A program made the position numbers and the translations under genes. The notes below the pieces were generated by a model. The model made no database searches and had not been told where the DNA came from. It was given only the letters and a program-made list of their open reading frames with translations. This document shows positions 1-64,000 of a stretch of 64,000 nt of DNA, in pieces. This stretch comes from Algoriphagus sp. GTDB taxonomy: Bacteria; Bacteroidota; Bacteroidia; Cytophagales; Cyclobacteriaceae. Location of the stretch: contig JAMNXQ010000001.1 of assembly GCA_023653075.1 (NCBI GenBank), positions 62,001 through 126,000 of the forward strand, written 5' to 3'. Positions within the stretch are counted from its first letter, which is position 1, and every line of letters starts with the position of its first letter.

Positions 1-903
1 AATGTGAAAAAAGCCTATTTAGGGGTTTTGGTCAATCAGCAACGCATTCGACTAGCCGAAGCCACCCTGTCTCGAATCGATACGCTTTTAAAAGAGACCA
101 TTGCGCTTCAAGAGGCTGGCTTTGTGGAGAAGCTTGATATTTCCCGAGTGCAGGTGCAGCGGAATAATAGTTACACGCAACTGCAAAAAAGCCAAACGGG
201 TTTGGATATCAGCAAGCAAATTCTAAAGCTACAGCTGGGGATGCCATTGGAATATGAAGTCATCCTAGTGGAGTCCGTAGAGGAGTTGTCTGTCAAAGAA
301 GAGGCGCTTGCGCTGCTAAGCGAAGAGGGTGCTGAGCGGATTGAATTAGAACAAATGTCTACACAGCTTAAACTTGTTGGGCTAGATTTGAAAAATAACA
401 TGAGTCAGTACATGCCTAAAATTGATTTTGTAGGCAATACGCGCAGAAGCGGTGCAGGAAATGAATTGGACCGGGTATTCAATAAATCCAATTGGTTTGG
501 AAGCTCCCTAGTAGCTGTGAGCATGTCGGTCCCCATTTTCGATGGATTTGGAAAAGCGGCTCGAATTCAGAAGAACCGAGTTCAAATGAATCAACTTGAA
601 AACCAGCGCACCTTCTTGAAAGAGTCCTTCAAAAACGAATTGTATGCTGCCAAGGCCAATCTTCGAAACGACCTCAACCTTCTAGAAGTTCAGGAAGCCA
701 ATCTGCAGCTTGCCACTGAGGTTTACCAAATTGCTCGAATTAAATACAAAGAAGGGGTGGGATCTAATCTTGAAGTAGTGGAAGCAGATGCAGCCTTAAT
801 TCAAGCAGAAATCAATTACCTAGGCGCCATCTACGATGGCCTTATTTCGAAAATAAATCTTGAAAAAGCCTTAGGCTTGTTAAAGCCTGATTTGACAAAC
901 TAA
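1..903 (+). CDS. TolC-family outer membrane efflux protein, 5' truncated
   Basis: Outer-membrane exit channel of a tripartite RND efflux system. The reading frame is open from base 1 (first codon AAT), so the true start lies outside the window; the first possible internal start is a GTG at base 4. About 300 residues remain, covering the second part of an OEP/TolC fold: long amphipathic helices with heptad-like spacing (for example residues 15-70 and 195-290) and the usual SVPIFDGFGKAARI stretch, where the second beta-strand pair enters the helical barrel. It is followed after 29 bp by an adaptor and then by the pump, which fixes its role. The substrate cannot be told from sequence. Family assignment is firm. 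Confidence 0.9.
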   Translation, partial: NVKKAYLGVLVNQQRIRLAEATLSRIDTLLKETIALQEAGFVEKLDISRVQVQRNNSYTQLQKSQTGLDISKQILKLQLGMPLEYEVILVESVEELSVKEEALALLSEEGAERIELEQMSTQLKLVGLDLKNNMSQYMPKIDFVGNTRRSGAGNELDRVFNKSNWFGSSLVAVSMSVPIFDGFGKAARIQKNRVQMNQLENQRTFLKESFKNELYAAKANLRNDLNLLEVQEANLQLATEVYQIARIKYKEGVGSNLEVVEADAALIQAEINYLGAIYDGLISKINLEKALGLLKPDLTN

Positions 904-932
904 GCCAACTCTTCCACCTCTATTTTATACCC

Positions 933-2063
933 ATGAAATCAATCCTAAACTTCGTCACCTTGCTTGTCCTTTCTCTTGGGATGGCCTCCTGTGCGGGAGA
1001 TGGCCTAGAAGCAAAAAAAGCTGAATTGGAAGCTTTAAAAAGCCAACTTTCTGAGTTGACTACTCAAATCAAAACTCTGGAAGCCGAATTGATAGCCTCA
1101 GATCCAGAATTTGCTAGCACTACCAAAAAACCCTTATTGATTACTACGCTCCCCGCTCGAAAAGGAGAGTTTATTCACTTTGTGGAAGTGACTGGATCCG
1201 TGCTTTCCAAGAAAAACGTGAACATCAGTTCAGAGACGGTCGGCAGAATTTTGGACATCCCTGCTATTGAAGGCATGCGTGTCTCCAAAGGCCAGGTGTT
1301 GGCGAAGGTGGATTCAGAAGCCATTCAGCGCAGCATCGAAGAATTGGAGAATAGCCTTTCCCTAGCCCGAACGATATTTGAAAAGCAAGAGCGCCTATGG
1401 AATCAAAAAATTGGTACTGAAATCCAGTATTTGGAAGCAAAAAGTAGAAAAGAAGGTTTGGAGAAAAGCCTGGCTTCGTTGAAGACACAATTGGCTAAAT
1501 CTACTATCCGCGCTCCCTTCAGTGGAACGGTGGAGACTGTTCGCGTCCGAGTAGGCGAATTGGTGCAGCCAGGTTCACAGATGTTTCAGTTTGTGGGCGA
1601 GAGCGATTTATTTGTAGAGGCTGATATTTCCGAGAGTTACATGGGTTCACTTGCCAAGGGAGATTCAGTAGAAATCACTTTCCCATCCATTACTAAGACG
1701 ATCACTACTAAAGTGTCTGCTACGGGTTCAATCATCAACTCAAACAACCGGACCTTTAAGGTGGAAGTGTTCCTTCCAAACCTTTCTGAGGTGAAGCCGA
1801 ATATGATTTCGATCTTGAAGATCCAAGATTACAAAAGCAAGGAAAGTGTGGTCGTTCCTGCCCACCTAATCCTTGCTGATACCAAGGGTGATTACCTTTT
1901 TGCGGTTGAAAATGGTCTTGCCAAAAAGAAATACGTGAAGCGGGGATACACCTCTGGTGACCAAACAGAAATTGTGGAGGGGCTTACAGGAACGGAGATT
2001 TTGGTAGACAAAGGGTTTCGTGAAGTGGGAGATAATTTTAGTGTGAACGTAGCCAAGCAGTAA
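933..2063 (+). CDS. RND efflux periplasmic adaptor (membrane fusion lipoprotein)
   Basis: Periplasmic adaptor joining the downstream RND pump to the TolC channel. A lipoprotein signal ends at Cys20 (GMASC), so it should be anchored to the inner membrane by lipid. An unusual charged coiled coil follows at residues 27-57, before the usual fold. Then come the first barrel-sandwich half (about 90-125), an alpha-helical hairpin (about 126-175), the second lipoyl half (STIRAPFSGTVETVRV, about 188-205), a beta-barrel, and a membrane-proximal domain to residue 376. The pump starts 2 bp after the stop, so the two are surely cotranscribed. Substrate is unknown. The extra N-terminal coiled coil may lengthen the contact with the pump, which is inference. 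Confidence 0.92.
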   Translation: MKSILNFVTLLVLSLGMASCAGDGLEAKKAELEALKSQLSELTTQIKTLEAELIASDPEFASTTKKPLLITTLPARKGEFIHFVEVTGSVLSKKNVNISSETVGRILDIPAIEGMRVSKGQVLAKVDSEAIQRSIEELENSLSLARTIFEKQERLWNQKIGTEIQYLEAKSRKEGLEKSLASLKTQLAKSTIRAPFSGTVETVRVRVGELVQPGSQMFQFVGESDLFVEADISESYMGSLAKGDSVEITFPSITKTITTKVSATGSIINSNNRTFKVEVFLPNLSEVKPNMISILKIQDYKSKESVVVPAHLILADTKGDYLFAVENGLAKKKYVKRGYTSGDQTEIVEGLTGTEILVDKGFREVGDNFSVNVAKQ

Positions 2064-2065
2064 CC

Positions 2066-5000
2066 ATGGATACCCCTCAAAAATCCAAAACGATCCGTGA
2101 GTTTGGCTTGTCGAGCTTTAGCGTAGACAATTCGACTTCGGTCATTATTTTGACGCTAATTATTACGGTTTTGGGTTTGGGTGCTTACCGCACCATGCCC
2201 AAGGAAAGTTTTCCAGAAATCGTCATTCCTACGGTATATATTGGAACTCCTTACCCAGGCAACTCGCCTGTGGATATGGAAAACTTGATCACACGACCGA
2301 TTGAGAAACAGTTGAAATCCTTGAATAATGTAAAGGACATCAAGTCGACTTCCGTGCAGGATTTTTCTTCCATTGTGGTTGAATTTACGCCTGGAGTGGA
2401 ACTGGCCAAAGCCATCCAAGACGTAAAAGATGCTGTAGATAAGTCAAAAAGCGAATTGCCAACTGACCTCGATCAGGATCCCAATGTATTGGAAGTCAAT
2501 ACCTCCGATTTCCCCATTATGAATGTCAATATCTCTGGCCCGTATTCGGAGCAGGAATTGAAACGTTATGGGGAATATTTGGAAGATGCCATCGAAAAGC
2601 TTCCGGAAATTTCCAAGGCAGATCTTGCGGGCACTATCGAGCGTGAGATCCAAATCAACGTGGACCCCTACAAAATGGAGTCGGTTGGAGTAAGTTTTAA
2701 CGACATATCTGGCGCTATCCAAACAGAGAACATGACTGTTTCTGGCGGTAGTATTAAAAATGGTGATTTTGAACGCACGCTACGCGTAGATGGTGAATTC
2801 ACCAATCCAGAGGATCTGCTGAACATTATAGTCAAAACGGATCAACAAAAGATTGTGTATTTGAAAGATGTGGCCCAGATCAAGGACACTTTCAAAGATA
2901 GAACATCCTATGCTCGTAGTAAAAACTTGCCTGTAATTACGATCAATGTGACTAAGCGAAGTGGTGAAAATCTGCTGGATGCTGCAGACAAAATCAAAGA
3001 AATCATTGAGACTACGAAGGCGAATCGATTTCCTGAAAATTTAGAGATTTCCATCACCAATGACCAGAGTAAGCAGACGCGTATTCAAGTGAGTGACTTG
3101 GAAAACTCCATCATTTTTGGAATTATTCTGGTAGTCTTGGTCTTGATGTTCTTTATGGGCTTCCGAAATGCACTTTTTGTGGGTTCGGCGATTCCTTTGT
3201 CCATGTTTATTTCCTTTTTGGTTCTAGACGCCTTCGGCATTACGCTCAACTTGATGGTGCTCTTTTCACTTATCCTTGCTTTAGGTATGTTGGTGGACAA
3301 TGGCATCGTGGTGGTAGAAAATATTTACCGCATGATGCAGGAAGGCAAGCCGGCCGGTCAAGCAGCCAAAGAAGGAGTTGGAGAAGTAGCTTGGCCAATC
3401 ATCGCCTCTACACTCACCACCTTGGCGGCGTTTCTTCCCTTGGCTTTTTGGGATGATTTGGTAGGGGAGTTTATGAAATACCTGCCTATCACGCTTATTA
3501 TCGTGCTTTCTGCTTCTTTGTTTGTAGCCTTGGTCATCAATCCGGTATTGACGGCGATGTTCATGAAGATTGAGGACATGACCCAAGATAAACCAAAAAA
3601 AGGATCCCTTCGAACGGCTGGATTTTTAGGGCTATTGGCACTTATAGGTTACCTAGTTGGATGGAATTCCATTGGTTCTATTGCCCTAGTGTCATCTGTC
3701 TTGACTTTGGTATATGTGTTCTTTTTGAGAAAAGCGGTGGGATGGTTTCAGGCTGTCTACTTGGTCAAATTAGAAAATGGCTATGAATCGCTGCTTACTT
3801 TTGCTTTGAAGGGTAAAAATCCATTGAAGTTTTTGATTGGTACCTTTTTGCTTTTGATTTTCTCCATTGTGTTGCTTGGTATTCGAGCGCCAAAGGTCCT
3901 TTTCTTTCCAGACAACCAGCCTCAATTGGTCAACGTGTTCGTTGAATTCCCGATAGGAACAAGTATTGAGGCGACCAATACTTTTGTGGATAAGATGGAA
4001 GACGAAATGATGGACAAATTGAAACCTTATGGAGGCATCCTGGAATCGGTCATCACCCAAGTGGGAGAAGGTACTGGTGACCCTACGCAGGGGCCGAGTA
4101 TCCAATCTACTCCTCATAAAGCAAAAATCACCATTGGTTTTGTGGACTACATCGATCGTCAAGGGATTGATACCAACGAAGCCATGGAAGTGATACGAGA
4201 ATTGGCGAAAGTGTACCCAGGGGTATTGATTACCGTGGACAAGCAGCAAAACGGACCTCCTGTTGGGAATCCTGTAAACATTGAGTTTGTAGGGGAAGAT
4301 TACGAGCAATTGATTGCCTATGTGGACGAGACCAAGGCTTACTTGGAATCGAATTCCATTCCAGGTCTTGAAGAATTGAAGACCGATCTTTCTTTGGGAA
4401 GTCCTGAAGTGGTCGTGCGTATCGATCGCGAAAAGGCCAGAAGATTTGGCTTGTCTACTTCCAGCATAGCGATGGAGTTGCGAACTTCTCTATTTGGTCT
4501 TGAGGTATCCAAGTACAAAGAAGGGGAAGAGGATTATCCTATCTTCCTTCGTTTGGATGAAAATTCACGCTACGACATCAATACTTTGGTTAACAAGAAA
4601 ATTGGTTTTAGAGACAAGTTTGGTGACAAAAGGGAAGTACCAATTTCTGCGGTAGCTGACATCCAGTATGGATCTACCTATGGATCTGTGAAAAGAAAGG
4701 ATTCCGAAAAAGTGGTAAGTATGTTCTCCAACGTGCTTGATGGATACAATCCTACCGAGATCAACGGCCAAATCAAGGATTTGATGGGGGCTTACCCTGT
4801 TCCTGAGGGAATTACGGTGAAGTATACCGGTGAGCAGGAGGAGCAAGCCAAGTCTCAAGCCTTCCTATTGCGCGCATTAGGAATTGCGGTATCGCTTATT
4901 TTCTTGATTATCGTCGCACAGTTCAATTCGGTAATTAGCCCTTTCATTATCATGACATCCGTGCTTTTTAGTACGATTGGGGTATTCTTGGGCTTGGTAA

Positions 5001-5464
5001 TCTTCAACATGGATTTTGTGGTGATCATGACCGGTATCGGGATCATCTCCCTGGCTGGGGTAGTCGTAAACAATGCGATTGTATTGATTGATTACACCGA
5101 TTTGGTTCGAACTCGAAAAAGAGAGGAATTGGGTATCCAAAAGGGAAGTTATTTAGCCCTTCCTGAATTATTGGCAAGTATTGTGGAAGCAGGAAAAACC
5201 CGTCTTCGTCCGGTGCTTTTGACTGCCATCACTACGGTGCTTGGATTGATTCCTTTGGCGATCGGGATGAACATTAATTTCGCCACCCTATTGAGTGAAT
5301 TTGACCCTCAATTCTACGTAGGGGGCGATAATGCAGCTTTCTGGGGCCCAATGGCTTGGACCGTAATATTTGGGTTAACCTTTGCAACAATCATTACGTT
5401 AGTACTCGTACCAGTGATGTATTTGCTGACTGATAAGCTTGCACTAAAGCTTAGAAGAAATTAA
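2066..5464 (+). CDS. RND efflux pump, HAE1/AcrB-type permease subunit
   Basis: Inner-membrane proton-driven pump of 1132 residues, a normal to slightly long size for AcrB-type proteins. TM1 is preceded by a short cytoplasmic tail of about 25 residues; the two large periplasmic porter loops lie at about 50-345 and 630-925. The TM4 motif reads LVDNGIVVVENI, with Asn in place of the second Asp of AcrB (Asp407-Asp408), and the TM10 motif reads VVVNNAIVLIDY, with Asn where AcrB has Lys940. This pattern is usual in the SwrC-like branch of the superfamily and is not a sign of a broken pump. A linker of about 55 residues between TM6 and the second half holds two extra hydrophobic stretches. The gene is last in a TolC-adaptor-pump operon. 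Confidence 0.93.
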   Translation: MDTPQKSKTIREFGLSSFSVDNSTSVIILTLIITVLGLGAYRTMPKESFPEIVIPTVYIGTPYPGNSPVDMENLITRPIEKQLKSLNNVKDIKSTSVQDFSSIVVEFTPGVELAKAIQDVKDAVDKSKSELPTDLDQDPNVLEVNTSDFPIMNVNISGPYSEQELKRYGEYLEDAIEKLPEISKADLAGTIEREIQINVDPYKMESVGVSFNDISGAIQTENMTVSGGSIKNGDFERTLRVDGEFTNPEDLLNIIVKTDQQKIVYLKDVAQIKDTFKDRTSYARSKNLPVITINVTKRSGENLLDAADKIKEIIETTKANRFPENLEISITNDQSKQTRIQVSDLENSIIFGIILVVLVLMFFMGFRNALFVGSAIPLSMFISFLVLDAFGITLNLMVLFSLILALGMLVDNGIVVVENIYRMMQEGKPAGQAAKEGVGEVAWPIIASTLTTLAAFLPLAFWDDLVGEFMKYLPITLIIVLSASLFVALVINPVLTAMFMKIEDMTQDKPKKGSLRTAGFLGLLALIGYLVGWNSIGSIALVSSVLTLVYVFFLRKAVGWFQAVYLVKLENGYESLLTFALKGKNPLKFLIGTFLLLIFSIVLLGIRAPKVLFFPDNQPQLVNVFVEFPIGTSIEATNTFVDKMEDEMMDKLKPYGGILESVITQVGEGTGDPTQGPSIQSTPHKAKITIGFVDYIDRQGIDTNEAMEVIRELAKVYPGVLITVDKQQNGPPVGNPVNIEFVGEDYEQLIAYVDETKAYLESNSIPGLEELKTDLSLGSPEVVVRIDREKARRFGLSTSSIAMELRTSLFGLEVSKYKEGEEDYPIFLRLDENSRYDINTLVNKKIGFRDKFGDKREVPISAVADIQYGSTYGSVKRKDSEKVVSMFSNVLDGYNPTEINGQIKDLMGAYPVPEGITVKYTGEQEEQAKSQAFLLRALGIAVSLIFLIIVAQFNSVISPFIIMTSVLFSTIGVFLGLVIFNMDFVVIMTGIGIISLAGVVVNNAIVLIDYTDLVRTRKREELGIQKGSYLALPELLASIVEAGKTRLRPVLLTAITTVLGLIPLAIGMNINFATLLSEFDPQFYVGGDNAAFWGPMAWTVIFGLTFATIITLVLVPVMYLLTDKLALKLRRN

Positions 5465-5499
5465 GCATCACTTTGTTAAGGTTGGTGGTTTTTTTGATC

Positions 5500-5537
5500 A
5501 AACCCTTGGAATACTGTTCCAGGGGTTTTTTCGTTTT
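5500..5537 (+). terminator. Rho-independent terminator of the RND efflux operon
   Basis: A 12-bp stem (5500-5511 with 5517-5528, one G-U pair, 5-base loop TACTG) is followed at once by a T-rich tract reaching 5540. It lies 35 bp after the pump stop codon. Confidence 0.85.
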
Positions 5538-5561
5538 TTTTCAAAACCTGAGCTATTTTTT

Positions 5562-5569
5562 TAGATTTG
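5562..5569 (+). promoter_or_regulatory. Candidate -7 box TAGATTTG of the UpxY-like gene
   Basis: Matches TAnnTTTG, the Bacteroidota -7 consensus, and lies 21 bp before the ATG at 5591. A near match to the -33 TTTG (TTTC, 5539-5542) sits at 19-bp spacing. It follows the efflux terminator, so a new transcription unit starts here. Confidence 0.45.
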
Positions 5570-5590
5570 TGACCCATAGACCCACTAGAG

Positions 5591-6106
5591 ATGCAGGAAT
5601 TAAAATGGTACGTGATGTATACCACTTCTCGAGCAGAGAAAAAAGTAGCCGAGCGATTGGATGAGGCCGGTTTGGAAGTTTTTTTACCGATGGTGGAGGA
5701 GTTGAGGCAATGGTCGGATCGAAAAAAGAAGGTACAAAAAGCGCTCTTCAATGGCTATGTGTTTGTCAAAACAGATCGGAATAACCTTTGGAATTGTCTT
5801 CAAACTCCTGGTGCGGTCAAGTTTGTCAACTTTTCGGGAGTGCCTGCCACCATTCGTGATGAGGATGTGGAAACGATCCAACGCTTAGTGGCTACGGGTG
5901 TGTCCATCGAAACGGATGGGTCTGAAATCAGCCCAGGTGAAAAAGTGAAGGTGATCGGTGGATCGCTCGAGGATATGGTGGGGGAGTGTATCGAAAAAGG
6001 AAATAAGGACTATTTTCTTATTCGCATTCCAGGTATCTACCAAAACATGCTGGTGAGCATTCCTCGGAAGTTTTTGCAGGTAATTGAAATCGCCCCAAGT
6101 GTATAA
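5591..6106 (+). CDS. UpxY/NusG-like transcription antiterminator
   Basis: A 171-residue NusG paralogue. Residues 6-100 form the NGN domain (KWYVMYTTSRAEKKV, then GYVFVKTD), which binds the clamp of RNA polymerase. A KOW-like segment follows at about 117-165 (SPGEKVKVIGGSLEDMVG). In Bacteroidota, specialised NusG paralogues (UpxY) normally sit at the head of capsule or exopolysaccharide operons and promote read-through of them. Here the gene stands alone: a terminator precedes it and the convergent xseB gene lies 24 bp after it, so no polysaccharide operon is attached. It may act in trans on a distant locus. The housekeeping nusG would be expected elsewhere, next to ribosomal protein genes. 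Confidence 0.85.
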   Translation: MQELKWYVMYTTSRAEKKVAERLDEAGLEVFLPMVEELRQWSDRKKKVQKALFNGYVFVKTDRNNLWNCLQTPGAVKFVNFSGVPATIRDEDVETIQRLVATGVSIETDGSEISPGEKVKVIGGSLEDMVGECIEKGNKDYFLIRIPGIYQNMLVSIPRKFLQVIEIAPSV

Positions 6107-6130
6107 TCCATTTTTATCGGGATTGTGGAC

Positions 6131-6319
6131 TTACAATCCTTCAAATGCTTTTTGCACTTCCTCTTCGGTGGTTCGAAGTTTTTCTCGGCAATAGGCAACT
6201 AGCTCTGTTGCTTCCTTGACTAATTCTGACAGGGTGTCCACAGAAGAAGTCCCCTCCTCTAATTGAGCAAGAATTGCTTCCAATCGTTGCATGGCCTGGG
6301 TGTAGTTATACTCTTTCAT
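6131..6319 (-). CDS. xseB: Exodeoxyribonuclease VII small subunit
   Basis: A 62-residue all-helical protein of the XseB family (YTQAMQRLEAILAQLEEG near the start, then a second helix to LRTTEEEVQKA). Several copies bind one XseA subunit to make exonuclease VII, which degrades single-stranded DNA in both directions to oligonucleotides. Its ATG overlaps the xseA stop (ATGA), the usual sign of translational coupling. It is the last gene of a dapA-xseA-xseB transcript and ends 24 bp from the convergent UpxY-like gene. Confidence 0.93.
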   Translation of the reverse strand: MKEYNYTQAMQRLEAILAQLEEGTSSVDTLSELVKEATELVAYCREKLRTTEEEVQKAFEGL

Positions 6320-7623
6320 TTGCTATCGATGGTTTGGATGGTACTACTTATTGTTTGGGTAGAGGTGTGGGTGAGGATTTGGTCTCCTGGTTCCAAGCTT
6401 AGCTGATGAATGGGCTTTCCATTGAATTCGGTGCGTGTATAACCTTTTCGCAACAAGGCGTTTGGATCCAATTGCCGCCTACCTATTTCAAGACTTTGCA
6501 GTCTATCCTGCTGAAATTTGATAAAGCGCTGACTGCTCTTTATCAATTCTTCCTGTAGCTGTTCCAGTTTACTTTTCTCCTTTTTGGTGTCAATTTTTAC
6601 AGCGTGTTGTATTCGCAGTGCAGTAGTTCTTGCTTTTTCACCTTCTTTTGAAAGCAGTTGCTTGCCTTCCCCTTGAATGCGCAAGCGGTAGCCCTGAAGT
6701 TTTCGTTCTTCTTCTTTGAATTTGGTGCGTGTGATCCAATCTAATCGTTGAGCAGTGAGCGCTAGATTCTCCTCGTATTCGCGAAAACTGGAAAGAATAA
6801 ATTCAGCAACGGCCGTGGGAGTTTTGAGGCGTGTATGCGCTACTAAATCGGCAATGGTTTCATCGCGTTCGTGGCCAATTCCAGTGAGGACAGGTAGTGA
6901 AAAATTCGCAATTTTTAGGGCAAGCCGGTAATCGTCAAAGCAATCCAAATCTAGTTGCGCTCCTCCGCCTCGAATCAGGACCACAGCATCTAGTTGACGT
7001 TTTTCTGCCTGCTCTGAAACTTGGACAAAAGCAGAAAGTAGGTTTTCCACCGCTTCGTTGCCTTGCATCAGGGAAGGAAAAAGTTGGTGGTACACTTGGT
7101 AGCCTTGGGGGTTGCTTGCTAGCTGATTGATAAAATCCCCGTAGCCTGCTGCCGTAGCACTGGAAATAATCGCGATCCGCTGAATGACCAAGGGCAGCGG
7201 AAATCGTGCATTGTACCCTATCCATCCCTCTTGGTTGAGTTTGGTAATCGTTTCTTGCCGAATGCGTGCTCGTTCCCCCAATGAGAAAGAGGGATCGATG
7301 TCTTTTACGTTGAGGCTGAGCCCATAGACTGGATGGTAGGTCACGCTCACTTGAGCTAGGATCTTCATGCCATTTTTTAGAGAGGAGCATGTTACGGCTT
7401 CGAATTTGGCGGCGACGCTGCGGTAGGTAAACTGCCAGAGATTGGCTCGAATCTTTGCTTGAACCTGGTTTCCTTCTTTCTCCACCAACTCAAAGTACAC
7501 ATGTCCCTGTGGGGTTTGTCTAAAATCCGCTAATTCACCTACAACCCATACCAAGGGTTCAAGCTCTTTATCAAGTACTTGCTGGATGGCAGTGGTCAGT
7601 TGGACTACGGATAGTGGAGTCAT
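6316..7623 (-). CDS. xseA: Exodeoxyribonuclease VII large subunit
   Basis: Catalytic subunit of exonuclease VII, 435 residues, the normal size. An N-terminal OB fold (about 1-95, VWVVGELADFRQTPQGHVYF) binds DNA. The nuclease core follows (about 115-310) with the family motifs AVVLIRGGGAQLDLDCFDD and PVLTGIGHERDETIADLVA. The C-terminal part (310-390) is a long charged helical region to which XseB subunits bind. The ATG lies 3 bp after the dapA stop and the 3' end overlaps xseB by 4 bp. No key motif is missing. Confidence 0.95.
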   Translation of the reverse strand: MTPLSVVQLTTAIQQVLDKELEPLVWVVGELADFRQTPQGHVYFELVEKEGNQVQAKIRANLWQFTYRSVAAKFEAVTCSSLKNGMKILAQVSVTYHPVYGLSLNVKDIDPSFSLGERARIRQETITKLNQEGWIGYNARFPLPLVIQRIAIISSATAAGYGDFINQLASNPQGYQVYHQLFPSLMQGNEAVENLLSAFVQVSEQAEKRQLDAVVLIRGGGAQLDLDCFDDYRLALKIANFSLPVLTGIGHERDETIADLVAHTRLKTPTAVAEFILSSFREYEENLALTAQRLDWITRTKFKEEERKLQGYRLRIQGEGKQLLSKEGEKARTTALRIQHAVKIDTKKEKSKLEQLQEELIKSSQRFIKFQQDRLQSLEIGRRQLDPNALLRKGYTRTEFNGKPIHQLSLEPGDQILTHTSTQTISSTIQTIDSK

Positions 7624-7626
7624 GGC

Positions 7627-8487
7627 TTACTGGGGTGTCGCTAAGCGGATTTTTTCACTCAAGCTTTGGCTGGCTCGCAGGAGGGGTAGTCTTACTTGGT
7701 CCGTTTGGATAATTCCCAGGTGCAGCAATAGGTTTTTTATCCCCACAGGATTCCCTTCTTCGTACATCAATCCATTCAATTTCAATAGTGAAAAAGCCGC
7801 TTGGATAGAAGAAGATCCATCCTCCTCAATTAGGGTTTTAAATGTTGCTGGTAGTGCATTGGCTAGGACTGAAATCACTCCAGATCCTCCAATGCTTTGG
7901 ATAGGTTTGGTTAGAAGGTCGTCTCCGGACAAGAGTAAAAAATCTTTCGGCATGGAGGCAGCGATCTGCATGCATTGCTCCAGATTTCCACTCGCTTCCT
8001 TGATGCCAACGATATTGGGATGGTGGGATAGGGTGAGCGTGGTCGTCGCCGTCAAATTGGACATGGTTCGACCTGGAATATTGTAAAGCACTAGTGGAAC
8101 TGGAGATGCATCTGCTAATGCACGGTAATGCGCAATGATTCCATCCTGTGTAGGTTTATTGTAGTAAGGGCTTACGGATAAAAGCCCTGCAACACCATAA
8201 AAGTCAGTTTGTTCGATTTCATCAATCAGTTTTTGAGTAGCATTTCCACCAAGGCCAAGCATTAGAGGAACACGACCTTTGTTGTACTCCACACAAGCTT
8301 TAAGGACCTCCGCTTTTTCCGTGGAGGTTAGGGTTGCAGATTCACCGGTAGTACCGAGAAGGACCAAGTAGTCTACTCCGCCTGCGATAACATGATGGAT
8401 CAATCGCTCTAGACTAGGGAAGTCCACCTGTCTATCCTCAAGAAAAGGGGTCACTAATGCTACTCCGGTACCTTTGAATGCGTTCAT
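7627..8487 (-). CDS. dapA: 4-hydroxy-tetrahydrodipicolinate synthase
   Basis: Condenses pyruvate with aspartate semialdehyde, the first committed step of the diaminopimelate/lysine branch. The 286-residue TIM barrel has GTTGES at 45-50 (Thr46-Thr47 of the proton relay), Tyr135 in LVLYNIPGR, and the Schiff-base Lys163 in GIKEASGNLEQ. It is the first gene of an operon with xseA and xseB, with only 3 bp to xseA. A -7 box lies upstream at 8510-8517. All catalytic residues are present. No lysine-responsive leader was found in the 5' region. Confidence 0.95.
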   Translation of the reverse strand: MNAFKGTGVALVTPFLEDRQVDFPSLERLIHHVIAGGVDYLVLLGTTGESATLTSTEKAEVLKACVEYNKGRVPLMLGLGGNATQKLIDEIEQTDFYGVAGLLSVSPYYNKPTQDGIIAHYRALADASPVPLVLYNIPGRTMSNLTATTTLTLSHHPNIVGIKEASGNLEQCMQIAASMPKDFLLLSGDDLLTKPIQSIGGSGVISVLANALPATFKTLIEEDGSSSIQAAFSLLKLNGLMYEEGNPVGIKNLLLHLGIIQTDQVRLPLLRASQSLSEKIRLATPQ

Positions 8488-8509
8488 GGGGATGATTTAA
8501 AGCCAAAGA

Positions 8510-8517
8510 CAAATATA
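8510..8517 (-). promoter_or_regulatory. Candidate -7 box of the dapA-xseA-xseB operon
   Basis: On the minus strand it reads TATATTTG, an exact TAnnTTTG match, ending 22 bp before the dapA ATG. No matching -33 TTTG was found at the expected spacing. Confidence 0.45.
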
Positions 8518-8600
8518 CAGACTTGGCGGTGTTTTTAGTAAAAAGGAAGGGAGTAAATGGAGCAAACGCGTAGGAACTTCAATCCCTTTAACTTGAATCT

Positions 8601-8732
8601 GATTAGTTGCTTTTTAACCAGTAACCAATGAATCTTTAGACCTGTAGTTCGTTTAGGTTGGCGGTGGTCTGTCAACGATTATCCCCAGTGAGTCAACTAG
8701 ACTTTAAGCCACTGCTCTGCTTTCGGGTAAGC
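8601..8732 (+). repeat. Decayed copy of the ~146-bp intergenic repeat
   Basis: The gene-free stretch 8488-8913 holds the dapA promoter and this old copy. It keeps the order of the intact copies: GATTAGTTGC (for GATTATCCGC), then a TTAACCAGTAACCAA block, GTTTAGGTTGGCGGTGGTCT, CAACGATTATCCCCAG and CTTTAAGCCACTG, ending in a ruined inverted terminus. Many point changes separate it from the intact copies, so it is older. The rest of the gap, 8733-8913, shows nothing recognisable. Confidence 0.7.
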
Positions 8733-8913
8733 ATAAACTTGAAAAATGTGCCTTGTTTGATCCCCTGTGCAAGACAAGGAGAATGGGCTAGGTTGAACTG
8801 TGAGGTTTTCACCTACCTAAAGCCAACTTTCTTAAATTTTTCGAAAATTGGTAAACAGTGAAATAAGAAGTATTTTAAGTTAAATTTACATCCCAAAGTC
8901 TCTTTTTATTTCT

Positions 8914-10185
8914 GTGGAAATTTTAATCATTCTTTTTCTAGTCCTTTTGAATGGCGTTTTTGCCATGGCAGAATTATCCCTTGTTTCTTCGAGAAAGTTT
9001 AAGTTGGAAAGTCTGAAAAAGCAGCGAAAGTTGGGAGCGAAGGAAGCCTTATCTCTTTCAGAGAATCCTACCAAATTCATGTCCACAGTGCAGATTGGGA
9101 TCACGCTGATTGGTGTTTTGCTGGGTGTATATGGGGGAAAAAATATCACGGATGATCTAGAATCTTTGTTGCAACAGGTACCATTTTTACAGCCTTATGG
9201 GAATTCGCTGGCAGTTGGTTTGGTTGTAGTAGCCATTACTTACCTTTCCATTGTGTTGGGTGAGTTATTTCCCAAAAGACTAGGGATGACCTTTCCGGAG
9301 CAGATTGCATTGCGCGTGGCCAAACCCATGCTTTGGCTATCCAAGTTGACCAGCCCTTTTGTTTGGCTGCTTACGGTCTCCAATGATTTTTTACTTTGGG
9401 TTTTTCAAATCAAGCGTACTTCTGACAGTAAGATTTCTGAAGAGGAGTTGAAGGCTCTTATCAAAGAAAGTGCTGAAGGAGGAGAGATCATGGATATCGA
9501 ACAGGATATCGTGGAGCGCGTGTTTGAATTGGGAGATCGACGAATCAATACCCTGCTTACGCACCGAAATGAGTTGGTTTTTTTCAATGCTACCGATACT
9601 GAGGAGGTGGTAAGGCAAAAAATCAGTGAGGAAAAACATTCCGCCTATCCCTTGTGCAAGGAGGGAGATTTGGATCAAATCATCGGGATGGTGTTGGTGA
9701 AGGATCTTTTTGATCCGATTCTAAAGGAAGGCTTCGACTTGAAAAAGATTGCCAAGGAACCACTTTTTTTGAATGAAAGCATGTTTGCCTACCAAGCTTT
9801 GGAATCTTTTAAGGCCCATCGCCTGCATTACGGCTTAGTGATCGATGAGTATGGAGTCACGGTAGGGATGGTGACCATGGATGATGTGGTAGATGCGCTG
9901 GTAGGGGAGTCTACCGAAATGGATCAGACGGATTACCAAATCGTGGAGCGGGAGGATGGTTCTTGGCTGATCGATGGACAATATTCCTTGATTGATTTCG
10001 AAAAGTACTTTGATTTCGAAATTTCCTATCAGAATAAAAGTTTTACCACCTTGGCCGGCTTAATCCTTCATCAAAGTGGTTATATCCCGAATGTCGGAGA
10101 TGCCGTGGTTGTCGAAAAACTTCGACTAGAAGTGGTGGACAAGGATGGGCAGCGCATTGACAAGGTGCTAGTAAGCCGGGCATAA
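8914..10185 (+). CDS. CNNM/CorC-type hemolysin-family membrane protein (DUF21, CBS pair, CorC_HlyC)
   Basis: 423 residues. An N-terminal DUF21 domain (about 1-180) has three to four membrane segments (ILIILFLVLLNGVFAMAELS, then IGITLIGVLLGVYGG, and one near residues 95-120). A CBS-pair region follows (about 205-330, with HYGLVIDEYGVTVGMVTMDD), then a CorC_HlyC C-terminal domain (about 345-423). Members of this family (CorC, YtfL, human CNNM) are tied to magnesium or cobalt efflux; the old hemolysin name is historical. The start is a GTG: later ATG codons fall inside the first membrane helix, so they would truncate the protein. It is monocistronic and converges with ligA. Confidence 0.9.
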   Translation: MEILIILFLVLLNGVFAMAELSLVSSRKFKLESLKKQRKLGAKEALSLSENPTKFMSTVQIGITLIGVLLGVYGGKNITDDLESLLQQVPFLQPYGNSLAVGLVVVAITYLSIVLGELFPKRLGMTFPEQIALRVAKPMLWLSKLTSPFVWLLTVSNDFLLWVFQIKRTSDSKISEEELKALIKESAEGGEIMDIEQDIVERVFELGDRRINTLLTHRNELVFFNATDTEEVVRQKISEEKHSAYPLCKEGDLDQIIGMVLVKDLFDPILKEGFDLKKIAKEPLFLNESMFAYQALESFKAHRLHYGLVIDEYGVTVGMVTMDDVVDALVGESTEMDQTDYQIVEREDGSWLIDGQYSLIDFEKYFDFEISYQNKSFTTLAGLILHQSGYIPNVGDAVVVEKLRLEVVDKDGQRIDKVLVSRA

Positions 10186-10240
10186 GGCCTAAATCCTGGT
10201 TGCCTTGTCGTTTCAAGATTCTAGTTTATTTTTTTTGGGT

Positions 10241-12709
<2,469 letters not shown>

Positions 12710-12858
12710 CTAAGGTAAAAATAAGGGTTAAGGCTCAAGAATTTGCGGGTTGAAGCGAATTGTACCTTCATTTTTTTAAGAGGATTCAGAATCATTGAGG
12801 ATTTCCGGTTGAACCGATTTTATAGTGCTCTTCGGTTACAGGCTTCCCTTGAATTTTC

Positions 12859-12866
12859 TATCTTTG
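12859..12866 (+). promoter_or_regulatory. Candidate -7 box TATCTTTG of metG
   Basis: Exact match to TAnnTTTG, 54 bp before the metG ATG, in the 226-bp divergent gap between ligA and metG. No TTTG was found 19-21 bp upstream. Confidence 0.4.
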
Positions 12867-12875
12867 AGGGCCAGT

Positions 12876-12903
12876 TCTAGAAAAAGAACTTATTTTTTCT
12901 AGA
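12876..12903 (+). promoter_or_regulatory. Inverted repeat in the metG 5' leader
   Basis: TCTAGAAAAA (12876-12885) and TTTTTCTAGA (12894-12903) form a perfect 10-bp stem with an 8-base loop, 17 bp before the metG start and just after the candidate promoter. It is AT-rich and has no T tract beyond the stem, so it is not a normal terminator. It could be an operator palindrome or an mRNA 5' stem. Confidence 0.45.
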
Positions 12904-12920
12904 CCCGATACCACACCCAC

Positions 12921-14981
12921 ATGAGCGAAACGAAATTTAAACGCTATACCGTTACTTCAGCATTGCCTTATGCAAATGGACCCCTTCACATTGGTCACCT
13001 GGCGGGCTGCTATATTCCGTCTGATATTTACGTACGGTACTTGCGGTCCCAAGGAAGGGATGTTGCCTACATCTGTGGCTCTGATGAGCATGGGGTAGCG
13101 ATTACGATCAAGGCAGCGAAAGAAGGAAAAACGCCGCAACAGGTGGTGGATCATTACCATGAGATGATGAAGGCAAGCTTTGAGCAATTTGGGATTAGTT
13201 TCAACCATTACTCCCGTACTTCTGCACCTATCCATCACGAAACAGCTCAGGAATTTTTTACGAATTTGTACCAGAAAGGAGAGTTTTTAGAGCAGACCAC
13301 TGCTCAATACTACGATGAGGAGGCGGATCAGTTTCTTGCTGACCGCTACATCGAAGGCACATGTCCTAAATGCAGCAACGAGCACGCTTATGGAGACCAG
13401 TGTGAAAAGTGTGGGACCTCTCTCAGTCCGACCGACTTGATTCATCCCAAGTCCAAGTTGAGCGGTAGAACTCCCATTTTGAAAGATACTACGCATTGGT
13501 TTTTGGACTTGGCTCGCTACCAGGATTTTTTGAAAAAATGGGTTTTAGAGGAGCATGGAGAGGATTGGAAAAACAATGTTTTGGGCCAATGCCGCTCTTG
13601 GCTAGAGGCAGGAGATGGACTTCAAGCAAGATCTATGACACGTGACTTGGATTGGGGTATACCCGTTCCTCTTCCTGATGCCAAAGGGAAGGCGCTGTAT
13701 GTTTGGTTTGATGCTCCGATTGGCTACATCTCAGCTACTAAGGAGTGGGCAAACGGAAAAGGGATTGATTGGGAACCTTACTGGAAAGGTAAGGATACCA
13801 AGCTAGTTCACTTTATCGGTAAGGATAACATTGTATTCCACTGCATCATTTTTCCGGCAATCTTAAAAACCCATGGAGGATATATTCTGCCGGACAATGT
13901 GCCTGCCAATGAGTTTCTAAACTTAGAGGGAGATAAGATCTCCACTTCCCGAAATTGGGCCGTTTGGCTTCATGAATACTTGGAAGAGTTTCCAGGACAG
14001 CAGGATTTGCTTCGGTATGTGCTGACAGCCAATGCGCCGGAGACCAAGGATAATGATTTTACTTGGAAGGATTTTCAAACGAGAACCAATTCGGAGTTGG
14101 TAGCGATCTACGGCAATTTTGTGAATCGTGCTGTGGTACTTACGCAAAAATTTTTTGATGGAATAGTGCCTGCTCGCGGAGAATTGAGAGGAATTGACGA
14201 AGATTTGCTACAGGAGTTGGAAGGATTTCCAGAAAAAATTGCCGCTTCAATAGAACGTTTCCGTTTCCGAGAAGCGCAGGGCTTGGTAATGGATTTGGCA
14301 CGAATGGGCAATAAGTACCTGGCAGATACCGAGCCTTGGAAAGAGGTCAAAACAGATGTGGCCCGTACCCAGACTATATTAAATATCGCCTTGAATGTGG
14401 CCGCCAATTTGGCGATCCTTTCCGAACCATTCTTGCCTTTTACCGCCCAAAAATTGTACTGCACCTTTGGGATGACCGCTACCACCTGGTCCGATGCGGG
14501 GAACGGGAATCTACTCCAATCTAATCGAGCCTTGGGCAAAATCGGGCTCTTGTTTGAGAAGATCGAAGACGAGGTGGTGGAGAAACAAATTCAAAAACTA
14601 GAAAACACTAAAAAAATGAATGAAGCCGCTGAACTGCCTGTTCCTGCGATGAATCAACTGATCACCTACGAGGATTTCGCCAAACTAGACATGCGTGTAG
14701 TGACGATATTGGAAGTAGAGGCCATGCCTAAGTCTAAGAAACTCCTCAAATTGAAAGTGGATACAGGACTTGGACACCGTACCGTCTTGAGTGGCGTTGC
14801 TGAGCATTTTGACCCTCAATTTTTGGTAGGCAAGCAGGTTACGATGCTGATCAATTTGGCCCCTCGTAAAATGATGGGCATAGATAGTGAGGGGATGATC
14901 TTGATGGCTTCCGATACCAATGGTAAACTCAAATTGCTCCAGCCACATGAGGGGACTTCACCTGGATCGGTGGTTTCATAA
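12921..14981 (+). CDS. metG: Methionyl-tRNA synthetase with C-terminal tRNA-binding domain
   Basis: Charges tRNA-Met. 686 residues. The class I signature HIGH is at 23-26 (LHIGH) and the second signature reads KISTS (in [10 protein letters not shown]), the form that replaces KMSKS in part of the family. A zinc knuckle pair [17 protein letters not shown] is at about 149-165. The anticodon-binding helical domain spans about 395-560, and a Trbp111-like tRNA-binding OB fold forms the C-terminus (about 575-686, [15 protein letters not shown]). Divergent from ligA and convergent with a lipoprotein gene. Complete and expected to be essential. Confidence 0.96.
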
Positions 14982-15000
14982 AATAATCCAGTTCAACAAA

Positions 15001-15028
15001 AATGGGGAGCAAATTCTTGATCCCCATT
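15001..15028. terminator. Bidirectional hairpin between metG and the convergent lipoprotein gene
   Basis: AATGGGGA (15001-15008) pairs with TCCCCATT (15021-15028) across a 12-base loop. On the minus strand it is followed by TTTTTG, a better terminator for the lipoprotein gene; on the plus strand the T tract is weak. Confidence 0.55.
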
Positions 15029-15060
15029 TATGTTTTATAGGAGTTAGGTAAAGGCTCTCT

Positions 15061-15843
15061 TTAATTGGAGGTTACTGCCCCTTTTGGCATCTCGAAGAGA
15101 TCTTCGTCCAACTCTTCTTGGACTAGAAAAACATCGGAGAAACTCGTTTGGTAGCGGATTCGGGTGCTGGAATCATTTTCGATTTGATAGCCAGTGATTA
15201 CTCTTGGGAAAAACAAGCCGCCTAAGTCACGGTAGTCTTCGTATTTCAAGGCTTCCTGAACCTGGTTGCCTTTGTCGTAAAAGGTCACAGCAAATAGCAC
15301 CCAGGCCAAGCGGCCAGTACTCGGGTCGATTAGCAATTCGTATCGGTTGGATGGCCCCAAGAGTTTTCCATCCTTCATTTTAGCTTCCAAAGTCGTGTAG
15401 CTTACCCCATTGAAGATGCGATTATCCAGCGGCGTAATGGTTACTAGTGTGTCGGTAAGGACGTATGGAAGGCTGAGAAATGTGGAATACAAGTTGTGGT
15501 AGAAGCGTACCGAATTTCCAGGAAAGGACTGCCGATTGGGGCTAATCCAAACTTTTTCTCCGTCGTTCCCAGCTTGAAAAAGGTCTGCATCGATGCGCAC
15601 CTTGCCCTCTCGGAGGTCGAGGTAATGATTTTCCCATTCCAAGGTGGTTTCATGCACCATGGCAAAGGAAAAAGATTGGGCTTCTACCCATTTTTCCCAA
15701 TCCCCATGGGCTTCCAATACCTTTTTGAAGTGCTCTGGTTGCTGTAAACGGGGATCAGGACCTTGATTTTTTTCTTCACAAGAAACCAAAAATCCTAGAA
15801 ATAGCAGGGGTAAAATCAGTCTGGAAAAATGCATACGAATCAA
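15061..15843 (-). CDS. Conserved lipoprotein, DUF6503-like
   Basis: 260 residues with a lipoprotein signal ending at Cys22 (LVSCEEKN). The rest is beta-rich with repeated patterns such as SFSFAMVHETTLEWENHYLD, LREGKVRIDADLF and EALKYEDYRDLGGLFFPRVI. It resembles the DUF6503 family, lipoproteins with a LolA/LppX-like curved beta fold; that match is from memory of the family and not confirmed. Probably exported and membrane-anchored; the ligand is unknown. It stands alone, divergent from the PepSY gene with a copy of the intergenic repeat between them. An ATG three codons in (MHFSR) could also be the start. Confidence 0.7.
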   Translation of the reverse strand: MIRMHFSRLILPLLFLGFLVSCEEKNQGPDPRLQQPEHFKKVLEAHGDWEKWVEAQSFSFAMVHETTLEWENHYLDLREGKVRIDADLFQAGNDGEKVWISPNRQSFPGNSVRFYHNLYSTFLSLPYVLTDTLVTITPLDNRIFNGVSYTTLEAKMKDGKLLGPSNRYELLIDPSTGRLAWVLFAVTFYDKGNQVQEALKYEDYRDLGGLFFPRVITGYQIENDSSTRIRYQTSFSDVFLVQEELDEDLFEMPKGAVTSN

Positions 15844-15920
15844 ATTTTTCTAAATATACCAAATCAGGGATACGTTCGGCTAGGAGTAGGTGGTGAAGTC
15901 TATCTGATTTTAATTTTACT

Positions 15921-16053
15921 GATTATCCGCTTTGTTACCAGTACCCAAAGAAAAGTAAGGTTTGAAGTTCCTTTAGGTGAGCTGTGGGCTGTGGACGATT
16001 TATCCGCAGAAATTCAAGGATGTTTTAAGCTACTGGAGTGATTGCGGATAATT
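15921..16053 (+). repeat. Intergenic repeat copy A (133 bp, internal deletion)
   Basis: Begins GATTATCCGC and ends GCGGATAATT. Same order of blocks as the other copies (TTTGTTACCAGTACCCAAAG, GGTTTGAAGTTCCTTTAGG, GAGCTGTGG) but lacks about 13 bp of the GTCTGTGGACAGTCG segment, and its internal terminus-like motif reads GATTTATCCGCAG with one extra T. Lies between the divergent lipoprotein and PepSY genes. The left flank TTTACT is shared with the other copies. Confidence 0.9.
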
Positions 16054-16108
16054 ATATAATTTTTTTAAAAAAAAGAAGAGTCCTTAACAAAGATTAAAAA
16101 TCCTTGTT

Positions 16109-16116
16109 TAGATTTG
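16109..16116 (+). promoter_or_regulatory. Candidate -7 box TAGATTTG of the PepSY gene
   Basis: Exact TAnnTTTG match 22 bp before the ATG at 16139, in an AT-rich stretch just after repeat copy A. No clear -33 element. Confidence 0.45.
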
Positions 16117-16138
16117 TTCCAAATAAAAATAAGGCCCT

Positions 16139-17356
16139 ATGTGGAAGCTCATTCGCCAATTTCTCAATGACATTCACCTGTATGCGGGGTTGACTTGCGG
16201 ATTGATTGTCATCGCCGTCTGCTTGACTGGAACGATTTATGTCTACAACACAGAAATCCGTGAATTTTTTGATTCAGAGCGCTATTTTGTAGAAAAGGAG
16301 AGGGAGGCCATTCCTTTGGATGAACTTAAATCCACCCTTGAAGCGCAATTGGGTGCTCAGGTGGTTGGCTTTCAGGTTTTTGGATCGGAAGGGCGAACGC
16401 ATCAATTTTCTCTCAAGAAGCCTGAGGAAGAAAAGCCGACTACCTATTTTGTCAATCCCTATTCTGGGAAAGTTCTTGCAGATAATGCGAATAAGACGGC
16501 CACAGAAACCTTTATGGGCTATCTTTTTTCGACACACCGTTGGTTGCTTTTGGATAAAGTCGAAACTCCCATTCTTGATTCCATGTCCAACCAGGACTTG
16601 GGTCGTTTGATCAACGGGATTGCCACTAGTTTGTTTCTCTTAGGTGTATTGACCGGGATCTTTTTATGGGTTCTACAAAAAGCGAAAAGCTGGAAGCAGG
16701 GTTTAAAGGTAAAATGGTCTGGTAATTGGAAGCGAATCAACCATGACTTACACAATACCTTGGCCTTTTACTCACTCATCGCCCTATTTATCATGGCCGT
16801 GACTGGACCTTTTTGGTCCTTTGGCTGGTACAAAACTGGCTGGCAAAAAACTTGGGACACCTACCAAGCCCCGAAGGAAGAACCCAAAGGAAATGCTGCT
16901 GCTACTGCTGCTAAAGAAACTGAATCCATCCAAGATTCCCTCCCTCAGCCTGCTGCTCCGGAAGTTTCACTAGACAAATTACTCGACTTGTCCAAGCAAC
17001 AACTACCCTACGAAGGAAATGTGCGCTTTACCTTGCCAGAGGATGCCGAAGGGGAGATTGGCGTAAGTAAGTCACGCACCGGATTCTTTGCCCGTGCAGG
17101 GGCAGATCAACTGAAGGTCATTCCAGCGACGCTGGAAGTAAAGGAAACTATCCTTTTTGGGGACATGCCTGTTCGACAGCAGATTGGAAAATCCGTTAAA
17201 GCCTTGCATACTGGGGAGATTTTTGGACAGTTCACTAAGTTTTTATGGGCCATTGCCTGCGCCATCGCCACCTCTCTTCCCATCACAGGTACCCTGATTT
17301 GGTGGAATAAGCGAAGTAAAAAGGGAAAGAAAAAAACAGCGCTCGAGGTAGATTGA
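16139..17356 (+). CDS. PepSY-associated membrane protein (PiuB/FoxB-like)
   Basis: 405 residues with four membrane helices, near 15-37, 160-183, 200-225 and 360-388. PepSY-type periplasmic regions lie between helix 1 and 2 (about 60-120) and between helix 3 and 4 (about 270-350). His residues suited to heme or metal lie in THRW, NHDLHNT and LHTGEIFG. Such proteins are often encoded with siderophore receptors and are proposed to act in periplasmic ferric-siderophore reduction. Here the neighbours are a two-component system and a metal efflux pump, so a role in iron or copper handling is plausible but unproven. An Ala/Glu/Pro-rich linker spans about 240-275. Confidence 0.8.
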   Translation: MWKLIRQFLNDIHLYAGLTCGLIVIAVCLTGTIYVYNTEIREFFDSERYFVEKEREAIPLDELKSTLEAQLGAQVVGFQVFGSEGRTHQFSLKKPEEEKPTTYFVNPYSGKVLADNANKTATETFMGYLFSTHRWLLLDKVETPILDSMSNQDLGRLINGIATSLFLLGVLTGIFLWVLQKAKSWKQGLKVKWSGNWKRINHDLHNTLAFYSLIALFIMAVTGPFWSFGWYKTGWQKTWDTYQAPKEEPKGNAAATAAKETESIQDSLPQPAAPEVSLDKLLDLSKQQLPYEGNVRFTLPEDAEGEIGVSKSRTGFFARAGADQLKVIPATLEVKETILFGDMPVRQQIGKSVKALHTGEIFGQFTKFLWAIACAIATSLPITGTLIWWNKRSKKGKKKTALEVD

Positions 17357-17505
17357 GTTGGTGAAATTTGCCAGCCTAAACTAATTTTTTGAATGCGGTG
17401 GTCGGCCTTATTGTCCTTCCAGAAAAGGCTGAATGGTAGAAAAGTAACCTAGATTTTTTCATCCCCTAAACGTGAATTTTCAAAAAAATAAGGAAAATTT
17501 ACAGC

Positions 17506-18174
17506 ATGAGAATTCTGGTAGTAGAAGATGAGCAAGGCATTTCCAATTTTCTCAAGCAAGGCTTGGAGGAGGAATCCTTTGCGGTCGACGTGGCGGACAA
17601 TGGAAAAGAAGGCTTGGAATTGGCCCTTTCTGGGAATTACGATTTGCTCCTGCTGGACTGGATGGTGCCTGGAATAAGTGGCATCGAACTCACACGGCAG
17701 TTTCGTAGGGAGTACCCGACCACTCCCATTATTTTTTTAACAGCCAAGGATACGGTGGATGAAACTGTCTTTGGCTTACAAAATGGGGCAAACGATTACA
17801 TCAAAAAGCCATTTCATTTTGAAGAACTTCTTGTCCGGATACGAGTTCAAATGCGTAATTCCGCGCAAAATGAAGAAAAATTAACCCTTGGGCCGATTGT
17901 GCTAGAGCCAGAAAAGCACTTGGTACTGTTGGAAGGAAAGGAAGTAACGCTTACCCAGAAGGAATTTGCTTTGCTGGAATACCTCGTTCGCAACAAAAAT
18001 AAGGTATGCAGACGTACCCGGATCATTGAAAGTGTGTGGGACATCCAATTTGACTACAACACGGGCATTATCGATGTATTTATCAATTCCCTGCGCAAGA
18101 AACTCCAATTAAGTAAAGGGGAGGACTATATTCAAACCATCCGTGGGGTGGGCTACATGGCCAAGGACCGATGA
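17506..18174 (+). CDS. OmpR-family response regulator (CusR/CopR-like)
   Basis: 222 residues. The receiver domain (1-115) has the acidic pair Glu8-Asp9, the phosphoacceptor Asp51 (LLLLDWMVPG), Thr79 and Lys101 (IKKPF). A winged-helix DNA-binding domain follows (125-222, ending QTIRGVGYMAKDR). It overlaps the histidine kinase gene by 4 bp (ATGA), and the metal-efflux genes start 75 bp beyond the kinase, so the likely task is metal-responsive control of the czcA-czcB pair. That target is inferred from position only. Confidence 0.93.
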   Translation: MRILVVEDEQGISNFLKQGLEEESFAVDVADNGKEGLELALSGNYDLLLLDWMVPGISGIELTRQFRREYPTTPIIFLTAKDTVDETVFGLQNGANDYIKKPFHFEELLVRIRVQMRNSAQNEEKLTLGPIVLEPEKHLVLLEGKEVTLTQKEFALLEYLVRNKNKVCRRTRIIESVWDIQFDYNTGIIDVFINSLRKKLQLSKGEDYIQTIRGVGYMAKDR

Positions 18175-19550
18175 ACAGTTCCTACAAAGAACGGATTGCC
18201 CGTAGGCTCACCTTGGTGACTGCGCTGATCTTTTTCTTCGTGTTTCTCCTGATTTATTTAGTGGCCAACTACACCGTGGTGCGCAACATAGATCGTGACC
18301 TTCAACTGGAGATTGATAAGCACAAGGGGGAGATTTTTTTAGTGAATGGGAAAATTCGTTTTCTCCACATGGACGAGTGGGAAGAAATGGAGCACTCTCA
18401 GCTTCAGCTCAATCCAATTTTTATTGAGATAGTGGACTTGGAGGGGAATTCCATGGATCGCTCTCCCAATTTGGGTGAAAACCACCTTACTTTTTCTCCA
18501 GAAAAATCACTTGCAGAAGAGGCCTGGACTCAAAAAATTGGTTCCCGAGAAGTCAGGCAACGGCAGATTCCTTTATTGACTGCAGGCCAACAAGAAGGCT
18601 ACTTGTTGTTGGCCAAATCCTTTGCTGATGCACGGGAGTTGCTAGACAATTTGCGGAATGTGCTCTTATTGATCTATCCTTTGATTCTGGTTTCCCTGTA
18701 CCTCAGCATGCGTTATCTGGCGGGAAAAAGTATCGAACCCCTCGAAATCATCAGCCAAAAGACCAATCAAATCACCCAACAAAACTTGAACGAACGAGTT
18801 CCTGAGACCGGTTCCAACGATGAAATTGGCCAATTGACTCGGGCGATCAATAGTTTATTGGGACGACTCGAGCAGGCCCTACAGCGTGAGAAGCAGTTTA
18901 CTTCAGATGCTTCTCATGAATTGCGTACCCCACTTGCGGTATTGAGAGGGACCTTAGAAGTTTTGATTCGGAAGCCTCGATCTACGGAGGAGTACGAGGT
19001 AAAAGTAAAAACAGCCTTGGTGAGTATCGATCGGATGAGTGCAATGATCGACCAACTCCTAGCTTTGGCGCGAGTGGAAAACGGAAAGAATTTGGTGAAA
19101 GAAGAGCTAGAGCTCATCACATTTTTGGAGGAATTGGCTGATAAAATTTCTGCGGAGCAGGGACAGCAAATCCAATTTCAGTCTTTGGTAAGCCTTCCCA
19201 TCTATGTGCGCACCAATGAGAAGTCCTTGGAGATGATTTTAAAGAATCTTCTGGAAAATGCCTGCAAATACACGGCTGGCTCAGGAGAAGTCCTCCTGCG
19301 TGTAGGGAAAGATACTACCGCATTTATCGAAGTGGTGGACACCGGCACGGGCATTGCTCCAGAGTATTTGGAGCAGATTTTTGATCCGTTTTTTAGGATT
19401 CAAGAAGCCTTGGATCGTGGTATTCCAGGGACTGGCTTAGGCTTGGCGATTGTTAAAAAATTGGCACAAGAATCTTCCATCCAGTTAGCTGTAAGCAGTG
19501 AAATAGGGAAGGGAAGTACCTTCCGTTTGAATTTCACGGAAGCATCTTAA
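18171..19550 (+). CDS. Membrane sensor histidine kinase, partner of the preceding regulator
   Basis: 459 residues. TM1 is at about 16-36, a periplasmic sensor region at 37-160, TM2 at about 161-180, and HAMP at 181-235. The dimerisation/phosphoacceptor domain holds His249 in FTSDASHELRTPL. The HATPase domain follows, with N-box NLLENACKYT, G1 DTGTGIAPE and G2 GTGLGLAIV. The periplasmic loop is short on Met, Cys and His, so metal binding there is not obvious. Start overlaps the regulator stop. Typical of CusS-like kinases in this phylum. Confidence 0.93.
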   Translation: MNSSYKERIARRLTLVTALIFFFVFLLIYLVANYTVVRNIDRDLQLEIDKHKGEIFLVNGKIRFLHMDEWEEMEHSQLQLNPIFIEIVDLEGNSMDRSPNLGENHLTFSPEKSLAEEAWTQKIGSREVRQRQIPLLTAGQQEGYLLLAKSFADARELLDNLRNVLLLIYPLILVSLYLSMRYLAGKSIEPLEIISQKTNQITQQNLNERVPETGSNDEIGQLTRAINSLLGRLEQALQREKQFTSDASHELRTPLAVLRGTLEVLIRKPRSTEEYEVKVKTALVSIDRMSAMIDQLLALARVENGKNLVKEELELITFLEELADKISAEQGQQIQFQSLVSLPIYVRTNEKSLEMILKNLLENACKYTAGSGEVLLRVGKDTTAFIEVVDTGTGIAPEYLEQIFDPFFRIQEALDRGIPGTGLGLAIVKKLAQESSIQLAVSSEIGKGSTFRLNFTEAS

Positions 19551-19625
19551 GAAAAAATTAAGAATAAGCTAAGTTAGTCCTAATTCGGGTTTTGGAAATT
19601 TGTTCACTACCCTAGCAAAGGACTT

Positions 19626-22600
19626 ATGCTTGATCGTATTATTCAGTGGAGTATTTCCAATAAATTTTTGGTGGCTCTGTTTATTGCCGTATGGGTTGGT
19701 TTTGGAATTTATTCTTTAGCCCATCTACCCATAGGTGCAGTTCCTGATGTGACCAACAATCAGGTGCAGGTCATTACCACTTCTCGGAATTTAGCGACCG
19801 AGGAGGTGGAGAAATTCCTGACCTATCCCATCGAATTAGAGATGGCCAACTTGCCGGGGATCAAAGAAATTCGATCCATTTCCAAGTTTGGACTGTCGGT
19901 AGTAACCCTGGTTTTTGAAGAGGACATGGGCACCTACCTTCCCCGACAGTTGATTGCGGAGCGGCTCAAAATTGCTGAGGAACGAATCCCAGCAGGTTTT
20001 GGAACACCGATAATGGGACCGATATCGACGGGATTAGGAGAAATCTACCAATACGTAATCGATGTTAAGCCAGGCTACGAGGATCAATACAGCATTACAG
20101 ATCTGCGTACCATTCAAGACTGGGTGGTTCGAAGAAATCTTTCTGGTATTGAAGGGGTCATCGAAGTCAATACCTGGGGAGGCTATCTCAAGCAATACGA
20201 AGTAGCGATTCATCCTGAGCGGCTCAAGGCTATGGAAGTGGATTTGGCAAAGGTGTACGAGGTACTTCAAACCAACAATTCCATTGCTGGAGGCAGCTAC
20301 ATTGAAAAGACCAACGAAAGTTTTTTTATTCGAGGCGAAGGACAGGTGAAAAACCTGGAAGACATTGAAAATACGGTAGTTGAACTCCGTAATGGAAGCC
20401 CGATCTACATTCGGGATATTGCGGAAGTCAAGTTTGGCCATGCCAATCGATTTGGGGCCATCACTGCCAATGCACAAGGGGAAAAGGTCTTGGGTCAAGT
20501 GATGATGCTCAAGGGAGCGGATGGAAAAGGCACCATTGATCGGGTCAAGGCCCGAATTGCTGAAATGGAAACAGCCCTTCCAGAAGGCATTGTCATCAAT
20601 GGATTTTTGGATCGCTCCGAACTAATAGGCCGGACCACCTTCACCATTGTGGAAAACCTGCTTTTGGGTTGTCTGATTGTGGTGTTTGTGGTGGTGTTGC
20701 TCCTGGGTAACTTCCGTTCCGGACTGGTAGTTGCTTCTGTGATTCCACTCAGTTTGCTATTTGCGCTTTCCTGCATGTACTTTTTTGGTGTAGATGCCAA
20801 TTTGATGAGTTTGGGTGCAATTGACTTTGGAATCATCATCGACGGAGCAGTGATCATTGTGGAATTCATTGCCTTCCAGTTTACCACATCCTCCGCTGCT
20901 TTTTCTACACTTTCGGGTAAGGAGCGGCAACTTGAAAAAGACAAGATTGCCTTCACGGGCTCATCCAAAATGATGCATTCCGCCATTTTTGGGCAGGTCA
21001 TCATCATCCTGGTTTTCATTCCCATTCTATCCCTTTCTGGGGTGGAAGGAAAGATGTTCCGACCCATGGCTGAGGTGTTCAGTTTTGCCTTGATCGGCGC
21101 GATGATTTTGGGACTTACCTATGTGCCTGCGGTGTCTGCAGTATATCTGAAGTCCGAAGTTCCCGGTCCAAAAAACACCTCCGTTCGGCTACTCAAATTT
21201 TTAAACAACCTGTACTTACCTGCTCTAAATTGGGCATTGGGTCATAGCAAAGCCATCCTTCTTGCTGCGGCTGGGCTACTTGTTGGGGCGATTTTGCTTT
21301 TCTCCACCATGGGGTCAGAGTTTGTACCCACCTTGGACGAAGGGGATTTTGTGATCCAACCCGTCTTGAAGACAGGTACTACCTTGACCAATACAGTGGA
21401 GACGATTACCGAAATGGAGCGAATTCTCATGAAGTTTCCGGAGGTCAAGCAAGTAGTCACCCGCATTGGCGCGGCAGAGATTCCTACCGATCCCATGTCC
21501 ATGGAGGAGAGTGATGTGATCGTGACCTTACATCCTCCAAGTGAGTGGACTACAGTGGAAACCAAGGATGAGTTGGCGGAGGAGTTTAAAAAGGCATTGA
21601 CTGCGATTCCTGGATTGGACTATGAATTTACCCAGCCCATCGAGATGCGATTCAATGAATTGATTACTGGGGTGCGTGCTGACCTAGCAATCAAGGTGGT
21701 TGGGGAGGATTTGGACGTACTCTTGCACACGGCGGAGGAGATTGAAACCGCCATTCAGGGAGTAGAAGGGGCTGCAGACATCATTCTTGAAAAAGTAGAT
21801 GGCTTGCCACAAATGAAAATTGAATACGATCGGGCGAAGCTAGCGAAGTATGGATTGAATGTGGAGGACCTCAATCAAGTGGTTACTATGGGATTTGCTG
21901 GGCTTGCAGCGGGTACCGTGTTTGAAGGAGAAAAGCAGTTTGACTTGGTAGTACGTTTTGATGAACCCTACCGTAAGGATATTGAGCATCTCGAAAATGC
22001 AGCCATCCAACTTCCTACAGGCGGAAGTATTCCGCTCTCTGAGTTGGCGACTATTTCCTATACCAAAGGGCCCGCTAAAATTTCCCGCGACAATACCCAA
22101 CGAAGAGTAGTGGTGGGCGTCAATGTTCGTAATCGAGATTTACAATCTGTGGTGGACGATATTCAGGCCAATGTCAAGACTAAGGTGGATGTCCCTGAGG
22201 GCTATCGTGTCGAATACGGAGGGCAATTTGAGAATTTACAGCAGGCTAGAACACGTCTTTTGATCGCAGTTCCCATTGCGCTTTTGCTCATTTTTGTATT
22301 GCTCTACTTTGCATTTTCTTCGGCTAGGGATGCTTTCATGATTTTTACAGCGATTCCCCTTTCTGCGATTGGGGGTATTGTTCTACTTTGGATGCGAGAT
22401 ATGCCTTTTAGCATTTCTGCTGGGGTAGGTTTTATTGCGCTATTCGGTATTGCTGTACTCAATGGCATTGTCATGATTGAACATTTTAAATCCATGGCTT
22501 CTCGCTATACTTCGCTCCGTGAATTGGTGTTGGTAGGTGCTGGAGAGCGCCTTCGCCCTGTACTCCTAACCGCCTCTGCAGCTGCCTTAGGGTTTTTACC

Positions 22601-23951
22601 GATGGCCCTATCTGGATCTGCTGGTGCAGAGGTGCAGCGTCCCTTGGCTACGGTAGTCGTAGGTGGACTCATTTCGGCTACCTTCTTGACTTTGGTAGTG
22701 CTCCCAGTGCTTTATGTTTGGTTTAATTCCAAAAAAGAGCAGTCGACTTCTAGCATGAAAGGTGGCCTACTACTCCTACTTTTTCTGATTCTTCCGCTTG
22801 CGAGCACCTGGGCACAGACTGCTTCTAGATTGACTTTGGAGGAGGCACTTATTCTGGCTGAGAAGCAAAACTTGGGAATTCAAGCTGCGCAAAAGCGATT
22901 GGCGACTGCAGAAGCCCTGACTGGCGCTGCATGGAATTTGGAGAAAACACAGGTATATCATGCCCAGGACCAGAACGACATTGCTGAAAATGGGGTATTC
23001 AACCAAGTATGGGGCATCCGCCAGCGATTTGAGCTGCCTACGGTTTACAGCACTTCCAAGAATCTCCTTCAGGCTGGTCAAAGTCGGGAAGAGGCACGTT
23101 TGCAATTGGATTTGCGTGCCTTAAAAAAGGAAGTGAGTTTGGCATTTGTATCCGCACAGTATTGGCTGGAGTTGGAAAGTAATTATGCGTATTTGGATAG
23201 CCTCTATTCCGACTTTGCAGTGGCCGCATCTCGTCGTCTAGATACGGGAGAGTCCACGCTTTTGGAAAAACTCACCGCAGAAAGCAAGCAAAAAGAAATT
23301 GGATTGCGCAGTTCGGAAGCAAAAAGCGAGAAGTCAAGTGCCTTGATGCGCTTGGCAAGTTTATTGGGTGTGGAAGGGGAAATCCAAATTTCTACTATGC
23401 CAGTGGTATTGAACAAGGCAATGCTTCAGGACATACATCCAGGGCTTTCTTGGTACGAAGCGACCAAAATGCAAGCCAAATACCAGACCCAAGTGGAGCA
23501 GCAGTACTTGTTGCCCGACGTGAATGTGAATTTATTTCGCGGAACGAATTTAGCCGCAGGCTCCAAAATCTATCCAGGTTTTGAGGTGGGCGTAGGTATT
23601 CCCTTGTTTTTCGGAGCCCAAGCCGCCAAGATAAAGGCTGGAAAATTAGTGCAGGACCAAGTAGGCTTGGAAGCAGCTAATTTTCAAGTGCGCTTGGACA
23701 ACCAAGTTGCAGTGTTACAAAAGAAGTTGGCTCAACAGAGTCAAGTTATCAGCTACTTTGAGCAGGAGGGTATGCGACTGGCGAACCAGTTGGAAGCCCA
23801 GGCCACACGCTCCTTTTCCGAAGGAGAAATCGATTTTCTACAGTATGTACAATTGATAGAAAATTCACGGTCACTTCGTATCCAATACTTGCAAGCGAAG
23901 CGGGACTATTTAATCCATCAACTCGAACTTATTTACCTCAATCCCTCATGA
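19626..23951 (+). CDS. czcA: CzcA/CusA-type heavy-metal RND pump fused to a TolC-type channel
   Basis: 1441 residues. Residues 1-1040 are a heavy-metal RND pump: 12 membrane helices, two periplasmic porter loops, and the HME-family TM4 motif GAIDFGIIIDGAVIIVE with two Asp residues for proton relay. Residues 1044-1441 are a complete TolC-family channel (OEP helices, LTLEEALILAEKQNLGIQ at the start). The junction, MKGGLLLLLFLILPLASTWAQ, looks exactly like a signal peptide with its own Met (codon at 22755) and an A-Q cleavage-like end, in frame with no stop. Fused proteins of this kind are common in Bacteroidota. Substrate could be Co/Zn/Cd or Cu/Ag; not decided by sequence. Overlaps the adaptor gene by 4 bp. 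Confidence 0.92.
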   Translation: MLDRIIQWSISNKFLVALFIAVWVGFGIYSLAHLPIGAVPDVTNNQVQVITTSRNLATEEVEKFLTYPIELEMANLPGIKEIRSISKFGLSVVTLVFEEDMGTYLPRQLIAERLKIAEERIPAGFGTPIMGPISTGLGEIYQYVIDVKPGYEDQYSITDLRTIQDWVVRRNLSGIEGVIEVNTWGGYLKQYEVAIHPERLKAMEVDLAKVYEVLQTNNSIAGGSYIEKTNESFFIRGEGQVKNLEDIENTVVELRNGSPIYIRDIAEVKFGHANRFGAITANAQGEKVLGQVMMLKGADGKGTIDRVKARIAEMETALPEGIVINGFLDRSELIGRTTFTIVENLLLGCLIVVFVVVLLLGNFRSGLVVASVIPLSLLFALSCMYFFGVDANLMSLGAIDFGIIIDGAVIIVEFIAFQFTTSSAAFSTLSGKERQLEKDKIAFTGSSKMMHSAIFGQVIIILVFIPILSLSGVEGKMFRPMAEVFSFALIGAMILGLTYVPAVSAVYLKSEVPGPKNTSVRLLKFLNNLYLPALNWALGHSKAILLAAAGLLVGAILLFSTMGSEFVPTLDEGDFVIQPVLKTGTTLTNTVETITEMERILMKFPEVKQVVTRIGAAEIPTDPMSMEESDVIVTLHPPSEWTTVETKDELAEEFKKALTAIPGLDYEFTQPIEMRFNELITGVRADLAIKVVGEDLDVLLHTAEEIETAIQGVEGAADIILEKVDGLPQMKIEYDRAKLAKYGLNVEDLNQVVTMGFAGLAAGTVFEGEKQFDLVVRFDEPYRKDIEHLENAAIQLPTGGSIPLSELATISYTKGPAKISRDNTQRRVVVGVNVRNRDLQSVVDDIQANVKTKVDVPEGYRVEYGGQFENLQQARTRLLIAVPIALLLIFVLLYFAFSSARDAFMIFTAIPLSAIGGIVLLWMRDMPFSISAGVGFIALFGIAVLNGIVMIEHFKSMASRYTSLRELVLVGAGERLRPVLLTASAAALGFLPMALSGSAGAEVQRPLATVVVGGLISATFLTLVVLPVLYVWFNSKKEQSTSSMKGGLLLLLFLILPLASTWAQTASRLTLEEALILAEKQNLGIQAAQKRLATAEALTGAAWNLEKTQVYHAQDQNDIAENGVFNQVWGIRQRFELPTVYSTSKNLLQAGQSREEARLQLDLRALKKEVSLAFVSAQYWLELESNYAYLDSLYSDFAVAASRRLDTGESTLLEKLTAESKQKEIGLRSSEAKSEKSSALMRLASLLGVEGEIQISTMPVVLNKAMLQDIHPGLSWYEATKMQAKYQTQVEQQYLLPDVNVNLFRGTNLAAGSKIYPGFEVGVGIPLFFGAQAAKIKAGKLVQDQVGLEAANFQVRLDNQVAVLQKKLAQQSQVISYFEQEGMRLANQLEAQATRSFSEGEIDFLQYVQLIENSRSLRIQYLQAKRDYLIHQLELIYLNPS

Positions 23952-25084
23952 AATCTTGTTCAAAAATACTTTTAGCGCCTGTATTAGCCTTGATTCTGCT
24001 GACTTCCTGTGGCAAAAAGGAGGATGGGATTGAGGTGAGTGAAGCGCCAAGTGAATCCACTGAAATTCAGTTGACGGAGGAGCAATTCCAAACCATGAAA
24101 ATGGAATGGGGAGAATTGCATACGGGAGAATTTTCGGAGGAGATTCAGGTTCAGGGGACTGTGCAGATTCCTGTGGAAGGGATGCGTGAGATCACCACCT
24201 ACTTTGGAGGTTATGTGCAAGATCTAAAATTGATTGAAGGTCAGGAGGTTCGAAAGGGAGAAGTGTTGTTTACGCTAGAAAATCCAGAGTTTCTACGCTT
24301 ACAACAGGATTACTTGGAAACCAAAAGCCAATTGGCTTACCTGAAAGCCGAATGGGAACGGCAAAAGACCTTGGCACAGGAGCAGATTTCAGCGCAGAAA
24401 AATTTCCTAAAAGCGGCGTCTGACTATGAAGCCACTTTAGCAAAAGCGCAGAGTTTGAAAAAGCAATTGGCGCTAATTGCCATTGATGGGGAGACACTTT
24501 CTCCTGCTACCATGCGGAGCAAAATTTCCATCACCTCACCGATCTCAGGATTTGTGGAGGAAGTAGTGGCTGTTCCCGGACAGTTTTTGCCTTCTGCAGC
24601 CAAGGCACTTTCCTTGATCAGCAAGGAGCATATCCATGTGGAGTTGGTGCTTTTTGAGAAAGATGCGAGGAAGGTTCATACCGGTCAACTTGTTGAATTT
24701 ACGAGCCCTGACCGACCGGATGAGGTGCTAAAAGCAAGGATAAAAGTTGTGGGCAAATCCATCAATGTGCAGCGACAGATCAAGGTGTATGCAGACCTGA
24801 TTGATGAAAAGGAAGAAGCCAAATTGACTCCAGGCATGTTTTTGCAGGCTCAAATTCAGTTGGATCCACAACGGTCTTTGGCCGTTCCTGAAGAATCGAT
24901 CCTTGAAGTGGGTGAGGAGCACTACATTTTGGTTCAAAAATCAAAAAGTGTAGGCGCTTTCACCTTACAGAAAATAAAAGTTACTCCAGGAGCCAAAGGC
25001 AAGCATTACCGAGCTATCGCTACAGATGCTATCTTAGATTCTACTGCTGTGGTATTGGTAAAAGGAGGGTTTAGTTTGCTTTAA
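23948..25084 (+). CDS. czcB: Heavy-metal efflux periplasmic adaptor (CzcB/CusB-like lipoprotein)
   Basis: 378 residues. The lipoprotein signal ends at Cys21 (LLTSCGKKED). Then come a beta segment with TYFGGYVQDLKLIEGQEVRKG (barrel-sandwich half, about 80-105), a helical hairpin (about 112-175), the second half (ITSPISGFVEEVVAVPGQ, about 193-215), a beta-barrel and a membrane-proximal domain. The N-terminal tail has no Met-rich CusB metal site and few His, so it gives no hint of the metal. The ATG overlaps the pump stop (ATGA). Its stop codon directly abuts the stop of the convergent metallophosphoesterase gene, with no base between, so there is no dedicated terminator. Confidence 0.92.
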   Translation: MKSCSKILLAPVLALILLTSCGKKEDGIEVSEAPSESTEIQLTEEQFQTMKMEWGELHTGEFSEEIQVQGTVQIPVEGMREITTYFGGYVQDLKLIEGQEVRKGEVLFTLENPEFLRLQQDYLETKSQLAYLKAEWERQKTLAQEQISAQKNFLKAASDYEATLAKAQSLKKQLALIAIDGETLSPATMRSKISITSPISGFVEEVVAVPGQFLPSAAKALSLISKEHIHVELVLFEKDARKVHTGQLVEFTSPDRPDEVLKARIKVVGKSINVQRQIKVYADLIDEKEEAKLTPGMFLQAQIQLDPQRSLAVPEESILEVGEEHYILVQKSKSVGAFTLQKIKVTPGAKGKHYRAIATDAILDSTAVVLVKGGFSLL

Positions 25085-26872
25085 TCAATTTTGTTTAAAT
25101 TCAGCAGGAGCTCTATAATCAATTTGATGGTAATCAATCAAGTTTCCTTCCAGGGTATAGGTTCGGAGTTCGAAAACTTCTTTAGTTAAGGTAACTGTAC
25201 CGTAATGATGTCCTCGATACGTTTTGGCACTGAAGGGTACTCTGTTAGGTGCAAAATCCTCGAGATTTCCACCCATTCCTCCCAATTGAAAGTAAGTGAT
25301 TCCCTTGGCCGTGCTTACCTGATCTTCCCAAATTGGAAAGGTTCTCATGTAGGTATGGAGGTGTCCAAAAAAGAACACTTTTACGCCTTCTTTTTCCAAG
25401 AGTGCTACTAAATCTTGAAACTTTCGATCGCCATAGGTGCTTGGCCCATTCCAAGTATTTCCATAATCATCCTCATCTGCAGTATATGGAGCATGATGCA
25501 TCAACACTATTTTCCATATGGCAGTACTATTTTGGAGTTCATTTTGTAACCAGATGTATTGGCTGCCTCCTTTTTGAAGGGTTTTGGATTGGTTTGAGTC
25601 TAGGATAAAAAAATCTCCTATCCCATAGCTTACGGTGTAATACCCTTTTTCTTCTGCCTGGGGATGGTAGTAATTGAACCAATGTAAGTCTCCTTCCCCA
25701 TTTCCAGGGACAGGTAGGTTAGGAATTCTAGAATAAAGGGCTGAGCTCCCAGGAAAAAATTCTTGAGTCCACTGCCACTTTTGTTTTTTCTGTCCTCCGT
25801 CCGTAAGGTCACCGAGGTGGATGGTAAAGTCTACGCGCTCGTCCCAAAGTAGGGAACCAATTTTTTCATTGATTTGTGGGCGAGCTTCTGTATCGGAGAC
25901 TACGCCAAATACGATCGGTTGGTCTGTTGAAGGAGCAGTACGAAATGTTAAAGGGCCGGAGTTTAGAGTTTTCCCGGAGGAGTCCTGTGCGAGTAGTTGA
26001 TAAAAATAGGGGGTACTTGTTTTCAGGTTTTTGATTTGAGGACTATATAGATTTTCTTTTACAGGCAAAAGGAAGGTCGAATCTTTTAGTGGTAGGGAAG
26101 TGCCGTATTTTAGATATACTTGTGCTTTGCGATCCAATTCAAAGGTGATTTGCATCCCTGTATTGTTGAGCGGGAAAAGGTAGGGTTCAGCTAGAAAATG
26201 GAAGGTGTTTGGAAAGCGAAGGCCTTTCTTTTTCCACTCTTGATGATTTTGAAAGCGTTGTTGAATTTGCTTCTCGGTGAGCGCAAGCTCGAAATAGCTG
26301 AGGTGCTTCACCCAATGGTCAAGGCTCATCTGTGGTTCCTGCTGAAGGTAGGATTGAAGCAGAAGCTTACCTTTCACAGGAGAAAGCTGCTCTTGTGCGA
26401 TTTGTTTTCCATTTTCCCAGACCGTTAGCGTTCCATTTTCAAGGGTAAGCACCAAATGAGTGAAATACTCTTCCCAAAATTGCTGTGCTACTTCTCGGTT
26501 GTTGGAGTTCCATTTTTCATTCCAATGGCCAAGAAGTGACTTTTTTCCTAAAAAAATCTCAAAGCCTATGGGTTGGTTGATGTGCTGCATCAGCCAAAAT
26601 TCCAGTGTAAAGGTAGCTGTTTCAGCAATTAGGGAATCGATAGGCAGTTGGTATTGGGCGGAGAGGTGCTGATTGATCCTCGATACCAGGGGTATCGCTT
26701 GCCTATTTTGAAAAGTTCGAAGGCTTAGGCTATCTTGAAAAAGTGGGCTTTGTGCATTCCTTGGCAGGCCAGGATTGGGCCAGAACCATTTTTCCCAACT
26801 AGGGGTTTGACCCATGCAAAGGGTGGAAATGTGAAGAAGAATAACGAGTGCTGTAAGTTGGAAATTTTTCAT
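25085..26872 (-). CDS. Secreted metallophosphoesterase with LamG-like and Fn3-like N-terminal domains
   Basis: 595 residues with a signal peptide (about 1-21). Residues 80-215 look like a LamG/concanavalin-type beta sandwich; 225-313 look like the Fn3-like domain of purple acid phosphatases (YLKYGTSLPLK, then TPYFYQLLAQDSSGK). The calcineurin-like core (318-580) keeps GD at 354-355, Asn391, HH at 459-460 and GHLH at 503-506. Two usual residues differ: motif I is D327-T-E329 where D-x-H is common, and the GNH(E/D) motif reads GNGE, losing the His that protonates the leaving group in many members. Activity may be altered. Likely periplasmic or surface phosphatase, near other phosphatase genes. 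Confidence 0.85.
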   Translation of the reverse strand: MKNFQLTALVILLHISTLCMGQTPSWEKWFWPNPGLPRNAQSPLFQDSLSLRTFQNRQAIPLVSRINQHLSAQYQLPIDSLIAETATFTLEFWLMQHINQPIGFEIFLGKKSLLGHWNEKWNSNNREVAQQFWEEYFTHLVLTLENGTLTVWENGKQIAQEQLSPVKGKLLLQSYLQQEPQMSLDHWVKHLSYFELALTEKQIQQRFQNHQEWKKKGLRFPNTFHFLAEPYLFPLNNTGMQITFELDRKAQVYLKYGTSLPLKDSTFLLPVKENLYSPQIKNLKTSTPYFYQLLAQDSSGKTLNSGPLTFRTAPSTDQPIVFGVVSDTEARPQINEKIGSLLWDERVDFTIHLGDLTDGGQKKQKWQWTQEFFPGSSALYSRIPNLPVPGNGEGDLHWFNYYHPQAEEKGYYTVSYGIGDFFILDSNQSKTLQKGGSQYIWLQNELQNSTAIWKIVLMHHAPYTADEDDYGNTWNGPSTYGDRKFQDLVALLEKEGVKVFFFGHLHTYMRTFPIWEDQVSTAKGITYFQLGGMGGNLEDFAPNRVPFSAKTYRGHHYGTVTLTKEVFELRTYTLEGNLIDYHQIDYRAPAEFKQN

Positions 26873-26888
26873 GGACCGATGATTTGGA

Positions 26889-26896
26889 CAAACCTA
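26889..26896 (-). promoter_or_regulatory. Candidate -7 box of the metallophosphoesterase gene
   Basis: Reads TAGGTTTG on the minus strand, 16 bp before the ATG at 26872. Lies in the 142-bp divergent gap shared with the GNAT gene. No -33 match seen. Confidence 0.4.
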
Positions 26897-27001
26897 GGCA
26901 ATCCCTGTTTGCTTTATGTGAACATGAAATTAAGTTTCCTGCAGGATGCCTTTCAGAAGTAGTAATTCATTTTTGTCTGACAACCTTTAATTACAGAATG
27001 C

Positions 27002-27009
27002 TAAATTTG
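27002..27009 (+). promoter_or_regulatory. Candidate -7 box TAAATTTG just before the GNAT gene
   Basis: Exact TAnnTTTG match ending only 5 bp before the ATG at 27015. If used, the transcript would start at or within a base or two of the start codon, giving a leaderless mRNA. Confidence 0.4.
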
Positions 27010-27014
27010 CTCAG

Positions 27015-27692
27015 ATGAATCACTATTTAGACAATCCCATTTGGACGGCTTTGAATTCAGGTCTTGTCCCCTATGTTTTTCAGAGAGGCAATGCAGTGTT
27101 TATTGACCGGAAGATGGGTTTCTTTGCTGGGCTAATCCGCTACGATGCCGAGCAATTGGATCAATTGTATGCTGTGATGGATCCGGGAATGCGGGTAATT
27201 TTATTTACTCCTGGATTTTTAGAATTGGATGCCAAATGGAAGGTTCGCAATGACAATGCCTTGTTGCAAATGGTCTTTGATAAACCTTCAATCCAATTGA
27301 CTTTAAATTCATCGATTCGACCACTTGGTGCTGCCGAGGTACCTGAGATGTTGGCATTAACGCATCTGGCTAAGCCAGGACCCTTTTTAGAAAATACGAT
27401 CGATTTTGGAGGCTATTTCGGCTATTTTGTAGAAGGGAAATTGGTTTCCATGGCAGGAACCCGCCTAGCAGCAGGTCCCTACACCGAAGTAAGTGCGGTC
27501 TGTACGCATCCAGACTTTGTGGGAAGAGGATTGTCAAATCTCGTTTTGCCCCATGTGTTGAATTACATTCAGCAACGCCAGCAAATTCCATATCTTCAAC
27601 TTTATCCGGACAACTTACCTGCATATCGATTGTATCGAAAATTAGGATTTGTGGAGCGTGCCAGCTTGCGTGTGTATGCTTTGGAAAAATAA
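27015..27692 (+). CDS. GNAT-family N-acetyltransferase (FR47-like)
   Basis: 225 residues. The N-terminal half (1-95) is a divergent region; the C-terminal half (about 98-225) is a GNAT domain of the FR47 type. The acetyl-CoA loop is VGRGLSNLV, preceded by the beta-strand EVSAVCTHPDF, and the closing motif is NLPAYRLYRKLGFVER. It transfers an acetyl group from acetyl-CoA to an unknown amine. Single gene between a divergent metallophosphoesterase and repeat copy B; no context clue to substrate. Confidence 0.88.
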   Translation: MNHYLDNPIWTALNSGLVPYVFQRGNAVFIDRKMGFFAGLIRYDAEQLDQLYAVMDPGMRVILFTPGFLELDAKWKVRNDNALLQMVFDKPSIQLTLNSSIRPLGAAEVPEMLALTHLAKPGPFLENTIDFGGYFGYFVEGKLVSMAGTRLAAGPYTEVSAVCTHPDFVGRGLSNLVLPHVLNYIQQRQQIPYLQLYPDNLPAYRLYRKLGFVERASLRVYALEK

Positions 27693-27799
27693 AGTGCAAA
27701 CCCTCGATTTTAACTAATTATTAATTCCAAGGCGATTTTTTTTCAGTTTGGATTCATTCAAATTAATATAGGTAACTCAGGGTACTTTTTATTTTTACT

Positions 27800-27942
27800 G
27801 ATTATCCGCTTTGTTACCAGTACCCAAAGAAAAGCAAGGTTTGAAGTTCCTTTAGGTGAGCTGTGGACCGTTGACTGTGGTCTGTCAATTATCCGCAGTT
27901 TTAAAGAGGCGAGCTGAGCTACTGGCATGATTGCGGATAATC
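27800..27942 (+). repeat. Intergenic repeat copy B (143 bp)
   Basis: Begins GATTATCCGC and ends GCGGATAATC. Left half is nearly identical to the other copies; the middle differs (GTGGACCGTTGACTGTGGTC, then CAATTATCCGCAG), showing rearrangement of the short GTCTGTGG units. Left flank TTTACT is shared. The gene-free stretch 27693-28155 holds this copy and, further right, the susC promoter region; nothing else was recognised. Confidence 0.9.
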
Positions 27943-28109
27943 CTCTTATTTATTTTTCGGCGGTTTACTTCTCTCTAAAATTCTAATTTTTTCTTGCGAA
28001 ATCTATAATCAATCCATTTAGATGGGATAGGATCTATCCATTGGTGGTAACCTAAAATTAATTCATGGTTTGGTAAAGGAGGGTTAATAGTCAAGGAATA
28101 GTGTTGACC

Positions 28110-28117
28110 TAGCTTTG
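28110..28117 (+). promoter_or_regulatory. Candidate -7 box TAGCTTTG of the susC-susD-phosphatase operon
   Basis: Exact TAnnTTTG match 38 bp before the susC-like ATG at 28156. No TTTG at 19-21 bp upstream, so an activator (for example a phosphate-starvation regulator) might be needed; that is inference. Confidence 0.4.
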
Positions 28118-28155
28118 TTGCTATAAGAAAAAACCATTATTTATTTAACAAACGC

Positions 28156-31100
28156 ATGAGTAATCAAAAAAATACATGGAGAGGAATATTGACTTTAGGT
28201 CTACTATTCATACTCAATCTTTCTTTTGCCCAGCAGGTGCTGGTGTCGGGAAAAGTAAGTGATACCAAAAATGGACCACTTCCTGGCGCCACTGTTTTGG
28301 TTAAAGGTACTACAAGAGGTACGGTCACAGGCATCGATGGCTCGTTTGCTATTCAGGCGTCAAGCACTGAGACCCTTATGTTTTCTTTTGTGGGATTTGA
28401 AAGCAAAGAAGTTTTAGTTGGAAATCAGTCGGTAGTCGATGTACAACTGTCAGAGGGCTTTGCGCTTTCTGAGGTCGTTGTCACAGCGCTTGGCGTGGAA
28501 AGAGAAACTAAAGCATTGGGCTACTCAGTGCAATCCGTGGATGGTGCACAGTTTACCGAAGCAAGAGAGACCAACCTAATTAATTCTTTGAGCGGGAGAG
28601 TTGCGGGGGTGCAAATCACCAACTCTTCCTCAGGAGTAGGAGGATCTACTCGAGTGACCATTCGAGGCGAATCTTCCTTGAATATCAATTCAAACCAACC
28701 ACTTTTCGTGGTGGATGGTGTACCCATTTCCAATAGTGTAGTAGGTTCCTCAGGTCGTGGCAACTTAGAAGTTGACTATGGAAATGCTGCGGGTGAAATC
28801 AATCCAGACGATGTGGCATCCATGACCGTTTTGAAAGGGCCGGCTGCTGCAGCCTTGTATGGCTCAAGAGCTTCGAATGGAGCGATATTGATCACCACCA
28901 AATCAGCGAAAAATAAAAAAGGGTTGGGCGTCAGTATTAATTCCAACACTACTTTTGACGAAGTCCTGCGTTTGCCTCAGTGGCAAGATAAATATGGCCA
29001 AGGCAATAACGGTGTATTTTCCTTCGTAAATGGAGCAGGAGCGGGTATTGCCGATGGAGTAGACGAAAGCTGGGGCCCTGAAATGGACAAAGGATTATTG
29101 ATTCCACAGTTTGATTCTCCAAGAGACGTTTCAGGATTCAGAGGAGGAGATCGAAATGCTCCTGCGACAAGTAAAATCACGTCTACTGAGTGGGTTTCTC
29201 GTCCTAATAACATAAACGAGTTTTTCCAAACGGGCATAACATCCTCCAATAACATTGCGCTCGAAGGAGCGAATGAAAAATCTAATATCCGTTTCTCTTG
29301 GACTAATTTGAACCAAACTGGTACTGTTCCAAACACGGATTTGAAGCGAAATACGCTTGCTATGAATGGGGGTATTAACGTGACAGATAAGTTTTCAATC
29401 AATTCTACGTTCAATTTTCAACGTTCTGAAAGTGGGAATAGACCCAACATTTCTTACGGTACAGAAAGTTTGATGTACCTATGGATCTGGTACGGAAGAC
29501 AAGTGGATACACGTAATCTTAGAAAGTACTGGCAGCCTGGATTGGAAGGAGTTCAACAGTTCAACTACAACTACAACTACCACGACAATCCGTATTTTAA
29601 CGTGTATGAAAATACCAACGGACAGGCAAAAGACAGAATTTTTGGTAACGTATTCGCAACCTACAAGTTTACTCCTAAACTCAACTTGATGGTAAGATCA
29701 GGTTTGGATACTTACAACGATCTAAGAGATAGAAGACGTGCATTCAGCACCCAGCGTTTCCCTAAAGGGAGTTACCGAGAGGAAGCCTTATTTTTCTCTG
29801 AGCAAAACTCTGACTTCTTGCTTACTTATTCTGAGACAACGAAGTCAACCTGGTCTTACAGCCTTGCCTTGGGTGGAAACGCGATGCGTCAGTACAACAA
29901 ATATGTAGATACTTCAGCTCCTCAATTGTTGATTCCAGGTATCTACAATTTCACCAATACAGCGGTAAATCTTCAGGTGAACCAATTTACTTCCGAAAAG
30001 CGCATCAATTCCCTGTATGGATTTGGTCAAATCGGATACAAAAACATTCTTTTCTTGGATGTAACAGGCCGAAATGACTGGTCAAGTACTTTGCCAGTAT
30101 CCAATAACAGCTATTTTTACCCATCGGCGACCTTGAGTGCCGTGGTTTCTGATATGATAACTTTGCCTAGTGCAATTTCCTTTCTCAAATTGAGAGGTGC
30201 ATTTGCAGAAGTAGGTAATGATACGGATCCCTATTCGTTGACCAATGTGTACAACACGGCTACAGCTTGGGGTAGTATTCAAGCTAAATCAGAATCGAGT
30301 CGATTGTCAAATGCAGATTTGAAGCCTGAGCGAACCGCTTCGTTTGAAGCTGGTGTAGACATGCGATTTTTGAACGGAAGACTTGGATTGGACTTCACTT
30401 ATTTTGATAACCGAACCAGAAATCAAATCATCCCAATTGAATTGGACATCGCTACGGGTTATGCTTCTCGAATCATCAATGCAGGTGAAATCCAGAACAA
30501 AGGTCTAGAGGTGATGCTTTCTGGAACACCTGTTCAGTCTGCCAGTGGCTTCACTTGGAATTTCTTTGCCAACTTCACTCGTACCAGAGGCTATGTATTG
30601 GAGTTGACGGAAGGCTTGACCACCTACACGCTAACAGGCACTAACGGAGCGAATATTCAAGCTCGGGTAGGGGAGCGAATGGGTAATATTTATGGCGCTG
30701 GCTTTGAGCGAGTTGCAGATCCTGCCTCACCCTATTTTGGACAAATTGTCCACAATACCTCCGGTACTCCTATTACCTCGCCGACCTTGGTCAAGCAGGG
30801 AAATTACAATCCTGACTGGATGCTTGGTCTTCAAAACAATTTAAACTACAAAGGCATTTCTTTTGGCTTTTTGTTTGACTACCGTCATGGAGGTATCGTG
30901 GTTTCCAGAACAAAGACGATTGGTTCTACTGCAGGTCAGTTGGAAGAAACTTTGTACGGGCGTGAGAATGGATACGATTTGACAGTATCTGGAAATGGAA
31001 TTATTTCTCCAGGTGTGATCAAAAATACGGACGGTTCTTTTACTCCTAATGCTATTAAAATCACTTCTAGAAACTGGCACAACAGATATTACGAGCGAAA

Positions 31101-31371
31101 TAACGTAGAAGCGGCCAAATACGACGCCACATTCTTGAAGCTAAGAGAAGTGACCATCGGATACAATATTCCTAAGCGTTTACTATCCAAGTTTCCAGTT
31201 CAGGATGTGAAGATCTCCCTTGTGGGAAGAAATCTTGCGCTATGGACCGAAAACCCTCACTTTGATCCAGAGACCATGGCGATGAGAGGTGGTACTTTGA
31301 TTCCGGGTGTGGAAGACATGGCCTTGCCATCTTCAAGAAACATAGGATTTAACCTTAATGTCAAGTTCTAA
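28156..31371 (+). CDS. SusC/RagA-family TonB-linked outer membrane transporter
   Basis: 1071 residues. Signal peptide (1-25, ending FAQQ), carboxypeptidase-D-like beta domain (about 29-105, VSGKVSDTKNGPLPGATVLV), TonB plug (about 110-240, with LSGRVAGVQI and PLFVVDGVPIS), then a 22-strand barrel ending in the terminal Phe typical of outer-membrane barrels (FNLNVKF). TonB-driven import of a ligand bound by the SusD partner that follows 38 bp later. No anti-sigma or sigma gene is present, so it is not a sigma/anti-sigma-regulated locus. The operon carries two phosphatases and no glycoside hydrolases, so the cargo is more likely a phosphate-bearing molecule than a glycan (inference). Confidence 0.95.
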   Translation: MSNQKNTWRGILTLGLLFILNLSFAQQVLVSGKVSDTKNGPLPGATVLVKGTTRGTVTGIDGSFAIQASSTETLMFSFVGFESKEVLVGNQSVVDVQLSEGFALSEVVVTALGVERETKALGYSVQSVDGAQFTEARETNLINSLSGRVAGVQITNSSSGVGGSTRVTIRGESSLNINSNQPLFVVDGVPISNSVVGSSGRGNLEVDYGNAAGEINPDDVASMTVLKGPAAAALYGSRASNGAILITTKSAKNKKGLGVSINSNTTFDEVLRLPQWQDKYGQGNNGVFSFVNGAGAGIADGVDESWGPEMDKGLLIPQFDSPRDVSGFRGGDRNAPATSKITSTEWVSRPNNINEFFQTGITSSNNIALEGANEKSNIRFSWTNLNQTGTVPNTDLKRNTLAMNGGINVTDKFSINSTFNFQRSESGNRPNISYGTESLMYLWIWYGRQVDTRNLRKYWQPGLEGVQQFNYNYNYHDNPYFNVYENTNGQAKDRIFGNVFATYKFTPKLNLMVRSGLDTYNDLRDRRRAFSTQRFPKGSYREEALFFSEQNSDFLLTYSETTKSTWSYSLALGGNAMRQYNKYVDTSAPQLLIPGIYNFTNTAVNLQVNQFTSEKRINSLYGFGQIGYKNILFLDVTGRNDWSSTLPVSNNSYFYPSATLSAVVSDMITLPSAISFLKLRGAFAEVGNDTDPYSLTNVYNTATAWGSIQAKSESSRLSNADLKPERTASFEAGVDMRFLNGRLGLDFTYFDNRTRNQIIPIELDIATGYASRIINAGEIQNKGLEVMLSGTPVQSASGFTWNFFANFTRTRGYVLELTEGLTTYTLTGTNGANIQARVGERMGNIYGAGFERVADPASPYFGQIVHNTSGTPITSPTLVKQGNYNPDWMLGLQNNLNYKGISFGFLFDYRHGGIVVSRTKTIGSTAGQLEETLYGRENGYDLTVSGNGIISPGVIKNTDGSFTPNAIKITSRNWHNRYYERNNVEAAKYDATFLKLREVTIGYNIPKRLLSKFPVQDVKISLVGRNLALWTENPHFDPETMAMRGGTLIPGVEDMALPSSRNIGFNLNVKF

Positions 31372-31409
31372 TCCTTGCGAGGGGATACGAACCATCAAAA
31401 AAAACAACT

Positions 31410-32960
31410 ATGAAAATCAATAAACTATCTATCAGCGGATTGGCACTAGGACTTCTACTTGGAGTGAGTGCCTGCGACAAAGATTTTGAAAAGGTCAACG
31501 TCAATCCAAATAGCCCAGAGGCTGTTTCTTCTGCTTTGCTTTTGCCAAACGTCATCCGAAATACCACCAACGAAATTGCTGGAAATGCATGGGGCTTGGG
31601 TAACTTGGTGATGCAGTACACAGCAAAAATTCAATTCACCAACGAGGACCGATACAATTGGGGTCCTCAGGGTAACCCGTACAACTCTTTTTATGGAGCT
31701 TTGCGTGACATCAACAACATTGTTGAGCTTTCTGGTACAGCTAACCAGAAAAATTATGTTGGAGTAGCCAAGGTAATGCGTGCTCACTTATTTGCTTACA
31801 TGACCGATGTGTATGGAGAGATTCCTTACGCTGACGCTCTTCAGGCAAAATCTGGCGTTAATTACCCCAAGTTTGATTCTCAGGAAGCGGTTTACAAGGC
31901 TGTTTTAGTAGAATTAGAAGAGGCAAACGCGATGTTAGGTACTACTTCTGAGAAAATCGAAGGTGATATCTTGTTTAACGGCAATGTGACACTATGGAAA
32001 AAGTTTGCAAATTCCCTCAGACTGCGTATGTTGATGCGTCTTTCGGATCGTCAAAATCCTGCGGTAGCCCTTCAGGCAATTGTGAGTAACCCAACGCAGT
32101 TTCCAATTTTCGCGACTGAAAGTGAGCAAGCAGTACTTCAGTATTTGGCAGATGTACCCAATCAGCATCCGTTATTCACCACTCGTTCTGGCTCCTACGA
32201 TGAGATTCGATTGAGTGAGAATTTGGAAAATGCGTTAAAAGACTTGAATGATCCTCGTTTGTTTGCCTATGCGCAACCTACCACCGCTTCTGGAGTTGGA
32301 GTTCTTGGGCCAATTACTGCTTACGATGGAGTTCCTAATGGATTGGGTGATGAGGAAGCATTAAAATATGCTCCATCTGGAGATCCAAGTAAAGGTGGAT
32401 CCAACTTTATTTCAAGAGTAGGTTTACTTTGGTCTTGCCAGGCATGCTCCTCTCAAGCGAATCCCACGGGATACCAAGCGATTTTGATGAGTTATGCTGA
32501 GGTTCAATTTATCTTAGCAGAAGCTAGAGAACGTGGATTTATTACTGTGGGAACGGCTGAAGATTACTACAAAAAAGGTGTACAGGCATCCGTAAATTAT
32601 TACAGAGCACGGTATACGGCAATTAACCAACCCACAATTGCTGCTAAGTTAGTGGTAGATGATACCTATTTTGCGCAAACAAAAGTTAGCTATACAGGTA
32701 CTACGCAAGAAAAATTAGCCAAAATTGGAACTCAAAAATGGATTGCACTTTTCTTTAGTGGCTTGGAAGCTTGGCATGATTGGAAGCGGACGGGCTTTCC
32801 AACTGTAAAGCCTGGACCAGCTGCCTTTATTAGTACAGTTCCAGTTCGTTTTATGTACCCAAGCAGTGTGCAATCCCTGAACGGTGAAAATTACAAAGCC
32901 GCTATCGGAAGACAAGGTGCTGACGCAATCACCACGCGTGTATGGTGGGATATCAAGTAG
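31410..32960 (+). CDS. SusD/RagB-family ligand-binding lipoprotein (SusD-like_2 type)
   Basis: 516 residues. The lipoprotein signal ends at Cys22 (GVSACDKDFE). The fold is mostly alpha-helical with TPR-like repeats; VNVNPNSPEAV near the start and a stretch such as AHLFAYMTDVYGEIPYADAL place it in the SusD-like_2 branch. It lies on the cell surface as the lid of the SusC transporter. Between this gene and the next is a 14-bp hairpin at 32989-33020. Confidence 0.94.
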   Translation: MKINKLSISGLALGLLLGVSACDKDFEKVNVNPNSPEAVSSALLLPNVIRNTTNEIAGNAWGLGNLVMQYTAKIQFTNEDRYNWGPQGNPYNSFYGALRDINNIVELSGTANQKNYVGVAKVMRAHLFAYMTDVYGEIPYADALQAKSGVNYPKFDSQEAVYKAVLVELEEANAMLGTTSEKIEGDILFNGNVTLWKKFANSLRLRMLMRLSDRQNPAVALQAIVSNPTQFPIFATESEQAVLQYLADVPNQHPLFTTRSGSYDEIRLSENLENALKDLNDPRLFAYAQPTTASGVGVLGPITAYDGVPNGLGDEEALKYAPSGDPSKGGSNFISRVGLLWSCQACSSQANPTGYQAILMSYAEVQFILAEARERGFITVGTAEDYYKKGVQASVNYYRARYTAINQPTIAAKLVVDDTYFAQTKVSYTGTTQEKLAKIGTQKWIALFFSGLEAWHDWKRTGFPTVKPGPAAFISTVPVRFMYPSSVQSLNGENYKAAIGRQGADAITTRVWWDIK

Positions 32961-32988
32961 GACATCAAACTTTAGTTAAAATACTTTT

Positions 32989-33020
32989 GGAAATCTACCC
33001 GAGTCTTCGGGTATATTTCC
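32989..33020 (+). terminator. Intercistronic hairpin after the SusD gene
   Basis: GGAAATCTACCCGA pairs with TCGGGTATATTTCC around the loop GTCT, with one mismatch. There is no T tract after it, so it may be a partial terminator or a 3'-end stabiliser that favours the susCD part of the message over the phosphatase genes. Confidence 0.5.
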
Positions 33021-33037
33021 ATTAATTTAAATACGCT

Positions 33038-34129
33038 ATGATCAAGCATGCCTTAGTAATTGCTCTTGTTTTTGGTTTTTCCTTCGGGCTATCTGCTCAA
33101 ACGAAAAGTACCAAAACAGAAAACATTGTTTTAATAACACTCGATGGCCTGAGATGGCAGGAATTATTCACAGGAGCTGATTCCCTTTTGGTAAATGATA
33201 CCGAGATGATCAAGACTCCAGGATCACTCATGCAAGAATTTTGGGATGCTAATCCACTTAAACGAAGAGAAATGCTATTTCCATTCCTTTGGAGCACCGT
33301 TGCTCAGAAAGGGCAGCTGTATGGCAATAGAGCTTATGGAAATCATGTGGACAATAGTAACAAGATGTGGTTTTCCTATCCTGGTTACAACGAGGTGTTG
33401 AGTGGTTTTGCAGACGATGCCCGAATTAACTCTAACGATAAAGTCAACAACCCCAACGTCACCTTTTTAGAATACCTCAATCAGATGCCTGCCTACAAAG
33501 ACAGGGTCTTTGCCTTTGGAAGCTGGGATGTGTTTCCTTATATCGTTAATGAGGAGCGCAGCGGGGTGCCTGTAAACGCAGGATTTGATCTGGCGGAAGG
33601 CCCTAGCTTAACTCCGGTAGAGCAAACCGTAAATCGCCTTCAGCAAGAGATCAGAGGCCCTTGGGGAGGGGTTCGCTTGGATCCATTTACACATCATTTT
33701 GCATTGGAAACCATCAAAACTAAGAAACCTAGAGTAGTGTACATCGCCTATGGTGAAACAGACGATTGGGCACATGATGGAGAATACGATCAATACCTGT
33801 GGTCAGCCAAGCAAACAGATAAGTATATCCAAGAGGTTTGGGAAACTTTGCAGTCAGAGCCTTTTTACAAGGATAAAACGACCTTGATTGTGAGCGTAGA
33901 TCATGGAAGAGGGACTTCTAAGACGAGTTGGAAAAGCCATGGTGAAAAATTGCCAGAAGCAAGCCAAATTTGGATGATAGCCATTGGGCCTGACACCCCT
34001 GCTTTAGGTGAAATGAAGGTTAGAGGGCAGTGGCATTCATCCATGATTGCTAGAACGGTCTACCAACTTTTGGGCTTAGCTTATCCAGATCCCAAAGCAG
34101 CACCCGCAATCCAAGAAATGTTGAAGTGA
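33038..34129 (+). CDS. Secreted alkaline-phosphatase-superfamily hydrolase
   Basis: 363 residues with a signal peptide (1-20, LSAQ). The alkaline phosphatase/NPP metal-site pattern is complete: Asp36 (ITLDGLRW), a likely nucleophile Ser113 (WFSYPGYNEVLSG), Asp242/Asp243 and His246 (GETDDWAH), Asp288-His289 (VSVDHGRG) and His333 (QWHSS). It is shorter than PafA, the phosphate-insensitive phosphatase of Flavobacteria (about 540 residues), and is nearer to the small phosphodiesterase/sulfatase-like group. Likely cleaves a phosphate ester outside the cytoplasm. Third gene of the SusCD operon; its stop overlaps the next start (GTGA). Confidence 0.85.
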   Translation: MIKHALVIALVFGFSFGLSAQTKSTKTENIVLITLDGLRWQELFTGADSLLVNDTEMIKTPGSLMQEFWDANPLKRREMLFPFLWSTVAQKGQLYGNRAYGNHVDNSNKMWFSYPGYNEVLSGFADDARINSNDKVNNPNVTFLEYLNQMPAYKDRVFAFGSWDVFPYIVNEERSGVPVNAGFDLAEGPSLTPVEQTVNRLQQEIRGPWGGVRLDPFTHHFALETIKTKKPRVVYIAYGETDDWAHDGEYDQYLWSAKQTDKYIQEVWETLQSEPFYKDKTTLIVSVDHGRGTSKTSWKSHGEKLPEASQIWMIAIGPDTPALGEMKVRGQWHSSMIARTVYQLLGLAYPDPKAAPAIQEMLK

Positions 34130-35811
34130 GACCTTGGATCCTTTTTTTACTAGTAGTATCAGGAGGAGTTCTTTTTTCTTGCCACCGAAATATTTCCCCA
34201 AACGCCTCTCCAACCTATGGAGAGGCGTATTTTTTACCTACTAAGTCTGCCGCAGAACTCCAAATGAATCCGAACCTTTGGGTTGACTTGAGTACAGATT
34301 GGATGTATTTGGGGGCTGATTCACTCCCAGGGATTTTTCGTACCCTTCCTCGCTTGAATCAAGCAGGTGAAAGGCTATCCCTGCCTCATCGGCTGAATCT
34401 ACCCAACCATTCCCTCTGGTACGAGAAGGAGGTCTATTTGGCCCCAGGAATACTTCAGGTTTCAGGTGATGATGGCGTCCAAGTCTGGGTAAATAAGAAG
34501 CAGGTCCACCGTTTTAGGCCTGGCAATCAATTTGAGGTGCTGGACTCGGGTAGGGTGCAACTTCAGGTGCGGGTGGTCAACAATGCCATGGCCGGTGGAT
34601 TGAGAAAGGTGCAGTGGATCTCTTTAGCTAATTTTTTAGTACTGGAAAAGCAGACGCATCGATTTGCCGATTCAGCGCTCGCAGTGCGAAAAATCGAAGT
34701 TTTACAAAACGAGAAACTCAAAAAAACCTTGAGCCTCCAGACCTGGGAAGAACAAAAAGAAGCAACTCGAGCGCTACCAATCCTGCTTGCTGAGCCCAAT
34801 GTATTGTTAGCTGCTGATGGGAGCTGGTTTGTGCGCTGGGTAAGCGAATATCCCGGCGAGGCTAGGGTAGTATTTTCTTCTGGGGAAGAGATTTTGGTTA
34901 GTTCTTCCACCGGAATCTTCACCCTGCCTGCCTCTACGCAGGATTTTTCTTTTCATTTGTTTCAGGCAAATGCCTATCAGGGCCAATATTCATTTGTGAT
35001 GCCCCAGTTGAAATCCGATTCCATCCGAGTAGCGCTTTGGGGAGATTCACAAGGAGGCTGGCGTACATTTGAAAAATTGGCAGAGCTAGTGAAAAGGAAA
35101 GAGGTTGACTTAAGTATTGGGGCCGGAGACTTAGTGGCCGATGGTTCGGATGCCAAATCTTACCGATCTTTTCTGCAGGTGCTTTCTGGCATGCAGAGTC
35201 CCCAAATTTTGGTGCCAGGTAATCATGATTACGATGGTAATTACGATTCGCTTTACCCCAAAGCGCTGCGTACCTATCTGATGCGTGGTAGCGAGCCAAC
35301 GTATGGATTTCACAGGATTGGTCCTTTGGCTGTTATGACCTTGGATCCAAATGCCTATTTTCCTGTAAGTCTGCCAACAGCTTCTGCACAAAGGGAAGCA
35401 CTTGAAGGGGTATTGGCTTCTGTTGACTGGCAAGAAGCCCCCTGGCGTATGGTAGTGCTGCACCAGCCTCCCTATTCCCAAGGCTGGCCAGGATATCATG
35501 GGGAAAATAGCATCCGAGAGGTACTTGAACCTTATTTTCACCGTGGCTGGATAGATCTGGTTGTGGCGGGCCATACCCATGATTACGAGCGTATGAAACG
35601 TGATTTTTCGGGTCAATCGGTTCATTTTTTTATCGTTGGAGGTGCTGGCGGTAGCTTAGAGCCTAAGGATCAATCCTCCTCTTTTCCAAAAATGGACCAG
35701 TTGATAAAAGAGCATCATGTAGGTGTTTTGGAATTGACTAAGCGGGAACTGGTTTGGAAAGTGTTTGCTCTTGATGGTTCGCTAGTAGACACTCTAATTT
35801 TTAAAAAATGA
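34126..35811 (+). CDS. Calcineurin-like metallophosphoesterase lipoprotein
   Basis: 561 residues; GTG start overlapping the preceding stop. Lipoprotein signal ends at Cys19 (VLFSCHRN). The first 300 residues are beta-rich (a jelly-roll-like part at 90-160 with LYLAPGILQVSGDDGVQVWV-like strands, then an Fn3-like part near 220-295). The metallophosphoesterase core (300-530) keeps GDSQ at 306-309, GD at 334-335, GNHD at 365-368, His446 and GHTHDYE at 482-488, the complete di-metal set. Domain layout resembles purple acid phosphatases. Last gene of the operon; likely releases phosphate from organic esters at the cell surface together with the preceding hydrolase. Confidence 0.87.
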   Translation: MRPWILFLLVVSGGVLFSCHRNISPNASPTYGEAYFLPTKSAAELQMNPNLWVDLSTDWMYLGADSLPGIFRTLPRLNQAGERLSLPHRLNLPNHSLWYEKEVYLAPGILQVSGDDGVQVWVNKKQVHRFRPGNQFEVLDSGRVQLQVRVVNNAMAGGLRKVQWISLANFLVLEKQTHRFADSALAVRKIEVLQNEKLKKTLSLQTWEEQKEATRALPILLAEPNVLLAADGSWFVRWVSEYPGEARVVFSSGEEILVSSSTGIFTLPASTQDFSFHLFQANAYQGQYSFVMPQLKSDSIRVALWGDSQGGWRTFEKLAELVKRKEVDLSIGAGDLVADGSDAKSYRSFLQVLSGMQSPQILVPGNHDYDGNYDSLYPKALRTYLMRGSEPTYGFHRIGPLAVMTLDPNAYFPVSLPTASAQREALEGVLASVDWQEAPWRMVVLHQPPYSQGWPGYHGENSIREVLEPYFHRGWIDLVVAGHTHDYERMKRDFSGQSVHFFIVGGAGGSLEPKDQSSSFPKMDQLIKEHHVGVLELTKRELVWKVFALDGSLVDTLIFKK

Positions 35812-35940
35812 GGGGGAGGAATAAAAAATCACTAAATCAAAATTCTAAAATAGCGGTTCAGGAGCCAATCTTTGACTAGTAAACTTAAAGAAAAGGATAC
35901 CTTAGCCTAAATTTTTCAGTGCGAATGAAAAAATGGGGTC

Positions 35941-35978
35941 GGAAATAAAGGTATTGGTTAGTACCCTCCCTTATTTCC
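35941..35978 (-). terminator. Candidate terminator of the ssb-like gene
   Basis: GGAAATAA (35941-35948) and TTATTTCC (35971-35978) form the stem base with further partial pairing inside. On the minus strand a TTTTTT run follows 8 bases later. Gap 35812-36001 shows nothing else. Confidence 0.4.
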
Positions 35979-36001
35979 GGATGAAGCAAAAAATTTTCAG
36001 A

Positions 36002-36349
36002 TCATGCTGTTTTCGCTTTTTTGTCAAGTAATAAAAAATCGCTAACCACTACCTCCGTGATAAATTTCTTATCCCCATTTTTATCCGTGTAGCTCCTATT
36101 GGTCAACTTGCCTTCTACGGCAATTTCCGATCCCTTATCGGTGTATTTAGCCAAATTTTCCGCTGGCTTATCCCAAATGACCAAGTTGTGCCAAATGGTT
36201 TCTTCTACTCGATCTCCTTTTTGGGATTTGTAGTTTTCATTGGTTGCTAAAGATGCATGTCCTAAAAATTTCCCGGACTCTAACTGTTTGAGGTCTACTT
36301 TGGCACCTAGATGCCCGATTAGCTGTACTCTGTTTTTAAGTGAATTCAT
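36002..36349 (-). CDS. ssb: Short single-stranded-DNA-binding protein without acidic tail
   Basis: 115-residue OB-fold SSB (start MNSLKNRVQLIGHLG, then SLATNENYKSQKGDRVEETI with WHNLVIW, ending VSDFLLLDKKAKTA). The start is set at 36349: an upstream in-frame ATG at 36406 would add 19 residues unlike the family. The usual glycine-rich linker and acidic tip (DDDIPF-like) that recruits partner proteins is absent; the protein stops right after the OB fold. It is therefore probably a secondary SSB, such as those serving competence or mobile elements, with the main ssb elsewhere. Repeat copy C lies just upstream. Confidence 0.88.
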   Translation of the reverse strand: MNSLKNRVQLIGHLGAKVDLKQLESGKFLGHASLATNENYKSQKGDRVEETIWHNLVIWDKPAENLAKYTDKGSEIAVEGKLTNRSYTDKNGDKKFITEVVVSDFLLLDKKAKTA

Positions 36350-36466
36350 TTGAAAAAAGTTTGAGTGAAAAAATGATTTTGTTTTGGTCAAATATTGGGA
36401 ATTCATTTAAAAAGTACACTCAGTTAAGCAATTAAAATCGTTTTTAAACGTTTAAAAATAAATTAT

Positions 36467-36612
36467 GATTATCCGCAATCACTCCAGTAGCTTAAAAAAT
36501 CCTTGAATTTCTGCGGATAATCGTCGACAGACGACTGTCCACAGACCACAGCTCACCTAAAAGAACTTCAAACCTTACTTTTTTTTGGGTACTGGTAACA
36601 AAGCGGATAATC
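36467..36612 (-). repeat. Intergenic repeat copy C (146 bp, reverse orientation)
   Basis: On the minus strand it begins GATTATCCGC (36612) and ends GCGGATAATC (36467), with the internal third motif GATTATCCGCAG intact. Differs from copies D and E at a handful of bases. The gene-free stretch 36350-36728 between ssb and the PhnZ-like gene holds this copy; the rest is AT-rich with no further feature recognised. Confidence 0.92.
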
Positions 36613-36728
36613 AGTAAAGAAATATTGAGATTAGTCGTGAGCCCAAACTTAGTAAAGCTCGCTTCCAATTTTGGTGATCCTGCTGAAAATGAGTCCCTTA
36701 AACCAAGGGTTTGAAGGTAATCAGAAGA

Positions 36729-37310
36729 TTAATTCATGCTATTTTCTAAAGCTTTAAGCGCCATTTCCTTGTATCGAGTCAAGGAGGGTAAAGGTTGGTC
36801 AGTTAACTTAGCTTCCTCATCCCAAGTTCGCATTCGTAAAGAAACTTCAAAAAGCGGATCCTTCTCAAATTTTAGCGCTTCTTCCTCCTTCATTGGACCC
36901 CCTTGATAAATTAAAGTTTGCTTACTAGCTTCAGAAAGTTTGGTGTAATAGTCAGGATAGCGAAAGGTTAGGTACCGCTTAGCTTGCACATGGTTTTCAA
37001 CTAATTGAGCGATTTTCTCAGAAAAACCTAAGCTTCTTAAAAAATCCGCACCAAGTTGTTCATGTCTTTTTACTCCAAATTCACCCATCATTTCTGTGGT
37101 TGGACCTTGGGTAATTAGATGACCTAGGTCATGGAAGAAAGCAGCTAAAATGACCTCTTCATCAAAGCCTTCTTCCTCTGCCAATTGGGCGCTTTGACAC
37201 ATGTGCTCCAGTTGAGAAACGGGCTCTCCAATGTAGTCTTCATTCCCATGTTTTTCGTAAAAACCAAAAATTAACTCTACCCTTTTCAGTTGCTGTGTGT
37301 TCGTGTCCAT
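36729..37310 (-). CDS. phnZ: PhnZ-like HD-domain phosphonate oxygenase
   Basis: 193-residue HD-domain protein. Every residue known to matter in PhnZ (Tyr24, Glu27, His34, His58, Asp59, His80, His104, Lys108, Asp161) has a counterpart with the same spacing: Tyr26, Glu29, His36, His60, Asp61, His83, His107, Lys111, Asp164. PhnZ is a mixed-valence di-iron oxygenase that splits the C-P bond of (R)-2-amino-1-hydroxyethylphosphonate to glycine and phosphate. Divergent from a phosphonatase-like gene, DUF5690 transporter and FAD oxidoreductase. The PhnY dioxygenase that makes its substrate from 2-aminoethylphosphonate is not in the window. Function call is strong; the exact substrate is not. Confidence 0.88.
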   Translation of the reverse strand: MDTNTQQLKRVELIFGFYEKHGNEDYIGEPVSQLEHMCQSAQLAEEEGFDEEVILAAFFHDLGHLITQGPTTEMMGEFGVKRHEQLGADFLRSLGFSEKIAQLVENHVQAKRYLTFRYPDYYTKLSEASKQTLIYQGGPMKEEEALKFEKDPLFEVSLRMRTWDEEAKLTDQPLPSLTRYKEMALKALENSMN

Positions 37311-37584
37311 TTTTTTAAATAATGTGGAATTTACAAGATAACCCTTAAGGATTCGGCCTAGTCAAGTTTATGATATTGTGAATATTTCTTTTCGTACGCT
37401 AACTGAAAACTCTAAACTATTTCTTTTCCCAGTCTTCTGATTTTTTTGAATTAAGAAGCGTGCACATTCGGAAAACTTAATAATTGATTAATTACAAAAT
37501 CATTAGATTCTTGGGTAGAGTTGGTACTTTCAATCGCTTATTCAATTCATCTTCCACCGAACGATATCGCCTTCCTGTACTACC
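37311..37584. promoter_or_regulatory. Divergent control region of the phosphonate locus
   Basis: 274 bp between phnZ (leftward) and the phosphonatase-like gene (rightward). It must hold both promoters. No exact TAnnTTTG box or strong palindrome was found; TACTTTCA at about 37530 is the nearest match for the rightward unit. Confidence 0.35.
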
Positions 37585-38298
37585 ATGTCCAAAATTAAAC
37601 TAGCCGTATTTGATATGGCAGGTACCACCATTCATGATGAAAGTAGCGTTGCGAAATCCTTTCAATCTGCACTTAAAAAACACGGCTATACGTTAGTTAC
37701 TTTGGAAGAAGCCAATCAAAAAATGGGCTACTCCAAGCCTCAAGCCATTCGGGAATTATTGGAAATCTACGAGCCAACCTCTGAACGCATTACTGAAGAG
37801 CTGGTGATGAATATTCATGACTCTTTTGTTTCTGAGATGGTATCTTTTTACACCCACGACCCATCCGTTCGTGCTGTTTCGGATGCGGAGGCGGTATTTA
37901 CTGCACTACACCAACTTGGGATCAAAGTAGCCTTAGACACAGGTTTCAACAGAGAAATTACCGACATTATTTTGGCTCGCGTGGGCTGGACTGATGGATC
38001 ATTGGTGGACGCTACAGCTGCAAGCGATGAAGTGCCCCAAGGCCGCCCTTTTCCATTTATGATCCAAAAAATTATGGCTGAATTGGGAATTGATGACCCA
38101 AAGTCGGTCATCAAAATTGGTGATACTGAAGTAGATGTGAATGAAGGACATCGAGCCGGATGTTTGATGAGCATCGCAATCACCTCTGGAGTTTTTTCTC
38201 ATGAAGAGTTGATTGCGCATCGTCCTAGCCATTTCGCGGCAACTTTGACTGAGGTGCTCGAAATTGTGAAAACCTACGAAAAGGCTTACCAGCAGTAA
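37585..38298 (+). CDS. Phosphonatase-like HAD hydrolase
   Basis: 237 residues of the HAD superfamily. The nucleophile motif is DMAGTT at Asp10, with Ala12 replacing the second Asp, as in phosphonoacetaldehyde hydrolase PhnX (DWAGT). The cap carries MGYSK with Lys51, close to the place of the Schiff-base Lys53 of PhnX (MGLLK), though beta-phosphoglucomutase relatives also have a basic residue there. Late motifs GDTEVDVNEG bind Mg. It fits the PhnX-like clade found beside PhnZ-type genes. Its stop overlaps the DUF5690 start (TAATG). Phosphonoacetaldehyde or a relative is the likely substrate (inference). Confidence 0.82.
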   Translation: MSKIKLAVFDMAGTTIHDESSVAKSFQSALKKHGYTLVTLEEANQKMGYSKPQAIRELLEIYEPTSERITEELVMNIHDSFVSEMVSFYTHDPSVRAVSDAEAVFTALHQLGIKVALDTGFNREITDIILARVGWTDGSLVDATAASDEVPQGRPFPFMIQKIMAELGIDDPKSVIKIGDTEVDVNEGHRAGCLMSIAITSGVFSHEELIAHRPSHFAATLTEVLEIVKTYEKAYQQ

Positions 38299-39620
38299 TG
38301 GTTCGGGTCCCGGCTTTGGCCAAGCTGTTAAAGGAATCTTCCTCTTTTCAAATGAGTGTGTTTGCTGGATTGATGGGTTTTTTCACCTATAGCAGCATGT
38401 ATTCTTTTCGAAAACCCTTTGCCGCAGCAACCTTTGAAGGAGAACTTTTTTTAGGAATAGACCTAAAGGTTTGGTTGATTTTAGCCCAGACCATCGGGTA
38501 CATGGCTAGTAAGTTTTATGGGATTAAACTTATTTCTGAACTGAAAGAGCAGGGCAGAGCCTGGCTCATCATCCAACTAGTTGCGATTTCTTGGTTGGCC
38601 TTGCTCGGTTTCGCAGTGCTCCCTGCACCTTTCAATATACTTTGTTTTTTGATCAATGGCTTTCCCTTGGGCTTGATTTGGGGAATTGTGTTTCACTACA
38701 TGGAGGGGCGCAAATTTACCGAATTGATGGGAAGTGTGCTGGCTACTAGTTTTGTTTTTTCTTCTGGTTTTGTCAAATCAGTAGGTACCTGGCTGATGCA
38801 ATATTTTGCCGTTACAGAAAATTGGATGCCTTTTTTGACTGGTTCCTTATTTTTCCCTTTACTTGCTGCAAGCGTATTTTTGATCAACCACATTCCCCCT
38901 CCCAATGCAGAAGACATCGCCATGCGGAGCCCTCGAAAGCCGATGAGTAAGCAGGAGCGAAAGCAGTTTTTCAAGGAATTCATGCCTGGAATTCTGTTGC
39001 TCATTCTGGTTTACATGATGTTGACGGCTTTGCGGGATCTTCGAGATAATTTTGTGGTAGAAATCTGGCAAGACTTGTCCATCGATGTAGCACCGGAGTT
39101 GCTCACGCAAACAGAAATTCCCATCACCCTTTTTCTCTTGGTGTTGATGGCCTGTTTGGTGCTGGTCAAAAACAACCGGCGCGCACTCTTCCTCAACCAT
39201 TGGATGATTTTGATTGGGTTTTGCTTAGCCATTCTCGCCACGCTCGGACTCAAGGCGAATTTGGTTTCACCCTTTGTTTGGATGGTAACCGTGGGGACAG
39301 GAGTGTACATGGCTTATATTCCATTCAATAGTTTACTCTTTGATCGTCTAATTGCGGCTTTTAAGCATACTGGAAATGTTGGTTTTTTGATGTATCTCGC
39401 GGATAGCTTCGGTTACCTCGGTAGTAGCATGATCTTGGTAGCCAAACAGTTTGATTTATTTCAATCTCAAAGTTGGCTTACCTTTTACAGTACTTCTATT
39501 TTAGTGTTTTCCAGTATCTCCCTGGTTTTGGTAGTCAGTTCTTTTAGCTATTTTCGAAATAAGCTATGGAAACAGGAAAAATCTCCTTCACCCTCGCTAA
39601 ATCTCTCCTCGCATGAATAA
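38298..39620 (+). CDS. DUF5690-family MFS-like transporter
   Basis: 440 residues, about 12 membrane helices, DUF5690 family. In TM1 the segment SSMYSFRKPFAA (Arg38) matches the YLVRKNFA stretch of GlpT/UhpT, whose Arg binds the phosphate group of the cargo. A second pair of arginines, Arg246 and Arg249 in TALRDLRDNF, lies where the TM7 Arg of that family is expected. Lying between the phosphonatase-like and FAD oxidoreductase genes, with end overlaps on both sides, it is the best candidate importer of the phosphonate used by this locus. The transport role is inferred; the family is otherwise of unknown function. Confidence 0.78.
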   Translation: MVRVPALAKLLKESSSFQMSVFAGLMGFFTYSSMYSFRKPFAAATFEGELFLGIDLKVWLILAQTIGYMASKFYGIKLISELKEQGRAWLIIQLVAISWLALLGFAVLPAPFNILCFLINGFPLGLIWGIVFHYMEGRKFTELMGSVLATSFVFSSGFVKSVGTWLMQYFAVTENWMPFLTGSLFFPLLAASVFLINHIPPPNAEDIAMRSPRKPMSKQERKQFFKEFMPGILLLILVYMMLTALRDLRDNFVVEIWQDLSIDVAPELLTQTEIPITLFLLVLMACLVLVKNNRRALFLNHWMILIGFCLAILATLGLKANLVSPFVWMVTVGTGVYMAYIPFNSLLFDRLIAAFKHTGNVGFLMYLADSFGYLGSSMILVAKQFDLFQSQSWLTFYSTSILVFSSISLVLVVSSFSYFRNKLWKQEKSPSPSLNLSSHE

Positions 39621-40740
39621 TCCTACTGCTATCGTTATTGGCGCTGGTATCGTTGGCCTAGCCCTCACTAGAGCCCTTCATAACAAAGGCTGGAACGTCA
39701 CCGTTCTTGAGCGCCATCCAAGAGCCCAAGGGGCATCTGTTCGAAATTTTGGTATGATTTGGCCGGTGGGCCAAGCGCAAGGACCCGCCTTTGATCGAGC
39801 CATGAGGACAAGAGAAATATGGCTTGAAATGAGTCAGAAGGCAAATTTTTTCGCAGAAAAAACCGGATCCTTGCACCTAGCCTATACGGATCTGGAGGTG
39901 CAGGTAGCACAAGAATACGTCACAGCCATGCAGGGAATTAAGTCAGCATCCTTGCTTAGCCCTGATCAGGTGCAGGAGAAAAGCCCAGCGGCGAAACAGT
40001 TGCATTTGAAAGCGGGATTGTGGACAGAGGAAGAATTGATCATCGACCCAAGGGAAGCGATGATGCAACTAGGCCGTTACTTTGAAAACTTGCCGGGAGT
40101 GGAGATTATTTGGAACAAGGCCATCAGCCGGATTGAGGGCAACACTGTTTATTCAGGTCAACAAACCTGGTCGGCAGACCGAGTATTTGTATGTTCTGGA
40201 GCAGATTTCGAAACCTTGTATCCTGAAATTTTTGAACAGATTGCCATCACCAAATGCAAACTGCAAATGATGCGCCTAGCAGCGCAGCCGGACAATTGGA
40301 GAATTGGCCCTCCCTTGTGTGCTGGATTAAGTTTCATCCATTACAAAGGCTTTCAAGTAGCCCCCTCTTTGGATAAATTGCGTGCCGTCTACGAGGAGCA
40401 ATTTCCCGAATTGATCAAATGGGGGATTCACGTCATGGTCGCACAGAATGGACAGGGAGAACTTACCATCGGTGATTCTCATGAGTATGGATTAGATCTT
40501 TCTCCCTTTGATCGTACGGATGTAAATGACCTTATCGTCAACTACCTGAAAGAATTTGCCCAGTTTAAGGATTGGAAAATCTCCAGCTCCTGGCAAGGCA
40601 TCTATCCAAAAATGACCAATGGAGCCACTGAATTTGTACACCAAATAAGCGATGCGGTGACCCTTGTGAATGGATTGGGAGGAAATGGAATGACCCTCTC
40701 CTTTGGATTAGGTGAGGAACTGGTCGCCAATCTCGATTAA
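39613..40740 (+). CDS. DAO-type FAD-dependent oxidoreductase of phosphonate loci (TIGR03364-like)
   Basis: 375 residues. Rossmann motif GAGIVGLALTRAL at the start, Glu34 for ribose binding (VLERHPRAQGAS), and a C-terminal GLGGNGMTLSFGLG loop that closes on FAD: the D-amino-acid-oxidase fold. It belongs with the clade that sits beside PhnX-like and PhnZ-like genes. A likely job is oxidative deamination of 2-aminoethylphosphonate or an N-methylated form to phosphonoacetaldehyde, which would feed the HAD hydrolase in place of the missing PhnW transaminase. That reaction is inference from family and context. Overlaps the transporter gene by 8 bp; ends 44 bp from a convergent permease. Confidence 0.82.
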   Translation: MNNPTAIVIGAGIVGLALTRALHNKGWNVTVLERHPRAQGASVRNFGMIWPVGQAQGPAFDRAMRTREIWLEMSQKANFFAEKTGSLHLAYTDLEVQVAQEYVTAMQGIKSASLLSPDQVQEKSPAAKQLHLKAGLWTEEELIIDPREAMMQLGRYFENLPGVEIIWNKAISRIEGNTVYSGQQTWSADRVFVCSGADFETLYPEIFEQIAITKCKLQMMRLAAQPDNWRIGPPLCAGLSFIHYKGFQVAPSLDKLRAVYEEQFPELIKWGIHVMVAQNGQGELTIGDSHEYGLDLSPFDRTDVNDLIVNYLKEFAQFKDWKISSSWQGIYPKMTNGATEFVHQISDAVTLVNGLGGNGMTLSFGLGEELVANLD

Positions 40741-40784
40741 GGACAAAGTCCATTTTGCTTGAATATCCCTTGAACGCAAAAATC

Positions 40785-42098
40785 CTACAAAACCTTTTTG
40801 CTCTGCTTTTTCCCAATCCAGTACAACAAAGTGCCAATGCCTACAAAAATAGCTGTCATCCAAATCGATTGGCTACTCACCTGCAGCATCAGCCAAAGAC
40901 AAGCTCCGATTCCCAGAACGGGAATTGCATAGCCCCCCTTCAAGATAAATCGCCCTTCTCCACGAAATTGAGGCCGCAGCTTAGGAATGGCCGCACAGCT
41001 CATCCCGTACAAAAAGAGTCGGGAAAGCACGGTCATCGCTGCCAAGACGGTAAACGAACCAAAGGCAGCCAATAAAAAGGCAGCAACTCCAAAAAACACG
41101 ACCGAGTTGGCTGGGGTTAAATACCGGCTGTGAACCTCTCCAAACCAGCGTGGTAACGATTTTTCCAAGGAAAGGGCATAGGTCACTCGGGTAGCGGAAA
41201 ACATGGAACTGACCAAGTTGGCAAGCACCGAAGCGGCCACGCCTACCATCAGCAGAATGGCGCCGATAGGCCCAAAAAGATTAGCTGAAACGTCTAATAA
41301 AGGGGTTTTAGAATTGGCAAGATCAGACAAAGCAGCTTGAGACACCAATTGGATGACCATGTACAAGACAGCCACCACGGCCAAGCCTAGCAACAATCCC
41401 AAGGGCATGTCCCGCTCAGGACGCTTGGCCTCACCAGCAGGTACTACCGCTCCCTCAAATCCGACAAAGGCATAGATTAAAAGTAAAGCAGCTGCTCCTA
41501 AATCCTTGGCGGGGGGAATTGGACTTTCAAATCTTGGGATTACCTCCGGACCCAACAGGATAAATCCGCCCAAGGGGAGGAGAATCAGCACCGCAAATTT
41601 GATAACTGTAAATAGCGTCATGGAGCGTATCGATTCCACCGACCCAAGTACATTGATTACACTCAATCCCACACAAATCACCGCCAAAGAAATAATCCTT
41701 CCAGTACCAGTGCCTGCCCCGGCAATAAAATAAGCAATGGAATCAGTAAGCAGCACCGTGTTGGCAGAGAAGGAAATCAACCGTGCCAGGTAATACAACC
41801 AGCCCCCTTGGAAACCTACAAATGGGCCAAATGCCAAGGTGCCATATCGGATCGGACCCCCCGTGCCTCGGAAATAGCTTCCCAGTTCGGCAAAACACAA
41901 AATAATGGGTAAGATCAACAGTGCGCAAAAGGCATAGATAAGTACGCTGTACTCTCCAGCCAGGGCTGCCGCTCCACTGGGTAAGCCAAAAATTCCTGCG
42001 CCAATCAATCCATTCACGACCAGCATCCAAATGCCCCAAAGCCCTAGATTTCGAGGGAGCTTTTCTTCAGAGCTAGATGTAGCAGGGGAGGGAGTCAC
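40785..42098 (-). CDS. APC-family amino acid permease
   Basis: 437 residues, about 12 membrane helices. TM1 has GLIGAGIFGLPSGAA, the unwound substrate-binding helix of the APC superfamily, and the TM6 region reads LIYAFVGFEGAVVPAGEAKRP, also typical. Substrate (amino acid or polyamine) cannot be read from sequence. It lies next to, but convergent with, the phosphonate locus, and upstream of it on the same strand is a kelch protein 72 bp away, so the two may be one transcript. Confidence 0.88.
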   Translation of the reverse strand: MTPSPATSSSEEKLPRNLGLWGIWMLVVNGLIGAGIFGLPSGAAALAGEYSVLIYAFCALLILPIILCFAELGSYFRGTGGPIRYGTLAFGPFVGFQGGWLYYLARLISFSANTVLLTDSIAYFIAGAGTGTGRIISLAVICVGLSVINVLGSVESIRSMTLFTVIKFAVLILLPLGGFILLGPEVIPRFESPIPPAKDLGAAALLLIYAFVGFEGAVVPAGEAKRPERDMPLGLLLGLAVVAVLYMVIQLVSQAALSDLANSKTPLLDVSANLFGPIGAILLMVGVAASVLANLVSSMFSATRVTYALSLEKSLPRWFGEVHSRYLTPANSVVFFGVAAFLLAAFGSFTVLAAMTVLSRLFLYGMSCAAIPKLRPQFRGEGRFILKGGYAIPVLGIGACLWLMLQVSSQSIWMTAIFVGIGTLLYWIGKKQSKKVL

Positions 42099-42170
42099 TT
42101 AAACTGGTTTTTACGCTTGGAAGTTAAAGAATTATGGAGCTGATAAGATCAAGACGAGATTTTGAAGTAC

Positions 42171-43139
42171 TTATTTCTTCCAGTCCAGTACTTCCATGCT
42201 GCTGAGTTCGGGTCCTCCACCTCGATTGGCAGAACCTGCATGAACCCATATTTTCCCATTTAAATAGGCGGTACCTGTGCCGTGTCGACCCTGTAGTAGA
42301 TTGGGTAGCTTGCTCCAAGTATTGCTTCGTGTATCAAGAATTTCTACCTCTGCATGAGCGGGAGTTTGTGCTGAACTTTCTCCATTCATTACTACCAAGT
42401 ATGGGCCAATGCCCAAATTGGAATTTCCAGCACGCAGTGTGGGTAGCTCAGTTTCTAGAGTAGACCAAGTTTCTGTCTTAAAATCAAAAACATCCACCTC
42501 TTTATTGGTTAGTTCTAGGACCTTGCCAATTTTGGCATAGGAGGTGCGTCCCCCCGCGAGGTAGAGCTTGCCATCAACAAGAGCTGCACTGACATGGTCT
42601 CTTGCTCTTGGTGCGCTTGGGAGGGATCTCCAAGTTCCTGTCTTAGGGTCTAACTCATCAAACCAGCGCACAAAGCCATCGAAGTGTCCGTCCTGGATTC
42701 CACAAACTAGGTAAATTTTATTTTGGCGAACTACCACCCCTGCAGAACCGCGTTCTCGATTTTTTGGAAGTGCAGGTCCCTCTCGCCAGGTTTTGGTTTG
42801 GGGATTGAAGATCAGAATATTTGGAATTGGGGTTTCATGGGGATAGTTACCCGTCATCGCACCTACTATCCAGAGTTCTTCTTGAAAGGAGATGGCCTGA
42901 AAATGGTGGATTTCCATCGGAGCATCTGCTAGCTTGATCCACATGTTGGTAGTGGGATCAAATTCCTCTACAGGACGAGCTCCACGCCCCCCTACCGCAT
43001 ACAGTTTGCCGCCAGAGGCAACAAACGAACTTTCATGACGAGCAGTGGCCTCTGTTGTGGAAGATACAGCAGTCCAAAGTTCCTGAGCTTTCGCTTCAAA
43101 AGAACCCAGTAAAAGAAAAACTAAAATAGATCGTACCAT
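42171..43139 (-). CDS. Secreted kelch-repeat protein
   Basis: 322 residues with a signal peptide (about 1-18, SFEAKAQ). Six kelch-type repeats of about 50 residues, with the GG pairs and the spaced Trp-Tyr pattern (KLYAVGGRG, ELWIVGAMT, KIYLVCGIQ, KLYLAGGRT, PYLVVMNGE, KIWVHAGS), build a beta-propeller. No catalytic residues known from sialate mutarotase NanM are evident. Exported or periplasmic; role unknown. Downstream on the same strand, 72 bp away, is the APC permease. Confidence 0.85.
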   Translation of the reverse strand: MVRSILVFLLLGSFEAKAQELWTAVSSTTEATARHESSFVASGGKLYAVGGRGARPVEEFDPTTNMWIKLADAPMEIHHFQAISFQEELWIVGAMTGNYPHETPIPNILIFNPQTKTWREGPALPKNRERGSAGVVVRQNKIYLVCGIQDGHFDGFVRWFDELDPKTGTWRSLPSAPRARDHVSAALVDGKLYLAGGRTSYAKIGKVLELTNKEVDVFDFKTETWSTLETELPTLRAGNSNLGIGPYLVVMNGESSAQTPAHAEVEILDTRSNTWSKLPNLLQGRHGTGTAYLNGKIWVHAGSANRGGGPELSSMEVLDWKK

Positions 43140-43247
43140 GGAAATGGAAGTGATTGAGTAATCAAGTTAAGAAAAGAGTAAAGAGTAAGTAGGGTCAACT
43201 AGTTTAACCGAAATGGTTAACCAAGATAACCTATTCGTCTCATATCC

Positions 43248-44096
43248 TTAATTTCCGAAATCTAAAATTCCACGGATGGCGTTGATTTCTCTCATTTCTT
43301 TTTTCAAGCCAGCCCCATCACCCTCCGCGATTTTTTGACGGAAAGCACTAAGATTCGCGATATATCCATCCAAAGCAGCAAGTATATTTTCTTTATTTTC
43401 AAGAAAAATGGGCGCCCACATATCCGGACTGGACTTTGCTAGCCGAACAGTGGAGGAGAATCCAGATCCCGCCATATCAAAGATATTTTTCTCGTCTTCC
43501 ATTTTTTGAAGAACGGTCTTACCCAACATAAAGGAAGTCAAGTGAGAGAGGTGGGACACGAATGCCAAGTGACGGTCGTGTTCGGCTGGATCCATAAATC
43601 GTAGCTTTAAATTCAGAGCATCAAATAGGCGATAGGCTTTTTCCTTGAGATGTAAATCCGTCTTTTCGAGCTCACAAAGGATCATCACCTTTCGATTCAA
43701 TAGCCCTGCATCTGCTGCCTTGGGACCAGAATATTCCGTGCCTGCTATGGGGTGGGTAGCCAGGTATTGGGAGCGCTTGGGATGTTCCGCGACCAAACTA
43801 CACAGTTTGGCTTTGGTGGAGCCTAGGTCAAAAACTAGGGTGTCGGGACCAATTTGTGCCAAGGTTTGAACCAATAAATCTCCTAAGGTATCTGCAGGAG
43901 TAGCCAATATCACTAAATCTGTATCTGTATCCGGAATGGACTTGGCCTCGCTAATGATTCCTAAGTCCAGTGCATCTTGGAGGTGTTGCGGATTAGCATC
44001 CTGACCGGACAACTGCAGTTCCGGAAATTTCTGTCTGGCGGCAAGGGCAAAGGATCCTCCCAAGAGGCCCAATCCTACAAGGTGTATTTTTTTCAT
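43248..44096 (-). CDS. tyrA: Prephenate dehydrogenase
   Basis: Oxidises and decarboxylates prephenate to 4-hydroxyphenylpyruvate for tyrosine. 282 residues: N-terminal NAD-binding fold (HLVGLGLLGGSFALAAR, 4-20), an ATPADT strand, the THPIAGTEYSGPKAAD active-site stretch (about 115-130) and an all-helical C-terminal domain with a HLSHLTSFML helix. No ACT or chorismate mutase part. Last gene of the six-gene aromatic operon; 1 bp separates it from the aminotransferase. A 6-bp inverted repeat (TTAACC/GGTTAA, 43204-43220) lies just beyond its end. Confidence 0.95.
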   Translation of the reverse strand: MKKIHLVGLGLLGGSFALAARQKFPELQLSGQDANPQHLQDALDLGIISEAKSIPDTDTDLVILATPADTLGDLLVQTLAQIGPDTLVFDLGSTKAKLCSLVAEHPKRSQYLATHPIAGTEYSGPKAADAGLLNRKVMILCELEKTDLHLKEKAYRLFDALNLKLRFMDPAEHDRHLAFVSHLSHLTSFMLGKTVLQKMEDEKNIFDMAGSGFSSTVRLAKSSPDMWAPIFLENKENILAALDGYIANLSAFRQKIAEGDGAGLKKEMREINAIRGILDFGN

Positions 44097-44097
44097 A

Positions 44098-45252
44098 TTA
44101 GTGGCTAGGTTTGATGCGGTTGATGGCTTCTAGGATTTTGAATTCTTGGAGGCAAAGGGAAATGCGGACATAGCCGTTTCCTTCCGATCCAAATATTTTT
44201 CCCGGAGTAATGAAGATGTTTTTTCCGTAAAGCAACTGGTCAACCAATGCTTCTGCGGAAGTGCCTGCAGGTACGCGACACCAAACAAATAAGCCTGCAG
44301 CTTCCCGATCATAGGTCAATCCCAAGTGGTCGGCAAGGGTCCAAACCAGCTTTCTTCGACTGGTATAAATCTCATTCTGTCTTTCAAACCAGGATTTCCC
44401 AAGTAAAAGTGCAGCAGTAGCTCCCTTTTGAAGACCCAGAAACATGCCGGAGTCCATATTGGATTTGACTTTGAGTGCTGCATTCACCCACTCTGCTTTT
44501 CCACAGAGCATTCCCACGCGCCAGCCCGGGATGTTGAAGGTTTTGGAGAGGGAGTTGAGTTCCAAACCTACTTCCGTTCCGCCAGGTAGCGCCAGCAAGC
44601 TCTTCGAATTCGAGTTTAAGATGTGGCTGTAGGGGTTGTCATGGACCAATAGGATGTCATGCCGCTGCGCAAAAGCAATGAGCTCTGCCATCACTACCTC
44701 GGATCCAGGAGCCCCAGTAGGCATGTGTGGGTAATTGATCCACATCAGTTTAACTCTACTCAAGTCCAAAAGCTCGAGGTCCTCCAAATTAGGTCGACCC
44801 TTCTTGCTCAAATCCAAGCTGTAGTAAATGGGACTTGCCCCAAGCAATTGGGTGACGGCAGTGTAGGTTGGATAGCCAGGGTTAGGAATTAGAACCTGAT
44901 CTCCAGGATTCAAAAAAGCCATGCTTAGGTGAAAGATTCCTTCCTTGGAGCCCATTAACGGAAGTATTTCCCGGTTTGGATCCAACTGCACCCCAAACTC
45001 ACTCGCATAATAATGGGCCATAGCGGTTCGCAATTCGGGGATTCCTTGGTAGCCCTGGTATCCATGCGCCTGTTCGTTTTCGGCGGTGTTCTTTAAGGCA
45101 TCAATGACGCTACGGTCAGGGCTTAGGTCTGGTGAACCTATTCCGAAATTCAATACGGGTTTTCCTTCTGAAAGAAGCTGATTGACTTCTCGAAGTTTGG
45201 CTGAAAAGTAATATTCTTCTACGCCTTCAATACGTGTTGCAAATCCTTTCAT
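44098..45252 (-). CDS. Class I/II aminotransferase of the aromatic operon
   Basis: 384-residue PLP enzyme, fold type I. PLP Lys237 lies in NSLSKTFNIPGWRVG; Asn173 and Asp205 of WINYPHMPTG and LLVHDNPYSH complete the cofactor site. It resembles the aspartate/prephenate-type aminotransferases of Bacteroidota. Between pheA (4-bp overlap) and tyrA (1 bp), it most likely transaminates phenylpyruvate and 4-hydroxyphenylpyruvate to Phe and Tyr; prephenate itself is an alternative substrate, but pheA and tyrA in the operon favour the keto-acid route. Confidence 0.9.
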   Translation of the reverse strand: MKGFATRIEGVEEYYFSAKLREVNQLLSEGKPVLNFGIGSPDLSPDRSVIDALKNTAENEQAHGYQGYQGIPELRTAMAHYYASEFGVQLDPNREILPLMGSKEGIFHLSMAFLNPGDQVLIPNPGYPTYTAVTQLLGASPIYYSLDLSKKGRPNLEDLELLDLSRVKLMWINYPHMPTGAPGSEVVMAELIAFAQRHDILLVHDNPYSHILNSNSKSLLALPGGTEVGLELNSLSKTFNIPGWRVGMLCGKAEWVNAALKVKSNMDSGMFLGLQKGATAALLLGKSWFERQNEIYTSRRKLVWTLADHLGLTYDREAAGLFVWCRVPAGTSAEALVDQLLYGKNIFITPGKIFGSEGNGYVRISLCLQEFKILEAINRIKPSH

Positions 45253-46067
45253 CCTTTTCTACTCCTATATTCTCCGAAAATCTTCAACTCGCCATAGTTT
45301 GTTTGCATTTGCTCCACCGCCTCCTGGTAGGCCTGCTCCTCCGCAAATTCTGCATCAATAAAAAAGGCATAATCCCAGGGCTTGTCCAGCAATGGGATGG
45401 ATTGAATTTTACTCAAATTCAAGTTTTTTTCAGCGAGCATGGTGAGCAATTTGGCCAATCCACCAGCCTCATTGCGGATGGTGATTTTGAAGGAAACCTT
45501 ATTCGCAATTTCCCGAGCATTTGATTTTTCTCGAGTTAGGAAAATGAATCGCGTGAAATTATCCTTTACCGTTTGAATCTGTGGAGCCAAGATTTCCAAT
45601 CCATAACTTGCTGCCGCAATTTCGCTTGCAATGGCCGCCACACCTAGGAGCTGTTCCTCTTGGATTCGCTTGGCTACTGATGCGGTGTCTTGGTCGTCAA
45701 TTAGCTGAATCTTTGGCCACTGTGCTAGAAAGGCCTTGCACTGCAGCAAGGCCATGGGATGGGAGCGAACCGCTGTGAGGTCAGTGATGGATTGCCCTGG
45801 CAAGGCCATCAAATGATGCGAAATAGGCAAGTAATATTCCTCATGGATAAAAAGCTCGTAGCGGTCGATTAAGTCGTAATTTGGCAAGATGGCACCTGCG
45901 ATGGAGTTTTCGATAGCCATGATCCCTACGGCCGCTTTTCCGTTGGCTACTGATTTGGCTACTTCTTCAAAGGTAAGAAAAGGCAAAATTTTGGACCCCT
46001 CCCCAAAATTCAGCAGGGCTACTTGGTGGTGAAATGAACCAGGGATTCCTTGAATAGCAACGTTCAT
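45249..46067 (-). CDS. pheA: Prephenate dehydratase
   Basis: Converts prephenate to phenylpyruvate. The start at 46067 (MNVAIQGIPGSFH) is fixed by a 4-bp ATGA overlap with the aroA stop; an ATG 57 bp further up would only add residues encoded by the aroA end. 272 residues: PDT domain (1-180) with GIMAIENSIAGA and the catalytic Thr-Arg-Phe motif in DNFTRFIFL; ACT domain (about 190-270, RNEAGGLAKLLTMLAEKNLNL) for feedback control by phenylalanine. No fused chorismate mutase: that activity is carried by the first gene of the operon. Confidence 0.95.
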   Translation of the reverse strand: MNVAIQGIPGSFHHQVALLNFGEGSKILPFLTFEEVAKSVANGKAAVGIMAIENSIAGAILPNYDLIDRYELFIHEEYYLPISHHLMALPGQSITDLTAVRSHPMALLQCKAFLAQWPKIQLIDDQDTASVAKRIQEEQLLGVAAIASEIAAASYGLEILAPQIQTVKDNFTRFIFLTREKSNAREIANKVSFKITIRNEAGGLAKLLTMLAEKNLNLSKIQSIPLLDKPWDYAFFIDAEFAEEQAYQEAVEQMQTNYGELKIFGEYRSRKG

Positions 46068-47302
46068 AAGGTACTTGGAGAATGGATTTCTTGGTAAATT
46101 CCTGACTGGGCAACCTGATTCCAAAAACTAGGGTAGGACTTATTGACTACTTCTGGGTCTTCAATCCACAAATCGGTTTTGGTGACTAAAGGCATAAAGG
46201 CCATGGCCATGCGGTGGTCTTCGTAGGTGTGAATTTGCACCCGTCTCGGCATGGTTACCGAAGGAATCACTTGGAAAGTGTCTGAGGAAATTTCCCGTAG
46301 CTCCGCATTGAATTTTGCAAGTTCCTGCTGCAGCGCATAAATGCGGTCTGTTTCCTTGATGCGTAGGCTTTCTAATCCCGTGAAAAGGGTGTTTTGTCCC
46401 AAAATAGCACAGGTCACGGCCACCGTCTGTGCCAAATCAGGGCAATGCGTAAAATCCCAACTTTTTAGGCCTGTGACCCCTTGCTTTTCAAGCAATAGCC
46501 CGCCTTCTTGAAAAGTGCTTCGGATACCCAATTGCGCCATGATTTCTACGATGGCAGCATCCCCCTGCAAACTCTTTTCTTTTAGCCCTTTTAGAAAAAA
46601 AGAACCCGAATCTGCACAAGCCAACAAGCTAAACCAATAGCTCGCTCCTGACCAATCGCTCTCCACAGCAAAATGGGTAGCACGGTAAGGCTGAGGGCTG
46701 ATTTTGATGGTATTTCCTTCCCAGCTGTACACAATACCAAACTGTGCCATCAGTGCTAAGGTCATTTCAATGTAGGTTCTGCTTCCGACCTTCCCTTCAA
46801 GCTCCAATTCCAAGCCCAAGGGGAGCAGTGGAGCAATCATCAGAACAGCTGAAATGTATTGGCTGGAAACATCTCCACGGATTTTGATTTTTTCGGTGAC
46901 TTGTTGAGGTAGCCCTTGCACCGCAAGTGGCGGGTAGCCTTCGGCTCCTAGGTAATGGATTTCAGAACCCAAACTCCGAAGTGCATCCACTAAAATTCCA
47001 ATGGGGCGCGCACACATGCGTGGAGTGCCTGTCAATACCTTTTGCCGGTTGGTCACTGCAACGAATGCTGTCAAAAACCGCATGGTCGTACCTGCATCTA
47101 GCACATCAAATACGGCTGGATTGGTTTGTAGGAGACGAATCATGGTTTGCGTATCTCTGGCCTCTGCTAGGTTACTCAAGGTATTTTTCCCTTCGGTCAA
47201 GGCATCGATGACCAAGGCTCGATTCGATTCACTTTTGGAGGAAGGTAGGGGTAGGGTTACCTTGGAAAATTCGGTTTTTTGCCTAAGCCTAAGAAGTTGC
47301 AT
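46064..47302 (-). CDS. aroA: 3-phosphoshikimate 1-carboxyvinyltransferase (EPSP synthase)
   Basis: Joins shikimate-3-phosphate and PEP. 412 residues, a little short of the usual 427. Lys23 and Arg28 lie in PLPSSKSESNRALVIDAL; LDAGTTMRFLTAF (in place of the common GNAGTAMR) binds PEP; SLRIKETDRIYAL and the late DHRMAMAF motif complete the site. The region LDAGTTMR varies from the class I consensus in the same way as other Bacteroidota enzymes. Third gene of the aromatic operon, 19 bp after aroB and overlapping pheA by 4 bp. Confidence 0.95.
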   Translation of the reverse strand: MQLLRLRQKTEFSKVTLPLPSSKSESNRALVIDALTEGKNTLSNLAEARDTQTMIRLLQTNPAVFDVLDAGTTMRFLTAFVAVTNRQKVLTGTPRMCARPIGILVDALRSLGSEIHYLGAEGYPPLAVQGLPQQVTEKIKIRGDVSSQYISAVLMIAPLLPLGLELELEGKVGSRTYIEMTLALMAQFGIVYSWEGNTIKISPQPYRATHFAVESDWSGASYWFSLLACADSGSFFLKGLKEKSLQGDAAIVEIMAQLGIRSTFQEGGLLLEKQGVTGLKSWDFTHCPDLAQTVAVTCAILGQNTLFTGLESLRIKETDRIYALQQELAKFNAELREISSDTFQVIPSVTMPRRVQIHTYEDHRMAMAFMPLVTKTDLWIEDPEVVNKSYPSFWNQVAQSGIYQEIHSPSTL

Positions 47303-47321
47303 GAGTTAAAAATTCTAAGGG

Positions 47322-48359
47322 TTAGGCCAATTGTTGGTAAAAGAGTAGCGCATGCTTGATTTCTTCCCGGGTTACGGGGTTGTTGAAGCTGCAGTCGCCA
47401 AGGCTAGGGAGCAAGGTGAACAACTGCGTACTCCCTTCGTTCTTTTTGTCTTGGGCACATAGATCCAAAATCGCATTGAGGTCCCTGATGTCCAAATTCA
47501 CCTTACCAAAGATGGTCAGTAACTTGCTACTTAATTCATTCAATTCCTCAAAGCTCAATCCGATTTTTTGAAAGGACAAAAATCCTTCAGCAATCATGCC
47601 TAAAGCAATGGCTTCTCCATGGAGCAAAGGCTGTGGACCGTTTAGGTACAAGGATTCTACCGCATGCCCGATGGTATGTCCAAAATTCAAGATTTTCCGT
47701 AGTCCAGTTTCTTTTGGATCTACTTCTACTACTGCTTTTTTGATTCCTACTGAATGGCGGATTACCCGTGCCCAATCTTGTTTTTCCCAAAGGGTACTGG
47801 GTAAGGATCTGAAAAAGGTGAGATCCCGAATAAGTCCATGCTTGAGTACCTCAGCATACCCAGAACGAAGTTCATGCAGAGGTAGTGTTTTTAGAAATAT
47901 AGGGTCAATAAGAACAGTTTCTGGCAATTGAAATACTCCCAGATGGTTTTTGAAGCCCATAAAATCAATGCCCAACTTGCCCCCTACACTTGCGTCTACC
48001 TGGGAAAGTAGGGTAGTAGGTAGCGTAATGAAAGGAATCCCTCTTTTGTAGATACTAGCGCAAAAGCCTCCCATATCTCCAATCACGCCCCCACCTAAAT
48101 TGAGTAGTAAGGCCTGTCGATCAAGTACTGCTTCGGTCATCTGTGTCCAAATGGAGGCAGAGGTTTCTAGAGTTTTGTATGTTTCACCTGCAGGTACCGT
48201 TAGGAACAAAGCATCAGCTGGTAATACTTCCTGAATCAAGGGAAGGCAATACTGATGGGTATTCACATCCGTGAGCACTACCAACTTGGAATAATTGCGG
48301 GCCTGCAATACCTCTTTCAAGGTGCTGCGAATGTCAGAGGTGAAGTGTATCGTTTCCAC
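47322..48359 (-). CDS. aroB: 3-dehydroquinate synthase
   Basis: Cyclises DAHP to 3-dehydroquinate, with NAD and a divalent metal. 345 residues. NAD loop LNLGGGVIGDMGGFCAS (87-103), TLPTTLLSQVDASVGGK (112-128), and metal ligands in the segments RSGYAEVLKHG (Glu), NFGHTIGHAVE and LLHGEAIALGM (His). Second gene of the operon, 72 bp after aroGH. Confidence 0.96.
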   Translation of the reverse strand: METIHFTSDIRSTLKEVLQARNYSKLVVLTDVNTHQYCLPLIQEVLPADALFLTVPAGETYKTLETSASIWTQMTEAVLDRQALLLNLGGGVIGDMGGFCASIYKRGIPFITLPTTLLSQVDASVGGKLGIDFMGFKNHLGVFQLPETVLIDPIFLKTLPLHELRSGYAEVLKHGLIRDLTFFRSLPSTLWEKQDWARVIRHSVGIKKAVVEVDPKETGLRKILNFGHTIGHAVESLYLNGPQPLLHGEAIALGMIAEGFLSFQKIGLSFEELNELSSKLLTIFGKVNLDIRDLNAILDLCAQDKKNEGSTQLFTLLPSLGDCSFNNPVTREEIKHALLFYQQLA

Positions 48360-48431
48360 AGATCACTTTGGTCTAGGAGTTGAAGGAGTTTAACCTTCCC
48401 GCTAGCTTAGGGATAGCGAGGGAGGGCTGCT

Positions 48432-49529
48432 TTATTTTTGAATTGGATCCGCTTCTCGGAGTTGTCTTTCTTGTCGCTTGACAGATTCTTCATGAATGCA
48501 ATAGAGTAACTCTTTCATGAATTTTTCACTTAGGTGTTTTTTTACCCCTTTTTCGGTTCGAGAGTCCATCACCTCTTGCCATCGATCCGATTGAAACACG
48601 GTTAGGTTGTGTTCACGCTTGTGAGCGCCGATCTGATCCACCAAGGAAAAGCGCTCCTGTAAGATAGCTAAAAGTTGATCGTCCAAATGGTCAATGGCAC
48701 GTCGTAGATCAAACAGTTTCTCGTCAGGCTGCATATTTTCCAAAGACTGCTTGAATTCAATCGAATCAATCATTTCCTTCAAGCGAAATGGCGTCACTTG
48801 TTGCTTAGCATCTGACCAGGCTTTGTCAGGATCATGGTGTGTTTCGATCATTAAGCCATCTAAGCCGAAGTTCATCGCGCTTTGTGCTACTTCCAATAGC
48901 CCATCCCTACGTCCGACAATGTGTGAAGGATCATTGATTACTTCCATACCCCTCCACTCTCGCTTCAGATGAATGGGCATAGACCAGTTGGGTTTGTTGC
49001 GGTAACGCTTGTCGTATGCATCCGAAAACCCTCGGTGAATGGCTGCTAACTTGGTAATTCCTACAGCATACATTCGCTCCAAAGCACCCATCCAAAGTTC
49101 CAAATCAGGATTCATTGGGTTTTTGATCATGACTGGAATGTCTACACCGCGCAGCGCTTCTGCAATTTCCTGAACAGCAAATGGATTAACGGTAGTTCGG
49201 GCACCAATCCAAAGGACTTCGATTTTGTGTTTAAGGGCCATTTCCACGTGAGCGGCATTGCCCACTTCTACGGTGATGGGGATGTTGAGTTCATTGCGTA
49301 CAATTTCCATCCACTTCAACCCTTCTTCCCCAACCCCCTCAAAAGAACCTGGGCGAGTCCTAGGCTTCCAGATGCCGGCACGAAAAATCTGAGGGATGAT
49401 TTGAGCTTCTTTCATTTCAGTGCAGATTTGGGTGATCTGCTCAGGCGTTTCGGCGGAACAGGGCCCTCCGATGATTAGGGGGTTGCTTAGGCCAAGTCCC
49501 CAGTCTTTAATTTGTTGGTGTGGCTTCAT
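48432..49529 (-). CDS. Bifunctional DAHP synthase / chorismate mutase
   Basis: 365 residues. Residues 1-262 form a type I DAHP synthase barrel: GGPCSAET (21-28), FRAGIWKPRTRPGSF (49-63), WIGARTTVNPF (107-117), and metal/PEP residues in DPSHIVGRRD and IETHHDPDKA. Residues 268-355 form an AroQ-type chorismate mutase (DLRRAIDHLDDQLLAILQERF). It carries both the entry step and the branch point to prephenate, as in the fused enzymes of Bacteroidota and B. subtilis-like lineages, but with the mutase at the C-terminus. First gene of the operon; expression is predicted to be set by an attenuator directly upstream (49545-49721). Confidence 0.95.
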   Translation of the reverse strand: MKPHQQIKDWGLGLSNPLIIGGPCSAETPEQITQICTEMKEAQIIPQIFRAGIWKPRTRPGSFEGVGEEGLKWMEIVRNELNIPITVEVGNAAHVEMALKHKIEVLWIGARTTVNPFAVQEIAEALRGVDIPVMIKNPMNPDLELWMGALERMYAVGITKLAAIHRGFSDAYDKRYRNKPNWSMPIHLKREWRGMEVINDPSHIVGRRDGLLEVAQSAMNFGLDGLMIETHHDPDKAWSDAKQQVTPFRLKEMIDSIEFKQSLENMQPDEKLFDLRRAIDHLDDQLLAILQERFSLVDQIGAHKREHNLTVFQSDRWQEVMDSRTEKGVKKHLSEKFMKELLYCIHEESVKRQERQLREADPIQK

Positions 49530-49544
49530 GGAATTGAAGGGTTT

Positions 49545-49579
49545 AAATAAAAAAGCCCGATTCTTTTGAATCGGGCTTT
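49545..49579 (-). terminator. Attenuator terminator in the leader of the aromatic operon
   Basis: Read on the minus strand: AAAGCCCGATTC (49579-49568), loop AAAA, GAATCGGGCTTT (49563-49552), then TTTATTT. The 12-bp stem is perfect and the T tract is strong. It lies between the operon promoter and the DAHP synthase ATG (16 bp after the T tract), so it can only act as a premature terminator. The 5' arm can instead pair with 49631-49621 (GAATCGGAGCT): 7 bp, one bulged A, then 3 bp. Confidence 0.85.
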
Positions 49580-49596
49580 GTGACGTTTATTTTCTT

Positions 49597-49686
49597 TTAG
49601 TTTTTGGCTAGACAATACACAGCTCCGATTCGATGGTTTGATCGAAAATAAAAATAGCTAAACCAATTCGCTGCTGAGATGAACAT
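49597..49686 (-). CDS. Aromatic leader peptide (29 aa) of the Phe/Tyr operon attenuator
   Basis: ATG at 49686, TAA at 49599-49597. The peptide starts MFISAAN, runs through WFSYFYF at residues 8-14, and ends CLAKN. In all it holds one Trp, four Phe and three Tyr among 29 residues, six of them in the seven-residue block. Codons 8-14 cover 49665-49645. A ribosome stalled there by shortage of charged tRNA-Phe or tRNA-Tyr would leave the antiterminator segment 49631-49621 (codons 19-22) free; a moving ribosome would cover it and let the terminator form. No Shine-Dalgarno site is present, and the -7 box ends 4 bp before the ATG, so translation may be leaderless. Too short for most gene finders. Confidence 0.8.
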   Translation of the reverse strand: MFISAANWFSYFYFRSNHRIGAVYCLAKN

Positions 49687-49690
49687 ACTC

Positions 49691-49721
49691 CAAAAGTAAA
49701 CATCAAATTTTTAAAAGCAAA
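49691..49721 (-). promoter_or_regulatory. Promoter of the aromatic amino acid operon
   Basis: On the minus strand, TTTG (49721-49718) is followed after exactly 19 bp by TACTTTTG (49698-49691). Both elements match the Bacteroidota sigma-70 consensus (TTTG, 19-21 bp, TAnnTTTG). It is the best full promoter match in the window. Transcription should start at or next to the leader-peptide ATG (49686). Confidence 0.7.
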
Positions 49722-49859
49722 ATATTTAACGCATTTCTAGTATCATTTTTTCAATAAATTGGGGCGAACTTTTTAATAAATCCAATTGGAATGAATGAGA
49801 ATGGTAAATTCAAAAAAAACTAATTACTTAGCAAGATGGGTTTTCATTTATTCTTTACT

Positions 49860-50005
49860 AATTATCCGCTTTGTTAGCAGTACCCAAAGAAAAGTAAGGT
49901 TTGAAGTTCCTTTAGGTGAGCTGTGGTCTGTGGACAGTCGTCTGTCGACGAATATCCGTAGAAATTCAAGGATGTTTTAAGCTACTGGAGTGATTGCGGA
50001 TAATC
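49860..50005 (+). repeat. Intergenic repeat copy D (146 bp)
   Basis: Begins AATTATCCGC (first base changed) and ends GCGGATAATC; the internal motif reads GAATATCCGTAG, so it is partly worn. Contains GTGGACAGTCGTCTGTCGAC. Lies between the divergent aromatic operon and proline dehydrogenase, about 140 bp upstream of the aromatic promoter. With the leader and promoters it accounts for the gene-free stretch 49530-50224; the part 50006-50207 is AT-rich with a second TAnnTTTG match (TAGGTTTG, 50094-50101). Confidence 0.9.
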
Positions 50006-50207
50006 CTATTTTTTTTCTAATCCTTGTTTAACTCAAATACCTACTACCAGCAGTAATTTACGCCAAACCTATCTTTCAAGAAGGCAATAGTTGTAGGTTT
50101 GCTTTCAGCCAAAGGGAATTGTGACAAGATTTCTTAATGGCAAAAAAATCAATTTTTTTTACAGGGGTGAATTCCCAAACAAAACCCAAGGGTCGCTGTT
50201 TTTCTAC

Positions 50208-50215
50208 TATATTTG
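50208..50215 (+). promoter_or_regulatory. Candidate -7 box TATATTTG of the proline dehydrogenase gene
   Basis: Exact TAnnTTTG match ending 9 bp before the first ATG (50225) and 18 bp before a second in-frame ATG (50234). A very short 5' leader follows if it is used. Confidence 0.4.
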
Positions 50216-50224
50216 CCCCGTTAA

Positions 50225-51409
50225 ATGCGCGCTATGCCCGTCAAACCCACTATTTCTTTTGAGAATTTGGAAGTAGCTTTTGCTTCCAAGAGTAATGCGG
50301 AACTTCAAAAGATGTTTCTGATTTTTGCCATCCTCAATAAAAATTGGCTCTCAAACCTTGGAATAAAGCTAGCAAACTTGTCTTTTCAACTGCATCTACC
50401 CATTAAAGGTCTACTTAAGAAAACCATGTTTGGGCATTTTTGTGGAGGAGAAACGATTCAGGAAAGTATAGGAGCATGTCAACTTTTAGCAAACTATGGA
50501 GTACATTCCATCCTGGACCTGTCCGTAGAGGGAAAAGGAGATGAAGCGAGTTTTGAAGCTACTACAGAAGAAATTTACCAAACCTTGGTGGAGTCCGCCA
50601 AGACAGATTACATGCCCTTTGGCGTATTTAAAGTCACCGGATTAGGGGATTACTCTATTTTGGAAAAAATTCAAGCCAAGCTAGCCTTGACTCCTGATGA
50701 GCAGGAGGCTTTGGCTCGACTTGAAAATCGAGTGGACCGACTTTGCAAAACAGCGCATGACCTTGGATTGAAAATCTTAGTAGATGCCGAGGAAAGCTGG
50801 TTTCAAGATGTGATTGACGATATGGCCTACCGGGCAATGGCCAGTTATAACAAAGAGCAGTGTGTGGTTTACAACACCTACCAGATGTATCGCCATGATT
50901 CCTTGGAGCGCCTGAAGAAAGCCCAGCTGGTGGCTAAAGAACAGGGCTATCTTTTAGGGGCTAAGCCAGTACGTGGGGCCTACATGGAAAAAGAACGCGC
51001 GCGCGCTAAAGCTGAGGGATATATTGATCCCATTCAGCCAAACAAAGAAGCTACAGATCGAGATTACGATTTGGCGATCGCCTACGCTGTGCAAGAAGGG
51101 ATCCATTTGGTATGCGCTACGCACAACGAGAAGAGTACACTTATGCTTACCAATTTGATGGATCAGTACCAAATCGATCCAAAGGCAGATTTGGTATACT
51201 TTTCGCAATTGTACGGAATGAGTGATTCGATTTCCTATAACTTAGCAAAGGCAGGCTATCGGGTAGTGAAGTATGTGCCTTACGGCCCCGTAGAAAAAGT
51301 AATGCCTTACCTTAGCCGAAGAGCAGCAGAAAACTCCTCCATTGCAGGTCAAAGCAGTAGGGAGTTTGAATTGGTGAAAAAAGAAATCAAGCGAAGAAGG
51401 CTCGGATAA
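50225..51409 (+). CDS. Proline dehydrogenase
   Basis: 394-residue monofunctional flavoprotein of the PutA PRODH domain type; oxidises proline to pyrroline-5-carboxylate. The FAD barrel spans about 75-385, with the motifs [12 protein letters not shown] and [16 protein letters not shown], then [23 protein letters not shown] and [21 protein letters not shown] near the end, where the two Arg bind the proline carboxylate. The second ATG (50234, MPVKPT) is an equally good start. No P5C dehydrogenase gene is adjacent. lysS follows after 37 bp on the same strand and may be cotranscribed. Confidence 0.93.
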
Positions 51410-51446
51410 TAGAAAAAAGAGACAAAATAATAGACCAACCATCATC

Positions 51447-53156
51447 ATGCAACTTTTGAGCGAACAGGAACTGGAACGAAGAAAAGACCGAGAGGAACTC
51501 TATTCCCTTGGCATCAATCCTTATCCTGCGGAGTCTTTTGTAATCAATGCCAATGCGGCCGATATTCATACCAACTATGAAAATAACAAAACGGACTACA
51601 AGGATATTTCGCTCGCAGGGCGATTGATGAGCCGTAGAATTATGGGATCCGCCTCCTTTGCAGAGATTCAAGATTCTACTGGCAGATTGCAGATCTATGT
51701 TCGCAGAGACGACATCAGCACTCCTGAAAATCCTGATTTCTACAATACGGTATTTAAAAAATTGCTGGGTATAGGGGATTTTATTGGGGTGAGAGGATAT
51801 ATTTTCACTACACAAACAGGTGAGATTTCACTTCATGTGACCCATCTGACTGTCTTGTCCAAAGCAGTAAAGCCGCTTCCAATTGTAAAAAGAGATGAGG
51901 ATGGAACTGTTTTCGATGGATTTACCGATCCTGAGCAGCGCTACAGACAGCGCTATGTGGACCTTACCGTAAATCCCGAGGTGAAGAACACTTTTGTAAC
52001 TCGCTCCAAAATCATCTCCAACATGCGTCGCTATTTTGACGATCATGGCTGGCTAGAAGTGGAAACGCCGATCTTACAGGCGGTGCACGGGGGTGCAGCA
52101 GCGCGTCCTTTTCAGACGCATCACAATACCCTGGACATGCCACTTTACTTGCGTATTGCCAATGAACTCTACCTGAAGCGATTGATCGTGGGTGGATTTG
52201 ATGGGGTCTATGAGTTTGGAAAGATGTTCCGCAACGAAGGGATGGACCGTACGCACAACCCAGAGTTTACGTCCATGGAAATCTACGTAGCCTATAAGGA
52301 TTACATCTGGATGATGGAGATGGTGGAGGAGTTGCTCGAAAAAGTAACACAGACCATTCATGGTGTTACTCAGGTATCGGTTGGAGGGAAGGAAATTGAT
52401 TTTGCAGGTCCATATAGACGGTTGACGATGTTTGACTCGATCAAGGAATATACGGGTGTGGATGTCAGTGAACTCGATGAAGAGGGTCTTCGAAAGGTAT
52501 GTGCACAATTGAAGATTGAGGTAGATGCCTCCATGGGAAAAGGCAAATTGATCGACGAGATCTTTGGAGCCAAGGTAGAAGCCAACTTGATTCAGCCTAC
52601 CTACATCACGGATTATCCGATTGAGATGACGCCGCTGGCTAAGAAGCACCGAAGCAAGCCAGGATTGGTGGAGCGCTTTGAACTTTTTGTCAATGGAAAA
52701 GAAATTGCGAATGCATACTCTGAACTCAATGACCCGATCGATCAGCGTGAGCGATTTGAGGAGCAACTCAAACTTGCCGCTAGAGGGGATGATGAGGCGA
52801 TGGCCATGGATGAAGATTTCCTTCGTGCCTTAGAGTATGGGATGCCGCCTACCTCAGGTTTGGGGATAGGCATTGACCGCTTGACCATGTTGCTTACCGA
52901 CAATTCTACCATTCAGGAAGTGTTGTTTTTCCCTCAAATGCGCCCTGAGAAGAAGGCTGTGGAATTGACAGAGGAGGAGAAAATCATCCTAGAACTCTTG
53001 AAAGCCAAGCATCCAGCTTCCTTGCCTGAATTGAAGACAGAAACTGGCTTGAGTGGTAAAAAATGGGATGTTTCCATCAAGGGATTAACTCAAAAAGGGC
53101 TGGTGAAAGTGACCAAAGAAGGAGAAAGCCTTCTGGTAGATCTTCTGGATCAATGA
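51447..53156 (+). CDS. lysS: Lysyl-tRNA synthetase (class II) with C-terminal winged-helix-like extension
   Basis: 569 residues. N-terminal OB fold binding the anticodon (about 55-150, [20 protein letters not shown]), then the class II core: motif 2 [20 protein letters not shown] and motif 3 [16 protein letters not shown]. The standard enzyme ends near residue 503; here 502-569 are extra: a helix ([15 protein letters not shown]), a second and third helix ([24 protein letters not shown]) and a strand pair ([16 protein letters not shown]), the order of a small winged helix. A terminator hairpin follows at 53181-53210. Catalytic motifs are intact. Confidence 0.95.
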
Positions 53157-53180
53157 GATTTCTCTTTTCTATAACATCAA

Positions 53181-53210
53181 AAAGGTCCCGCAGATGCGGG
53201 ACTTTTTTTT
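53181..53210 (+). terminator. Rho-independent terminator of lysS
   Basis: GTCCCGC (53185-53191), loop AGAT, GCGGGAC (53196-53202), extended by a G-U and A-T pairs, then an eight-T run. It lies 24 bp after the stop. Confidence 0.92.
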
Positions 53211-53250
53211 GGTAAATACTCTGTAATTATTTTCTGCTTCTTAAAAAATG

Positions 53251-53312
53251 CGTAAAGAAAATAGCATTTGAAGTTCAATTAAATGTCGACCGTGGTCCGA
53301 CGTCTGTGGACC
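53251..53312 (+). repeat. Decayed fragment of the ~146-bp intergenic repeat
   Basis: AAAGAAAATAGCATTTGAAGTTC matches the AAAGAAAAGTAAGGTTTGAAGTTC block of the intact copies apart from small changes, and GTGGTCCGACGTCTGTGGACC matches the GTGGTCTGTGGACAGTCG block. Both ends with the GATTATCCGC motifs are gone. Confidence 0.6.
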
Positions 53313-53316
53313 AAAT

Positions 53317-54066
53317 TTAATTTTTCTGAGCATCTGCAAACCCAAAAACCTTTTGAAGCAAGGGGCTAGATCGCGTAGTGATATTTTTTCGCAAAGCCAA
53401 TTCCTCCTTAGCGATCTCCAAAAATAAGCCTTGAAGGGCTTTGTCAGTTACGTAGGCGGTTAGGTCCGTATTCACAGGCTTGACCAAAGGGATTTTATTG
53501 TAGCGAGACATGACCGTTTCCCAATGGGCAGTGGCACCTACTTTTTGAAGACTGGCTTGAATGGGAGGAGCGAACTTAACTTTCAATCCATCCGTAGTAT
53601 TCCGCTGCAGGTAATCAGTAGCAGCACGCTCTGAGCCCAGAAGAATGCCTTGCACATCTTTAAAAGTCATGTCTTTGATGGCTTGGGTGAAAAGAGGACG
53701 TGCCTCCTTGACTGCATCTTCTGCCGCTCGATTGATACTGGTGATCAGTTGATCACATAAGTTGCCCAACCCAATTTTCCGTAGGCTGCGCTCCACTTGA
53801 ATGGCTTCCTCCGGAAAAGGAAGTTTGATGGCGGGATTGCCTAGGAATCCATTTTCTAGGTTGAGTCGATCTATACTTTGGCCTGTTCCTTTTTCCAAGG
53901 CCTCCTTAAGACCCATAGCCATCTCAGCGGGGGATGGGTTGACTGTTCCTCCTGTAGCAGTAGTCACTTTATCGAGCACCTTTTTGAGTTGTGCAGTAGC
54001 GACATTGGGCATGAGCATGCTTACAAAAAAGAGACTAAGGCAAATCGAGAGAATAAGGGATTTCAT
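53317..54066 (-). CDS. DUF4197 secreted protein
   Basis: 249 residues with a signal peptide (about 1-26, MPNVATAQ). The body is helical and matches the DUF4197 family: LKEALEKGTGQSIDRL, a VERSLRKIGLGNLCDQLI stretch, and a C-terminal ALQGLFLEIAKEELALRKN before an R-S-S-P-LLQKVFG end. Periplasmic; function unknown. Its own transcription unit, with repeat copy E directly upstream of the start. Confidence 0.88.
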   Translation of the reverse strand: MKSLILSICLSLFFVSMLMPNVATAQLKKVLDKVTTATGGTVNPSPAEMAMGLKEALEKGTGQSIDRLNLENGFLGNPAIKLPFPEEAIQVERSLRKIGLGNLCDQLITSINRAAEDAVKEARPLFTQAIKDMTFKDVQGILLGSERAATDYLQRNTTDGLKVKFAPPIQASLQKVGATAHWETVMSRYNKIPLVKPVNTDLTAYVTDKALQGLFLEIAKEELALRKNITTRSSPLLQKVFGFADAQKN

Positions 54067-54121
54067 AGATTGAGTTTGAGTGATTAGGAAATTATTAATA
54101 GTAATTGATTTTATATATACT

Positions 54122-54267
54122 GATTATCCGCTTTGTTACCAGTACCCAAAGAAAAGTAAGGTTTGAAGTTCCTTTAGGTGAGCTGTGGTCTGTAGACAGT
54201 CGTCTGTCGACGATTATCCGCAGAAATTCAAGGATGTTTTAAGCTACTGGAGTGATTGCGGATAATC
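54122..54267 (+). repeat. Intergenic repeat copy E (146 bp, most complete)
   Basis: Begins GATTATCCGC (54122-54131), repeats it inside as GATTATCCGCA (54212-54222) and ends with the inverted TGCGGATAATC (54257-54267). The last two can form an 11-bp stem with a 34-base loop; the first can pair with the last instead. A small hairpin GACAG-TCGT-CTGTC sits between. The gene-free stretch 54067-54364 holds this copy and the next terminator. Confidence 0.93.
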
Positions 54268-54311
54268 ATATTTTTCAATTTGAACTCAGTTTCTGTTACT
54301 AATTTTCGGGT

Positions 54312-54348
54312 AAAAAAAAAGCCGTTTGAAGCTCTTCTTCAAGCGGCT
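54312..54348 (-). terminator. Rho-independent terminator of the BlaI-M56 operon
   Basis: On the minus strand: AGCCGCTTGAAG, loop AAGAG, CTTCAAACGGCT (12 bp, one wobble pair), then a nine-T run. It lies 17 bp beyond the M56 stop codon. Confidence 0.93.
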
Positions 54349-54364
54349 ATTTATAGTAGTTGGT

Positions 54365-55795
54365 TTAGGAATTAGGTAATTTGAATCGAAGTGGTAATCT
54401 CATTCTGACACGAACGGCCTTTCCTCCAAGTTGTGCCGGGGTCCATTTGGGAGCGTTTTGAATTACTCTCATGGCTTCCTGATCACATCCTCCACCAATG
54501 CCTCTAAGTGTTTCTATATCTGAGATTGTTCCGTCCGAATTGACAACAAAAGCCATGATGACAGTTCCTTCGATTCCTCGTTCCTTAGCCTCCTCGGGAT
54601 ATTTGAGAGATTCAGCCAAGTAGTTCATCCATCCTTCCATTCCCCCTGCTGGTTTGGGTTGAATTTCTGTGATTTCAAAGACTTCCTCTCCCGTTGGTTC
54701 AGTTGCTGTCACAACGAGGACTTTTTTTTCATTTTCTTCTACCGAAGAGATTTCTTTATTCTTCATCACTTGATTAAATAGCTCCTCCTCTGCATTTGCC
54801 TCAATTTCTCTCACAACGAGGACTTTCTTTCCATTTTTTTCCCTCAAAATGGTCACATTCGTGGTATCTCCTGTAGATTCAGCGGTCATTGGAATTACCA
54901 GATTTTCAGGAAAATCAGCAGTTGTTACCTTGGAGCTTTTGCAGGAAAAGACAGCAAGAAATAAACCTATAAGTGGCAGAGTCAAAATAAATCTGGCTTT
55001 CTGGATTGGATTTGTGTTGGTTTGGGTCATCATCATAATTCGTTTTTTGGTTTGGAATTGATTAAAACTATGGACAAAATCATTGGTATTATTTTTTGTT
55101 ATCAAGCGTAGTAGAAGCTTGGAATATGCTATTTCGGAATGAAATCTGGTTATGAAATGATCTGCTTGAAACTCATGAACTTCCCTGATTAAACGCTCAT
55201 ACATAAAAATGAAAGGATTAAACCAGAAAAAAACTTTTAGCAGCTGAACCAAGAGCAAATCCAATGTATGCCTTTGGGTACAATGAACGGACTCATGTTG
55301 TAGGATTAACTGATGATCAGTGTCTGTTGGATCAAAGCTTGGGAGCATGATGTATCCAAAAAAAGATGCTGGTTCAAAGCGAGAATGAATCGCCAATTTG
55401 TGTCCATTGTAAACCTGAAGAGTTGCTGATTTGAGTTGAATCCATAATCTCAATATTCCCCAGACAAATTTTGAAGCAGCAAATACCACTCCTACGATAT
55501 AGCAGGAAAATAAAATTTTCTGCCATGAAAAATCACTGGAATTCACTAGTGTTTCTGGCTCAATCTGTCCACCTACCCAAAACACAGGTAATTGAACTTC
55601 TGGGAGGACTGCCATACTTGGCGCAACATCAATTGTGAAAAGGGGAACCAATACCGAAGCAGCTAATAAGATGAGGAGCATGAATCTGTTCCATTCAAAG
55701 AAAGTCAGTTTTTCAAAGAATACTTTGTAAAATCCAACAGTTAAAGTGAGGCAAATACTTCCTTCCCAGAGATAAATTAAAACATCATTCATCAT
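54365..55795 (-). CDS. M56 (BlaR1/MecR1-type) membrane metallopeptidase with TonB C-terminal domain
   Basis: 476 residues. Membrane helices lie near 5-25, 37-55, 93-115 and 268-288. The zinc site HESVH is at 167-171 with Glu208 (EVHEFQAD) as third ligand. After the last helix, a periplasmic region has two similar KKVLVV units (about 330 and 360), followed by a TonB-type domain (about 385-476, YPEEAKERGIEGTVIMAFVV). There is no penicillin-binding domain as in BlaR1. By analogy it senses a signal in the envelope and cleaves the BlaI-type repressor encoded just upstream (4-bp overlap). Confidence 0.9.
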   Translation of the reverse strand: MMNDVLIYLWEGSICLTLTVGFYKVFFEKLTFFEWNRFMLLILLAASVLVPLFTIDVAPSMAVLPEVQLPVFWVGGQIEPETLVNSSDFSWQKILFSCYIVGVVFAASKFVWGILRLWIQLKSATLQVYNGHKLAIHSRFEPASFFGYIMLPSFDPTDTDHQLILQHESVHCTQRHTLDLLLVQLLKVFFWFNPFIFMYERLIREVHEFQADHFITRFHSEIAYSKLLLRLITKNNTNDFVHSFNQFQTKKRIMMMTQTNTNPIQKARFILTLPLIGLFLAVFSCKSSKVTTADFPENLVIPMTAESTGDTTNVTILREKNGKKVLVVREIEANAEEELFNQVMKNKEISSVEENEKKVLVVTATEPTGEEVFEITEIQPKPAGGMEGWMNYLAESLKYPEEAKERGIEGTVIMAFVVNSDGTISDIETLRGIGGGCDQEAMRVIQNAPKWTPAQLGGKAVRVRMRLPLRFKLPNS

Positions 55796-56163
55796 GTTTT
55801 TGAGTTTTCATAATCATCAATCAACTTTTGAATTTCTTTGATTTCCTTTTCAGAAAGCTCTTTTTCTTTGACCATAAAAGAGAGGAAATTACCTACAGAG
55901 CCCTCAAAGAAGTGATTCATCATTCTATTGATGCTTTTCTTACTGTATTCTCCCTGAGTAATCAGCGGAAAATACTCGTGAGTGGTACCGTATGCTTTGT
56001 GTCCCAAAAAGCCTTTTCGTTCAAGCAATTTGATGGACGAGGCAAGCGTGGTGTAGGGAGGTTTGGGTTCAGGTAATTGTGTCAATACTTCTCTGACCAA
56101 GGCACGATCTTCCTTCCAAAAAATCCGCATAATACGCTCTTCATGTTGTGTTAATTCTTCCAT
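55792..56163 (-). CDS. BlaI/MecI/CopY-type repressor
   Basis: 123 residues: winged-helix DNA-binding domain (1-72, EERIMRIFWKEDRALVREVL then PPYTTLASSIKLLERKGFLG) and a helical dimer region (73-123). Such repressors are cleaved after signalling through an M56 partner, here the next gene. A perfect 15-bp palindrome 34 bp upstream of its start is the likely operator, so the pair should be autoregulated. Genes of the regulon beyond the pair are not evident; in this phylum such pairs commonly stand without a beta-lactamase. Confidence 0.93.
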   Translation of the reverse strand: MEELTQHEERIMRIFWKEDRALVREVLTQLPEPKPPYTTLASSIKLLERKGFLGHKAYGTTHEYFPLITQGEYSKKSINRMMNHFFEGSVGNFLSFMVKEKELSEKEIKEIQKLIDDYENSKT

Positions 56164-56196
56164 ACCACTAAGCTAAACTGAGATTTTTATTATTCC

Positions 56197-56211
56197 TACG
56201 AAAATTTCGTA
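56197..56211. promoter_or_regulatory. Likely operator of the BlaI-type repressor
   Basis: TACGAAAATTTCGTA is a perfect inverted repeat (7-bp arms, central A). A further half-site TACGAAAAAAT begins at 56216, five bases away on the left flank of the promoter region. It lies 34-48 bp upstream of the repressor ATG, where an operator would block transcription. Gap 56164-56397 shows nothing else. Confidence 0.65.
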
Positions 56212-56397
56212 ATTCTACGAAAAAATAATAATTTAAGTAACAAAAAAAATAAACCGTTCAAAGGCTGCTATCTTGATCAGGGTATTTGTGAAGAGAAAAT
56301 AGTTAGAGCAAATGGGAATGATTTGTAGCCTACCTAGGAATGGAACCTAGAGCTACCTTTTTGGAAAGGCTTTTACCTAATAGGTTTACTGGGATGC

Positions 56398-59103
56398 TTA
56401 AAAATCAAAGAAGGTTCTTCTTCTCGATACTTTCAGGTCTTGCAGGATGCTTGACTTGACACGGATATCAATGTTGTAGGAAGTGAATCTTCCAAACGGA
56501 ACCCAGTTCACATTCATCTGCCAGCAGTGGAGGTCCCTTGCGATGCCGATCATGGTTTGAGTGATTTCGTTCGAGTCAAAATTATAACCCGTATTGAAAT
56601 TAACCTTCCATTTTTCAGATATGGATAGATCTCCACTCACATTCATTGCTTGGGTGATGCTGGTGCTATTGTTGACCTGCTTCGCATAAGCAAGGTTGTA
56701 GCCAACGGTCAAATTCCAAGGAATATCCCAATCGATGTACTGGCTCGGGTCAGCCACTATTCGGTTGATTTCATTCTCCACAAAGGCATTCATCACCCCG
56801 CCTTGCTGAATAAAATCCTGGGTAAGTTCGTCTCGTACCTGACCAGGATTTTGACCTTTCTGGGGGTTTAGCGAAGCATTTAGGTTTAAGGAGGCATTTC
56901 GGATGGTTCCTATGCCCTGTCCCTTTTTCCAAGCAAATTCTTGGCTACTGCGGTAATTTACCTTTCCATCGGTACCAAGGGTAGAGAGGGTGGCATAGGG
57001 ATCTAGGGTGCTATTAACGTTGACGGATAGCTTTTGCTCAAATAAGGTGGTTCGCGCCGAAAGTTGAATAGGGGATAGCTGAAAAGAATCTGCAGCAAAA
57101 TTGTAGGCTGTATTGATGTTGAATGCTTCCAAAATGGGGATTTTCTTAAATTCATCCTCGGTGCTATCCGTTTGAGTTTTGAGCTTAGCTTCCAGCACAT
57201 TTCGAAGTCCCAAACTTAAGGCTCTGGACTCTCCAAGTGGAGCATCGCCAAAGATTAAGCCTTGATGTCTAGAAAAACGAGCAATTCTCCCCGATTTATC
57301 TGCCTGAACTTCCTGATAGTAGCCATACGCTGGATCCGAAAAGTCCGGATTAAAGTTGAACCCAAAGGTGGGTGCTATGTGGTGGCGTATCGTCTGCAGT
57401 TTTCCTTTTCCACTAAAATTATAGAACCCATAAAAGTTGGTATTCATGGCAAAGGAGGTGTTGTAAAATCCTACCCGATTAAACCCATCCTCCTTCACCT
57501 GCTCTACCCGATCGGTGGTGGAGTTGTAGCTGTAGTTGAATCGCTGCATGTACCAGAGTTCGGTGTAGTTGGCCGAGGCGGTACCTGTGAAATACTTAAA
57601 AAGAGAGAAATTCGAACTCAATGGAATGTTATTTCGCGCGCCATTATTTCCATTTCTAAGCAATAAACCGAGATTATCGCTATTGAATGGAATTGTTTGA
57701 GGTCCATCCACTTGTGTAGCTTGCCCAAAAGCTTTGATGCGGTTAGAGATGGAGTTTTGAAGATTAAAGTTCCAGGCGATGTTTAGTGTTTTGAGGGGTT
57801 CAAACTTTACATTCTGGAAGGGGCTTTGCCGATTCATGTTGATTCCGATGGTCGGTAGGTCCAACCGTACTTCACCGGTTTGCACACTTTGGGAGTGCCG
57901 AAGGTTGGCAGATAGGGAGAAAGGGGTGCCCGCGAAGGTTTTGGAATAGGAGATATTCGAACTTAAATCCCCGGTGACGTTATTCGCAAAGTTGTTTGGG
58001 TTCACTACATTATTGAAGTAACTCGTCGAACCTGCATTCACTGAAGCAGAGAACCTGCCTGTTCCTCGTGTGATCGGGCTATGGTTCCACTGTACCCGAA
58101 AGGTGTTGTAATTGAGGGGGGTTAATTCGGTTTCTGGACTGACGAATTTCTGAAAATCGACATTGAAGCCTCCGTTGTACCGGTATTTTTTGGTGTACAC
58201 TGCCTGGGATTTGAGCCCCCAACCCCCTTTGGAATAGACATCTCCCGTGACCCGTAGGTGAATGTAGTCGTTGAAGGCAAAGTAGTAGCCGAGGTCTCTC
58301 AAACTCAATCCTCGAACCTGCTCTCGACCGTAGGAAGGGAAAATTATTCCGGATGCCTTCTCTTCAGGGGTGTCTGGAATCAATCCAAACGGTAGTCCAA
58401 GAGGAGTAGGGATTCCATTGAAATACAGGTTGAAGGGACCCGAAACTACCTGCTTGCCTGAAATGGATTTGATTTTGGAGGAAGAAATGTGCCAGTGGGG
58501 CTTGGTTAGTTTGCAGGTCGTATAGTAGCCATGATCCAAGTACACGCTGCCATCCTCAGTTTTCTTGATGGTCTCTCCGCGAAGCACACCATCTTGCTGC
58601 TCGGTGACCACATCCTTGATGATTGCCTTTTGGGTTTTGAAGTTGTAGCGCATCTCCTTTCGGATTTCGTATACCGAATTGCCGTCTTTGAAGAAAGGAT
58701 TGCCTGACACTACTCCCAAACTATCTGCGATTCCGTAGGCATAGAGTTCGGAATTTTTCCAATCGATGACAATTCGATCGGCATCGAGTCGCATTTTTCC
58801 GTACTCAAACCAGGCCTTTTTGTAGAGGTAAACTTTATTTTCGGTGAAGTCCGTGATGATGCTGTCTTCAGCGAAGTAAAGAATTTCAGTTTCGATATCA
58901 CTTTTAGGCACATTTTTTGCCGAATCGAGTAGAGCGAGCGTATCTTGCTTGACCAGGGTGGTATCACCTCTGACACCTTGGATAGGAGCAGTTGTGGTTG
59001 GTCTTCTATCTCGTTGCGTCCGAGTGGTTTGCTGTGCAGATACACTCAGGTGCACCAAATTGCTGGTTAGAAGAACTAAAAAAAGAACCTGAATTCTCAC
59101 CAC
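56398..59103 (-). CDS. lptD: LptD-like lipopolysaccharide assembly outer membrane protein
   Basis: 901 residues. Signal peptide (about 1-23, SVSAQQ). A low-complexity Thr/Arg/Asp linker follows, then an OstA/LptA-like jelly roll (about 65-190, EILYFAEDSIITDFTENKVY and VYLDHGYYTTC), and a large beta-barrel (about 230-901) ending in Phe (RRTFFDF). The family moves LPS from the periplasm to the outer leaflet. The four Cys of E. coli LptD are not conserved; only Cys near 198 (YTTCKLTKPHWH) and one near the end are seen. Monocistronic, divergent from the amidase gene with 62 bp between. Confidence 0.85.
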   Translation of the reverse strand: MVRIQVLFLVLLTSNLVHLSVSAQQTTRTQRDRRPTTTAPIQGVRGDTTLVKQDTLALLDSAKNVPKSDIETEILYFAEDSIITDFTENKVYLYKKAWFEYGKMRLDADRIVIDWKNSELYAYGIADSLGVVSGNPFFKDGNSVYEIRKEMRYNFKTQKAIIKDVVTEQQDGVLRGETIKKTEDGSVYLDHGYYTTCKLTKPHWHISSSKIKSISGKQVVSGPFNLYFNGIPTPLGLPFGLIPDTPEEKASGIIFPSYGREQVRGLSLRDLGYYFAFNDYIHLRVTGDVYSKGGWGLKSQAVYTKKYRYNGGFNVDFQKFVSPETELTPLNYNTFRVQWNHSPITRGTGRFSASVNAGSTSYFNNVVNPNNFANNVTGDLSSNISYSKTFAGTPFSLSANLRHSQSVQTGEVRLDLPTIGINMNRQSPFQNVKFEPLKTLNIAWNFNLQNSISNRIKAFGQATQVDGPQTIPFNSDNLGLLLRNGNNGARNNIPLSSNFSLFKYFTGTASANYTELWYMQRFNYSYNSTTDRVEQVKEDGFNRVGFYNTSFAMNTNFYGFYNFSGKGKLQTIRHHIAPTFGFNFNPDFSDPAYGYYQEVQADKSGRIARFSRHQGLIFGDAPLGESRALSLGLRNVLEAKLKTQTDSTEDEFKKIPILEAFNINTAYNFAADSFQLSPIQLSARTTLFEQKLSVNVNSTLDPYATLSTLGTDGKVNYRSSQEFAWKKGQGIGTIRNASLNLNASLNPQKGQNPGQVRDELTQDFIQQGGVMNAFVENEINRIVADPSQYIDWDIPWNLTVGYNLAYAKQVNNSTSITQAMNVSGDLSISEKWKVNFNTGYNFDSNEITQTMIGIARDLHCWQMNVNWVPFGRFTSYNIDIRVKSSILQDLKVSRRRTFFDF

Positions 59104-59121
59104 CCTTGCTTTCGCTTTTTG

Positions 59122-59129
59122 TAATTTTG
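59122..59129 (+). promoter_or_regulatory. Candidate -7 box TAATTTTG of the amidase gene
   Basis: Exact TAnnTTTG match 36 bp before the ATG at 59166, in the 62-bp gap shared with lptD. Confidence 0.4.
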
Positions 59130-59165
59130 AACTTAATTTCGTGTAAAGTTAACTCGATTGCCCTC

Positions 59166-59966
59166 ATGGAAAGGTTTACTACAAAAAAAAATCTGTTAAG
59201 GTTTCTAATTATACTTCCCTTTTTGTTCGGAGGATTTATTCCGAATGAGACCATGATGCCTGCATTCCGTATGCGAAAAATCGTATTGGATGCAGGTCAC
59301 GGAGGAAAAGACCCAGGTAATATTGGTTCTAAAGCTAGAGAAAAAGACATTAATTTGGCCGTAACGCTTCTAGTAGGCAAGTATATCAAGGAAAATATGC
59401 CCGATGTAGAGGTGATTTACACCCGCTCAGACGATAGTTTTCCCGCTCTCAAGCAGCGGCCAATTATTGCCAATGTAAATAAAGCCGACCTTTTTGTTTC
59501 CATTCACTCCAATGCAGCAGCCAATAAATCTGCTTTTGGTACCGAAACCTTTGTAATCGGAACCAAACACTTTGAAGCCAATTTTGACATCATAAAAAAA
59601 GAAAACTCCGTAATTCTTTTGGAGGACAACTACAAAGAGGAATATGAGGGCTTTGATCCCACTTCTCCAGAGTCCTACATGATGTTTAACCTGATGCAAA
59701 AAGCCTATGTAGGCAATAGTATCGCTTTGGCAGATCGCATCGAAACGCAGTTTAGGGACAAGGTAGGTCGTAAAAGTCGTGGAGTGAAGCAAGCTCCACT
59801 TTATGTGTTGTGGACTCCATCCATGCCCAGTGTGCTCGTGGAACTTGGATTTTTGTCCAATACAGAAGAAGAACGATTTTTGATGACCAAAGAAGGACAG
59901 GAGTACATGGCATCGGCGATTTACCGCTCCATTAAAGAATACAAAAACGAAATTGAAATCAACTGA
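59166..59966 (+). CDS. N-acetylmuramoyl-L-alanine amidase (Amidase_3)
   Basis: 266 residues. The start at 59166 (MERFTTKKNLLRFL) gives a normal basic N-terminus and signal-anchor (11-25); a longer in-frame start at 58992 would run back into lptD. The AmiC-type zinc site is complete: His45 (LDAGHGGKDPG), Glu59 (KAREKDINLAV), His in LFVSIHSNAA, and catalytic Glu in VLVELGFLSN. An insert of about 50 residues after the SNAA strand (KHFEANFDIIKKENSVILLE) is typical of Bacteroidota members and may be regulatory. Splits septal peptidoglycan. Followed by a terminator hairpin. Confidence 0.93.
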   Translation: MERFTTKKNLLRFLIILPFLFGGFIPNETMMPAFRMRKIVLDAGHGGKDPGNIGSKAREKDINLAVTLLVGKYIKENMPDVEVIYTRSDDSFPALKQRPIIANVNKADLFVSIHSNAAANKSAFGTETFVIGTKHFEANFDIIKKENSVILLEDNYKEEYEGFDPTSPESYMMFNLMQKAYVGNSIALADRIETQFRDKVGRKSRGVKQAPLYVLWTPSMPSVLVELGFLSNTEEERFLMTKEGQEYMASAIYRSIKEYKNEIEIN

Positions 59967-59985
59967 TTTTTCTTAAATCATATGG

Positions 59986-60017
59986 AAAACCTTCTTGGAT
60001 TCAGGAAGGTTTTTTTT
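59986..60017 (+). terminator. Rho-independent terminator of the amidase gene
   Basis: AAAACCTTC (59986-59994), 10-base loop, GAAGGTTTT (60005-60013), followed by more T. It lies 19 bp after the stop. Confidence 0.88.
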
Positions 60018-60087
60018 ATAACTTGAACCGAAGCCACTGACTGTCGTTCATGATTGCTATTCTTTAAAATAATTCGGATTTATACCC

Positions 60088-60924
60088 ATGCTTTCTCCAT
60101 CCCAGCTTGATGCTTTGATTTCTCTCCTGGACGACTCGGACTGGGAAGTGAAACAGCATGTGCGCGAAAAACTGATTGACCTCGGTGCAGGGGTGATTCC
60201 TGTTTTGGAGCAAAAATGGGAGGAGAGCTTCAACCCCATTCTACAAAAGGAACTGGAGGACTTGGTGCATGACCTGCAGTTTGCTTTGGTCAAACAGAGA
60301 TTGACTTCCTGGAAAGCTTCCCAAGAGCAAGATTTACTTGAAGGTCTTTGGATACTCAACACCTACCAATACCCGGATTTGGAATTGGAGACCTTGCAGG
60401 CAGCCGTGCATCAACTCTATGTGGAGGCTTGGACTTATTTTGCTAAGGACTTGCAGCCACTCGATCAGGTGAAAATCCTGAATCATGTTTTTTTTAAGCA
60501 ACTTCAATTTTCGGGCAATACCAAAAATTTTCATTCTCCGAGCAACAGCATGCTTTCCATGGTGTTGGAGTCCAAGAAAGGAAATCCCATCAGCCTTTGT
60601 AGTCTTTACCTTTTGGTAGCCAAGAAGTTAAAGTTGCCTATTTACGGTGTGAATCTCCCCAACCTATTTGTGTTGATTTACAGCCAGGGAGAAGACAGTT
60701 TTTACATCAATGCTTTCAATAAGGGAGTGATTTTCTCCAGAGGGGATCTATCCAATTACTTGGAGCAACTAAAAATCGAGCCTCAGCCTGCTTTTTTTGA
60801 TCCTTGCAGTCATTTGGCGATTGTGATGCGTTTTTTGAAAAATCTGACTTCAGCCTTCGAAAAATTAGGCGAAACAGATAAAGTCGAGGAGGTACAAGAG
60901 TTGTTGCGAATTTTGGAAGATTAG
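60088..60924 (+). CDS. SirB1-type transglutaminase-like family protein
   Basis: 278 residues. An N-terminal helical part (1-70) looks like a HEAT-type repeat (LISLLDDSDWEVKQHVREKL), then a SirB1 N-terminal domain (about 110-230) with NSMLSMVLESKKGNPISLCS, where the Cys of LCS sits as in the transglutaminase-like fold, and LPIYGVNLPNLFVLIYSQG. Enzymatic function is unknown; the His of the triad is not obvious. Its stop overlaps the stop of the convergent redoxin gene by 3 bases. Confidence 0.82.
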   Translation: MLSPSQLDALISLLDDSDWEVKQHVREKLIDLGAGVIPVLEQKWEESFNPILQKELEDLVHDLQFALVKQRLTSWKASQEQDLLEGLWILNTYQYPDLELETLQAAVHQLYVEAWTYFAKDLQPLDQVKILNHVFFKQLQFSGNTKNFHSPSNSMLSMVLESKKGNPISLCSLYLLVAKKLKLPIYGVNLPNLFVLIYSQGEDSFYINAFNKGVIFSRGDLSNYLEQLKIEPQPAFFDPCSHLAIVMRFLKNLTSAFEKLGETDKVEEVQELLRILED

Positions 60925-61499
60925 TAGGTTCGGATCGTACAGCCTACGGCTCTCGCCTGGGAAATTGCTGGTTTTTCTCCACGAAGGATCTGCATCAAAG
61001 CGATTTCAAGAAATTTCTCCGTAACTACACTTTCCACCTGGGCATTGTTGTCCAAGGCACCCTTAAATACAAGCTCGAGGTCTATTTTTCCTGGTACGAG
61101 AACAAATACTTCTGGAATTTTGCTCGCTTGAAAAACTTGGGTCCATTGTTGTTTTTCATCGACTACATAGGGCATGTTGAGCCCACTTTCATCAATATAC
61201 GTTCGAAGACGTGTCAGCTCGGATTCGTTGTTTTGTACTTGTGGATTGACCAAGGCAAAACCAATACCCTGTGCTTCAAATTTGGCACGAAGCGCTTTGA
61301 TTCTGCTTTCGTAGAGCTTTGCAAAGGGACAGGAAGAGTCATGAAAAATCAACACGATTCCTTTTTCCTTCACAAGGCTGGGTAGTGTTTTGAGGCTACC
61401 GCTAACCGCATCAGTTGCGGCTAGTTGCCCGAAACCTTGGCTAAGGGCTGGGAAACTAAATGCCAAAAAGAGCAGAAAGAAAAGAGGAGCGGACTTCAT
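60921..61499 (-). CDS. Exported redoxin/thioredoxin-fold protein
   Basis: 192 residues from the ATG at 61499 (MKSAPLFFLLFLAF, a clean signal peptide ending ALSQ); an ATG 27 bp further up is possible. The thioredoxin fold follows (FHDSSCPFAKLYESRI, then PEVFVLVPG with the cis-Pro). The active site reads C-P-F-A, with only one Cys, and a second Cys sits near the end (RAVGCTIRTY), as in a group of AhpC/TSA-like proteins with CP at that site and a C-terminal GC. A peroxidase- or disulfide-type role is likely but unproven. Cotranscribed with the phosphopantetheinyl transferase gene. Confidence 0.8.
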   Translation of the reverse strand: MKSAPLFFLLFLAFSFPALSQGFGQLAATDAVSGSLKTLPSLVKEKGIVLIFHDSSCPFAKLYESRIKALRAKFEAQGIGFALVNPQVQNNESELTRLRTYIDESGLNMPYVVDEKQQWTQVFQASKIPEVFVLVPGKIDLELVFKGALDNNAQVESVVTEKFLEIALMQILRGEKPAISQARAVGCTIRTY

Positions 61500-61519
61500 A
61501 AGCAAGGTCAAATTTGGGT

Positions 61520-62149
61520 TTACCAAATGGTGTAGGTCAAGATAAGGTTTTCGGTTTGTTCTACCCGCACTTGGTAGTGGTGGTCTTCAAAATTTGTTCC
61601 ATGAATCTTTCCTTTGATTAGGGAGGCATCCGGGGCAAAAGGTTCCAACAAAATATTGTCTCGTAAGGAAACTCCTTTTTTTCCATGGCATTTGAAGATG
61701 GATTCCTTTGCAGACCAGGCCATGGTGTAGTATGCAGGCTGAGGAAGAAGAAAGTTCAATTCTTCTTCTGCCAAAAACCGGGTACCGATGCGAAGTATTT
61801 TTTCACGAACGATTTCCAAATCGATCCCAACTGGAAGATCTCGGTGGTAAATAGCTGCAGCATAGCCTCGGGTATGGGTTAGGGACACAAATCCTTGGCC
61901 ATTCATGGACTGTGATTTGCCGTGTTCATCCTTGAAAAAACCCGGATAGGGGACTTGCAAGTGCTCGAGGGCTTCTTGAATTGCAAGTCTGGCGGTACCC
62001 CATTCCTTTTTTTTCTCTGGATGGGAAATATTGGCAAAGGATAGTTTCTCCCGAAAACTCAAAAAATCCAACTCCTTTTCTGTAAAGGCGTCGATTATCT
62101 TCACAGCCAAGGCTGAGGAAGAATCAATTTTTTCTATTTTTGTTTGCAT
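61520..62149 (-). CDS. 4'-phosphopantetheinyl transferase superfamily protein
   Basis: 209 residues from the ATG at 62149; an upstream in-frame ATG at 62377 would overlap the WD40 gene. It has the Sfp/AcpS-type signature GIDLE (108-112, Asp110 and Glu112 for Mg) and WSAKESIFKCHG (145-156). Longer than AcpS, shorter than classical Sfp; of the HetI/EntD-like kind. It would load carrier proteins from CoA; no polyketide or peptide synthetase is in the window, so the substrate may be acyl carrier protein. Divergent from the WD40 gene with 38 bp between. Confidence 0.87.
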   Translation of the reverse strand: MQTKIEKIDSSSALAVKIIDAFTEKELDFLSFREKLSFANISHPEKKKEWGTARLAIQEALEHLQVPYPGFFKDEHGKSQSMNGQGFVSLTHTRGYAAAIYHRDLPVGIDLEIVREKILRIGTRFLAEEELNFLLPQPAYYTMAWSAKESIFKCHGKKGVSLRDNILLEPFAPDASLIKGKIHGTNFEDHHYQVRVEQTENLILTYTIW

Positions 62150-62187
62150 AGGCCCCAGAGGCGCTGCCAAGAGTGATGCTCGAATAT

Positions 62188-63099
62188 ATGTCAAAAATCC
62201 AAGTAAATAAATTACATACCCTAACTGGACACAATGACTGTATTTATGCCCTGAGAGAAGGAACCAATCCCCGTTATTTTTACACGGGAGCTGGTGATGG
62301 GATGGTTGTGGAGTGGGATTTGGACAATCCCAAAGATGGAATCTTACTAGCTCGACTGCCGCACTCGGTCTATGCACTTGAATCCGATCCCATTCGAAGC
62401 ACCTTGATCGTTGGGCACAATTACGAGGGGATTCACGTGATTGACTTGGTAGAAAAGAAGGAAAGCTGGAATTTGAAATTGGGTGCTGTGGCCATTTTTG
62501 ATTTGAAAGTCTTTGGTGATGAGCTATTTGTAGCTACTGGGGATGGCGTACTTTTTGTAGTTAACTTGGAATCTAGGACTATCAAAAAGCATATCAAGCT
62601 CTCTTCTAATTCTATTCGGGTATTGGCGATATCGTTTAAGAAAAAGCAGCTTGCTTTGGGCTTCAGTGATCATAGCATTCAGGTGCTAGACCTTGCACAG
62701 GGCGCTGCACCTATCGCTCGATTGGAGGGGCATAGCAATTCTGTTTTTGCCTTGGGCTATAGTCCTGGGGAAGAAGTACTGGTTTCAGGAGGAAGAGATG
62801 CCTGTCTCAAATTCTGGAATACAAACAGCTATCTCCTAGAGGAAAATGTGGTGGCGCATTTGTATGCCATTAATTATTTATCTTTCCGTGGAGACGGTAA
62901 GTACCTAGTGACCTGTTCTATGGACAAATCACTCAAACTATGGGACATGAGCAACCGAAACCTAATTAAAGTCATTGATAAGGCGAGGAATGCTGGGCAT
63001 GGAACCTCAATTAATAAAGTCTTTTGGAGTACGTATTCTGGTGTTATTGTATCGGTATCAGACGATCGAACGATAGCTATTTGGCAAATTGAAGCATAA
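62188..63099 (+). CDS. WD40-repeat protein
   Basis: 303 residues from the ATG at 62188 (MSKIQVNKLHTLTGHND). GTG and ATG codons at 62173 and 62176 would add a few residues. Seven WD-type blades are visible by their GH/WD pattern (LTGHNDCIYAL with YFYTGAGDGMVVEWDLD; then LEGHSNSVFALGYSPGEEVL, VSGGRDACLKFWN and a late VSVSDDRTIAIWQ). No signal peptide, so cytoplasmic. It serves as a scaffold in the usual reading of the fold. The next gene begins 5 bp after the stop and is on the same strand, a DivIVA-type protein. Confidence 0.88.
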   Translation: MSKIQVNKLHTLTGHNDCIYALREGTNPRYFYTGAGDGMVVEWDLDNPKDGILLARLPHSVYALESDPIRSTLIVGHNYEGIHVIDLVEKKESWNLKLGAVAIFDLKVFGDELFVATGDGVLFVVNLESRTIKKHIKLSSNSIRVLAISFKKKQLALGFSDHSIQVLDLAQGAAPIARLEGHSNSVFALGYSPGEEVLVSGGRDACLKFWNTNSYLLEENVVAHLYAINYLSFRGDGKYLVTCSMDKSLKLWDMSNRNLIKVIDKARNAGHGTSINKVFWSTYSGVIVSVSDDRTIAIWQIEA

Positions 63100-63104
63100 A
63101 CCTT

Positions 63105-64000
63105 ATGAAAATATCCCCTACCGCCATTCGGCAAAAAGTATTTGATACCTCATTTAGAGGCTATGAAAAAAAACAAGTCACTGATTTTCTAGAGGAAATG
63201 AGTGTGATCATGGAACAAATCAACCAAGAGAACTTGGATCTCCGAAGCCGCTTGCAACAGGTAGAGGGTGAGGCCAAGCGTCTCAAAGATGTGGAAGATT
63301 CCTTGTTCCGAACCTTAAAGACAGCAGAAGATACGGGAGCAGCCATCATCACAGAAGCTACTGAAGCTGCGGACGAAATCATTGCAGAGGCCAATCAGCT
63401 TGCTGAAGAAACCACCAAGGATGCACAGCGCTATGCAGAGGACTTGGGTGCATATTCCGTGGAGCAAGCACGAATTATTACGACAGCTGCCGAAGAAAGT
63501 GCAAAAGAAACCATGCGCTCCTTGTCTGAAAACATCAAAGGTTTGGTCAAAAGTTATGAGGGGCTAGTAGAGCAGCGCGAAGCCTTAGTCAAGAGTTTGC
63601 GTAGATTATCTCAGGATGCTTTAAATCAAATTGACCTTTCTGAAACCCATTTTGCTCGAATTGATGCCAAAGCCTACCAGCGAGCAGTGGAGGAATTGAG
63701 TCGATCCAATCATTTTTCTGCAGCGAATGCGGCACACCTCGCTCCAGTAAGTCAACCTAGCCTTGTTCAACTAGAAGAACCACAGCCAGTAATTTTTGAA
63801 GAAGAAGTAAGTAATCCTAACGAGGTAGCAGAGGAGGAAGCGTTTAGTTCAGAAGACGAAAATAGCCTGTTCCATGAGGAAGAAATCTCCGAAATAAGTG
63901 ATGAAGTGCAGGAAGAGGATTTGGTGGATTCGCTAGAAGGAGTAGCATTCGATGAAGGGGAGGAGAAAACTCAGGAAGAAGAGTATAAGGAGGGAGAAGT
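63105..64000 (+). CDS. DivIVA-domain protein, 3' truncated by the window
   Basis: Reading frame open from the ATG at 63105 to the end of the window (298 codons, no stop). Residues 1-60 form the DivIVA N-terminal domain (IRQKVFDTSFRGYEKKQVTD, then FLEEMSVIMEQINQENLDL), which binds curved membrane in DivIVA proteins. A long coiled coil runs from about 60 to 190 with Ala-Glu-rich heptads. The tail (about 220-298) is strongly acidic, with many EE pairs. Probably a polarity or cell-envelope-organising protein paired with the WD40 gene 5 bp upstream. Final length unknown. Confidence 0.85.
   Translation, partial: MKISPTAIRQKVFDTSFRGYEKKQVTDFLEEMSVIMEQINQENLDLRSRLQQVEGEAKRLKDVEDSLFRTLKTAEDTGAAIITEATEAADEIIAEANQLAEETTKDAQRYAEDLGAYSVEQARIITTAAEESAKETMRSLSENIKGLVKSYEGLVEQREALVKSLRRLSQDALNQIDLSETHFARIDAKAYQRAVEELSRSNHFSAANAAHLAPVSQPSLVQLEEPQPVIFEEEVSNPNEVAEEEAFSSEDENSLFHEEEISEISDEVQEEDLVDSLEGVAFDEGEEKTQEEEYKEGE

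Follow-up and report, generated by a model that had tools for sequence, protein, structure and literature searches.

What regulates the aromatic amino acid operon in this stretch of DNA from the aquatic bacterium Algoriphagus sp., and what is the function of the short region before its first gene? The window analysed here is the whole stretch of 64,000 nucleotides. A sequence-only reading had proposed that the region is a complete translation-coupled attenuator with a WFSYFYF leader peptide. Ribosome-mediated attenuation is a textbook mechanism, and the enterobacterial trp, phe and his operons carry such leaders (trpL, pheL, and hisL). In this study, we found that a conserved layout, complementarity between its RNA strands, and folding of the cut transcript support the proposal. 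The region is very probably a ribosome-mediated transcription attenuator for a Phe/Tyr operon.

The features are listed in Table 1. The two promoter elements were found at the claimed places and spacing, and the 29-codon frame was confirmed on the sequence, running on the minus strand from ATG at 49686 to the stop codon TAA at 49599-49597. Six aromatic residues stand among the seven at codons 8-14 of this leader. An intrinsic terminator sits between the leader ORF and the first structural gene, and 99.1% of its stem cells were paired in an alignment of 45 leaders. In the window, the terminator has the perfect 12-bp stem and the T run that had been described; the proposed end at 49545 was a few bases too long, since the run of six T (49554-49549, three of them within the stem) ends at 49549. 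The terminator by itself has a folding energy of -18.6 kcal/mol. Strand 2 copies the terminator 3' arm with one extra A, as claimed, and pairs with the 5' arm over 10 bp with one bulge (-15.5 kcal/mol). A stem of at least four pairs folds at the place of the small hairpin in 80/81 leaders, and this hairpin would be covered by a ribosome at codons 13-14. A scan for an aromatic leader with a terminator found this region as the sole site in the 64 kb. The same scan in 60 simulated windows (first-order Markov model) gave one match in total, which had no promoter box at -12.

Table 1. Features of the leader region and the downstream operon in the window.
Feature	Position	Strand	Evidence or remark
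-33 promoter element, TTTG	49718..49721	-	Sequence; 19 nt before the -7 box
-7 promoter element, TACTTTTG (TAnnTTTG)	49691..49698	-	Box position kept in 75/75
Predicted transcription start, A of the leader ATG	49686	-	Inferred from promoter spacing and the F. psychrophilum box position
Leader ORF, 29 codons and stop, MFISAANWFSYFYFRSNHRIGAVYCLAKN	49597..49686	-	Homologous leader in 75/80 loci
Aromatic sensor codons 8-14, W F S Y F Y F	49645..49665	-	Aromatic kept, synonymous variation
Small hairpin TTCGAT/ATCGAA (strands 1:2)	49629..49646	-	-4.2 kcal/mol; role inferred
Antiterminator strand 2, GAATCGGAGCT	49621..49631	-	Inside the leader ORF
Strand 3, terminator 5' arm AAAGCCCGATTC, also antiterminator partner	49568..49579	-	
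Terminator loop AAAA, strand 4 (3' arm) GAATCGGGCTTT at 49563-49552, and T run	49549..49567	-	
First operon gene, DAHP synthase/chorismate mutase fusion	48432..49529	-	PF00793 and PF01817
aroB, 3-dehydroquinate synthase	47322..48359	-	TIGR01357 above cut-off
aroA, EPSP synthase	46064..47302	-	TIGR01356 above cut-off
pheA, prephenate dehydratase	45249..46067	-	PF00800; best NCBIfam match NF008865 below cut-off
Class I/II aminotransferase	44098..45252	-	PF00155
tyrA, prephenate dehydrogenase	43248..44096	-	NF006307 above cut-off

Domain and family matches showed that the feature stands before an operon for the amino acids that are sensed. The six genes lie on one strand with short gaps, and this layout suggests that the attenuator would control all six. 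The aminotransferase probably acts on aromatic acids, as judged from its neighbours; the best 25 of its 69 NCBIfam matches were all below cut-off. We compared the operon with 80 related loci, in which the sequence reaches only about 3 kb beyond the first gene. The order DAHPS-aroB-aroA was found in 77 of them, and pheA was visible downstream in 65. Two loci (L098 and L099; G283:C16 and G277:C28) have tandem DAHP synthase/chorismate mutase genes with the leader in between.

In the proposed mechanism, RNA polymerase would start at, or 1-2 bases from, the A of the leader ATG, and a ribosome would load at the very 5' end of the leader RNA. At a low supply of charged tRNA-Phe or tRNA-Tyr, the ribosome would slow over codons 8-14, with its front edge ending just short of strand 2. 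The free strand 2 would then capture strand 3 before strand 4 is made, and the polymerase would read into the operon. When Phe and Tyr are plentiful, the ribosome would run over strand 2, and strand 3 would be left for strand 4; the resulting terminator would release the polymerase near 49549.

Each of the 80 loci carries a relative of the first gene, and a leader homologue was present in 75 of them, 74 by a first-pass scan and one (L005) added later. The scan requires ATG, and a leader with a GTG start (L107) was added by eye. Two loci without a readable leader region were left out, one with 2 nt upstream (L068) and one in which the 195 nt to the contig end are other sequence (L031). Also left out were L078-L080, which are Flavobacteriaceae loci with the order pheA-aminotransferase-tyrA-DAHPS and no leader directly before DAHPS. 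In L079, MSISRTYFNWFYFFFS and a terminator were observed at the far upstream end of the locus. In two Algoriphagus species, a repeat with catgcgagattccatgtgacc stands upstream of the first gene (L045; L031:1-195); in L045 it lies between the terminator and the start codon. The genome of the window is 2.18 Mb and 67% complete.

Alignment of the orthologous leaders, one of the checks proposed by the sequence-only reading, showed that the codon block, the antiterminator strand, and the terminator are all conserved. The aromatic block of the window is two codons shorter than those of its relatives. In Roseivirga-type leaders, the peptide and arm sequences differ, and the block, strand 2, and the terminator are kept. 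What is conserved bears on another explanation, in which the leader binds a metabolite or a protein and the ORF is a passenger. Alternative folds are possible, as this would require; however, the conserved sequence consists of the codon block, strand 2, the terminator, and the promoter, and no Rfam family matched at its gathering score anywhere in the window. We consider such a leader exceedingly improbable.

The attenuator also has a limited range. No aromatic leader was found in the 1.5 kb upstream of twelve loci from nine genomes of the same family, in which the enzyme is 47-50% identical. From other families, 40 upstream stretches were taken, 38 of them of useful length, and a clear leader was found in three of the 38 (L145, L155, and L169). 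In L169, an aromatic leader lies before DAHP synthase in another family (minus strand, at 530); its arms are unrelated and its plan is alike, with a 12 bp antiterminator extending into the terminator loop. In L155, from another Cytophagales family, two tandem aromatic leader ORFs (3752 and 3902, plus strand) precede a gene that by eye resembles prephenate dehydratase, and these are possibly tandem attenuators.

The codons were compared in 72 leaders with the RIG motif, including that of the window. The last four codons of the block encode Y, F, Y, and F in 72/72, with TAC/TAT and TTT/TTC variation, and each of the two codons preceding them is aromatic in 71/72. Trp was found in only five of the 71 relatives, at the first block position, and in the window at a shifted place. 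The proposed WFSYFYF sensor therefore held for its Phe and Tyr codons and not for Trp; since the Trp codon is not conserved, the sensor is Phe/Tyr. In strand 2, the codon ATC is identical in 72/72 and CGA in 71/72. As the aromatic block varies synonymously and the strand 2 codons are fixed, the block looks constrained at the amino-acid level and strand 2 at the RNA level.

The tail past strand 2 is conserved as well (VYCLAKN-like, with Tyr at one place in 71/72; codons 23-29 in the window, 49600-49620, minus strand). The idea that the tail lengthens the antiterminator was dropped; by eye, it fits only some leaders. This conservation in the 72 leaders, for which the RNA model has no explanation, is what nascent-peptide arrest would lead one to expect, where the tail RIGAxYCLxKN and not codon supply stalls the ribosome. 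However, the part of the tail over strand 2 is fixed at the nucleotide level, and the tail is absent from the Roseivirga leaders. Arrest by the peptide is thus extremely unlikely as the basis of the control.

Since the attenuator reading depends on pairing of strand 2 with strand 3, we investigated this pairing in 81 distinct leaders. The mean energy was -17.5 kcal/mol, and the weakest was L108 with -9.5 kcal/mol. Between the last aromatic codon and strand 2 lie 11-17 nt in 81/81 leaders and 14 nt in 67; roughly 11-17 nt is how far a ribosome extends downstream of its A site. The complementarity in the window was matched by 0.15% of 2000 dinucleotide shuffles of the leader. In 19 of 20 representatives, at most 1.4% of 2000 such shuffles were as good, and ten representatives had none; for L108 the value was 12%. 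Randomisation of synonymous codons reached the observed pairing in 2.6% for the window, in 0.2-16% for other representatives whose strand 2 lies within the ORF, in 32-51% for L071, L073, and L106, and in 100% for L108. This randomisation was less decisive than the shuffles, with higher values where strand 2 is partly outside the ORF.

Covariation was examined in alignments. In A1, an initial alignment of 55 leaders, the Roseivirga strand 2 was wrongly placed. The pair counts therefore come from A2, which comprises 45 of the 81 leaders and starts just before strand 2; as this start was set by the predicted duplex, A2 is biased towards that pairing. The antiterminator cells were paired in 97.3%, and sliding lowered this to 57.2% or less. 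Two-sided changes were seen in 16 cells, versus 3.7 in shuffles, and the covariation score was 0.134 versus 0.081; 0/500 shuffles were as high in either measure. Two of the five measures were no better than shuffles, namely the number of pairs with two-sided change (3 versus 2.2, reached by 183/500 shuffles) and that of further pair types (7 versus 8.1, reached by 482/500). The covariation came mainly from one clade split: ten of the 16 two-sided cells belong to two pairs using terminator-loop columns and come from five Roseivirga-type sequences. These loop columns have no partner in the terminator, yet they change together with strand 2. Pairing into the loop would leave strand 4 no site from which to displace the antiterminator; in the window, whose loop is AAAA, this pairing is lost. 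Antiterminator and terminator are mutually exclusive as predicted structures, with the pairing in L108 not significant and two of the five covariation measures not exceeding the shuffles.

A masked cotranscriptional model was applied to the 81 leaders, in which a 28-nt ribosome was masked and the transcript was cut before strand 4. The measure counts strand 3 as paired whatever upstream RNA it binds, whether strand 2 or another segment. As long as the A site had not passed the last aromatic codon, strand 3 was held upstream at a mean of 0.97-0.98. The mean hold was 0.94 at two codons past the block, fell to 0.52 at three, and was 0.26-0.34 from +4 to +12. It returned to 0.94-0.99 as the ribosome neared the stop codon, where strand 2 is exposed again, so that termination would need the right relative speeds of ribosome and polymerase. 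The mean hold was 0.94 without a ribosome. Release was weak in the window copy, with 0.65 at +2 and 0.82-0.89 thereafter, because GAATTGG (49669-49663, minus strand, codons 6-8) is a second pairing partner for strand 3. Pairing of this type was absent in two relatives folded alike (L013 and L076). Some Roseivirga leaders were also weak; in L071 the hold fell to 0.49 and was then 0.70-0.72.

When the full leader was folded at equilibrium, the terminator had a probability of 0.97-0.99 in every state tested, even with the ribosome on the block, and no switch was seen. The proposed folding check thus gave a switch in the transcript cut before strand 4 and none in the full leader. In the models, ribosome position decides the structure on average in the cut transcript, only weakly in the window copy, and not in the full leader at equilibrium. 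Since the terminator always wins at equilibrium, regulation would have to be kinetic, i.e. determined by which helix forms first. A merely constitutive terminator, in a U-rich leader that contains the ORF and the aromatic run by accident, would also fit this equilibrium result and the high stability of the terminator, and the block is indeed U-rich. However, the aromatic residues are kept through synonymous exchanges in 72 leaders, the order of F and Y in the block differs in Roseivirga, and the terminator-loop columns change together with strand 2. Moreover, the leaders before trpE and hisG, described below, carry the codons of their own products. These results make a constitutive terminator very unlikely and argue for the attenuator.

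The start of the RNA was considered from the spacing of the promoter. In 75/75 leaders (74 loci and the window), Roseivirga included, the box TAnnTTT[G/A] occupies -12 to -5 relative to the leader ATG, and TTTG lies 19 nt before the box in 68/75. This count uses the ATG nearest the block, with the start moved two codons upstream to the ATG of the relatives in L051, L054, and L057; a few leaders have further upstream in-frame starts (for instance L008 and L066), and the value of 75/75 depends on these choices. In Flavobacterium psychrophilum, the sigma-A box is reported at -12 to -5 from the transcription start site (PMC9723704). As the box has the same distance from the leader ATG here, the leader ORF mRNA is probably leaderless. 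Among the mRNAs examined in F. psychrophilum, 5.5% were leaderless (PMC9723704), and about 3.7% of the 5' UTRs in Bacteroides thetaiotaomicron were shorter than 10 nt (PMC7366714). For the Trp and His leaders that were listed, the upstream box sits at varied distances, with few at -12.

The attenuator resembles those of the enterobacterial trp, phe, and his operons in its short leader ORF, where cognate codons stand in a row, in the opposition of an antiterminator to an intrinsic terminator, and in the cognate operon that it would control. In contrast to these, the leader ORF contains strand 2 in 76/81 leaders (strand 2 ending 17-27 nt before the ORF end in 71/81), the modelled default before strand 4 is antitermination when no ribosome is present, and the promoter is of the Bacteroidota type. 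We suggest tentatively, as a reading somewhat short of probable, that this is a leaderless default-on attenuator. An untranslated or stalled leader would be read through, and termination would need a ribosome that starts from the first RNA base and passes over the antiterminator inside the ORF. If so, the leader would be a compact test of joint ribosome-polymerase movement in Bacteroidota. Together with the Trp leaders of trpE and the His leaders of hisG, seen in the majority of the loci scanned, and with the fewer leaders before ilvD, aspartokinase, and the Phe hydroxylase family, it would imply tight coupling of transcription and translation in a phylum with little ribosomal use of Shine-Dalgarno sequences.

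Related starts have been described in other phyla and for other operons. In Sinorhizobium meliloti, the leader start codon ATG forms the 5' end of the trpL attenuator RNA (PMC7298713), and leaderless initiation is discussed for ilvBNC of Corynebacterium glutamicum (PMC11857589); the leaderless start here is, in contrast, a prediction. Within the phylum, F. psychrophilum is reported to show strong clues for leader-peptide attenuation and to have conserved 5' elements upstream of pheA and hisG (PMC9723704), and leader-like sORFs are mentioned in B. thetaiotaomicron (PMC7366714). The same mechanism is proposed there for amino-acid operons; these species belong to other classes, and the operon here is headed by DAHP synthase. 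The portions of these two texts consulted contained no leader sequences or structures. Among the literature matches listed, which left most subscription papers outside their scope, there was no Cytophagales case, and the mentions of Bacteroidota were brief only. Attenuation was reportedly surveyed in 2010 by Lopatovskaya and others. This survey is cited in PMC4833913 and, given its existence, there may be an earlier prediction in Bacteroidota. The mechanism is already known, and the present locus is a well-supported further case, conserved and described at the sequence level, for a Phe/Tyr operon in Cytophagales.

We also examined whether leader codons match the operon in other pathways, counting leaders within 500 nt upstream of the match; a terminator was not demanded. 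W-rich leaders were found before trpE in 25/30 family loci (WWWH-type peptides; L317-L346), H-rich leaders before hisG in 24/30, and F/Y-rich leaders before DAHPS in 25/27. The 27 DAHPS loci are the closest relatives by enzyme, and the two misses are L087 (contig end) and L107 (GTG start); many of the 27 are also among the 80 loci above, and 25/27 is not independent of 75/80. I/L/V-rich leaders were found before ilvD in 8/30, T/I-rich leaders before aspartokinase in 8/30, and F/Y-rich leaders before the PF00351 hydroxylase in 7/30. The off-diagonal counts were 0-2 (at most 2/30). In the window's own genome, trpE is preceded by MKTIANNYWWWHSNTFLGKAQKAVA with a terminator, an NYWWWH leader (L324, about 1300, plus strand), and hisG by a leader with HHFHH (L271, about 461, minus strand), for which no intrinsic terminator was found. 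Under a stricter scan, an H-rich leader with a terminator was found in 8/30 hisG loci.

The match of leader codons to operon offers a simple way to annotate amino-acid control, as with the Tyr-rich leaders of an aromatic amino acid hydroxylase gene. Such leaders precede PF00351 genes in L120 (1401) and L121 (1413), both on the minus strand, and in L283, L296, L298, L302, L306, and L309. The PF00351 gene presumably encodes phenylalanine hydroxylase, and the leader could possibly serve as a Tyr gauge on a Tyr-making enzyme. In L120 and L121, seven consecutive Tyr codons, a terminator, and a complementary strand lie directly before the hydroxylase gene.
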